A stretch of 38,099 nucleotides of DNA from a virus, in IMG/VR virus record IMGVR_UViG_3300033048_000121, positions 1-38,099 of that record; one strand, given 5' to 3'. Within the stretch, counting starts at the first letter, position 1. Each line of letters starts with the position of its first letter. Made by a program: the position numbers and the translations under genes. The notes beneath the pieces were generated by a model, which was given only the letters and a program-made list of their open reading frames with translations, made no database searches and was not told the DNA's origin. Positions 1 to 38,099 of this stretch are shown here, piece after piece.

Positions 1-70
1 AGCGGAGCTTGGGTATCAACGCTTGCTTGGTCTTGCTTTTGATCTTCTTTTTGTGTTCTTTTTTACTCAT
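1..70 (-). CDS. hsdS: type I restriction specificity subunit, N-terminal fragment (cut by window edge)
   Basis: An ATG at 68-70 on the minus strand lies inside the last codons of hsdR, whose TAA is at 63-65, so the two genes overlap by a few bases. It opens a frame that runs off the window edge after 23 codons. The visible peptide is lysine-rich and ends in ALIPKLR. Many HsdS subunits begin with a short basic stretch followed by 'PKLRFPEF', so the gene is most likely hsdS, the subunit that recognises the DNA target. Overlap with hsdR supports a restriction operon read leftward. Only 23 residues can be seen, so the family call rests on one short motif plus context. Confidence 0.5.
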   Translation of the reverse strand, partial: MSKKEHKKKIKSKTKQALIPKLR

Positions 71-3062
71 ACGCGCTGAGTCCTGAGATGTTTCGCCCTT
101 TGGCGCGCTTGTTGAGCAGTGGGACGAGGTCGTCCATGAGGGCGAGTTCGCAGCCGGTGCGTTCTTTCCAGCCCAGGTCCAGCGGCCCGAGGAGATCGAC
201 GAGTAGCTCGCCGTCGAAGATCATGCGGGTGAGGATGGTGTCCACGAAGGATTGCAGCGAGTCCGATGAAAGCCCATGCTTCTCGGCGACGGCGGCGAGT
301 TCTTTGGTGTGCTTCTTTGCCGTGAAGCGTTCGTAGCCGGCGCGGATATCTTTTTCATCGAGCCCTTGGCCGACCTTGAGGGTGTCGATGTAGTCGGCGA
401 TGTCCTCGCCTTCGTCCATGAACTTGGCATCGGATTGGATGAGCCCGACGAGTTGCTCGCGGGACATCTTCTCTTTGCTGCCCGGTGCTTGCTGGGAGTA
501 GTCGGCGATGAGTTTCATGATGTAGTCGTAGTCGATGATGGCCGAGGCGAAGAGTACGAACTCGAAATCGAGTTGATCGACTTCGGGGTTGGTTTCATCT
601 CCGCCCTTGGCTCGTTGGTCTTTGAGTTGCTTGGCGGTTTCGAGGTAGACGCCTCGGAAGGCTTGCAGGTTGTCCTTTGGAAGGACAAGCTCGATGGCGT
701 CCTTGTTGTCGTCGGTGAGGTCGGTGTATTGGTCGAGTTGGGTCTGGAGGCGTTGGACATCTTTGAAGCGTTTGACGAACTGGGCCCGGGCCTGGTCGCC
801 TTGGAGATTGGGTACATCTTCGGGTGCGGCGGTGAGCCCTTGGGATTGCATGAACTCTTCGAGCTCTTGCATCGCGGTGTGGAGTTTCTCGATGACGACG
901 GGGGCTTCATCGACGAGCCAGATTTCGCGTGCCTTGTCGCCTTCGGCACCGGAGAAGAGTGCGATGGCGGCATCGACCGAGTCTTTTTGTTGTCGGAAGT
1001 CGAGGATGTTGCCGTAGGGCTTGGTGGCGTTGAGGATGCGGTTGGTGCGGGAGAACGCTTGGATGAGTCCGTGGTGCTTGAGGTTTTTGTCTACATAGAG
1101 CGTGTTGAGGTATTTGGAATCGAAGCCGGTGAGGAGCATGTCCACGACGATGGTGATGTCGATCTTTTCTTTGTGCGGATGGTCTTCATTGGGGAACTGC
1201 TGATCTTTGATGCGTTTTTGGACATCTTGGTAGTAGAGATCGAACTCGCTGATTTTGTGATTGGTGTTGTAGCGTGTGTTGTAGTCTGCGATGATTTCTT
1301 TGAGGGCTTTCTTCTTGCCTTCGGGATCTTGCTCGTTGTCCGCTTTCTCTTGCGGCAGGTCTTCTTGCAACTGCTTGACATTGGGATCGCCATCTGCGGG
1401 CGGGGAGAAGACGCATGCGATATTGAGCGGGGTATATTCTGGATCGTCAGTTTGCTTCTGGGACTGCAAATCCTTGAAGACTTCGACATACTCGATCGCG
1501 TCGTTGATTGATGCGGTGGCGAGGAATGCATTGAATCGTCGGCCGCCGGTAGCGGTGTTGTGTGTGTGGAGGATTGCTTCAGCGACGGGCTTCTTGTCAA
1601 GGCCTTGGCCTTTGGGAGGGCTTTCGCCTTCTGGCTTGTAGTAGTCCACATGGAATCGGAGGACATTGCTGTCCTCGATGGCATGAGTGATTGTGTAGGC
1701 GTGGAGTGGCTTCTGAAAGAGGTCTTCAGTGGTTTTCATCGACTCCTGATCGCCATCGATTTTCTTCTGCGTGGCGTTGGCTTCGAAGATGGGGGTGCCG
1801 GTGAAGCCGAAGAGTTGTGAGTTGGGGAAGAACGCCTTGATGGCTTTGTGGTTTTCGCCGAACTGGGAGCGGTGGCACTCGTCGAAGATGAAGACCATTC
1901 TCTCATCACGGAGCGGCTGGAGCCGTTCTTTGTATGTTCGCTCGCCCTTTTTCATTCGTTTCTTGCTGTGCTTGCTGTTTTCGTCGAGGGCAAGGCCAAG
2001 CTTCTGGATGGTGGTGACGATGACCTTGTCGGCGTAGTCATCAGAGAGAAGACGACGAACAAGTGTCTCGGTATTGGTGTTTTCTTCGACGCAATCTTCC
2101 TGGAACTTATTGAACTCCAAGCGTGTCTGCCGATCGAGGTCCTTGCGGTCAACAACGAAGAGGCACTTCTTGATGTCATCGTTGTCCTTGAGGAGGGTGG
2201 AGGCCTTGAACGATGTCAGGGTCTTGCCGCTTCCTGTGGTGTGCCAGATATAGCCGTTGCCGCAGTTCTGGTCGATGCAATCTACGATTGCTTTGACGGC
2301 ATAGATCTGATACGGACGCATCATCATCAACTTCTGCTCGCTGGCGATGAGGACCATGTAGCGGCTGATCATTTTGCCGAGGGTGCATTTGGCGAGGAAT
2401 GCATCTGCAAAATCGTCGAGATGAGATATCTTCGAGTTATCCTCGGCTGCATACTGATAAACCGGCAAAAACCGCTCATCAGCATTGAAACTGAAGTGGC
2501 GGGCGTTGTTGTTGGCAAAGTACCAAGTTTCGGTGCGATTGCTGGCGATGAAAAGCTGCATGTAGCAGAGCAGTGTATTGGTATACCCATTGCCGGGATC
2601 GTTTTTGTAATCGACGATCTGTTCGATGGCTCGGCGAGGGCTGATTCCAAGGGTTTTGAGTTCGATCTGAACTGAGGGAATCCCATTGATGAGCAGGATG
2701 ACATCGTAGCGATGATGGCTGTTGTCGGTGTTGATACGGAGTTGGTTGATCACCTCGAAGGTGTTCTTGCACCAGTCTTTGATGTTGACCAACATGTAGT
2801 TCAGTGGCGTGCCGTCATCACGGGTGAAACTGTTGCGTTCGCGGAGTTTTTTTGCGGCGGCATAGACATCCGGTGTGATGATGTCCTCAAGAAGGCGTTT
2901 GAACTCACTGTCCGTTAGTTTGACTCGGTTGAGTGCCTGGAATTTCTCTCGAAAATTCTTTTCTAAAGCGGCGCGATCACGGATATCCTCGCGGTGCTCA
3001 TACTTTAAGCCACGGAGCTTTTGGATAAAGTCCTTTTCAAGTTGTCGTTCGAGTGTGGTCAT
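63..3062 (-). CDS. hsdR: type I restriction endonuclease, HsdR motor/nuclease subunit
   Basis: About 999 residues from the ATG at 3062, a usual HsdR length. The N-terminal nuclease domain shows D...ELK (about D120, E134, K136) in VILLINGIPSVQIELK. The superfamily 2 motor follows with Walker A TTGSGKT (about 275-281), the box FIFDECH (about 391-397), then GFTGTP and a second RecA-like domain with QAFSRTNR. In the HsdMRS complex this subunit translocates DNA and cuts it away from the recognition site. The start at 3062 gives the family-typical MTTLERQLEKD with an AAGG SD 5 bases upstream. An in-frame ATG at 3170 would add 36 atypical residues without an SD; a TATGAT-like -10 lies at 3180-3185. 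hsdS follows with overlap; hsdM is not in the window. Confidence 0.93.
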   Translation of the reverse strand: MTTLERQLEKDFIQKLRGLKYEHREDIRDRAALEKNFREKFQALNRVKLTDSEFKRLLEDIITPDVYAAAKKLRERNSFTRDDGTPLNYMLVNIKDWCKNTFEVINQLRINTDNSHHRYDVILLINGIPSVQIELKTLGISPRRAIEQIVDYKNDPGNGYTNTLLCYMQLFIASNRTETWYFANNNARHFSFNADERFLPVYQYAAEDNSKISHLDDFADAFLAKCTLGKMISRYMVLIASEQKLMMMRPYQIYAVKAIVDCIDQNCGNGYIWHTTGSGKTLTSFKASTLLKDNDDIKKCLFVVDRKDLDRQTRLEFNKFQEDCVEENTNTETLVRRLLSDDYADKVIVTTIQKLGLALDENSKHSKKRMKKGERTYKERLQPLRDERMVFIFDECHRSQFGENHKAIKAFFPNSQLFGFTGTPIFEANATQKKIDGDQESMKTTEDLFQKPLHAYTITHAIEDSNVLRFHVDYYKPEGESPPKGQGLDKKPVAEAILHTHNTATGGRRFNAFLATASINDAIEYVEVFKDLQSQKQTDDPEYTPLNIACVFSPPADGDPNVKQLQEDLPQEKADNEQDPEGKKKALKEIIADYNTRYNTNHKISEFDLYYQDVQKRIKDQQFPNEDHPHKEKIDITIVVDMLLTGFDSKYLNTLYVDKNLKHHGLIQAFSRTNRILNATKPYGNILDFRQQKDSVDAAIALFSGAEGDKAREIWLVDEAPVVIEKLHTAMQELEEFMQSQGLTAAPEDVPNLQGDQARAQFVKRFKDVQRLQTQLDQYTDLTDDNKDAIELVLPKDNLQAFRGVYLETAKQLKDQRAKGGDETNPEVDQLDFEFVLFASAIIDYDYIMKLIADYSQQAPGSKEKMSREQLVGLIQSDAKFMDEGEDIADYIDTLKVGQGLDEKDIRAGYERFTAKKHTKELAAVAEKHGLSSDSLQSFVDTILTRMIFDGELLVDLLGPLDLGWKERTGCELALMDDLVPLLNKRAKGRNISGLSAYE

Positions 3063-3307
3063 GGCTGCCTTGAAATGAGATGGGCCTTTGTGTCGCACAT
3101 CGCTTGCTTGATCCTGTATGACGGTATTTTCAAAGAGCCTACTCTCCTTGCCTTGACGGCTAACAGACATACGGTTGGTATCATAGCCGATGTTGGTTGG
3201 ATTTGTCTGTTGTTCGGGTAAACTGACAGCTTGATGTCAGTCACGACTTTGCGGATTGCTCTGTTCAGAGAATCTATGCGTGTAATTGTGCCCATGCAAT
3301 CGGCCTC

Positions 3308-4432
3308 TTACACCAGCGTTGACAGGCCTGTCATTGATGTCGCTGATTGCAAGCCGCTGGAACCACCGCCAGAAGAACTGGCGAAGCTTGAGCCGCTGGA
3401 CTTGCCGCCGGAGCCGCTGCCTGAACCGGAACCGCCGCCGCTTGAGCCGCCTCCACTTGAACCTGCACCGCTGAGTCCGCCGCCGAGACTTGATGCGCCG
3501 GCTTTGGCTATGTCGTTGTGGGTCCAGACGCCTTCGGCGAGGTAGGTGTTGGTGCCGGGGATGTGGAGGGAAACGGTTCGGGTTGAGGCGTTGATGTGTT
3601 CGATGGTGGTGATTGGTTCTTCGTTCAGATCGGCCTCGATGAGTTGGTCGCCGATCTGGAGTTGTTCGGCGGCACAGAAGCCCCATTCGTCGGCTCGTCG
3701 GATGAGCATGGGGTGTTCGAAGGTGAGTTTGAGTCGGCGGTTGATGACATAGAAATCGTCGTGGGTTCCGAGGGTGATTTGGCCGACGGGGGATGGGGTG
3801 ATGCGTGAACCATTGAGTCCGGACTCTGATCGCCAATCGTACTGGGCTTGCCAGTCGGCGTCGGGTTCGAGGCCGGGGATGGAGAGAGACATCAATAGGT
3901 CGCCGGGGGTGAGTGATTCGATGGGGACTCGGTTGCCGTCGGCTTTGGTGACGAGTGTGCCAAAGAGGAAGCAGTTGGATGAACCGCCACCAGAAGAGCC
4001 GCCTCCAGAGGAACCACCGCCTGATGATCCACCACCTGAACTGCCTCCGCCTGAAGACCCTCCACCGGATGACCCACCTCCCGAGCTGCCGCCACCTGAA
4101 CTTCCGCCGCCACTCGAGCCGCCACCAGTGGAACCACCACCGCTCGATCCTCCGCCAGAAGAACCGCCTCCGCTTGAACCAGCACTGCTGCCTGCTGACG
4201 AACCAACGCCGGAGCTTTCGAGTGTGCTTTGGGCGGAACTATTTGGCGGCGTTGAACTGCTTTCGAGTGTGCTGTTGGCCGAGCTTCCCGGCGTGGTGCT
4301 GCTGTTGCTACTCCCGCTCCACTCGGTGCTCACGATCGACGAACTTGAAAGCGTGCTCGATCCGCCGCCGGTTGGGGCTTGGCCGGTTGCCCAGACGGGG
4401 AGGTATAAGTAGTATTGCGTGGGTGTCGGCAT
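3308..4432 (-). CDS. Hint (intein-like) domain protein with Gly/Ser repeat arms, last gene of the phage late block
   Basis: 374 residues from the ATG at 4432, 8 bases after the previous gene's stop; a longer frame to 4498 would overlap that gene. Residues 1-87 are Ser/Thr/Gly-rich. Residues 88-152 are 13 tandem GGGSS-type units. A Hint domain runs from Cys154 (CFLFGTLV) through SLTPGDLL and FEHPML to EGVWTHND, with the terminal His-Asn at 305-306 followed by Asp. The last 68 residues are again Gly/Ser-rich. Hint domains autocleave or splice using the first Cys and the terminal Asn; a non-nucleophile after HN resembles type A bacterial intein-like domains, which process surface proteins. Position distal to the tape-measure and tail genes suggests a fibre, tip or appendage protein. 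The role is inferred; the Hint call is secure. Confidence 0.8.
   Translation of the reverse strand: MPTPTQYYLYLPVWATGQAPTGGGSSTLSSSSIVSTEWSGSSNSSTTPGSSANSTLESSSTPPNSSAQSTLESSGVGSSAGSSAGSSGGGSSGGGSSGGGSTGGGSSGGGSSGGGSSGGGSSGGGSSGGGSSGGGSSGGGSSGGGSSGGGSSNCFLFGTLVTKADGNRVPIESLTPGDLLMSLSIPGLEPDADWQAQYDWRSESGLNGSRITPSPVGQITLGTHDDFYVINRRLKLTFEHPMLIRRADEWGFCAAEQLQIGDQLIEADLNEEPITTIEHINASTRTVSLHIPGTNTYLAEGVWTHNDIAKAGASSLGGGLSGAGSSGGGSSGGGSGSGSGSGGKSSGSSFASSSGGGSSGLQSATSMTGLSTLV
3977..4171 (-). repeat. 15-bp tandem repeat encoding 13 GGGSS units
   Basis: Thirteen consecutive 15-base units encode GGGSS (one GGGST) just before the Hint cysteine. Codons vary between units, so the array is not a very recent exact duplication, but such arrays commonly change in copy number by slippage. 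The peptide would be a flexible linker about 65 residues long. Confidence 0.9.
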
Positions 4433-4440
4433 GGCGGTTC

Positions 4441-5331
4441 TCAGTTTGCTTTGGTGGCGGGTGTGTACCAGCCTGTGGTGTTGATGGGTTTGCTGCACTC
4501 GCTGGCGGCTTGCTTGATCGCGTCTTCATAGCTCATGCGTTCGAAGACGGACAGGTCGCTGCCGGGTGAGCAGTTGACGACGCGGAAGTTGTGCTGCTCG
4601 AAGTGTGGCAGCAAGGCCTCGAAGCGTTTGGTCAGCGATTCGTAGAGCGTGTTGTTGTACCGGATGACATTGGGGGCGCGTGCTTCATCGAAGGCATACC
4701 GGTGATCGTCGGCCATCTTGAAATCACAGCCCAGTAAATACACCGTGCGGAAGCCGAGGTGGTGAAGTAATCGGAGGGCGACGAGCATGACGCTGCGTTT
4801 GCCCTTGATTCCAAGTGTGTCGGGCTGGTTGCCATCGTTTCCCCAGGGCACGGTATCGCCGGTCAGGAATCGTTCGTGGTCGAAGTGATTGCTGCGTCGG
4901 TAGAAGAGTACGCTGGGCATCTGGCTGACATGGAAGGCGCTGGGCTGCATTCCGCCGTCGGGTTTCTGGATGCGGAGTTGACGGACTCGGTGGCACATTG
5001 GTACGAGTTTGAGGATGCCGGGGTCTTTCCAGCCGGTGTCGATGAATCGGCCCGGGTCATCGACACAGGTCCAGAGGGTTGGTCGGTGAATAGTCCAGGC
5101 GTTGTTGACGCCCATCGTGACGATGCCGCGTTGATTGAGGAGTGAGAGATCGAGTTGGTTGAGCGATGGGCCAGAGAGCATGAGGAACACCGACCGGCCT
5201 CGGTAGAAGTTGGCCATAGAAATGGAATCGAAGTCGGCGGTGTAGAGCCGAAGACCCGAACGCGCAGGCGTGCGATTCTTGAGCCCGTTCTGGAGTGCGG
5301 TAATGTCGGATTGATTGGGACGGTTGATCAT
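4441..5331 (-). CDS. DUF115-like / MptE-like Rossmann-fold protein
   Basis: 296 residues. The N-terminal third has FLMLSGPSLNQLD followed by GIVTMGVNNAW, and a later segment reads RTVYLLGCDFKMADD. A glycine-Pro-Ser-Leu loop, then 'GVNNA', then 'LLGCDF' is the pattern I associate with DUF115/MptE-like proteins and phage or surface-sugar enzymes with a sialyltransferase-like nucleotide-sugar fold. The reaction is unknown. It starts with ATG at 5331, overlapping the methyltransferase stop by ATGA, and precedes the Hint gene, so these three end the late operon. It could modify a tail protein or a surface glycan. Assignment is from motifs only. Confidence 0.55.
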   Translation of the reverse strand: MINRPNQSDITALQNGLKNRTPARSGLRLYTADFDSISMANFYRGRSVFLMLSGPSLNQLDLSLLNQRGIVTMGVNNAWTIHRPTLWTCVDDPGRFIDTGWKDPGILKLVPMCHRVRQLRIQKPDGGMQPSAFHVSQMPSVLFYRRSNHFDHERFLTGDTVPWGNDGNQPDTLGIKGKRSVMLVALRLLHHLGFRTVYLLGCDFKMADDHRYAFDEARAPNVIRYNNTLYESLTKRFEALLPHFEQHNFRVVNCSPGSDLSVFERMSYEDAIKQAASECSKPINTTGWYTPATKAN

Positions 5332-5870
5332 GCAAACCTCCCGGTGATGTATTGGCTGTTCAGGTTGTCAACGACACCGACGCGGCTGATCTGCTCGATC
5401 CACCAGCTCTTCGGTCGCACGGTCGGGTGCAAGTTTTCGCCTTGCACGGTGATTCGGCTTGGGCGCGTCGAGATCGAGAAGCAGAACCACGCCTTTGGGC
5501 GGGCGACGCGCTGCATTTCGCTGAGGACAGGAATCACATCCTGAATCAGTAAGTGCTCCATCGCGTCGAAGCTAGTGACGACATCAGCAACGCTATCAAG
5601 CAAGCCCGTAGCGTGCATGGGCTTGGCGATATCCGCTTCGGGGAAGGCGAAGTCGATGCCCAGCCCGTCGAAGCTGAGTCGGCGGAGGTGATGGACGAAA
5701 TCGTTTCGGCCACAGCCAAAGTCCACGACCAATCGTGGATTCCATCGTTGCACGATTGGGATGGCGTGTTGGCCGTGATTGGTTGAACCATAGGACGAAC
5801 CGGGTCGGGATGCCAACTCGACATACTTGCTGCGTTCGTGGGCGCGTTGTGTGTTGAGTGCCATCGTCAT
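5328..5870 (-). CDS. class I SAM-dependent methyltransferase
   Basis: 180 residues, short but complete for a minimal Rossmann methyltransferase. Motif I is LVVDFGCGRNDF (about residues 48-59), the acidic motif II is GLGIDFAFPE, and motif post-I/IV is VADVVTSFDAMEHL; the class I layout is clear. The substrate is not evident. The start ATG at 5870 overlaps the upstream stop by ATGA, and its own TGA overlaps the DUF115-like ATG by ATGA, so translation is coupled. Together with the DUF115-like protein it may modify a glycan or tail component; a DNA-modification role is less likely because no DPPY-type motif is present. Confidence 0.75.
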   Translation of the reverse strand: MTMALNTQRAHERSKYVELASRPGSSYGSTNHGQHAIPIVQRWNPRLVVDFGCGRNDFVHHLRRLSFDGLGIDFAFPEADIAKPMHATGLLDSVADVVTSFDAMEHLLIQDVIPVLSEMQRVARPKAWFCFSISTRPSRITVQGENLHPTVRPKSWWIEQISRVGVVDNLNSQYITGRFA

Positions 5871-6886
5871 CCAGCACCTCCGGCTGCGAGCAAGTTGAAC
5901 TTGCGATCGCCATCAGCGGGATCAACGATCTCGATGCAACTCATCGCTTCAAATATCCATACCGGATTGCCCAGCGAGTCGCGTTCGCAGGTGAGTTGGA
6001 CGGTGATGCCTTCGGGCACGGGGGCGAGCCGAGGTTCGAGCGAACGGGCGGGCGGGCAGTTGTGCAGCACGCCAGGGAGATCGCACACTGGGCCGAGTCC
6101 GAGCAAGCCCTCGAACCCGGTGCCGGGCACGGAGTCGTTGCAGTGATGGGCCTCGAATCGGTTGATGGCCATGCGTGATGGGTCATTACCCGAACCGATC
6201 CCGCCAACGAGCGGTACATATCGCAGGTAGGTTTCGCTGCCGGGGTCGCCGTCGAGTTTGGCCTCGGTCCATTGGTATCGCCAGCGGTTGGCTTCGGTGG
6301 GGATGGGTTGCGATGCGCCAAGGATCGCGGTAATGCGACCGAGCGACGGGCGACCAAGTTCAATCACCGCCCAACGCTGTCCGGTACCCGGTTCTTTCCA
6401 GAGGATCGGTGCGCCACCGATCGGGCTTGATATAAGGGCCGTCTCGCCCGCGCGGAGTTCGCAGGTTGAATCGCTGGAGTTGAGCACATGGACGCGGGCC
6501 GGGGTGGTGCCGCTGATGACGCACAGCCCGAGTTTGCCCGGCTGGATCGGTTGCTGCACAATCACAAACGCCATCGGCGGCGAGCCGATGTTGGCGATGT
6601 CGCCCTTGATCGGTGTACGGGATTGAAAGGTGCGTTCATCGTCGTTCGTGTCGGGTTCGATGAGCACCCCGGTGATCGCCAGTGCGTGGTGCGCGGAAAA
6701 CTCGATGCCCGAGTCATTGCGAACAAGCACCACGCCGCGTTGGTTGAGTTCGCGCTGGGCATCGGCGATCGTGTTGCGCTCGCGGGATTGATGTACGATG
6801 GCCGTATCGATAAATGCGTTGTACGCGCCCGCTGGAATCTTGAGCGGGTCGCCGGTACGGACTTTGCCTAGTTGATCGCCGTTCAT
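5867..6886 (-). CDS. phage structural protein, unrecognised
   Basis: 339 residues from the ATG at 6886, which overlaps the upstream stop by ATGA; the same frame is open to 7495 but that part runs antisense-frame through the preceding gene and is arginine-rich, so it is rejected as coding. The N-terminus (MNGDQLGKVRTGDPLKIPAG) and the mid-region with short beta-prone segments look like a tail or baseplate-type structural protein. The C-terminal part contains IEIVDPADGDRKFNL, with ten-odd cysteines spread through the last third. No family is recognised. It lies between the tape-measure side of the tail operon and the sugar/methyltransferase pair. Confidence 0.7.
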   Translation of the reverse strand: MNGDQLGKVRTGDPLKIPAGAYNAFIDTAIVHQSRERNTIADAQRELNQRGVVLVRNDSGIEFSAHHALAITGVLIEPDTNDDERTFQSRTPIKGDIANIGSPPMAFVIVQQPIQPGKLGLCVISGTTPARVHVLNSSDSTCELRAGETALISSPIGGAPILWKEPGTGQRWAVIELGRPSLGRITAILGASQPIPTEANRWRYQWTEAKLDGDPGSETYLRYVPLVGGIGSGNDPSRMAINRFEAHHCNDSVPGTGFEGLLGLGPVCDLPGVLHNCPPARSLEPRLAPVPEGITVQLTCERDSLGNPVWIFEAMSCIEIVDPADGDRKFNLLAAGGAG

Positions 6887-7692
6887 ATGCCCATCGCTCC
6901 TAGGTTTGTAGTGTCGTAGACCCGCTCGACATAGGCGGCGATGGGTCGTTTGACGATCGCTTTGGCAGCCGTGTCCTCGGCGTCGGCGTAGCGGACCCAG
7001 AGGTATTCCCAGCCTTGCTTGTTGATGCCGGTGATCGGGCCAACGGCAAGCCCGGTCACATTCGGGCTGACTGCAAAGCGGAAACTGATCTCCCAATCGT
7101 CTTGTGGATCGGTGCCCCGGCGTGATCCTGATGCACCAAGGAACAACACTTCGCCCGCAGCGAAGCCCTTGAATCCGGCATTGTTGACTCGGCCCGTGAG
7201 TCCGAAGAGCAGGACCTTGTACGCCTCGGTCACTTGGGCGGCCGTGAGGTAGTGCGTCTCGGAGAACTGGTAGATGGGGACGGTGATGTCCACGCCGTTG
7301 ACGCTGTCGGCCGTCACTCCGATCCCGCCTTGGAAGTTTGGAGCGGTTGAACCCGGGGCGGCGTATGTGCCGATGGTTTGTTTGGATTGGGTGATGTGCT
7401 GGGAGCCGCCGCCGGTGTCGAAGTTGAAGACACTCTCGCCGGTTTGAGGCGGAGTTGATTGCTGGTTGGGCGCATACCGCACAGTCGCGTCCCAATGATC
7501 CGGCCCGACGGGTTCGACGGCCACCGCCTGACGCGGCAGGTTGTCATAGGTTGTCGGGCTAGCGGCTTCAACAGCGGCTCGTGCAGCAAGATCATCATCA
7601 GTTCCACGCACCGTGTAGCCGAGTTCAGCCGACGGGTTGTCGCCCGTGGTTGATCGTCGGCTCTCAAACTTTTCGGTGACGGTGATAGGCAT
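6883..7692 (-). CDS. phage tail-associated structural protein, unrecognised
   Basis: 269 residues with a good SD (GAGGG, about 7 bases before the ATG at 7692). The chain is glycine- and threonine-rich with a typical virion feel: VFNFDTGGG, a mid-segment SETHYLTAAQV, and a C-terminal domain with WEISFRFAVSPN and WEYLWVRY. The last part recalls phage proteins that bind or load onto tail tips, but I cannot name a family. Stop TGA overlaps the next ATG (ATGA). The preceding gene on this strand is the tape-measure protein; the plus-strand gene 7732-8235 has been placed between them. Confidence 0.7.
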   Translation of the reverse strand: MPITVTEKFESRRSTTGDNPSAELGYTVRGTDDDLAARAAVEAASPTTYDNLPRQAVAVEPVGPDHWDATVRYAPNQQSTPPQTGESVFNFDTGGGSQHITQSKQTIGTYAAPGSTAPNFQGGIGVTADSVNGVDITVPIYQFSETHYLTAAQVTEAYKVLLFGLTGRVNNAGFKGFAAGEVLFLGASGSRRGTDPQDDWEISFRFAVSPNVTGLAVGPITGINKQGWEYLWVRYADAEDTAAKAIVKRPIAAYVERVYDTTNLGAMGI

Positions 7693-7731
7693 CAGGAAGC
7701 CCTCAGCATCAGAGATGATAAGATTGACGAC

Positions 7732-8235
7732 ATGCCTCGTTTATCTTCAGTTATCAAAGCAACATGCGGCGCGGTCACAACAGTAGCGATCACTGGCTCG
7801 ATTACGCTAATTTTTCTCAGCCGTGGCGATCCTTGGCGTTTTGGCCAACAACACGAACCACACTGGTCTTGGGCGATTGGAAGCGGACGGCTCAAACTGT
7901 GGGTCGCTGAGCCGGGTATATTTGCCCCAACAGATACATGGGCGAGCTCATGGTATCGAGGTCTCGATGGGTCACCGACCCGCTGGGACTTTACATTGCA
8001 TCGTGGATCGACGGGAGGTGTTGTAGTGATGGCAATTCCTCTGTGGAGTCTTGCACTTGGCGGCAGCATGCTTGGAATCGGTGTCCTTGGATACCCAGAG
8101 CTTCGCCGAAAGCGTCGCAGGCGAGATGGCCGATGCCTCAAATGCGGATATGACCTCACAAGCAATATTGATGAAGTATGCCCCGAATGTGGGACGGCAA
8201 TAGTGTTACGCAAAGGACAACCCTCCAGTTTGTGA
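7732..8235 (+). CDS. membrane protein with C-terminal zinc ribbon, plus-strand gene inside tail operon
   Basis: 167 residues, opposite in strand to every neighbour. One hydrophobic segment near residues 10-29 (AVTTVAITGSITLIFLS), a second near 98-121 (VVVMAIPLWSLALGGSMLGIGV), then a basic RRKRRRR stretch and a zinc ribbon CLKCGYDL...CPECGTAI. Proteins with two membrane spans and this ribbon are abundant in planctomycete genomes, so this looks like a host-type gene carried by the phage (a 'moron'). It starts 40 bases beyond the 7692 start, with no strong SD, and its 3' end overlaps the 3' end of the tape-measure gene by 30 bases. Function unknown. Confidence 0.75.
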   Translation: MPRLSSVIKATCGAVTTVAITGSITLIFLSRGDPWRFGQQHEPHWSWAIGSGRLKLWVAEPGIFAPTDTWASSWYRGLDGSPTRWDFTLHRGSTGGVVVMAIPLWSLALGGSMLGIGVLGYPELRRKRRRRDGRCLKCGYDLTSNIDEVCPECGTAIVLRKGQPSSL

Positions 8236-10548
8236 TGCGGTGACGAGTTGTTTGGTGTTCTTGGCGGTTTGTTCACTGGCCTTGGCGGTGCGTTCGGCGA
8301 TTGGATCACTACCTGCAAGGCTCTGGACAGCCAGTGCGTTGAAGGTGCCTCGGGTGACCACACCGGATTGACGGAGTGTGCCGCCGAGTCCGGCGAGCTG
8401 GTTTTGTATGCGGGCGATGAGGTCGTCGATGGAGCTGGTTGATGATTCGCCGGTGTCGGTTTCGCTTCGTTTCTTGGCAGCTTCAGCAATCGCTTCGTCG
8501 AGTTGTTTGCGGGCTTCTTCCAATGCTTGCTGGGTCGCTTCGATCTTGGAGTTGGTGCGGTCGTCGAGCTTCTTCTGGGCTTCTTCGAACTGCCGACCGA
8601 TCTCGGCGAGCGTGGCTTCGTTTTCGTTTGATGATCGATCCCGTTGACGATTTCGGCTCTGTTCACGATTGGCGAGTGCCTGCTTGGTTTGCGATTCGAT
8701 CTCGTTGAGCCGGGCTTCGAGTTGGTCATCGATGCCCTGTTTGGCGGCCTTGACATCGAGCGTTGAATCGAACAATCCTTGGATTTCAAGCATCCGCTTG
8801 GCGACGAATGAGGTCGCCGTCTCCCATATCTTCTTGAACCCGCTGGCGAAGTTTGTCCATGTCTTGGAGAGGAAGGCCGTCGTTTCGATCCACGCAACCT
8901 CGATGGCGTGTAAACCGATCTGGGCGGCCGCCAATGCTCCGAACCACATCTGCTGTGCGGTGGAGATGAAGAACCGTTTGGCTTCAAGCCATGCCCGATT
9001 GATCACGGCGATGCCTTGCTCCCATGCGAGTTTGAGCGAGAGCCAGAGGATTTGGGCAGCCAGTGCGACATCACCAGCAGCCAATGCATCAGACATTCCG
9101 CCGACGACCTTGGTGACGGTTTCTTTGAGTTTGCCGAACTGCTCGCTGAGCCATGACAACGCTTCACCGCCCGCACCGCTTGAGGTCAGGATGGCGGCAC
9201 CGATACCGATCGCCGCTGCGGCAACCAGCCCGATCGGCGAGAGCAATGCGGCGAGCACCGTGCCCATGATCCCGATCGCTGCGCCGACGCCGGTGATGAT
9301 CGCGGCGAGCGAACCGAACACCGCACCAATGGCAACGATCGCAACCCCGGCGATGACCAACGCGATACCAATCCCGATCACGGCGACGGTCACCTTGAGG
9401 ATTGTGACGACGAGTTGACGGTTCTGGTTGATGAGATTGGTGATCCAACCCGAAATCTTGGTGATCGCATCGGCTGCTCGGCGGACTGGTTTCTGGATCG
9501 CCTCGCCGATGGCAATGGCGACGCCTTCGACCGCCGAGAGCAACTTACGGAACGAGCCGCCGATGCCTGCATCCATTTCCTCGGCTGTCTTGACCGCCAG
9601 CCCAGCGGAGTTGGTGATCTTGTCACGGAGTTCGTCGAACGCCTCGGCGGATGATGCGAGTTTGAGAGCAGCCGCCTGCCCACGACCGAACAGCGTCTCG
9701 AAGATGGACAATCGCTGTGCAGAGCCGAGGCCTTTCGTCGCCTTGGCCAGGTCGTTGAGGATGTCGGCGAGCGGGCGAAGGTTGCCCTGAGCATCGACGG
9801 CTTCGATACCAATCTTCCGCAGATCGGCTTGCTTGGATTCATTGGAGAGGTTCTTGTAGGCCCGGGCCAGTGCGTTGCCCGCGAGCGAGCCCTTGATGCC
9901 GTTGTTGGCGAGCACCGCGATCGCGGCGGCGGTTTCTTCAATGCTCGCGCCCGCCTCGGCGGCGATCGGCGCGACGGGCTTCATGGCCTCGAACAAATCT
10001 TCGAGCGTCTGGGCGCTGCCGTTGGCCGTCGCAGTGAGCACATCCGTCACGCGGGCCATTTGGGCAACGGGAAGATTGAACCCACGCAAGGCCGCGCCTG
10101 CGATCTCGGTCGCTCGGGGAAGGTCGGTGCTCGTCGCGCGGGCCAAGGCCAGCACGGCTTCGGTACTTCTCAAGATTGCCTCTGGTTTGAATCCTGCTCG
10201 ACCAAGTTCGGTCATAGCTTCAGCGACTTGCCCGGCTGTGAATGAAGTCGTTCGCCCGAGTCGTTTGGCTTCCTCGCGGAGTGACTGAAACTGTGCTTCA
10301 GTCGCCCCGGTAACCGCTCGCACCTGACGCATCCGGTCATCGAATCCGGCAAACACACGGGTCGATATGGCAAAGCCTGCCGCGAGTCCTGTACCGATAC
10401 CAGTGAGGCGTGCGCCGATCCGCTGCACCGATGAACCGAACGCCTTGAGTCGTTTCTGGGCGCGGTTGAGCCCGCGGACAAGTTTGTTGTCGTTGGCGTA
10501 GAGCTCGATGTAGGCCGCCCCTGCTCGGATGCCGCGTGCGGATGCCAT
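8206..10548 (-). CDS. phage tail tape-measure protein
   Basis: 780 residues. The N-terminal third carries the TP901-type pattern: FDDRMRQVRAVTGATEAQF, then LGRTTSFTAGQVAEAMTELG and repeated alpha-helical segments. Residues about 380-460 are strongly hydrophobic and Gly/Ala-rich (several membrane-like helices). Residues about 610-730 form a charged coiled coil (QFEEAQKKLDDR, ALEEARKQLDEAIAEAAKK). The protein sets tail length and is ejected ahead of DNA; 780 residues predicts a tail of roughly 100 nm if the usual scaling holds. SD GGAG lies about 8 bases before the ATG. It follows the lipoprotein gene and overlaps the plus-strand gene end. Confidence 0.9.
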   Translation of the reverse strand: MASARGIRAGAAYIELYANDNKLVRGLNRAQKRLKAFGSSVQRIGARLTGIGTGLAAGFAISTRVFAGFDDRMRQVRAVTGATEAQFQSLREEAKRLGRTTSFTAGQVAEAMTELGRAGFKPEAILRSTEAVLALARATSTDLPRATEIAGAALRGFNLPVAQMARVTDVLTATANGSAQTLEDLFEAMKPVAPIAAEAGASIEETAAAIAVLANNGIKGSLAGNALARAYKNLSNESKQADLRKIGIEAVDAQGNLRPLADILNDLAKATKGLGSAQRLSIFETLFGRGQAAALKLASSAEAFDELRDKITNSAGLAVKTAEEMDAGIGGSFRKLLSAVEGVAIAIGEAIQKPVRRAADAITKISGWITNLINQNRQLVVTILKVTVAVIGIGIALVIAGVAIVAIGAVFGSLAAIITGVGAAIGIMGTVLAALLSPIGLVAAAAIGIGAAILTSSGAGGEALSWLSEQFGKLKETVTKVVGGMSDALAAGDVALAAQILWLSLKLAWEQGIAVINRAWLEAKRFFISTAQQMWFGALAAAQIGLHAIEVAWIETTAFLSKTWTNFASGFKKIWETATSFVAKRMLEIQGLFDSTLDVKAAKQGIDDQLEARLNEIESQTKQALANREQSRNRQRDRSSNENEATLAEIGRQFEEAQKKLDDRTNSKIEATQQALEEARKQLDEAIAEAAKKRSETDTGESSTSSIDDLIARIQNQLAGLGGTLRQSGVVTRGTFNALAVQSLAGSDPIAERTAKASEQTAKNTKQLVTASQTGGLSFA

Positions 10549-10560
10549 GCGATGCTCCGA

Positions 10561-11040
10561 TCAGGTGTTGATGATGCCCGATGGTGGAGTAGGGTTGGTC
10601 GGTGGAGCGACCCGCCCTTCCTTCATCCCCTTGTTGAACGACGATTCCTTCTCCTTGCGAAGCCGTCCAGTTCCGAGGAAGAGTCCGACGAGGCCGGTCA
10701 TGGCGGGAAGTGCTGGGCCGAGCATGGGGATGCCTGCGACGGTTGGGCCGAGCTGATCAAGGGCCGAGAGTGTCAGTTGGCTGAAGATGCCCCGGATCTC
10801 GCCTGCCCGTTCGATGTTGGACTTCCACTGCGAGCCGGTGCGTTGTGTTTCCTCGAACCATGCCCGGTATTCGGCTTCGGCTTCGTTGAGCGAAGTGGTC
10901 GCTGCCAATCCAGTTGATTGTTGAACACGGTTGGGTGTCTTGACCCGGACGATGTCGCCGAGATCAAATCCGGAGCATGCCCCGAGTGCGAGGGTGATCA
11001 TGATGAGTGCGAAGCCGTAGGAGTAGTGTCGGTGTTGCAT
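10561..11040 (-). CDS. phage-encoded lipoprotein, unknown role
   Basis: 159 residues with a lipoprotein signal: basic start, hydrophobic core, lipobox LGAC with Cys22 as the predicted lipidated residue. A second hydrophobic stretch lies near residues 115-133 (GPALPAMTGLVGLFLGTG) followed by RLRKEKE. SD AAGGAGG sits 7 bases before the ATG. It is between the tail chaperones and the tape measure. Phage lipoproteins can be spanin subunits, superinfection-exclusion factors or entry proteins; no partner with the usual nested-spanin arrangement is visible, so the role is open. Confidence 0.65.
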   Translation of the reverse strand: MQHRHYSYGFALIMITLALGACSGFDLGDIVRVKTPNRVQQSTGLAATTSLNEAEAEYRAWFEETQRTGSQWKSNIERAGEIRGIFSQLTLSALDQLGPTVAGIPMLGPALPAMTGLVGLFLGTGRLRKEKESSFNKGMKEGRVAPPTNPTPPSGIINT

Positions 11041-11282
11041 GGGTGCGCCTCCTTGCGAGTGGTGTTGTGGGGGGTTGGTGGGTATGAATGCTTGCCGTCG
11101 ATGAAGATGTCTTTGAGAATGCTCACATCGACCTTCTGTTTGGGTTTGTGTGTCACGGCGAACGGATCGAAGTCGTTCGGCCTGAACGCTCGGTGCTTCT
11201 TAGGATCACGGTTGGCGTTGGCGATCAGGGCCATGAGCGAACTCGTGCGTGCCCATTCGTCGCGTTGCTTCGCCTCGGCCAT
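10998..11282 (-). CDS. second tail-assembly chaperone (GT-like), possibly made by frameshift
   Basis: 94 residues from the only in-frame ATG, with no clear SD. The same frame is open upstream through the end of the first chaperone gene and reads WRFIWQLAGIVGIDPAALT, then LRELAAMAEAKQRDEW and LMALIANANRDPKK. The 'tLRELxxMAEa...W...sLmAlIANanRDPKK' pattern is what I know from second chaperone frames of siphoviruses. The homologous-looking part starts before the ATG, so the natural product probably begins in the 11303-11791 frame and shifts by -1 between about 11440 and 11350. Its 3' end overlaps the lipoprotein start. C-terminal residues after about 80 are low complexity. Confidence 0.7.
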   Translation of the reverse strand: MAEAKQRDEWARTSSLMALIANANRDPKKHRAFRPNDFDPFAVTHKPKQKVDVSILKDIFIDGKHSYPPTPHNTTRKEAHPCNTDTTPTASHSS

Positions 11283-11302
11283 TGCAGCCAGTTCACGCAG
11301 GG

Positions 11303-11791
11303 TCAGGGCGGCGGGATCGATGCCGACGATTCCTGCGAGTTGCCAGATGAATCGCCAACATGATTTTGCAGTGCTTCCTCGGCTATCCGATCCAGTTCGC
11401 CGCTCTCGATCCGTTGTTCGATCAGATCCCTCGCCTTGTCCATTACTCGATGGGTTGTTTCGAGGACTCGTTTCAGATTCGCCCGGTCCCTCGGGCTCGG
11501 GGAAAAAGACACGAGTTCTTCGAGCAGGGCCGTGGTCGCGTGTTCGATCGCGTCGCCCGCCATTGCTCGTCCGAAGTCTTCATCGCTGACGCTTTGAGCG
11601 TCGGCTTCTGGTTTGCACACGGCGTAGACAATATCACACAGCAGCACCGGGTCGGTAATGAGCCGGTCGATCAGCTTGCCGCCAACGACTTCGAGCAGAT
11701 CGACATCGAGCAGTCCACGCACGCGTTTGATCGCGTCGATGGTGATGCTCACGGTCCAGGTGCGTCCGGCGTTGTCTTGAAATGTTTTCAT
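11303..11791 (-). CDS. phage tail-assembly chaperone (G-like)
   Basis: 162 residues: a beta-rich start (TFQDNAGRTWTVSITIDAIKRV), then a helical middle with LLEVVGGKLIDRLITDP and a charged helix (RVMDKARDLIEQRIESGELDRIAEEALQ), and a Ser-rich tail. Position directly after the tail tube and before the tape measure is the classic slot for the tail chaperone, which coats the tape measure during assembly. SD GGAG about 10 bases before the ATG. The last 90 bases overlap an alternate open frame that continues into the second chaperone gene. Confidence 0.75.
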   Translation of the reverse strand: MKTFQDNAGRTWTVSITIDAIKRVRGLLDVDLLEVVGGKLIDRLITDPVLLCDIVYAVCKPEADAQSVSDEDFGRAMAGDAIEHATTALLEELVSFSPSPRDRANLKRVLETTHRVMDKARDLIEQRIESGELDRIAEEALQNHVGDSSGNSQESSASIPPP

Positions 11792-11806
11792 CGCTCATAT
11801 CTCCAA

Positions 11807-12229
11807 TCAGATCCATGCAGGCGCGGTACCGTCGTAGGTGACCTTGGCGGTGATTGACACAGTCAACGCTTCTTCGAGTTGTTCGCTTCGGCTGAAGTTG
11901 GTGATCGAGAAGTCGGCTTCGAGCCCTTCGCCCGCAGGTCCATCGAGCACCTGCAGCCCGATCACGGCGTTGTTGAAGAACGCGTCCTTGATGGCCGTGA
12001 ACCCCGCGTCGGCGGTGTCCCATACCATCTCGAACTCGACGCTCGCTTCTTTGAGCGTGCCGACGGTTGCCCGCCAACCCGCGTTAGCGCGGGTCGTGAT
12101 GTCGGCTTCGCCCGTTTCGAGCGAGAGCGTCACATCCTTGACATTGGCGAGTTCGGTCCATGCACCGGCCCCGCCGACGCCTCCGGATTTGAAGTTGAGC
12201 ACGGCGTCCATGCCGAGTTTGATGGCCAT
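11807..12229 (-). CDS. phage major tail tube protein
   Basis: 140 residues. Starts MAIKLGMDAVLNFKSGG and contains WTELANVKDVTLSLETGEADITTR and later GLEADFSITNFSRSEQLEEALTVSITAKVTY. 'vkDvtlsl..geaDvttR...gwra' is typical of tail tube proteins of siphoviruses; monomers stack as hexameric rings around the tape measure. SD AGGAG 5-6 bases before ATG. It lies between the HK97-gp10-like protein and the tail chaperone. Confidence 0.85.
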   Translation of the reverse strand: MAIKLGMDAVLNFKSGGVGGAGAWTELANVKDVTLSLETGEADITTRANAGWRATVGTLKEASVEFEMVWDTADAGFTAIKDAFFNNAVIGLQVLDGPAGEGLEADFSITNFSRSEQLEEALTVSITAKVTYDGTAPAWI

Positions 12230-12251
12230 GATGATCTCCTACTTGCTGGTT

Positions 12252-12653
12252 CTATCTGATCGACCCGGCCCAGTGCTTGGGCAGGCGGTCTTTGGTCTTG
12301 GTGAGTGCCGGTCCCATGAACGGCCGCTTTGGGTATCGCTGTCGCTTGTATCGCCCGCCGAACTCGTGTGCTCGACCAGACTGGCCAACGATCCGAAAGT
12401 CCGGCCCGATGACGACGCGTTGTCTGTGCTTCTCGACGGCGAATCGGATCGAACTCCGCAGTTGGCCTCGCCGGGTCTTGGGTGGCTTGCCCGGCTCGGC
12501 GGGGTTGCTGCTCTTGCGGATGCTGCGTTTGGCAGTGAGCCGAATCGACGCCCCCGCGTGCCCGAGGCTCTCGATATTCGCCCGGCGTGCCTTGCGGAGC
12601 ACCTTGGGGATATCCGAACGAGTCTTGACTTGGAATCCAATCGCTGCATTCAT
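12252..12653 (-). CDS. HK97 gp10-like neck/tail-completion protein
   Basis: 133 residues, strongly basic. Contains PGKPPKTRRGQLRSSIRF and VVIGPDFRIVGQSGRAHEFGG followed by KRPFMGPAL. The 'GkPP..rtG.Lr.si....' then 'aHEfGg' and 'RPFm.pAl' sequence is the hallmark of gp10/minor tail proteins that join the head and tail. ATG overlaps the upstream stop by ATGA. Next gene on the strand is the tail tube, which fits. Confidence 0.8.
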   Translation of the reverse strand: MNAAIGFQVKTRSDIPKVLRKARRANIESLGHAGASIRLTAKRSIRKSSNPAEPGKPPKTRRGQLRSSIRFAVEKHRQRVVIGPDFRIVGQSGRAHEFGGRYKRQRYPKRPFMGPALTKTKDRLPKHWAGSIR

Positions 12654-13078
12654 CTGAGCACCCTGAAAGTAAGAGTGATGATGCTGGTGAATACACGCTT
12701 TTCGGTCAGGTGCTCGGGTGCGAAGATTGGCTCGGTCGATACCTTGAGCACCGGGATACTGCCGATGCCTTCGATTTGAACGCGTCCACGCCGGAAGTGA
12801 TCCGCAATCTCCTCGGCCAATGACATCAACACATCCGCCTCAGAGTCGTCAGCGACCTTCTGCTGGATGCCGATATCGATCGCGTAGTCGTGCTGGTTCT
12901 GGTTTCGGCTCGATGCCAGGACTTCGATGCCCTTGGGAACAATCGACACATGCAAGTCGGCCATCTCTGGCAGATCGAACACGGGCTGATAGTGCCGCTC
13001 GGCTGCGATTTCCTGGCCCAATGTCGCGGCGTTGAGCGATTCGACAACAGCGTCGGCGATCAAAAGAAGCACACTCAT
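12650..13078 (-). CDS. tail terminator / tail-completion-like protein
   Basis: 142 residues. Begins MSVLLLIADAVVESLNAA, then HYQPVFDLPEMADLHVSIVPKG, and ends FAPEHLTEKRVFTSIITLTFRVLR. The layout (helix, then beta strands with 'v.vvp.g', ending in a strand 'f.s.itl.f') and the position before the gp10-like gene suggest a tail terminator or minor tail protein of the U/gp17 type. No family is certain. ATGA overlaps occur at both ends, so it is translationally coupled with its neighbours. Confidence 0.6.
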   Translation of the reverse strand: MSVLLLIADAVVESLNAATLGQEIAAERHYQPVFDLPEMADLHVSIVPKGIEVLASSRNQNQHDYAIDIGIQQKVADDSEADVLMSLAEEIADHFRRGRVQIEGIGSIPVLKVSTEPIFAPEHLTEKRVFTSIITLTFRVLR

Positions 13079-13356
13079 GGCGTGTCTCCCGTCTGGGCGT
13101 GTGAGCGCCCATTGAATCGGCCTTCGAGGTACGACACCCGTCGTTCGATCGAAACCAGATCGCCACGCAAACTCCGAATCTCAACGGTCAAACCGTCGAG
13201 CTGCCGGACAACCTGATCGAGCTTGGTGGTGACCACGCCCCATTGAACGGTCAACGCCAAGACACCGATCAAGGCCGTCAAGCCAATCCCCGCCCAACGA
13301 ACCCGTCCGTTCGATGGTGAGGTATTTGGTTGATGTTGTGTGCTGATCTGGCTCAT
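13075..13356 (-). CDS. small single-span membrane protein with coiled coil
   Basis: 93 residues: Ser/Asn-rich start, one membrane helix at about 22-44 (AGIGLTALIGVLALTVQWGVV), then an amphipathic heptad region (LDQVVRQLDGLTVEIRSLRGDL...) to about residue 80. The orientation would put the coiled coil outside the cytoplasm or in the periplasm. ATGA overlaps at both ends place it firmly in the head-tail operon. Such small membrane proteins in phages may act in lysis or DNA entry; nothing more specific is visible. Confidence 0.7.
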   Translation of the reverse strand: MSQISTQHQPNTSPSNGRVRWAGIGLTALIGVLALTVQWGVVTTKLDQVVRQLDGLTVEIRSLRGDLVSIERRVSYLEGRFNGRSHAQTGDTP

Positions 13357-13739
13357 GGGTTCGTCTCTGTGGCGATGTGCTTGGTGTGGATGCGGAGGGC
13401 TTTGCGGTACGGATCGGAATAGCGAAAGACGGGTTCGTCGCCGGGTGAGAGAACTTCGTAGACGACGGTGGTGCTGCCATCGATCTCGCGGATCAGATCG
13501 CCGCGTTTGGGCAGTGTGGCTTGTCCGTCGAGCACAAGGTCGCTCGTGCGGATCAGGTAGTCCCGGCTCTCCGTCTTGTGGACGATGCCGTACTCATCCG
13601 CCTGCTCGAACACCGTCCGCCCAACCGTCGCTTGAACCGCCACGGTGCTCGCACCACGCCCATACGACACCGATCGCGTCATGTGCAGGTGTCGCTGGTC
13701 GTCAAGCCAGCTTACGCCTTGTTCGAGCATGTCCGCCAT
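13353..13739 (-). CDS. probable head-tail joining/stopper protein
   Basis: 128 residues with a good SD (GGAAGGA, about 6 bases before ATG). Start MADMLEQGVSWLDDQR; middle LIRTSDLVLDGQATLPKRGDLIREI, then TTVVYEVLSPGDEPVFRYSD. A short N-terminal helix, then 'yi....dl.l.g....P..GD.i' is the look of head-tail connector/stopper proteins that close the portal channel. The position between the decoration protein and tail-completion genes agrees. Confidence 0.6.
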   Translation of the reverse strand: MADMLEQGVSWLDDQRHLHMTRSVSYGRGASTVAVQATVGRTVFEQADEYGIVHKTESRDYLIRTSDLVLDGQATLPKRGDLIREIDGSTTVVYEVLSPGDEPVFRYSDPYRKALRIHTKHIATETNP

Positions 13740-13751
13740 GACGATTCCTTC

Positions 13752-14090
13752 CTATTGGCTCATCCGCACACGGACAACCGAGTCGTTGTCGCCAGCCGCT
13801 GCGAGGGTTCGTCCGATGCGTTTGTTCGCACCGGTCGCACTGTCCACCGTGGCTTCGTTGGCAGTGTCGTCCCAGTACACATCGAGCCCCTCGGCGATCG
13901 CCGTGCTCGCGCCGGTGGCTTTAGGGAAGTCAAAGACACCGGTGACGGCCAACGCACCGAGCGCATTGGCTTTGATGTTGAGCTTGGCGACGCCGACGAG
14001 TTCGCCTTGGACGACGACTTGGCCCGCGACGACATCCGCCGTTGGGGTGTAGTCGATCGAGTTGCCTTCATGGATGTATGTTGCGGTCAT
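13752..14090 (-). CDS. capsid decoration/cement protein (DUF2190-like)
   Basis: 112 residues from the ATG at 14090, which has a strong SD (GAGGAG, 9 bases upstream); the frame is open to 14156 but the extra 22 residues are acidic and lack an SD. Starts TATYIHEGNSIDYTPTADVVAGQVV and includes VGVAKLNIKANALGALAVTGVFDFPK and DVYWDD. This beta-barrel pattern is DUF2190, which coats the capsid surface. It is directly downstream of the major capsid gene, its usual place. Confidence 0.85.
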   Translation of the reverse strand: MTATYIHEGNSIDYTPTADVVAGQVVVQGELVGVAKLNIKANALGALAVTGVFDFPKATGASTAIAEGLDVYWDDTANEATVDSATGANKRIGRTLAAAGDNDSVVRVRMSQ

Positions 14091-14182
14091 GATTGTGTTC
14101 TCCTCATCGATGAGCTGGTGGCTATCGATCTGATTGTCTTCTGGAAACTGGGACATGGGTCAATCCTGCTTTGTTTCATGGC

Positions 14183-15106
14183 TTACACCTCGCCCTTGCT
14201 CTTGACCGCTGCGCGGTGGTCTTGCATCGCCACGCCGAAGTCGAAGTAGCCACGCCACTGCATGCCCAGTGTGTTGAAATCGGTCTCGCCGGATTCGATC
14301 GTGGGTGTGCGCTTGCCGCGCAGGTACGCGATCTCGATGGCCGCGACATCGGCTGGGTTGGCCAACAGATACCACGCCTTGGGGCTGCCGCCGGTGATTC
14401 CCTGAGCGTTGAGGTACGGCGAGGCGACCGGATTCCACTTGCCCGCGTGCGGATTAACCGCTGGCTTGGGCTTGTTGGTGTCGGTGACTTCGTTGACCCG
14501 GGTTTCGGTCATCAGCACCTGCGCCGAGACCTTGAGCGACGAAGGCACCAGCAGCACCGATGGCGAGAGCAAGACGGGCTTGCCTTCCGAATCGGTTTGA
14601 TCAAGGAACACCTGCTCGGCTTTGGTCAACGCGTCGATCGACAACGCAGTGTCCGCGCCAGCGAGGAAGTTTTTGTTGGCCGCGTCGAAGAAGTTCGAAG
14701 GATTGGACAGCAGCAACTCAAAGACGGCTTCCTCACGCTTGAGCGCGGACATCCGCCCGATCAAACGCGGAATTTGCAAGAATGCGCCAAGATCATCGTT
14801 GATCATCATCTGCCGGGTGAGCGAGATCATCCGCCCGAAGGTTTCGACCTTATTCTTGAACGCCTGCTCGCTCAAACCAGCGTGCTTGAGTTCGCCGTCT
14901 GGGCCGACCTTCTCGAAGACGCCATTGCCGGTGAGCCGGTAGCGGGTCACTTCCTTGAAGTCGTTCACATCGGTTTCGGCGCTGAACTGAGCGACCACAC
15001 TTTCGACCGCGTTGTACGCCGCGAGCATGGTTTTGTTGGCGACATTGGACAGGATGCCAGAAAGTGAGACCGTGCTGAATCCACCTCCACCGGCTGCCTG
15101 GATCAT
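14183..15106 (-). CDS. major capsid protein (Mu gpT/HK97-fold type), downstream part of a protease-capsid frame
   Basis: 307 residues from the only in-frame ATG after the TGA at 15155-15157. Key segments: FSTVSLSGILSNVANKTML near the start, DFKEVTRYRLTG, RMISLTRQMMINDDLGAF, and AWYLLANPADVAAIEIAYL. These are typical of the capsid half of 'prohead protease/major capsid protein fusion' chains. The 16 codons between the TGA and this ATG continue the same frame and look like native capsid N-arm (IDNETIRAAFAANGR), and the ATG lacks a good SD. So the capsid protein may come from readthrough, reinitiation, or be lost by a nonsense mutation. Confidence 0.85.
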   Translation of the reverse strand: MIQAAGGGGFSTVSLSGILSNVANKTMLAAYNAVESVVAQFSAETDVNDFKEVTRYRLTGNGVFEKVGPDGELKHAGLSEQAFKNKVETFGRMISLTRQMMINDDLGAFLQIPRLIGRMSALKREEAVFELLLSNPSNFFDAANKNFLAGADTALSIDALTKAEQVFLDQTDSEGKPVLLSPSVLLVPSSLKVSAQVLMTETRVNEVTDTNKPKPAVNPHAGKWNPVASPYLNAQGITGGSPKAWYLLANPADVAAIEIAYLRGKRTPTIESGETDFNTLGMQWRGYFDFGVAMQDHRAAVKSKGEV

Positions 15107-15154
15107 TCGCCCGTTTGCTGCGAATGCTGCGCGAATTGTTTCATTGTCGATGCG

Positions 15155-16282
15155 TCAGGGTCGAACATAATCACCAGCCGCGTGGATCGTCTCGTAGATC
15201 AGCGTGTGCAGCCCGGCCCCTTGCAGATCTCGGGCAACCGCCGCATTCATCGTCTTCTCGTCGTACCACTTGCCGACTTGCGATTCGGGAACCCCCGCCG
15301 ACAGGCACATGGCCGCTTCGAGGGCTCGCCCGGATTGGGCTTGATCCGCGTCTTTGCGCACGCCGCCACGGGTCAAGGTTGGACGCTGGGCGCGGAGGAC
15401 TTCGAGTTCGGTGTGGTTGGTATCCCAGCCCTCAGCGATAGCATTCGCTTCGATCACATCGTGCTTTCCAGCACAGATGCGCCGAACCGCCGAGATGCGT
15501 GTGGTCTCGGCGGCGGTCTCAGCCCGGATACGGGCGATGACATCCATGTCACCACCCGCACCATTTCCACCTTCAGCTTCCTTGCCGGTCGGTTGGGCTT
15601 GCTCAGCTTCGAACATGGCCTGCAGATTGGTCGTTTGTGTTTCGGTGAGCGCCTCGGGATCGAACCCCTTTGCTTCGAGCCATTGAGTGAATTTCATGTC
15701 GTCCTCCTTGACGATGTGTTGTGAGTTGGTTTGATGCATGCGTGAAGCCGCGACGCTCGCGCTCGTGTTGTCATCTGCGCCCAGTGCGACGAAGCTCACT
15801 TCGCCGAGCATCGATTTGCGTGCGATATGTACCGGGCCGGCGAACTCTCGCCCGTTGGCCATTGCCTTCTTGCCCTTGGGCACGAACTCCATCTGTCCAG
15901 ACATCGCACCAAGCGACGCCTGCCAGGGGAATCCGTTTCGGCTGCTCTCGATGATCTCTTTGGCGACCGCCCCGGCTCCCGAGATCACACCCGATACGAG
16001 CAACTGGTTGCCCTCGATGCGGATTGATTCGGTATGCCCGACGATCAACGATCGGTTGTGATCCTTGAGGATCGGGCGGCTCTTGATCTGCCCGCCCGCG
16101 ATCTCCATCCCGGCTAGATCAACCACGACCGGGTGTGCCCAACCCGCGAGGATCATCGGCCCGCCGGTGTAGGCGATCATCGAGAACCGGCGCAAGCTCG
16201 GCGCGTTGTCATTGCTGGAATCGCTCGCTTCGGTCCATTGCTCGATCGGAGCCGCCAGATTGAGCAGGTGTTTAGTTTTCAT
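15155..16282 (-). CDS. prohead protease with scaffold region (fusion frame truncated by in-frame TGA)
   Basis: 375 residues. Residues about 30-185 form the prohead protease: PILKDHNRSLIVGHTESI with the catalytic-type His, WQASLGAMSG with the Ser, and a later MLGEVSFVALGAD. Residues about 196-300 are a charged, Ala/Glu-rich scaffold-like segment, and the last 75 continue into the capsid-type region (YETIHAAGDYVRP). The frame then meets TGA but stays open through the capsid gene, 392 codons from ATG to ATG. In related phages protease, scaffold and capsid are one chain cut by the protease. Start ATG at 16282 overlaps the portal end and has a GGGGAG SD. Confidence 0.85.
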   Translation of the reverse strand: MKTKHLLNLAAPIEQWTEASDSSNDNAPSLRRFSMIAYTGGPMILAGWAHPVVVDLAGMEIAGGQIKSRPILKDHNRSLIVGHTESIRIEGNQLLVSGVISGAGAVAKEIIESSRNGFPWQASLGAMSGQMEFVPKGKKAMANGREFAGPVHIARKSMLGEVSFVALGADDNTSASVAASRMHQTNSQHIVKEDDMKFTQWLEAKGFDPEALTETQTTNLQAMFEAEQAQPTGKEAEGGNGAGGDMDVIARIRAETAAETTRISAVRRICAGKHDVIEANAIAEGWDTNHTELEVLRAQRPTLTRGGVRKDADQAQSGRALEAAMCLSAGVPESQVGKWYDEKTMNAAVARDLQGAGLHTLIYETIHAAGDYVRP

Positions 16283-17747
16283 CGTCGTTCTCCCCGTTTG
16301 ATTTGTTGTCCGCAGGGGTCAACCGCTCGATGCGTTCGTCCTGCAATCCGAGTTCCTGCATGAAGGCCACTTCTTTGGCCCGTTGGCGGAGTTCGGTTTC
16401 CCAGTCGCGACCTTGCCGGGCGTACTCATTGGCAAGCGTGGTAGTGTGCGAGGACAACCGGGTTGCTTGCGCATTTGCTTCCTTGGCCGGATCAACATGC
16501 TCGGTGCCGTCCCAGAACCATTGGTGCGACACACCGATACCCGAGGCAATCTGCGTTCGCAGACGGAGCGGAATCAAGTCCGAAACAAGCACGGCTTCAT
16601 CGAGCCAGGCCGAGAGAATCCGATCGAGCACCGAGCACGCAAGGTGTTCCTGCTCGACACGGATGTTCTTAAAATATCCCTGATGGTCGAGCCGACCCGA
16701 GGCGTAGTTGTATCCGCTGCTATTGCCCGCCGCGATGTTGAACGGCATGTTGAGACACCGGGCGATCTCGTTGAGAATCTCCCGCTTGAACTCGGCGTAG
16801 GTCGTCGCTGGTTGCTCGGCCTTGAGCTGCGCCATCTTCCACCCGCCGGGCATCGTGAGCAACGATCGTGCTTCAAGTTCAATCGCGTCCATCGGTTCGA
16901 CCGCTTCGGCCTCGCCGTTGGCGGGTGTGTCGGTGTAGAGAATGCCCGCAAAGTCGGCCGCCGTCTCGGCTGCGCCAAGCACGGCCAGCGTGAATCGCCG
17001 CAACTGTGAAAAGAGTGGCAACGCGGGCGTGATGTCCGGAATCCCTCGGCTTTGCCCCGCACGATCCGCGCGGAAGTAGTGAATCACAGACTCAGCAGGC
17101 ACGCGGTCGTATTCGATCCCGAGGAATCCGGTGCGTGCATCGCCCGGATGCCCCTTGAGCATGTGATATTCGACCGGGTTGCCAAATGAATCGAACACGA
17201 TCCCATCGACGGCTCCATCATCGAGTATCGAGAGGTCGGGCGTGGTCACCTGATCGGCTTCGATGAGCCGAAGGTCGAGTTTGATCGGCGAACGAAGATT
17301 GGGATTGCTGGTCAGGACGACGAACATCTCGCCATCGGTCGCCCGAGCCATTCGCATGGTACGGAGTTTCTCTGGAAGCCCGATCTCCTTGCTCCACGCA
17401 GCGAAGGCATGTTCGAGCCGGGAGTTTCCGATTTCATCATCGGTGAGCAGTTGCAGCCGAGGACCGGTGCCAACAACATCGTTGGCAAGCGTGAGCACAA
17501 TCCCTTTGGCGTAAGAGTTGTTGGCGGTTTCGTATCGAGCACGATTACGAAGGATTCGTCGCACCTCAGGCGATGCGGCCGCGTCAGCACTCAAACCGTC
17601 GGCATGCATCCAATGGCGGCGATTGCCATCATTGGTCGCCGCTGAATCAAACCCTGCACGGATCATCCGACGGATAACGCCGCCCTTGGTCTGGGTCAGT
17701 GGCCTCGAATCAGCAGCAGATTTGGCACGAAATACCCACCGCATCAT
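16272..17747 (-). CDS. phage portal protein (lambda family)
   Basis: 491 residues, usual for lambda-type portals. Contains RNRARYETANNSYAKGIVLTLANDVVGTGPRL, split here as NNSYAKGIVLTLANDVVG, then ATDGEMFVVL, LIEADQV, GIVFDSFGNPVEYHML and a late segment NMPFNIAAGNSSGYNYASGR. These are the standard portal motifs. The dodecameric portal is the vertex through which terminase pumps DNA. ATG overlaps the gpW-like stop by ATGA; its 3' end overlaps the protease start by 11 bases. Confidence 0.92.
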   Translation of the reverse strand: MMRWVFRAKSAADSRPLTQTKGGVIRRMIRAGFDSAATNDGNRRHWMHADGLSADAAASPEVRRILRNRARYETANNSYAKGIVLTLANDVVGTGPRLQLLTDDEIGNSRLEHAFAAWSKEIGLPEKLRTMRMARATDGEMFVVLTSNPNLRSPIKLDLRLIEADQVTTPDLSILDDGAVDGIVFDSFGNPVEYHMLKGHPGDARTGFLGIEYDRVPAESVIHYFRADRAGQSRGIPDITPALPLFSQLRRFTLAVLGAAETAADFAGILYTDTPANGEAEAVEPMDAIELEARSLLTMPGGWKMAQLKAEQPATTYAEFKREILNEIARCLNMPFNIAAGNSSGYNYASGRLDHQGYFKNIRVEQEHLACSVLDRILSAWLDEAVLVSDLIPLRLRTQIASGIGVSHQWFWDGTEHVDPAKEANAQATRLSSHTTTLANEYARQGRDWETELRQRAKEVAFMQELGLQDERIERLTPADNKSNGENDDEN

Positions 17748-17944
17748 GCACCCCCCGCGCCGGGAGGAATCAGCCGAGTGAATCGAACCGCCTTGGCAGG
17801 ATTTGATGCAACCTGCTTGCTCGCCAGATACCGATCCGCTTCGATCTGATCCTTGAGCGAATGTTGCTCCACACTCCCCGCATCACCCTGCGCCCGCTTT
17901 GGGCCAGCAGCGTTATCGTGGATAGTTTGTTCGAGATCGTTCAT
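17744..17944 (-). CDS. small protein upstream of portal (gpW-like adaptor candidate)
   Basis: 66 residues. N-terminal half is polar and Asp/Asn-rich (NDLEQTIHDNAAGPK), followed by SLKDQIEADRYLASKQVA and a basic/proline end. The helix-turn with 'IeADryla' and the slot just before portal match gpW/adaptor-like small proteins of Mu/lambda-type phages. ATGA overlap with the portal start. There is no SD before its ATG. Family call is weak; coding call is good from overlap and context. Confidence 0.55.
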   Translation of the reverse strand: MNDLEQTIHDNAAGPKRAQGDAGSVEQHSLKDQIEADRYLASKQVASNPAKAVRFTRLIPPGAGGA

Positions 17945-17988
17945 GATGGGAGTGGGGGAGTGCTTTGGGTGAGGTGAGTTTTTTTGGA

Positions 17989-18240
17989 TCAGTTCATGGA
18001 GCAGGCCGCCAAGCCACAGTCGGTGGCGGAGCGTTCACGCTTTCGTCTTCGTCGTTGTCGCTGGGCATAGGTTGCGACCGCCCGGGCGGGGTTGCGTCCT
18101 TCGAGCTTGGCGAGCCATGCTTCTTGGGCGGCATCTTCCCGATCACCCCAAGGCGTGAGCCGAAGCTCAAGTCCGAGCTTTGGGTGTTCTGGCAGCATCG
18201 CGGGCTGCTGGGTTTCAAGTTGGAGCTTCGACCTTGCCAT
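17989..18240 (-). CDS. small basic phage protein, unrecognised
   Basis: 83 residues: LGLELRLTPWGDREDAAQEAWLAKLEG then a highly basic stretch (RQRRRRKRER). An alternative frame (17994-18257) is less protein-like. The SD (GGTAG) is weak. It is the last minus-strand frame before the plus-strand toxin-antitoxin cassette and the first after it in transcription, so its upstream promoter or 5' end may have been altered when the cassette was inserted. Possibly a nucleic-acid-binding accessory protein; no family is recognised. Confidence 0.4.
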   Translation of the reverse strand: MARSKLQLETQQPAMLPEHPKLGLELRLTPWGDREDAAQEAWLAKLEGRNPARAVATYAQRQRRRRKRERSATDCGLAACSMN

Positions 18241-18412
18241 CTACCAAGTACTGTCACGAGCCAGGCTCAAATCCCGAAGATTTGAAGGTCGCAAGCGAGA
18301 TCGGTACAGATCTGGATGTAAGTTGTGAGACGGGGAGCTGGCCATGTTTCTATCAGTGAACCAGTCAGCTGTATAGCCTAAATATGGCCAGAAACGGGGA
18401 TGTAGTAGGAAA

Positions 18413-18474
18413 TTTATGCTTTTATGCCAAGGCCATAAAAAGACACTTGCTTTATGTGCCGAGGGTGGTAGAAT
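18413..18474 (+). promoter_or_regulatory. promoter/operator of the HigB-HigA-like cassette
   Basis: A -35 TTGCTT (18447-18452) and -10 TAGAAT (18469-18474), 16 bases apart, end only 5 bases before the toxin ATG, so the transcript would be essentially leaderless. Half-sites TTTATG at 18413, 18421 and 18451 and their inverse CATAAA at 18434 surround the -35 and are plausible binding sites for the HigA-type repressor encoded in the cassette. Confidence 0.5.
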
Positions 18475-18479
18475 GACTA

Positions 18480-18776
18480 ATGGAAATCGAATTCCGTGAC
18501 CCCGATTTCGATCGATTAGAAACCGATCCTGATTTCAATGCAGGATTTGGTCAAGCAATTGTGAAGGCATACAGAAAACGGGTTCAGTGGATTCGGGCAG
18601 CAAGGGATGAGAGAGATTTCTATGAGTTTAAATCGTGGCATTTTGAGAAGCTGCGAGGCAACAGAGGGCATCAACGGTCAATCCGACTGAATGATCAATG
18701 GAGGCTCATCATCGAGATCAAGGAATGTAATCCCAGCAATACGCTTGTGGTCGTAGGGATTGAAGATTACCACTAG
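18480..18776 (+). CDS. higB: RelE/HigB-type toxin
   Basis: 98 residues. Starts MEIEFRDPDFDRLETDPDF and shows RKRVQWIRAARDERDFYEFKSWHFEKLRG, then QRSIRLNDQWRLIIEIKE and a final VVVGIEDYH. The 'l....w.fekL.G.r.....iRlndqwRl.f' pattern is HigB, a ribosome-dependent mRNA interferase. The conserved basic/aromatic core and the C-terminal DYH are present. The antitoxin follows. The -10 box is so close that the mRNA is predicted to be leaderless, which would keep toxin yield low. AT-rich codons compared with phage genes indicate recent acquisition. Confidence 0.85.
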   Translation: MEIEFRDPDFDRLETDPDFNAGFGQAIVKAYRKRVQWIRAARDERDFYEFKSWHFEKLRGNRGHQRSIRLNDQWRLIIEIKECNPSNTLVVVGIEDYH

Positions 18777-18787
18777 AGGTGACAACA

Positions 18788-19915
18788 GTGAGTGCACGAG
18801 TACCAGCAGAAGTGTTCCCGCCCGGCGATTTTATCGCTGAGGAGTTGGATGCGCGAGGTTGGGCGCAGGAGGATCTTGCACGAATTTTGGCAAAGCCACT
18901 GCCTACGGTCAATAAGATTATAAAAGGGAAAACGGCAATCACGCCAGCCACAGCGAAGAAGCTTAGTGCAGCGTTTGGCACATCTGCTGAGTTGTGGATG
19001 AACTTGGAGTCATCTTGGCAATTGTATAGGGACTCAGATGACGAGTCTTCGTCAGAAGTAAGAGAGCGTGCCAGCATTTATGATTTGGCACCAGTCCGAG
19101 AAATGGTTCGTCGTGGGTGGATTCAGAAAACTGATTCCTCTGATGATCTTGTTCAAGAGCTTCGAAAGCATTTTGGGGTGGAAGATGTGTCCGAGGTTCC
19201 CGCTATAAGAGCTGCTGCCCGATCATCAACTCGAGGTGAATCTGGTGAAATCACCGCGGCACAATGGGCTTGGATGTGCAGGTGCAGAAATGTCTCAAGG
19301 CTTACGGATGCAAGTAGGTATCGGAAGAAAGATCTGATTGATTGCATACCAGAGCTTGTAGCGCTTTCCAGTCAGCCTGAAGAAATACGAAAATTGCCTG
19401 GGATGCTTGCTGATTGTGGCGTTCGAGTTGTATTGGTGAAGCATCTTAAAGGCACTGCTATTGATGGTGGTGCTCTCTGGTGCAACAAGACATCGGAACC
19501 CGTCGTAGGACTGTCAGCTAGGTTCGGGCGCTTAGATAATTTTTGGTTCACACTGATGCACGAAATTGCTCACATAATCGCAGGGGATGGAGTTGTTGCA
19601 GATTCAGAAATTGATCGGCAGAGTGATCATATTGATGTTGTTGAACAAAGAGCTAATCGGACGGCTGCGTCATGGTTGGTTCCTCAGGATGATTTAAGTT
19701 CGTTTATCAGAAGAACTTCCCCATTGTACAGTACTCGCAAAATTTTGAACTTTGCTCGCCGGATTAGAGTTCATCCATCGCTAATTGTTGGGCAGCTTAA
19801 GCATCGAGGAGAGGTGAGCTGGGACAAGTTTAATGGTATGAGTATTGATGTCCGCGATTATGCAAAACAGGCAATCATTCAAGACGGATGGGATGGGCCC
19901 GCACCTATCGAATAG
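18788..19915 (+). CDS. higA: HigA-type antitoxin fused to an ImmA/IrrE-like metallopeptidase
   Basis: 375 residues from GTG at 18788, which has AGAGG 8 bases upstream; GTG at 18779 (378 residues) is the alternative but would overlap this SD. N-terminal XRE/HigA HTH: PPGDFIAEELDARGWAQEDLA, then TAKKLSAAFGTSAELWMNLES. The second half is a COG2856 peptidase with HEIAH at residues 258-262 and a putative third ligand E286 in EQRANRTAASWLVP. The HTH would bind the toxin and operator; the peptidase may cut a regulator or the antitoxin itself, as ImmA does in ICEBs1. It lies 11 bases after higB and 8 before the third gene. Confidence 0.88.
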   Translation: MSARVPAEVFPPGDFIAEELDARGWAQEDLARILAKPLPTVNKIIKGKTAITPATAKKLSAAFGTSAELWMNLESSWQLYRDSDDESSSEVRERASIYDLAPVREMVRRGWIQKTDSSDDLVQELRKHFGVEDVSEVPAIRAAARSSTRGESGEITAAQWAWMCRCRNVSRLTDASRYRKKDLIDCIPELVALSSQPEEIRKLPGMLADCGVRVVLVKHLKGTAIDGGALWCNKTSEPVVGLSARFGRLDNFWFTLMHEIAHIIAGDGVVADSEIDRQSDHIDVVEQRANRTAASWLVPQDDLSSFIRRTSPLYSTRKILNFARRIRVHPSLIVGQLKHRGEVSWDKFNGMSIDVRDYAKQAIIQDGWDGPAPIE

Positions 19916-19923
19916 GAGTAAAA

Positions 19924-20430
19924 ATGGCAAAGCCAAAAAGAAAAACGAAGAACGAGATTCTTCAAGAAAAATCAGAGCAATGGCGTAAGCAAACAGGAAA
20001 CTCATCGATCAATCTCGCAGAAGTTGCGTCTTGGTTGATGAAGGAGGGGTGGGAGCCTGAGCCTGCAGATGCTCTAAAAATGCTCAAGCTCGAACTCCAG
20101 CGTGCTCTTAGGGAGCAATATATTGAAGATCCTCAGGGACGGAAAGTGCGTCAAAAACACCCTGAGCGTCGAATGGTTGAAATGAAAGACGGTAGCCACG
20201 AGCAATTTGTTCTCTGGCATGATATTCGAGAGGCAACTAGGCCAGAGATGCAAGCAGCTTTCCAGCAGCGTAGATTCGGTGTTGTACTTGATTGTCATCG
20301 TCTTAAAGTTGATGTTGATAGCTTCAATGAGAACTGGAACAAAAGCACTGAAATCCAAATGGAGTTTGATTTCAGAGATGACATGGCTGATCTTGATCAT
20401 GACATCGGGGATGATGAAGTTGATTTGTAA
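19924..20430 (+). CDS. third protein of the HigB-HigA/peptidase cassette, unknown function
   Basis: 168 residues from the ATG at 19924, with SD AGGAG in TAGGAGTAAAA; the frame is open back to 19888 but that part has no SD. Contains AEVASWLMKEGWEPEPADALKML, REQYIEDPQGRKVRQKHPER, RPEMQAAFQQRRFGVVLDCHRLKVDVDSFNENW, split as MQAAFQQRRFG and DVDSFNENW, and ends acid (DDMADLDHDIGDDEVDL). I recall similar proteins placed after HigA-peptidase fusions in many bacteria, with no known activity. Tight spacing suggests one transcript and a common job, perhaps as peptidase substrate or a second regulator. Confidence 0.75.
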   Translation: MAKPKRKTKNEILQEKSEQWRKQTGNSSINLAEVASWLMKEGWEPEPADALKMLKLELQRALREQYIEDPQGRKVRQKHPERRMVEMKDGSHEQFVLWHDIREATRPEMQAAFQQRRFGVVLDCHRLKVDVDSFNENWNKSTEIQMEFDFRDDMADLDHDIGDDEVDL

Positions 20431-20451
20431 AGATGATCAATCTAATCACAT

Positions 20452-20649
20452 TCACCGCATCGCTCGCTCGGTGGTTTTGATTCGTCGGCCGCAGGATCGG
20501 CATTGTCGGACTCTTCGCACCGAACCGAGTCGGTGTCGGGTGTAGAGGACTGGGAGGTGCTCGCAGCCGCAGGTTGGGCAGGCGAGCCCTTGGGTGATCT
20601 TGGTCGGCCGATCGGAGTGGCGTGTTTGCGTGTGGTCAGGGTTCGTCAT
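20452..20649 (-). CDS. small zinc-ribbon protein (NrdR-like ribbon)
   Basis: 65 residues. CPTCGCEHLPVLYTRHRLG followed by VRQCRSCGRRIKTTERAMR: two CxxC pairs spaced as in the NrdR N-terminal ribbon, without the NrdR ATP-cone. ATG at 20649 overlaps the terminase stop by ATGA. Small ribbons like this after terminase genes occur in phages and may be transcription factors of the Ogr type or DNA-binding accessories. Convergent with the cassette's third gene; 21 bases lie between the two stops. Confidence 0.7.
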   Translation of the reverse strand: MTNPDHTQTRHSDRPTKITQGLACPTCGCEHLPVLYTRHRLGSVRRVRQCRSCGRRIKTTERAMR

Positions 20650-22919
20650 CGTCGGCTCCTTTGCAGATCAGAGAGCCGGAGCCGGCGGGCGGTGGTGGGG
20701 CGTACATCGCTGGTGAAGAGCATCGCCCCCTGCATCGACGCGGCCACCGCTACTCCAACCGCACAATCGAGCCAGTGGTTGTCGAGGCCGGGTTGGCGGA
20801 GTTTCCACTCGTCAACGGTTCGTCCTCGTCCTTCGGTCTTGACACGGTACTCGGCGGTCAGATGCTCGGCGAGGAGTCGATGGGTGTCGGGCTTATGTCC
20901 GAACAACGCCAAGCAACCCGGATCGCCCATCGGAACAGCGAGTCGGGATTGAACGAATGATTTCCAGTAGTTCGTATCGAACACCACATGCCGCACGGCT
21001 CGTTTGCCCGCGACATTGGGAATCCGCCAGTTGTGCCCGACGCGGTCGCCGCGTTTGCGTTTGTATTCGCTGAATGGGATGCTGCTCGCGCCAACATACC
21101 GACCGTGGCTCGGAAGCAGCACATTGGCGAACTTGCTCTGGCGGCAGAACTGGTAGACAACATCGGTTGATGCACCCCAGTTGGCATCAATCAGACAACG
21201 ATCGATCCGTACCATCGCCCCGTCGTCGCGTCGCCATTCTTTGGTGAGCATCGCTTCGGTGAGTTGTTCAAGCCCGGCGTAAATCGCGCCTTCTTGCCCG
21301 GCTCGTGGCGATGCTGTCAAGAGTGTTTGTTTCATTCCCCGGAGGGTAAAGTATTGCTGCTTCTGGTCGGGTTCCGTGCCGTAGTCGATGATGTGTCCGG
21401 TGAAATCATCCACCCACGCGGCAATCAACCAGTACAACGCCTTACCCTGCACATCGATGAACATGGTCAGGTGCGAGCACCCGATCGGGACTTCGCCGCG
21501 TTTCATGCCGCTCGCTTTGGCGGCAATCTGCTCGGCGGTGAGAAGTTCATCATCGGGCTCATTCTCAGGGAGTGGCTCGTTCTGATACTCCGCCCAGAAC
21601 GCCGCTTCGTTCTGGTATTTCAGGTTCATCGCGTGCTGAATCGCCGACAACTCGTCGTGGTTGAACCGCTCAGGCCAAGCAATGATCGCACCTTCGTCCA
21701 TCTCCACGCGGTGCTTGCGATAGAAGGCCGTCGCGGGTTTGAGCCCTGCATCGTTGCGCAATCCATCCGCCCGAACCTCGGCATACTTCGCCCACAACGC
21801 CTCGTTGCTTGGGAACGCATACATCATCTTCGTTCGCTCGCCCTGCCATTGCGGATGCACATCACGATCGAGCAACCGGTCAGCCATGTCATCGGGACGC
21901 ACGACCGTGATCGTCATCAACCCCGCAATCTTCTTACCCGGCCCGCCAAGCCCAAGAATCGCACCAGCAAGAATCCGCTCGCGCGTGGCGCACTGCGAAG
22001 GCGACCGAGCAGACTCGTCCGTCTGCGGATCGTCGATCAATACCAGCGATGGGCGAACTGATTGTCCGTCGGGCCGCTTGTGCTTCATCCCACGGATGCG
22101 CCCCGTGATCCCTGCTACACGGATGATCGCACCCGATGCCTTCGAGCCAGGTATCGTTGGCAGCACGATCTCCTTGGCTGTCCAACCGATGTGCGTCTGC
22201 GTGCCCTGAAACAACTGTCCGCTGGCGCGTTGATGGATGCCTTCAAGTTGATGGATTGGGTAGACTGCTTCGGGGAAATCCTCGAGCAGCAAATCGTTGT
22301 TCTCGAGTTCGGCCTTGATCGAATCGAGCATGTTGGCGGCATGATCTTCATCAGCACCGATCAACGCGACAAACCCACGCGCCCCGATCAAGATCGCCCA
22401 CAGACACGCGATCTCGCAGAGCGTTGTCTTGCCGCTGCCTCTGGGCATCGCCATCGCAAACAACCCGCCCTCAAGCACGGCTTGCTCGATCTTGGCGATA
22501 ACCTTGAGGTGATCATCCGACCACGCCATTGTGAAGGTCTGCTCGAAGTAGGTCTCGCAGAAGAACCGGAAGCTCGTTTGGGCCTTCGTCTTGCGATCGA
22601 GATTGACGACCTCGGGCAGCTCTCCAATATCCCGTCCCGAAAGCGACTGGGCCTTGCTCCTCGCCAACGCCCGCTCGCGCTGTGCGTCATAGCCAGTCAA
22701 GCCATCGGCTTCGGGCTTGGGCTTATGGCGTTCATTGATGAGCCACGCGACATAGCGCAGCAGATCAACCCGCTGCGGCTCATTGCTCGCCGCGATGCGC
22801 AGCCCCGCCCGCGTGCGATGCCGACGCAGCTGCCGTTCGCCAATGACTTCACCCATCGGCGTCGAGTTGAGCAGTTGGCACAACTCGCTCGGCCTGAGTT
22901 GACGCGGATCAATCGCCAA
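20646..22919 (-). CDS. phage terminase large subunit (GpA-like)
   Basis: 757 residues from TTG at 22919, preceded by GGAGGGG. Walker A MPRGSGKT (about 158-165) and Walker B LVLIDDP (about 292-298) form the packaging ATPase; the C-terminal half holds a nuclease-type segment beginning LTMFIDVQG with a leading aspartate, followed by IIDYGTE. The N-terminal 60 residues look like a helical DNA-binding segment (RPSELCQLLNSTPMGEV). The enzyme cuts concatemers and pumps DNA into the head through the portal. The small packaging gene overlaps it by 11 bases upstream and the zinc-ribbon gene by 4 downstream. Confidence 0.92.
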   Translation of the reverse strand: MAIDPRQLRPSELCQLLNSTPMGEVIGERQLRRHRTRAGLRIAASNEPQRVDLLRYVAWLINERHKPKPEADGLTGYDAQRERALARSKAQSLSGRDIGELPEVVNLDRKTKAQTSFRFFCETYFEQTFTMAWSDDHLKVIAKIEQAVLEGGLFAMAMPRGSGKTTLCEIACLWAILIGARGFVALIGADEDHAANMLDSIKAELENNDLLLEDFPEAVYPIHQLEGIHQRASGQLFQGTQTHIGWTAKEIVLPTIPGSKASGAIIRVAGITGRIRGMKHKRPDGQSVRPSLVLIDDPQTDESARSPSQCATRERILAGAILGLGGPGKKIAGLMTITVVRPDDMADRLLDRDVHPQWQGERTKMMYAFPSNEALWAKYAEVRADGLRNDAGLKPATAFYRKHRVEMDEGAIIAWPERFNHDELSAIQHAMNLKYQNEAAFWAEYQNEPLPENEPDDELLTAEQIAAKASGMKRGEVPIGCSHLTMFIDVQGKALYWLIAAWVDDFTGHIIDYGTEPDQKQQYFTLRGMKQTLLTASPRAGQEGAIYAGLEQLTEAMLTKEWRRDDGAMVRIDRCLIDANWGASTDVVYQFCRQSKFANVLLPSHGRYVGASSIPFSEYKRKRGDRVGHNWRIPNVAGKRAVRHVVFDTNYWKSFVQSRLAVPMGDPGCLALFGHKPDTHRLLAEHLTAEYRVKTEGRGRTVDEWKLRQPGLDNHWLDCAVGVAVAASMQGAMLFTSDVRPTTARRLRLSDLQRSRR

Positions 22920-23151
22920 TGGTCACCCCTCCCATCGCCATCTCCCGCACCAACCACGCGGCGTAGTGCACCAAGTTGATCGTGCCGTCGGCGTTTGTCG
23001 GCGCGTTGGCTTCGATGTCCGCCCGGATCTGCGCTTCGGAAATGCGCACACCGCCCGCCTTGGTGAGCAGTTTGGCGGCGTCTTCGATCGTCATGGCAGC
23101 GGGGTTCAAACGGGGCGTTCCATTGGAACTAGGCGCGTGTTCGGGAGTCAT
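22909..23151 (-). CDS. small packaging/terminase-associated protein
   Basis: 80 residues from the ATG at 23151, which has a near-perfect SD (AGGAGGT, about 5 bases upstream); an ORF start at 23232 adds 27 residues with no SD. MTIEDAAKLLTKAGGVRISEAQIRADIE is a helix-turn-helix-type segment, followed by DGTINLVHYAAWLVREM. The N-terminus of the terminase has similar 'lvdllryvaWLinE' wording, suggesting an ancient duplication. The role of DNA recognition as the small terminase subunit (Nu1-like) is an inference from position and HTH look. Confidence 0.6.
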   Translation of the reverse strand: MTPEHAPSSNGTPRLNPAAMTIEDAAKLLTKAGGVRISEAQIRADIEANAPTNADGTINLVHYAAWLVREMAMGGVTIGD

Positions 23152-23324
23152 GCCGCACCTCCTCGCATCACTTGCCCACATGTCGCCCAGAGTTTGCCAG
23201 AATCTCGAAAACATCTGCAAATAAAGGCCCAATGGCCTTCCATTCCATCCGTTTTCATGGCTTCATGTGACACACGGAAGGCGAATGCACGCCCGCCAAA
23301 GAACACCAAACGGAGAACCAGACC

Positions 23325-23849
23325 ATGACGACCAACCACAACACCCCAACGAACGACCCCGCCGAACTTGTCCCGCCATGCTTTGCCTGCCCCAACTGCG
23401 GCCAACGCGAGATGGACAACCTGATCTGCGACGACGACGGCGAATCGGTCGCCTGCCAATCCTGCGGCACCAACTACACCGTCACCCAACTCGACCAAGA
23501 CCAAGACCAAAACTATGTCCCGCCGCGAAGCCTGATCAACGACGACATCCGCGAGATCGCTTCGCTCCAACGACAGATCGCCGACCTGCTCAACGCGGCC
23601 GGGGCCAAGTACACCGAGCTCAACATAGCGATGGGCAAGAAGGCCAACGAACTCGAGCACCTTGTGACGCGAGGGAGCGATCGGAACGCCGCCAACGAAA
23701 TGGCCGCCGCGTTCACCGAGTTCCGGGTCAACACCGGCGAGCTCAACAGCCGCCTGATCGAAGCGATCGAACGCCGGGGCCATGCCGTCTTCCCGCCCAA
23801 ATACGAACCAATCCGCTCCAAGTGGGCGATCATCGAGAACCGCGCGTAA
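23325..23849 (+). CDS. zinc-ribbon/coiled-coil protein, plus-strand phage accessory
   Basis: 174 residues, SD GGAGA 8 bases before ATG. The first third is a zinc ribbon with CPNCG...CQSCG (CFACPNCGQREM and VACQSCGTNYTV), then helices including REIASLQRQIADLLNAAGAKYTE. A further helical segment has NEMAAAFTEFRVNTGELNSRLIEAIERRGH. No family recognised. It is the first of two plus-strand genes between the minus-strand packaging and methyltransferase genes. The opposite-strand reading 23148-24299 is a shadow of this pair. Confidence 0.75.
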   Translation: MTTNHNTPTNDPAELVPPCFACPNCGQREMDNLICDDDGESVACQSCGTNYTVTQLDQDQDQNYVPPRSLINDDIREIASLQRQIADLLNAAGAKYTELNIAMGKKANELEHLVTRGSDRNAANEMAAAFTEFRVNTGELNSRLIEAIERRGHAVFPPKYEPIRSKWAIIENRA

Positions 23850-23882
23850 ACGGTTCGCACATTCACCACGAAAGGAAATGAC

Positions 23883-24290
23883 ATGACAACGAAGACCACG
23901 AAGAAAGCCACGACCAAGAAGACCACCAGCAAGGCGACGCCGAAGAAGGCCACACGGGCCAACACGGGCGCGACTGTCACCAAAGCCAAGCCCAAAGCAA
24001 GCACCAAGGCCAAGCCCGCCAAGAACGCGACACGGCCCAACGACGCGCCCACCACCCACAAGCCCAAGCGAATCAGCGGGCTCGACCTGGCCGCCAAGGT
24101 TCTCGCCGAGGCGAAGGAGCCCCTCCAAGCCAAGGCCATCGCTGAACGAGCGATCGCCGCGGGTTGGCAAACCACCGGCAAGACACCACACGCGACGCTC
24201 TACGCCGCCATGATCCGCGAGATCGCCAAGAAGGGCAAGGACAGCCGATTCGTCAAAACAGATCGCGGGCTCTTCGCGGCGAACAAGTAG
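23883..24290 (+). CDS. lysine-rich histone-like protein with HARE-HTH domain
   Basis: 135 residues, SD AAGGA about 6 bases before the ATG. Residues 1-58 are Lys/Thr/Ala repeats like a histone H1 tail (TTKTTKKATTKKTTSKATP). Residues about 62-133 are a HARE-HTH winged helix (LDLAAKVLAEAKEPLQAKAIAERAIAAGW..., split as LAAKVLAEAKEPLQAKAIAE and RAIAAGWQTTGKTPHATLY) ending with FVKTDRGLFA. HARE-HTH domains link chromatin-type and DNA-modification systems; the tail suggests nonspecific DNA binding. It ends 5 bases from the ParB-methyltransferase end (convergent). Confidence 0.85.
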   Translation: MTTKTTKKATTKKTTSKATPKKATRANTGATVTKAKPKASTKAKPAKNATRPNDAPTTHKPKRISGLDLAAKVLAEAKEPLQAKAIAERAIAAGWQTTGKTPHATLYAAMIREIAKKGKDSRFVKTDRGLFAANK

Positions 24291-24295
24291 ACGGA

Positions 24296-25666
24296 TCATC
24301 CTCCGCCCCCTTCTTCAGCCTTGGCACTCGCCGGGGCTGTTTCTCCGGCGTCAGCGTTCGATGCAATCCGCTCCGCTTTCTTGCCGGTAAACTCTTCCCA
24401 TCGCTGCACAATCACATCGCAGTACGCCGGGTCGATCTCCATGAGGTAGGCGTGGCGATCGGTTTGCTCGCAGGCGATGAGGGTGGAGCCGGAGCCGCCA
24501 AAGAGGTCGAGGACATTCTCGCTTGGCCTCGATGAATACTGGATCGATCGCACGGCCAACTCGACCGATTTCTCAGTCAAGTGAACCATCGATTGCGGGT
24601 TGACCTTCTTGACATGCCAGAGGTCTTTGGCGTTGGTCGGGCCGAAGAACTTGTGCCCGGCCCCTTCGCGCCAGCCGTAGAAGCAGATCTCGAACGCACC
24701 CATGAAGTCCTTGCGCGTCAGCACCGGGTGCTGCTTGTCCCACACGATGCCCTGACTGAAGTACAGGCCGGACGCCGCGAGCGGAGCCGGGTAGTTGCCG
24801 AGGTTGGCGTAGCCGCCCCAGATGTAGAACGACCCGCCCGGCTTGAGCACGCGGCTGATGTTGCCGAACCACTCCAGCAATATCGTGTCGAACGCTTCGT
24901 CCGTCATGAAGTCGTTTTCAAGCGGCCGATCCTTGGCCCGCATCTTGGCGTGCGTCGCCTTGGATTTTTCAGGATGGCGGGCAAGGTCGAACTTCTGGTG
25001 GTGCTTCTTTTCGGGTGAGCTGAACGAAGAGTTCCCCGCCGCGATGGCGTTGTTGCTGCGTGGCTCGACCTTCACATTGTACGGCGGGTCGGTATTGACC
25101 ATGTCGATGGTGTTGCCGTCGAGCAACCGATCGAGATCATCGGCACTCGACGAGTCGCCACACAGCAGCCGATGATTCCCCAGCACCCACAGATCGCCGG
25201 GCTGGGTAATCGGTTCGTCCGGCGGCTCGGGCACATCGTCGGGATCGGTCAATCCCGCAGCCACGCCCTCCTCGCCCGCCATGAGCCGAGCCAGATCGTC
25301 GGCATCAAACCCCAGCAACGACCAATCAACCCCCGCTTCCTGCAACTCGGCGATCTCGATCGGCAGCAGGTCCATATCCCATGTGGCCAGCTCGCCGGTT
25401 TTGTTGTCGGCGATCCGGTACGCCCGGATCTGCTCCGGTGTCAGGTCGGTGGCCACATGCACCGGCACCCGTTTAAGCTCAAGCATCTGGGCCGCCTTGA
25501 ACCGCGTGTGCCCGCAGACGATGATCCCCTGCTCATCAACCACGATCGGCTGGCGGAACCCAAACTGCCGAATCGATTCAGCAACGGCTTCGACCGCCTC
25601 TTCGTTCTGGCGTGGGTTGTTCTCATAAGGGGTGATCTCGGCGATGTTCTTCTGGACGATTTTCAT
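24296..25666 (-). CDS. ParB-nuclease-domain DNA methyltransferase (beta-class, DPPY)
   Basis: 456 residues from ATG 25666 with SD GGAGG 8 bases upstream; the frame is open to 25729 but that part lacks an SD. Residues 1-100: ParB-like domain with NPRQN, DEQGIIVCGHTRFKAAQML. Residues about 160-420: amino-methyltransferase with DPPY at 193-196 and FGGSGS near 395, so catalytic motif IV precedes the SAM motif I, the beta order. Predicted to make N6-methyladenine or N4-methylcytosine. Such fusions are common in phages, where the methyl mark may guard DNA against restriction, relevant with hsdR next door. Confidence 0.9.
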   Translation of the reverse strand: MKIVQKNIAEITPYENNPRQNEEAVEAVAESIRQFGFRQPIVVDEQGIIVCGHTRFKAAQMLELKRVPVHVATDLTPEQIRAYRIADNKTGELATWDMDLLPIEIAELQEAGVDWSLLGFDADDLARLMAGEEGVAAGLTDPDDVPEPPDEPITQPGDLWVLGNHRLLCGDSSSADDLDRLLDGNTIDMVNTDPPYNVKVEPRSNNAIAAGNSSFSSPEKKHHQKFDLARHPEKSKATHAKMRAKDRPLENDFMTDEAFDTILLEWFGNISRVLKPGGSFYIWGGYANLGNYPAPLAASGLYFSQGIVWDKQHPVLTRKDFMGAFEICFYGWREGAGHKFFGPTNAKDLWHVKKVNPQSMVHLTEKSVELAVRSIQYSSRPSENVLDLFGGSGSTLIACEQTDRHAYLMEIDPAYCDVIVQRWEEFTGKKAERIASNADAGETAPASAKAEEGGGG

Positions 25667-25934
25667 GGCGTGCGCCTCCGTGCTTTGGGTGAGTGAATCG
25701 AGGCCAACCGTGGCCCCGGCGTGGTTCAATGTGTGCCCCTACGGCGTACCTCGTTGGGCTGTGTGGCCAAGGGGTGGGGATTCCGAATAGTGATGCCAGC
25801 CCGGGCTGATCTGCCACACGGGCAACCCTCGCAGCCAAACCGGACAGGCGAAAGAAAGTCTGTCGATATTGGGTGCTGTTCCCGCGTGCGTCACCGGCCT
25901 GGATTCGCCCGGGAGTACCTAATCGATCATTTCT
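25667..25934 (-). other. non-coding leader between methyltransferase and helicase
   Basis: 268 bases with no convincing gene. The reverse-strand frame 25623-25838 is a shadow. The region is GC-rich and holds the methyltransferase SD (GGAGG at about 25674-25679). No clear promoter, tRNA or riboswitch fold was recognised. With the adjacent palindrome array this makes a non-coding stretch of about 460 bases, the longest in the window. Confidence 0.5.
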
Positions 25935-26106
25935 CGCTTGAGCGCTCGAGCGTGCGCGCTCCAGCGAGCCGGGGCGGCGCTCGAGCGCCCGACCCCGGGG
26001 GGGGTATGGGGGGGTGTGCGCGCTCGAGCGAAAACGGGGTTTCGCTGAAGCGCGGGGTTCGCTTGAGCGCTTGAGCGAAGCGCTTCAGCGGGTGCGCGCT
26101 CGAGCG
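25935..26106. repeat. cluster of ten CGCTNNAGCG palindromes
   Basis: Ten copies of CGCTNNAGCG within 172 bases: starts at 25935, 25943, 25957, 25978, 26021, 26043, 26060, 26068, 26081 and 26097. Centres are TG, CG, CC, CG, CG, GA, TG, TG, TC, CG; two pairs overlap by two bases. Between the fourth and fifth lie G-runs of 8 and 7 separated by TAT. The array begins just after the helicase stop codon. It could be an iteron/origin, a protein-binding array, or a chain of hairpins; the sequence does not tell which. Confidence 0.8.
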
Positions 26107-26132
26107 AGAATGGGTGGTTTGGGGTGTTTGAA

Positions 26133-27854
26133 TCACGACTCGCCCCCCTTCTGATCAGGGTTCTGGTCGTGGTTGAGATCCGAATTGAACTCAGGCTGTG
26201 GGCGGGTTGAGAACACGGCTTTGTGCGATTGCCCGGTCCGCCAGCAGTGCAGCAGCCCCTCGCCCTCGGCGATCTCCAAGAGATCCGCCGTTCGCCTCCA
26301 CGACAAGCCACGCTCCTTCTTGGCCAGCTCACGGATCTGGGCCTTGCTGCGTGGTGTATCGGTGATGATCGCCTCAACGAACCGCTGGGCGTCCCATGTT
26401 GGCGGCTCTTCCTTTGTTGGCTTCTCTTGCTTCTTGCGTGCTCGCTCGTTCTTGAGAGCTGCTGAGTCGAGGGTGTGATCGACCGACCACACGGGGAACG
26501 CCCATCGCAGACAGACTGGCTCGATCGGTGCCCACGAACGCACGGCTGCATCGAGCACGACCACACCTTCTTCTTCGTGCGGGCGGAGCACGAGGTGGGT
26601 GTCGGTCGCACGCGATTGTGCCCCGGCCCCCGCCCCGACATCCGTCACGCTCTTGCCGCTCTGGCTGCCCTTGGTGGAATGGTGGATGAGCACGAAGCAG
26701 CAGCCGAGCCGGTTGGCGTAGGCGTCGATCAGGTTGTAGATGTTCGCCATCGTGCCGTTGTCGTTCTCGTCACCGCCTTGGGGCATGAACCGGTAGAACG
26801 CGTCGAGGATGATGACCTTGAACTGGCCCGGCTCGAGTCCATCGAAGTATCCCCCCATCGCGTTGATGTCCTGGAGCCGCCCACGGAGGTTATCGACGAA
26901 GATCCGTTCGCTGATCTCCCGCATGGCCACGCTTCGGGCGCTGGCAACTTTGGGGATGCGATTGGCGCTCGTCTCGCGGTGGAGCTCGTTGTCAATGATC
27001 AGCACATCGCCAGCAACCGTCTCGTAACACCCGAGCCACGGCATCCCCGTAGCGACCGCGATCGCTAGATCGAGTGTGAGCCAAGACTTGCCGGTCTTGG
27101 GGGCTGCGATGACATTCATCGTCTCGCCCTCGCGTAGTAAGCCGTGGATCACCGGTGGGCGTAGCAACGGGAACGAATCTACTAGCTCACCAACCGCGAT
27201 GGGCATGGGCTGGAACGATTGGATGCTCGTTGGCGGGGGAGTTGGCGAAGTGATGAATCCCGAGAGATCAACGCCGTGGGTGTCGGTGTCTGGGAGTGAG
27301 CCGAAGCCCTCGTTTGCCAGCGCCGAAGCGGCCTTGGTAAAGTCGCCATTGTGCTCGAGCAACGCATAGACCGCAAACGGTGCGTATCCCTTGCCCGCTT
27401 CGAACGGCAGGGCGTTGGTGCTAAAGACATAGAACACGCGATCCTTGAGCGTCGCGCTCGTGCCCGCAGATTTGCCCGGGCGTCGCCAATGTTCGTTCTC
27501 GCCAGATTGCACAAGCGACCAGCCGTGTCGCTGGAGTACTTCGCGCGAATTGCCGGTCTCATTGAAATCGTCGCCGGGGCGGAGCGATTCTGACGAGCCG
27601 CGACCGTCAGGGAGTGGTTGACTTGGTTGACACGATGAAGACCGCTCCCTCACGGTCGCGGCTCGTTGATTGCTTCCGACGATCTCTCTTGGTCGTTCAT
27701 CGAGCGCCCATGCACAACCGAGCAGGATGTCCCGCTCGTCGCTGGTGATCGTTGGCGGCGCGACCAACTCGCCTTGGATGAGTTTGTAGCCATCCGATGG
27801 ATCACACAAGAACAGCCCGCCCTCGCCTCGGGTTTCGATCATGGTGATCGTCAC
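26133..27854 (-). CDS. RepA/DnaB-type AAA ATPase (helicase half of a prim-pol-helicase frame)
   Basis: 573 residues from the first ATG-like codon after the TAG at 27927-27929; the same frame is open between that TAG and this start (24 codons). The chain opens with TMIETRGEGGLFLCDPSDGY, the usual continuation of prim-pol domains, then has a Walker A AAPKTGKSW near residue 255, DVLIIDNEL, and VIILDAFYRFMP (Walker B), a RecA-like RepA helicase. The last 100 residues are winged-helix-like. A REP-like element is read in frame at residues 63-88. Its end overlaps the palindrome region's edge. It unwinds the replication fork if functional. Confidence 0.85.
   Translation of the reverse strand: MTITMIETRGEGGLFLCDPSDGYKLIQGELVAPPTITSDERDILLGCAWALDERPREIVGSNQRAATVRERSSSCQPSQPLPDGRGSSESLRPGDDFNETGNSREVLQRHGWSLVQSGENEHWRRPGKSAGTSATLKDRVFYVFSTNALPFEAGKGYAPFAVYALLEHNGDFTKAASALANEGFGSLPDTDTHGVDLSGFITSPTPPPTSIQSFQPMPIAVGELVDSFPLLRPPVIHGLLREGETMNVIAAPKTGKSWLTLDLAIAVATGMPWLGCYETVAGDVLIIDNELHRETSANRIPKVASARSVAMREISERIFVDNLRGRLQDINAMGGYFDGLEPGQFKVIILDAFYRFMPQGGDENDNGTMANIYNLIDAYANRLGCCFVLIHHSTKGSQSGKSVTDVGAGAGAQSRATDTHLVLRPHEEEGVVVLDAAVRSWAPIEPVCLRWAFPVWSVDHTLDSAALKNERARKKQEKPTKEEPPTWDAQRFVEAIITDTPRSKAQIRELAKKERGLSWRRTADLLEIAEGEGLLHCWRTGQSHKAVFSTRPQPEFNSDLNHDQNPDQKGGES
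27593..27666. repeat. REP-like inverted repeat inserted inside the helicase-primase frame
   Basis: Two 22-base arms, 27593-27614 and 27645-27666, are inverted copies with one mismatch (left starts ACGAGCCGCGACC, right ends GGTCGCGGCTCGT), separated by 30 bases. In minus-strand frame it reads RAATVRERSS...LPDGRGSS. This peptide signature recurs in planctomycete and acidobacterial proteins where intergenic REP elements have entered genes. The element length (74 bases) keeps a coding frame open here. It marks a host-derived insertion in a phage gene. Confidence 0.8.
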
Positions 27855-27926
27855 CTGCCATTGCCCGTTGCTGGATTTGTGAGGCGTGTAGTCCTTCGCC
27901 CCAATCGTGATCGGCTCTGGCCCATC

Positions 27927-28349
27927 CTACCGGATCACACGACTCGCCAGTTTCATGTTTCCAGATACTGCTTCATCGCACCGATACACCACATGGAACC
28001 CACCCGATGGCGTGGTTTCGATGACCAGCCGGTCAAGCAATCCCGGCATCTGTTTGTTGACCGCTTGTTTCCAAGCATCAAACGCCTCGCCGCCGAGATC
28101 GAAATCGATCATCTCAAGGTTGCCGGAGACCGAGCCGCAGACGATGCATATCGCGTCGGTATGCTCGCTGAACCACGATTCGAGTTCCTCGGTTTTGGGC
28201 AACCGCTCTTGGTACGGCTTCCACTTTGCCAACGCGACGCGCTTCTCATCGCCACGCCGGATCGCTGGCAGGGCGCACAACCCCGCAGCAACGAGTGCCT
28301 CGGCATGATATCGCAGTGTTCCGTTGTGATGGATTGGTGCTTGAGCCAT
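27927..28349 (-). CDS. prim-pol (archaeo-eukaryotic primase/polymerase) domain, ended by in-frame TAG
   Basis: 140 residues. The prim-pol motifs are present: MIDFDLG with D82 and D84, and TPSGGFHVVY with H119. The chain then runs KLASRVIR and meets TAG at 27927-27929. The same frame continues 24 codons (DGPEPITIGAKDYTPHKS...) into the ETRGEGG segment of the helicase half, which normally belongs to the same chain. The missing C-terminal part of the primase domain lies past the stop. ATG at 28349 overlaps the helicase stop (TAATG). It would make primers for phage replication if read through. Confidence 0.85.
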   Translation of the reverse strand: MAQAPIHHNGTLRYHAEALVAAGLCALPAIRRGDEKRVALAKWKPYQERLPKTEELESWFSEHTDAICIVCGSVSGNLEMIDFDLGGEAFDAWKQAVNKQMPGLLDRLVIETTPSGGFHVVYRCDEAVSGNMKLASRVIR

Positions 28350-30040
28350 TAGAACGGCACCTCGTCGGGATCAAATCCGTAGCCGTCGTAGGCAATGACT
28401 GGTTCTGGCATGTCGTCCGTTGTTTCGAGTCGTGGCGGCTTGTCGCCCAGCTCATAGGCGACCACCCGCTCCCAACCATCACCCGGCTTCTTCTCGATCG
28501 TCACCCGCTGCGCTGGCGCGATTGATCCTGCGTTGCCAATCGCGACCGCGTCCTCAACAGAGTTTGGAACAGGTTCGTTTGATCGTTCTTTCCACCATTG
28601 CTCGGCCTTGCGACGGGCGTAGCCCTCATGCTCTAGGCACACCCACTCACGCACCCAGCGGTTGAACCCGACGCGGTACTCGACCCGCATGGTCGGTCGA
28701 GCCAATGGATCACCGCGTTTGTGGTGCGTGTGATACGCAACCTCCATGACCCGTTTTTCGTGCCGAGTCGGCCCCTCATCGCCTGTGACGACGGCTGCAT
28801 CAGAAGCGGCTGCTTCGTGCTTGGCTTCTTGGCGGGGCGGGAACGAATGCCCGCAGTCCGGGCACACGGCGTAGGCGGCATGAATCAACGCGTCGCACTC
28901 GGGGCATTGCTTGGCTGGTGCTTCGCCAGAGCCGGTGTCTGAATCAGCAAGCCGGATCGCATCGACCGGGCCGTGGCGAAGGACATTGCCACCGAAGTCG
29001 AGCACGAGGCAATCGGCCTTTCCCGAATGCAAGCGAAATCCTCTGCCGACCATCTGGTAGTACAATCCCGGCGAGAGCGTCGGGCGCAGCAGGGCCACGC
29101 AATCGACAATGGGCGCATCGAACCCAGTTGTCAGCACATTGACATTTGCCAGGTATTTCAGGTCGCCCGCTTTGAACCGAGCGATTATCTCGTCACGCTG
29201 CGATGCAGGTGTTTGCCCACACACGAACCCACACTCGACGCCGTGCTTCTCTTTGAGGATGGCTTGCACATGCTCGCCGTGGGCCACCCCCGATGCAAAG
29301 ATTAGCACCGCGTTGCGCTCTCGTGTGGATGCGATGATCTCCCCACACGCCGAATCAACGAGCCCCTGCGTGTTCATCAAATCTTCGACCTCGCCCGCGA
29401 TGAACTCCCCACCACGGACATGCAGGTCGCTCGTATCAGCTACGGATTTGCCCGCACGGCTCCGAAGCGGGCACAGATACCCGCCCGCGATCAGCTCGCG
29501 GACACTGGCTTCGAAGCACACCTCGTTAAGGATTGAATCCTCGCCACAAATCGTCCCCGTCTTCATCCGGTACGGCGTGGCCGTCAGCCCGATCACCCGT
29601 TGGTGGTCGCACAGGTCACGGGCATCGGTGAGGAATCGCCGGTACATCCCCTCGCCGTCGGGCGGGATCAAATGGGCTTCATCAACGATCACCAGATCCA
29701 TCGGCCCAAGATCATGCGCCCGCTGATAGATCGACTGAATCCCCGCGACGGTCACCGCGTACCCCAGATCACGCCGACCAAGCCCAGCCGAGTACACCCC
29801 GAGTGGTAAGTCCGGTGCGACGGCCCGGAGTTTTCCGGCTGTCTGTTCGAGCAGTTCTTTGACATGGGCAAGCACGATCACTCGCCCGCCCCAGTCCTGG
29901 ACCGCCGCCCGACAAATCTCGGCGATGACATGCGTCTTGCCGCTGCCCGTCGGGAGCACGACCGCCGGATTGGTGTCGGACTGTGCGATGTGCTTCCACA
30001 CGGCATCGACCGCGTCGCGTTGGTAGGGCCGAAGTTTCAT
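28349..30040 (-). CDS. DEAD/DEAH-box superfamily 2 helicase with zinc ribbon
   Basis: 563 residues from ATG 30040 (ATGA overlap with the DUF669 stop); ATG 30049 is an alternative. Motifs in order: RPYQRDAVDAVW, LPTGSGKT, VIVDEAHL, GLTATPYRM, then LTTGFDAP and QMVGRGFRL, ending the helicase core at about residue 370. A zinc ribbon follows (CPECDAL...CPDCGHSF), then a C-terminal domain of about 150 residues (VEYRVGFNRWVREWVCLEHEG, split as VEYRVGFNRW and VREWVCLEHEG). It is the standard phage SF2 helicase next to an SSB-like gene; role in replication, recombination or fork restart. TAATG overlap with the primase. Confidence 0.93.
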   Translation of the reverse strand: MKLRPYQRDAVDAVWKHIAQSDTNPAVVLPTGSGKTHVIAEICRAAVQDWGGRVIVLAHVKELLEQTAGKLRAVAPDLPLGVYSAGLGRRDLGYAVTVAGIQSIYQRAHDLGPMDLVIVDEAHLIPPDGEGMYRRFLTDARDLCDHQRVIGLTATPYRMKTGTICGEDSILNEVCFEASVRELIAGGYLCPLRSRAGKSVADTSDLHVRGGEFIAGEVEDLMNTQGLVDSACGEIIASTRERNAVLIFASGVAHGEHVQAILKEKHGVECGFVCGQTPASQRDEIIARFKAGDLKYLANVNVLTTGFDAPIVDCVALLRPTLSPGLYYQMVGRGFRLHSGKADCLVLDFGGNVLRHGPVDAIRLADSDTGSGEAPAKQCPECDALIHAAYAVCPDCGHSFPPRQEAKHEAAASDAAVVTGDEGPTRHEKRVMEVAYHTHHKRGDPLARPTMRVEYRVGFNRWVREWVCLEHEGYARRKAEQWWKERSNEPVPNSVEDAVAIGNAGSIAPAQRVTIEKKPGDGWERVVAYELGDKPPRLETTDDMPEPVIAYDGYGFDPDEVPF

Positions 30041-30489
30041 CGCTTCCACGGCGGTGTACTCCCAGCTGGTGCTGCAGCGATAGGTTGCGAACTGCCCTTG
30101 GCCTCGTATCCCTTGATTTCGTTGGTGAGATCACCGGTGTCGCTGCGTTTCGTGCAACCGACCTTGATAGTCAAGGGCAGGTTGTGCAGCTCGATCGAGT
30201 CCTTCGGAGCCATCACACCGATCGCCCGGCAGATACTCGACAACTCAGCCCGCGAGATTTTGACCGCCATCTCGCTGGGATTGTCGAGGTTGAGCCGAGC
30301 CCAGACGAGCTGCCCTTTGTGTTCGCCGTCGAGCACTTGGAAGGTCAGTTGCAGGTACTGCCCGGTTCCGGCCTTGGTCGGCTTCATCTCCGACTCGGTG
30401 ATGATCGCCAGGTACTTGCCCGCGGGGATCGGATCGAATCCCACTGCGGGATCGACTTCGTTTGCATTGAATCCATTGAGATGTGCCAT
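30037..30489 (-). CDS. DUF669 protein, phage ssDNA-binding-like
   Basis: 150 residues with SD AAGGAG 8 bases before the ATG. FDPIPAGKYLAIITESEMKP, YLQLTFQVLDGEHKGQLVWARL and SICRAIGV are the DUF669 signature. The family is taken to bind single-stranded DNA and is usually beside phage recombinases and helicases, as here (Sak4-like ATPase before it, SF2 helicase after it). The C-terminal 25 residues are Ala/Pro-rich, ending in TPPWKR, rather than the usual acidic tip of bacterial SSB. Confidence 0.85.
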   Translation of the reverse strand: MAHLNGFNANEVDPAVGFDPIPAGKYLAIITESEMKPTKAGTGQYLQLTFQVLDGEHKGQLVWARLNLDNPSEMAVKISRAELSSICRAIGVMAPKDSIELHNLPLTIKVGCTKRSDTGDLTNEIKGYEAKGSSQPIAAAPAGSTPPWKR

Positions 30490-30491
30490 GT

Positions 30492-31340
30492 TTAGGCTCC
30501 TTGTGTTTGAGAGGTTGTGATTGGTGTGGTGATTGGTTCAGCGATTGACTGGTTTGATTCGGTTGGTTCGGCAGCGGCGTCGATGCTCGATTGCAGCGGG
30601 TTCTCGCCGCGCAGGAAAGCGTCGAAGATGCGGTAATCGAGCGGCATTTCATCGGGCAACCCGAGCCGGTTCTTGGCCATGTGCGCCGGGCGTTCGGTCG
30701 TGCGGATGATCCGCTCGCCGGTGCCAATGCCCTGCGTGCGTTTGCGGTTGAACCCCTCGTCTGTGTGCTTCGTGTGCACGCGGTAGGTGGCGAAGAGCAC
30801 TTCGTCGCACCATTCCTGAATCAACGCCGACGCGTGCTTGTTGAGCCGAGGCACATACCGGTCATAACTCTCGGTCTCGGGGTTGTCGAACTTCTCGATG
30901 CGTGAGTGAGCGATCAGGATCACCTGCATGCCGCGTTCGTTGCGGAGCGCATCAAGGCCGTCAAGAATCTCACGCCACTGCGTGAGTGCGAAGGTGTACC
31001 CCTTGTCGTACCCGATGTCCTCGATCGATTCAACGCCACGCTTGGCGCAGACTTCGGCGAAGATCAATCGTTCGAGCCAATCGAGAGAGTCGATGACGAC
31101 CGTCTTGTATCCATGCTCTTCTTTGTAGAGAGCTGCGAGCGATGCGAGGATATCGCCGTAGCGTGTGGCCACCGGCAGCTTGTCGCACTCGATCTCGCCA
31201 AGCCCGTCTTCGGTCTGAAGAAAAACAGCTTTGTTGGCCATCGACCCGAAGGTCGATTTGCCAATGCCATGCGTGCCGTAGAGCATTACCCGTCGGGGCT
31301 TGGGTTGTCTGCCGGATTCAATGTGTTGAAGTAGTGTCAT
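30492..31340 (-). CDS. Sak4-like ATPase (phage single-strand annealing/recombination)
   Basis: 282 residues. RVMLYGTHGIGKSTFG holds the Walker A (GTHGIGKS, 22-29); YKTVVIDSLDWLE is the Walker B (about 78-90); LDALRNERGMQVILIAHSRIEKF and HASALIQEWCDEVLFATY follow. RecA-fold, RecA/Rad51-type paralogue without the usual RecA C-domain. SD AAGGAG 8 bases before ATG. It lies 3 bases after the nuclease gene's stop, with DUF669 2 bases after its own stop, so nuclease-ATPase-SSB is one recombination operon. The last 40 residues are low complexity (Glu/Thr/Pro). Confidence 0.85.
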   Translation of the reverse strand: MTLLQHIESGRQPKPRRVMLYGTHGIGKSTFGSMANKAVFLQTEDGLGEIECDKLPVATRYGDILASLAALYKEEHGYKTVVIDSLDWLERLIFAEVCAKRGVESIEDIGYDKGYTFALTQWREILDGLDALRNERGMQVILIAHSRIEKFDNPETESYDRYVPRLNKHASALIQEWCDEVLFATYRVHTKHTDEGFNRKRTQGIGTGERIIRTTERPAHMAKNRLGLPDEMPLDYRIFDAFLRGENPLQSSIDAAAEPTESNQSIAEPITTPITTSQTQGA

Positions 31341-31343
31341 GAT

Positions 31344-32315
31344 TCAATCTCCTTTGTGTTGAGTTGCTGGTTTCTGAACTGGTTTCTGATTTGGTTCTTG
31401 GTTTGAGTGCCGATCAAACTTGCGGAGCGATTCATACCGCGTCGGCCATTGGCCACGCTGCTGGCATGCGATCAACTCCGCCATCGCTCGCTCGTTTTCG
31501 TGCTGTGCTTCATCAAGGAGCGATGCGTCGATCACCCACACGCCACACCGGAACGGCTCTCGTTTCTCAACCGCGATGATGTGAACAGGGATCGTTCGCC
31601 CGATCGCTTCGCCGATGACCGACCGATAGAACGCGAGTTGATGGATATACCCGTAGGTGTCGATGCTGTGCTCGAAGGAATCGAGATTGTCGGTGGTCTT
31701 GAGATCAACAAGCCCGCGTCCTTCGATCGGGTTAAGCCAGTCGAGCCGAATCTGGCACTGATGCCCGCCATACTCCCGCCGAACCACGCCCTCGGCTTGA
31801 CCCGTCGCCAGCAACTCACGAGCGAAGATGTGCGCCTTGACCGACGCGGCCATCTGCTCAATCACCGCCGCTTGATCGTCGCTGATCACTGGCTTGCCGA
31901 TCCGCTGAGCCCACTCGGTAAACGCCTTCGTCGTCGGCCCATACGGTTTCTCCGTCTTGGGATTGATCGGCCCGCCCACGGCGAACTCCGCCTCGTACCG
32001 CTCGCGTCCTTCGAGGATCAACACATGAGCCGCCTGCCCGACGAGGAACGCGGCACTCTCACGCCGAGGAATCAGCCCCAGCCGCTTGCGCCGGTAAAGC
32101 AACGGGCACCGCCGAAACTCCGCCAACCAGTGCGACGAAAGATTGTCCTTCGCTTTGGCGTGGTAGAACTCGGCAGGTTCACGAGTGAGGAATCGAAGAT
32201 CGAGTTGCCCGTCGTGCTTGCTGTTCGATTGATCAAGATCATCGGGATGAAAGTCGCGTGTGTAATCGCCTTGGCCAAGGCGAACAAGTGGGGGAGTAGA
32301 GTCGGATGTGTTCAC
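31344..32315 (-). CDS. PD-(D/E)XK exonuclease (phage recombination nuclease)
   Basis: 323 residues from GTG 32315, whose GTGA overlaps the upstream stop. FLVGQAAHVLILEGRERYEAEF is the helical entry typical of the family; the catalytic core is ECQIRLDWLN-like here as CQIRLDWLNPIEG, then GLVDLKTTDN (Asp then D-x-K). Downstream YIHQLAFYRSVIGEAIG is the usual conserved helix with the Gln-Tyr. It matches YqaJ/RecE-like exonucleases that resect double-strand ends for the Sak4/SSB pair. The last 20 residues are Gln/Pro/Lys-rich. Confidence 0.85.
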   Translation of the reverse strand: MNTSDSTPPLVRLGQGDYTRDFHPDDLDQSNSKHDGQLDLRFLTREPAEFYHAKAKDNLSSHWLAEFRRCPLLYRRKRLGLIPRRESAAFLVGQAAHVLILEGRERYEAEFAVGGPINPKTEKPYGPTTKAFTEWAQRIGKPVISDDQAAVIEQMAASVKAHIFARELLATGQAEGVVRREYGGHQCQIRLDWLNPIEGRGLVDLKTTDNLDSFEHSIDTYGYIHQLAFYRSVIGEAIGRTIPVHIIAVEKREPFRCGVWVIDASLLDEAQHENERAMAELIACQQRGQWPTRYESLRKFDRHSNQEPNQKPVQKPATQHKGD

Positions 32316-32722
32316 AGCCCGGCCTCCTCAAGGTCTTGCATCGCTTGCTCGTGCCGACGCTGCATCCCGGATTGCTGTTTCGTATTCTCCTTCACCTTTC
32401 GTGCACGCTGCTTTGATCCCAGCCGAGTCGCCTGCTGCTGAACTGCTTGTTCTTTGGCGAGGTCGAAATGAGCCGCATCAGCCTCGGCCAGCGCCTGCCC
32501 AAAATCATTGAGCCACTGCCGAGTCGTGAAGATCCGACTCCCGAACCGTGTGTGCTTGAGTCGAATGCGATCGCCCGAAGCCGACTTCACCCCCTCACGG
32601 CACCACCGCCAAACGCAGTTGGCCGAAGGCCGACCCGGCGCAATCTTGGCGGCTTGTGCAAGCGTTAGGTGTTCATGTTCACATTGCTCATCGTGCGTCT
32701 GTTGTTGTGTTTGCTGCTGCAT
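32312..32722 (-). CDS. DUF1580-like small DNA-binding protein
   Basis: 136 residues from ATG 32722 (SD AGGAG, about 8 bases upstream); the frame is open to 32761 without an SD. Gln-rich start, then LTLAQAAKIAPGRPSANCVWRWCREGVKS and RIRLKHTRFGSRIFTTRQWL, split into ≤20-residue pieces as LTLAQAAKIAPGR and RFGSRIFTTRQWL: a helix-turn-helix reminiscent of DUF1580 and excisionase-like proteins common in planctomycetes. The C-terminal half is helical and Ala/Gln/Lys-rich. As the first gene of the early operon it may be a regulator. Stop overlaps the nuclease GTG. Confidence 0.65.
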   Translation of the reverse strand: MQQQTQQQTHDEQCEHEHLTLAQAAKIAPGRPSANCVWRWCREGVKSASGDRIRLKHTRFGSRIFTTRQWLNDFGQALAEADAAHFDLAKEQAVQQQATRLGSKQRARKVKENTKQQSGMQRRHEQAMQDLEEAGL

Positions 32723-32825
32723 CCATACTCTCCTGGCTGACCTCAGCCGGTTGTTGAGCATGGACTATCGACGATGATTTTGGGTGGTAACTCGTTTGGT
32801 AGGCTTCAGGCAGTCTTCACCAATT

Positions 32826-32856
32826 GAAAACGGCCTGCACAATGACATGCAGGCCG
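32826..32856 (-). terminator. Rho-independent terminator-like hairpin
   Basis: Arms CGGCCTGCA (32831-32839) and TGCAGGCCG (32848-32856) with an 8-base loop. On the minus strand the stem is followed by TTTTC, and the other side has a run of seven T in the opposite order, so it can stop leftward transcripts from the AbiE-like operon before the phage operon. A weaker rightward role cannot be excluded. Confidence 0.6.
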
Positions 32857-32885
32857 AAAAAAACTTGTCAGAAAATAGTGAGTTA

Positions 32886-32907
32886 TCGAGTTGCGCAACT
32901 GTAACTC
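32886..32907. repeat. 22-bp palindromic repeat, left copy
   Basis: TCGAGTTGCG-CAACTG-TAACTC, a near-palindrome matching the copy at 35992-36013 at 20 of 22 positions. It lies about 40 bases beyond the stop of the AbiEii-like gene, so the pair brackets the AbiE-like region of 3.1 kb. Confidence 0.75.
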
Positions 32908-32945
32908 AGATAATGGACACACTTCCCGTTCTCATGTAGGGTCGA

Positions 32946-33821
32946 TCAATCGGTTTGAAGGAGCCTTTTTAGCTCATCAACGAGCCAATCGGGATCAACT
33001 TCGGGGGTCGTTCTCGGGTTTGCACGCTGATACTCAAGTAATCGAATTCGCCCAAGCCCATCGCTCGGCACGAAGAGTTTTTCAATGATTCCTCTGCATT
33101 CGACGATCTTCGGATCGGATTTATAATCCTGAGCAATAGCCATGCATATTCCTTCATCCTCTTCTGTCAAAAGCCCCGCAATTCGATAGAGATCCATCGC
33201 GTGATGGCGACCTTGGTCATGGTCTTCATCATGGAGCCTGTCGCGGAGTGCGCAGAGTTTCATGAGTGCGTAAGGGAACGGGCGAGGAATAAGCACTTCG
33301 CATGAACGGGCAGTGTTGTTTTTAGAATCTGGCTCGGATGTAACAGTGAGTCGAAAAGGTTCGTGCTCAACGCCGAGTGCATCTTGGTTTGTCCGGGCAT
33401 GAAACCCATGTTTTCCGCTTAGACCGCGTGGACGAACGCGGCTATCTCGAACAACAGCATTCGATTCATGCTCGCCAAGCGGCCCAGCCATGAGATCAAT
33501 TATGACATTGATACCATCTAACGATCTGCTGAATTTCAGAAACTCGGCTCCTGGGACAACAACAAACCCAAGTTCGTCCAGAGCTGCACGATATTCAATG
33601 ACCAGCGCACGGTTTGCAATGACTTCTGCACGAACAAATAGATCAATGTCTTGGGTAGTCCTTGCCGGTGGAAGTTTGGTGAGTGGTAACAGTGTCTTCG
33701 TACCTTTCTGCCGCAAGTCCTCTTGTCTGAGATACAGGCCAAGCCCGCCAGCAAGCAGTAAGTCCGCATTGCCGCCAAGGGCCTCGTCGAGGTCTAAGAC
33801 TGTTGTAATCAATGCATTCAT
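32946..33821 (-). CDS. AbiEii-like nucleotidyltransferase toxin
   Basis: 291 residues from ATG 33821 (GTG 33824 one codon upstream is the alternative); SD GGAGG 6 bases before, within the antitoxin 3' end. The nucleotidyltransferase fold shows LLLAGGLGLYLRQ then TTQDIDLFV, the G-G...D-x-D active-site pattern. A later segment has PRPFPYALMKLCALRDRLHD and HHAMDLYRIAGLL. AbiEii/AbiGii toxins block growth, often by modifying tRNA, and are paired with an AbiEi-type antitoxin. The pairing with the 33821-34984 gene is the classic antitoxin-first order. Phage-defence role is an inference. Confidence 0.75.
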   Translation of the reverse strand: MNALITTVLDLDEALGGNADLLLAGGLGLYLRQEDLRQKGTKTLLPLTKLPPARTTQDIDLFVRAEVIANRALVIEYRAALDELGFVVVPGAEFLKFSRSLDGINVIIDLMAGPLGEHESNAVVRDSRVRPRGLSGKHGFHARTNQDALGVEHEPFRLTVTSEPDSKNNTARSCEVLIPRPFPYALMKLCALRDRLHDEDHDQGRHHAMDLYRIAGLLTEEDEGICMAIAQDYKSDPKIVECRGIIEKLFVPSDGLGRIRLLEYQRANPRTTPEVDPDWLVDELKRLLQTD

Positions 33822-34984
33822 CACTCGCCTCCTCGCACATTCGCTTCCACTTCTCGCAAAATGAGATCGCGGACTTGTTCTGCGATCTCTCGGTCGCGTT
33901 TGTCGCCGCTGGCAGAGAGTTCAAGGTAAGTCTGGACTGGTGAAGCGTACACAATGCCAGATTCATCAGTGCGTGCATCGAGCCAAGGCGTAGCGTCACG
34001 AGTCTCGACCAAGGTCAAATCAGCAAACCGGTCGGTGAACTGGCAGGTTTCACTGAGTAGATCACGCAGCTCATCCAGATCAGAACTGTACAGCACGGGA
34101 TTGTCCGCACGCATCCCGGCAGAATATCGGCTCTGCGATGATTCGCCCGAAAGCACGACTCGTGGATTGTCCGTTCCGGCGTTGGCTTGCAAGATGAACT
34201 CACTGAGCGATTCGCTCAGTTTGGCCCGGATGATTCTGATTGGTTTGGGGGGGGTAAAGTTCTTTTCCAGCATATCGAGTAGTTTGTCTGGTTGAATAAG
34301 GCGAACTCGATTTCTATCTCTTTCAACGATGAGATCATCAGTCATCCGCGACAATGCCTTGGATACTGTAGAAGGTGCGACTTTTCCACCCGCAGCACCG
34401 ATCTCCACTCGGATATCACCTACAGACGGATACATGGCTCGGCGAAGAAATACCCGAGGCACTTGTGAAGTTGCTCCGCGATAGATGAACTTGGCGGGTT
34501 GGGATTGTGGATATAGATTTCGCCGTCCGGTGCGTTTGAGCAACAGTCGGCCTGGTACAACGATGAGTCCGTTGCCACTGAGGTCAAGCCCAGAGACTCC
34601 TGATTGCTCCAAGAGTGCCATACTTCGTTCGCTGAGATACGGTACGAGGATCATTGGTAGGTTGCCAAACTTCGAGGCATTCTGTATCGCTCGTCCCATC
34701 GCATTTTCAATCAAGCGAAGTGTATTCGATGGCACCATATTGGCGATAAAGTCGAATGATTGGCCAGCCCATTGCACGGCTACTTCCAAGTCAAACTGTA
34801 AGCCCCATCGAGAACGAGTGGAGTGGTTTGCAATGATTTGAATTTCGATATCAGGCCCAAATGGCGAGGCGATCTTCTGCATCATCTCGAGCATCGTTTC
34901 TTCGTCCAAATTCAAAATCGAACTCTGATCACACATTCTTGGCAGTGGGCGGCTAGATTCGGGCTGATTGGATAGTTTTGACAT
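33821..34984 (-). CDS. AbiEi-like antitoxin/winged-helix regulator
   Basis: 387 residues from ATG 34984 (SD AAAGG about 9 bases upstream); a TTG at 35005 would add 7 residues. The N-terminal half has FDLEVAVQWAGQSFDFI, LVPYLSERSMALLEQ and LDLSGNGLIVV, an endonuclease-like fold seen in HTH regulators of this kind. The middle holds a winged helix (about 180-240): VAPSTVSKALSRMTDDLIVERD. The rest is helical with ESSQSRYSAGM. The operator upstream suits autorepression. AbiEi naming is by analogy with the toxin; the exact family is less certain than the toxin's. Confidence 0.6.
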   Translation of the reverse strand: MSKLSNQPESSRPLPRMCDQSSILNLDEETMLEMMQKIASPFGPDIEIQIIANHSTRSRWGLQFDLEVAVQWAGQSFDFIANMVPSNTLRLIENAMGRAIQNASKFGNLPMILVPYLSERSMALLEQSGVSGLDLSGNGLIVVPGRLLLKRTGRRNLYPQSQPAKFIYRGATSQVPRVFLRRAMYPSVGDIRVEIGAAGGKVAPSTVSKALSRMTDDLIVERDRNRVRLIQPDKLLDMLEKNFTPPKPIRIIRAKLSESLSEFILQANAGTDNPRVVLSGESSQSRYSAGMRADNPVLYSSDLDELRDLLSETCQFTDRFADLTLVETRDATPWLDARTDESGIVYASPVQTYLELSASGDKRDREIAEQVRDLILREVEANVRGGE

Positions 34985-34998
34985 TTGAGGCACCTTTG

Positions 34999-35084
34999 TT
35001 TCCAATTATACGGAATTTCCAGCGATGGAAACAAGCAAATATCAAGGATTATTTCCAAAATCAAACAATTTCCAGTAGTGGAAA
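34999..35084 (-). promoter_or_regulatory. duplicated operator and promoter of the AbiE-like pair
   Basis: Two modules, each TTTCCA-N11-TTTCCA-N4-TGGAAA, lie at 34999-35031 and 35052-35084, 53 bases apart (about five helical turns). The inner inverted repeats are TTTCCAgcgaTGGAAA (35016-35031) and TTTCCAgtagTGGAAA (35069-35084). On the minus strand a -35 TTGTTT (35029-35034) and -10 TATAAT (35005-35010) are 18 bases apart, so the proximal palindrome fills the spacer. Binding there would block polymerase. Confidence 0.75.
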
Positions 35085-35155
35085 TACGCAAACATCGGAA
35101 ATAGCGATGTTATCCGGACGATATGCGGAACAAGTCGCCTTGGCCATCAAGACCA

Positions 35156-35881
35156 TCATCCTACCCGAGTCAAAATTACTTCTCGCCGATTTGCCCCATC
35201 GGCTTTGCGAGTTATGACTCGCCCGGTCATCTCCAGATTCCCGAGTGCGCTTCGCAACTGGGCCCGCGATCCCCCGGCGAGTTCCGCCAGCCGCAGTTCG
35301 CTGTGCCCAGCGTCGGAATCGAACCGTAGGGACGCGAGAATCGACGCTCGAAGATCACCCCGGAAATCCGCCCGAGTGACGAACTCGGGGTGCCGCCGCA
35401 TGAGCCAAGAGGCCGGGCGAATCGCGTCGTCCTTGAACTCGATCGGTTGGCACCAGAGATTCCATTTTTGCGAGATACTCGACGCCTTGCATTTGGCCAG
35501 ATCCCGGAGCTTCGGGTTCTTCCTCGAACTGGCGAACATCGCCTTTGGTTGCTTCGCTGGCTTGAGTGTCTTGATGATCGTCTCGAACTTCAGCGGGTGC
35601 GTTCCTTGCTGGGCAATATCAAGAAGCAGCCCAAGCACCGGCTGGTACTCGGGTTGAAGTTCATCACGGATCAGCCGCTTGAGCCGGTGCTTGGCAATCA
35701 GATCGCCGTAGGTATGCAGCCAAGTCGCCGACATGACAAACAACCTCGCCATTCGATCGGTGTTGCGGGCTGTGTCAATTAGCAGACGCTCGAGATCAAT
35801 CTCGCCATTCGTAGGAGCCGTGTTGAACAGAACGCCAACGCTTGTCCACTGCTGAACCAAAATGTCGAGTTGGCTTGTCAA
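35156..35881 (-). CDS. winged-helix-like protein next to the AbiE-like pair, unrecognised
   Basis: 241 residues from TTG 35881 (AGGA 8-10 bases upstream). A helical N-terminal two-thirds (LERLLIDTARNTDRMARLF, YQPVLGLLLDIAQQG, PASWLMRRHPEFVTRADF) and a C-terminal winged helix (LRLAELAGGSRAQLRSALGN and TGRVITRKADGANRREVIL). The C-terminus looks like a transcription-factor wing, and the gene sits 155 bases before the antitoxin with its own start, inside the same pair of palindromic repeats. It could be a regulator or a third defence component. No family recognised. Confidence 0.7.
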   Translation of the reverse strand: MTSQLDILVQQWTSVGVLFNTAPTNGEIDLERLLIDTARNTDRMARLFVMSATWLHTYGDLIAKHRLKRLIRDELQPEYQPVLGLLLDIAQQGTHPLKFETIIKTLKPAKQPKAMFASSRKNPKLRDLAKCKASSISQKWNLWCQPIEFKDDAIRPASWLMRRHPEFVTRADFRGDLRASILASLRFDSDAGHSELRLAELAGGSRAQLRSALGNLEMTGRVITRKADGANRREVILTRVG

Positions 35882-35991
35882 GTGTCAGTGTCCTATCGAT
35901 GGGCGCAGAGCGATATTCGTGCGAAGCATACTGTAGGTAATATCGTACAGATAAGCGGGGCGGATCATCATCACGCCGAAATGAATGGTTT

Positions 35992-36013
35992 TCGAGTTGC
36001 ACAACTGCAACTC
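35992..36013. repeat. 22-bp palindromic repeat, right copy
   Basis: TCGAGTTGCA-CAACTG-CAACTC; the inner arms GAGTTGCA/TGCAACTC are a perfect 8-base inverted repeat with a CAAC spacer. It differs from the left copy at two positions. It lies about 110 bases upstream of the 35881 start, so with the left copy it frames the three-gene AbiE-like block. Confidence 0.75.
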
Positions 36014-36097
36014 GTTCAGATTGTCTAGTCTACGCTTACTTCGAAAACATATTGCTGCGTTGGTATTTGGAATGCTTTGTACCTAGATTTGAGTTTG

Positions 36098-37054
36098 TTA
36101 GTCGTAGTCCTGGTCCTCATCTTCTTCATCATGATGCGTGGAGTAGAACCCCCATGGTCGAAGCGCATCATCCGATGAGTCGTCGCCAAAATCTGAGCCA
36201 TATATCTCACCCGGAGGATCGTCACTACCCGAAATAAACATACCACCCCATGAGTTGTCATTGTCCTCCCATGGGTTGTAGTCATCGTAGTGAGAAAACT
36301 CCTCGTGCCAATCCTCTTCTTCATATTCACCTGAGTCATACTCAACCCAATCGTCGCCGTAGTCATCGTGTACTTCTTCAGGTTTAGCTGTTGGCGATAC
36401 TGTCAGCAGCTCTACTTGAGCCCGTGACTCGTATGCCTCGTCGGAATACCAACCAGACAACTGCAAGTAGCAGCGAAGCTCCATATTTGGCGCATCAGTA
36501 GGCGACCACCACCGTGCGAGGGATAGCCGAATTACACGGCCAGCTGGAAGTTCTTCTTCTGGCTTTCCTACTCCAACATATTTAATTGCAATGGGTGGCG
36601 TGATACCCACAGCCGTGTAGTAGGGCTTGCCATAGATCATGACGAGCTTAAGTGGCGAGGGCGACATCCAGAAACCCACACTGTTGCGAGGCACACCATA
36701 TCGCTTTGATATGAATCCACGGCCTCGAGCGGTAAATCGAATCAGCCCATCAAACAGCACATGCGGGTCGCCGATCCATGGATCATGCCGGTTTGTGACA
36801 AAGGCCCGCATAGTCCTCATCTCCCCGACCTTTTCTTCAAGGTTGACCACATAGTCTTCGACATGGGGAGGATTACATTCAACTGGGGTCGCCCGGACTT
36901 GCCAAATATCGCCGACTTCAATCATTGTTGATTTCGGCCATCCATGGGCGCCGGCCTTCGGCAGTAAGCGGATCAACTCACCGGATTCTTCATTGATGCC
37001 TCCGATGCAAACCCCGTCCCACATGCGTGTCTTTGCGGCAATAACGACGATCAT
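36098..37054 (-). CDS. acid-tailed protein of a DUF488 operon (possible dual OB-fold)
   Basis: 318 residues from ATG 37054 (ATGA overlap with the DUF488 stop); a frame open to 37123 is rejected. N-terminal 230 residues are beta-rich (MIVVIAAKTRMWDGVCIGGI, GDIWQVRATPVECNPPH, GRVIRLSLARWW) and resemble two successive OB-like barrels, as in proteins called 'dual OB' that accompany DUF488. Residues about 240-318 are extremely Asp/Glu/Tyr-rich (DDYGDDWVEYDSGEYEEED), which could mimic DNA or bind a partner. The fold call is tentative; the operon link is firm. Confidence 0.6.
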   Translation of the reverse strand: MIVVIAAKTRMWDGVCIGGINEESGELIRLLPKAGAHGWPKSTMIEVGDIWQVRATPVECNPPHVEDYVVNLEEKVGEMRTMRAFVTNRHDPWIGDPHVLFDGLIRFTARGRGFISKRYGVPRNSVGFWMSPSPLKLVMIYGKPYYTAVGITPPIAIKYVGVGKPEEELPAGRVIRLSLARWWSPTDAPNMELRCYLQLSGWYSDEAYESRAQVELLTVSPTAKPEEVHDDYGDDWVEYDSGEYEEEDWHEEFSHYDDYNPWEDNDNSWGGMFISGSDDPPGEIYGSDFGDDSSDDALRPWGFYSTHHDEEDEDQDYD

Positions 37055-37542
37055 GGCATGATGTGCTCCATAGGTAGGCCGGTTTGTTTCGCAAGTTCGT
37101 TCACGAGCAGTGATCGATGGCAAGCCTTAGGCTCACGCTCTACACAGAAAAAAACCGGGCGACGCGCATCACTCAGCGTGGTCTTAAGCAATGCCCAAGC
37201 GTCGAGGTCGATCAGATTGTCTTGGATGTATCGATTCACAAACGCTGCCCCAAGCTCCGTTCGGCTGCGCTTTGCTACCCCTTGTCGAGCGTCCTCGTCG
37301 TGCTGGGCATCACGCACTGCTGAGGATGGAGCGAGTTCTTTCACATGCATATATGTGATATTGAGCGATGCCAGGCGACTCTGCAAACGCTTGGAGTTGG
37401 CGAATGCGTACTGCGAACCTCGCAATCCTCGCCGTGCGCGCACATCACAGAAACAGTCAACTTGTTCTCTCTGCAACGCTTCGAAGAAGGAATCTTCGGA
37501 GAAGCCATAGACACCGATCGACATAAGAACTTCAGCTGCCAC
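37051..37542 (-). CDS. DUF488 domain protein (second of two)
   Basis: 163 residues from GTG 37542 (TAGTG overlap with the previous stop); ATG 37524 is an alternative. DUF488 pattern: MSIGVYGFSEDSFFEALQ then CFCDVRARRGLRGSQYA, FANSKRLQSRLASLNITYMHV and a final VFFCVEREPKACHRSLLVNELA, split as VFFCVEREPKACHRSLL. The Cys-x-x-x-x-x-x-CHRS motif is the family's likely active or metal-binding site. Activity unknown. It overlaps both neighbours, so the three genes are co-translated. Confidence 0.85.
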   Translation of the reverse strand: MAAEVLMSIGVYGFSEDSFFEALQREQVDCFCDVRARRGLRGSQYAFANSKRLQSRLASLNITYMHVKELAPSSAVRDAQHDEDARQGVAKRSRTELGAAFVNRYIQDNLIDLDAWALLKTTLSDARRPVFFCVEREPKACHRSLLVNELAKQTGLPMEHIMP

Positions 37543-38099
37543 TACTGCATCCCCTCCAATGACTCCGGCTCATAACGCCCGATCGATGTGAATGACTGAC
37601 CAAACAACGCGCCCTGACCTCTGGTAATCCGCTCTATTACAACTTGCTGAGAGACACGCTCGCCATCGCGATCTATGTGTGTTAACTCAGTGTCTTCTTT
37701 CTGGAGCGCCTGACCGATTAATTTTGACCGATGGCACCGCTCCGGATCGAGCTCACTGCACATAATTGCAACGCGGTGGCCTCCTGCGAGGGCAGTTCGT
37801 AAGCGTTCAAGACCAGATCGAAACGCAGGGCGCTGCTCGCATCGTGCGTAGTCAACTTTTCCATCAACATAGCATGATGGATCATCAGGCTTACCGCCTA
37901 ACTTATTGCCCATGAAAATATAGCGAATACCAGCCTGCTTGAGTAAAATTTGCAGGGCTTCATCGTTAAACTCAGGTTGGCGTGATCTCGGTTGTGAGCG
38001 GACATCGATCAAGTACTCAATACCGTGACGATGAAGCCGCTCTAGAAAGCTCTCCCAAGATCGATCACCATAGCCAATAGATGTCAGCAATCCAGACTT
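37542..38099 (-). CDS. DUF488 domain protein (first of two; 5' end may lie outside the window)
   Basis: At least 182 residues from a TTG at 38090; the frame is open to the window edge, so the real start may lie outside. LTSIGYGDRSWESFLERL, EYLIDVRSQPRSRQPEFN and VAIMCSELDPERCHRSKLIG are DUF488 motifs; the C-terminal CHRSKLI matches the second gene's CHRSLL. It differs from the second copy enough to be an old duplication rather than a recent repeat. TAGTG overlap with the next gene. Confidence 0.8.
   Translation of the reverse strand, partial: KSGLLTSIGYGDRSWESFLERLHRHGIEYLIDVRSQPRSRQPEFNDEALQILLKQAGIRYIFMGNKLGGKPDDPSCYVDGKVDYARCEQRPAFRSGLERLRTALAGGHRVAIMCSELDPERCHRSKLIGQALQKEDTELTHIDRDGERVSQQVVIERITRGQGALFGQSFTSIGRYEPESLEGMQ

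Follow-up and report, generated by a model that had tools for sequence, protein, structure and literature searches.

Introduction

Inside the protease gene C of phage lambda lies a second in-frame start with its own Shine–Dalgarno (SD) sequence, that of Nu3. Phage Mu (protease I, scaffold Z) and Pseudomonas Mu-like phages also carry an in-frame scaffold start within the protease gene (PMC4378225). In other phages, an N-terminal protease and a C-terminal HK97-fold capsid are joined in one chain, as in PHROG 4523 ('major head and protease protein') and PHROG 133, an example being gene 9 of Rhodobacter phage RcKemmy ('major capsid and protease fusion protein'). If each capsid subunit comes with a protease and a scaffold attached, one may ask how one protease per subunit is avoided. 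Here we describe a gene of this fused kind in a 38,099-base virus record of IMG/VR, the whole of which is referred to as the window, and compare it with about 100 related loci of Phycisphaerales and other Planctomycetota, drawn from viral contigs and MAGs.

Results

A protease–scaffold–capsid frame with a single break

On the minus strand, the frame from 16282 to 14183 consists of 375 codons, a TGA at 15157-15155, a further 323 codons and a TAA at 14185-14183. Translation confirmed the statement of an earlier note on this DNA that protease/scaffold and capsid share one reading frame: ATG 16282 and ATG 15106 are in phase, 392 codons apart, and the TGA is the sole break in the frame. Its main features are the following.

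14183..16282, minus strand: fused protease–scaffold–capsid frame, interrupted once (translation and profile matches; a single open chain in relatives)
16290..16295, minus strand: SD sequence GGGGAG of the primary start ATG 16282 (sequence; duplex -7.9 kcal/mol)
15158..16282, minus strand: protease (N-terminal beta domain) and helical scaffold, 375 aa (PHROG matches; structure model)
15155..15157, minus strand: TGA, at a position that is Gly (mostly GGN) in relatives (sequence; alignment with relatives)
14183..15106, minus strand: capsid ORF from ATG 15106, 307 aa, HK97 fold, no SD (Phage_capsid_4 and HK97-fold matches)

The protease–scaffold half matches phrog_3244 (head maturation protease, E 5.5e-17) and phrog_4523 (E 1.2e-6), and the capsid half matches Phage_capsid_4 (E 3.3e-45) and phrog_4523 (E 1.4e-73). 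Both parts of the PHROG 4523 fusion are recognisable in the window; the uninterrupted chain that goes with them is found in the related loci but is broken here by the TGA. For L002, an intact relative, AlphaFold (47-row alignment, mean pLDDT 73, pTM 0.49) predicts a beta-rich protease domain at about residues 30-177, scaffold helices at 200-376, a loop at 377-387, a helix at 388-407 and a capsid domain at 415-705. In a Foldseek comparison with the PDB, this model matched HK97-fold capsids, encapsulins and herpesvirus proteases at modest scores. The TGA falls at L002 residue 384, in the predicted inter-domain loop between scaffold and capsid. As judged from these sequences, protease, scaffold and HK97-fold capsid form one chain of about 700 residues in this family.

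The TGA is private to one record

The earlier note had stated that protease and capsid are fused in related phages, and the junction is indeed open in all of the roughly 100 related loci that can be read across it, apart from the frameshifted L075. The codon at the TGA position is nearly always Gly (GGN) in relatives and Gly in all close ones; the six closest have GGA, GGG or GGT, and the closest of all (89% at the DNA level, 99% in the capsid protein) carries GGA, a single base from TGA. A pattern search of viral_contigs for any stop (TRR) at the junction gave 17 matches, none adjoining a related capsid, and no DNA nearly identical to the locus turned up in viral_contigs when any base was allowed at the altered position, although the closest records may have been left out of that set. 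The TGA is thus private to this record by alignment, and the conservation among sister prophages that the earlier note had suggested looking for was not found in these relatives.

We also examined stop codon usage in the window. TGA ends most of the other likely genes, and TGAC ends three of them, the large terminase among them, so TGAC is an ordinary stop in this genome and neither recoding nor special leakiness is supported. The earlier note had pointed to C after the stop as the weakest stop context in E. coli; the C is present, but special leakiness is not supported by this usage.

The codons between the TGA and the next ATG bear on the age of the stop. Two features lie here.

15107..15154, minus strand: 16 codons between the TGA and ATG 15106, matching the family protein consensus exactly (codon comparison)
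15103..15144, minus strand: putative out-of-frame mini-ORF of 13 codons, its TGA overlapping the capsid ATG (ATGA; sequence)

The exact consensus match bears out the suggestion that these 16 codons encode a capsid arm. Their private changes number three, all of them synonymous, so they were translated until recently, for most of the window's own branch. Against L002, dN/dS is 0.019 (dS 0.40) in the capsid and 0.092 in protease/scaffold, values that place the divergence preceding the TGA change under protein-level selection, which is strong in the capsid half. The TGA would accordingly be recent, false or still read through. We prefer recent or false, because readthrough needs a new device in a single lineage and yields too little capsid. 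The mini-ORF, whose own ATG depends on a private synonymous change, is probably due to chance.

A conserved candidate internal start precedes the scaffold

A second potential start lies upstream of the TGA, between protease and scaffold.

15703..15709, minus strand: internal SD sequence AAGGAGG (conservation in the family)
15158..15697, minus strand: candidate internally started product from ATG 15697, scaffold only here (180 aa) and scaffold–capsid in relatives

ATG 15697 is in frame and follows the AAGGAGG by five bases (AAGGAGG-N5-ATG). Its predicted anti-SD duplex (-11.2 kcal/mol) is the strongest of the 49 in-frame start codons, compared with -7.9 kcal/mol for the primary start. An SD of at least 5 nt together with a start codon at residue 196 is present in 34 of the 47 aligned family rows, whereas other sampled positions reach at most 9 (median 0); the remaining 13 rows have no 5-nt SD at this site. 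Codon choice points in the same direction. Where Lys-Glu codons form the internal SD, 23 of 23 cases use AAGGAG; of the 57 Lys-Glu pairs at other places in these proteins, 25 do so (p=5e-7). Nowhere else in the gene are synonymous sites as conserved as in the stretch ending at the internal SD. L080 and Dulem virus 34 have a separate scaffold–capsid gene that starts at the same boundary. At the sequence level, therefore, an in-frame start with an SD between protease and scaffold, of the Mu I/Z and lambda C/Nu3 type, is conserved in this family.

These patterns suggest a two-start gene, which probably gives a full-length protease–scaffold–capsid chain and, in most of the family, a more abundant scaffold–capsid chain lacking the protease. 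The excess of the shorter chain would probably set the protease:capsid ratio. The earlier note had offered the TGA as a new means of setting this ratio and did not mention the ribosome-binding site at 15709-15697, which is the better candidate. The TGA is absent from all relatives, and one whose capsid protein is almost the same has GGA; stops of the TGA and TGAC kind are ordinary here; and the bridge codons bear the mark of selection on the protein. In the open-access literature searched, no paper on an internal start in a protease–capsid fusion was found.

Genomic context of the locus

Phycisphaerales MAGs are the closest hosts of relatives. In the relatives compared, counterparts were found for genes from about 3.3 to 32.8 kb of the window, and none for hsdR on the left or for the genes right of about 32.9 kb. 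The record is therefore probably a prophage with host flanks. One end carries a Type I restriction HsdR (63-3170) and the other a DuOB-domain protein and two DUF488 proteins (36098-38090), which are probably host flanks or cargo. Between the terminase and portal genes, an insertion at 17945-20645 encodes a HigB-like toxin, an HTH/IrrE-type protein and small genes, and has no DNA alignment with L002, L006 or L007. A Gly/Ser-repeat protein at 3308-4498 has a weak Hint-domain match, below the cutoff. The MAGs that contain three Phycisphaerales-type phage contigs (L101, L114 and L121) carry the labels Cyanobacteria, Alphaproteobacteria and Bacteroidia, which likely reflects mis-binning. Apart from the protease–scaffold–capsid frame, none of the phage-block genes is broken and no other obvious error was seen in them, so decay of the entire phage block was rejected. 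No tRNA gene or suppressor tRNA was found in the window.

Lone breaks also occur in relatives

Breaks in the fused gene of relatives served as controls. In L044 (641-2710), a CAG->TAG change lies inside the capsid core (LGM*WRGYF, where neighbours have LGMQWRGYF), at a position where no split could work. L069 (near 2310) and L117 (near 1558) have in common a lone TGAC in the protease–scaffold linker; the two assemblies are 99.97% identical and may share reads. The fused gene of L075 (about 700-1310) contains frameshifts, the second at the scaffold–capsid junction, which may be sequence errors or frameshifting. Lone breaks in the fused gene therefore do occur in such contigs. With the window left out, broken copies amount to 3 viruses in 68,631 codons of the fused gene and 0 in 81,262 codons of portal, terminase and others, an excess that is not significant (p=0.096). 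A stop near the capsid start of L121 was set aside, because this contig has low coverage and its capsid match does not start until residue 14.

Interpretation of the TGA

We read the locus as a two-start fused gene in which the TGA at 15157-15155 would be a recent private change from GGA (Gly), either a nonsense mutation or a consensus error, and would have no regulatory role; we give this reading as a whole a probability of roughly 0.74. Mutation and sequencing error were both among the alternatives of the earlier note, and they are favoured here by a stop that is private and one base from GGA. If the TGA is real, this copy would make protease–scaffold and scaffold but little or no capsid, and the prophage would be defective.

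Within this reading, a nonsense mutation in this prophage copy appears more likely than an error. In the latter case, which is possible though rather doubtful and whose share is already counted in the figure above, the true molecule has GGA and an intact fused chain. An error would fit a stop one base from GGA where all relatives are open, in a phage block that is otherwise intact and under selection. On the other hand, the record's phage genes show no other obvious error, and the lone stop of L069 and L117 recurs in two assemblies that agree to 99.97%, even if reads may be shared.

A different explanation is that the split is compensated: the TGA would end the protease–scaffold, and the capsid would be made separately from ATG 15106 by termination–reinitiation without an SD. 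Together with the internally started scaffold, this would give a lambda-like set of protease–scaffold, scaffold and separate capsid. ATG 15106 is the only in-frame ATG ahead of the capsid body, which is intact. Among the 323 codons of the capsid half, a single amino-acid change is private, Leu->Met (TTG/CTG->ATG), and it creates this ATG. The TGA and the ATG are both private and lie 48 nt apart. Of about 2600 other capsid-half changes in the family tree, 10 lead to Met in this arm. In GC3, the region upstream of ATG 15106 is low, within the lowest 6% of the gene, and its predicted structure is weaker than in most relatives; the TGA sits in the predicted inter-domain loop, where a break would harm least. 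The coincidence of TGA and ATG is suggestive, but it was noticed after the fact.

Several observations nevertheless make such a split unlikely. As the earlier note had stated for the only ATG in this region, ATG 15106 has no usable SD: its anti-SD duplex of -2.2 kcal/mol ranks 27 of 49 in-frame start codons, in a gene whose internal SD is very strong. Of the 11 amino-acid changes in the protease half on the window's tip branch, 3 likewise give Met. Some in-frame ATG in the capsid arm is present in 12 of 84 distinct relatives that are still fused. ATG 15106 also falls inside the predicted helix 388-407, the first part of which would be missing from both products, and the 16 bridge codons show no drift. 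Finally, by a general expectation (PMC6728339) the 48-nt gap should reduce termination–reinitiation coupling, while the capsid has to be the product made in greatest amount. Were the split true, it would illustrate the way in which head genes pass between the fused and the separate state.

Functional readthrough of the TGA, giving a minor full-length chain beside a major protease–scaffold, appears highly improbable. In E. coli, TGA leaks more than the other stops, with a mean readthrough of 0.5-5.6% depending on temperature in one reporter series (PMC11126739), and the bridge codons still look translated. However, a low rate would give too little of the capsid, the product needed most, and the window, most of whose likely genes end in TGA and three in TGAC, contains no tRNA. 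Programmed readthrough goes with conservation of both the stop and the coding sequence downstream of it; here the coding sequence is conserved but the stop is missing from all relatives. Reading of the TGA as Gly (code 25) or another residue would agree with the Gly codon of relatives, but an alternative code or suppressor tRNA was rejected and is practically excluded, as TGA is the usual stop, ending the terminase and most other likely genes, the window lacks a suppressor tRNA and the relatives are GC-rich Phycisphaerales, not a code-25 lineage.

Discussion

The TGA, a lone break confined to one record, is most likely unimportant as a device. For the planctomycete phage family, the question of protease dosage could have a simple answer in the conserved internal ribosome-binding site: two starts in one frame would give chains with and without the protease.

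Compared with termination–reinitiation coupled gene pairs (PMC6728339), the window likewise has a stop and then a start that would lie on one mRNA, but here with a 48-nt gap, without an SD and without conservation. In a split of this type, the start would be expected to overlap the stop or lie near it, usually with an SD. Unlike the fusions of PHROG 4523 and PHROG 133, the chain of this record is interrupted by a TGA where the scaffold meets the capsid. When distant fused phages were examined, the conserved AAGGAGG internal start of the planctomycete family proved to be missing or weak in them; RcKemmy alone has an SD of 5 nt, ahead of Met 215.

The proposed two-start arrangement resembles Mu I/Z and lambda C/Nu3 in its second in-frame start with its own SD inside the protease gene. 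It differs in that the internal product of Mu and lambda is the scaffold alone, whereas in the planctomycete family it would be scaffold–capsid, with the capsid fused on. In this respect the family resembles HK97 (gp4 protease; gp5, with the scaffold delta domain fused to the capsid), Dulem virus 34 and L080, where the scaffold is likewise fused to the capsid and the separate scaffold–capsid gene begins at the place of the planctomycete internal start. In those three, however, the protease is a separate gene.
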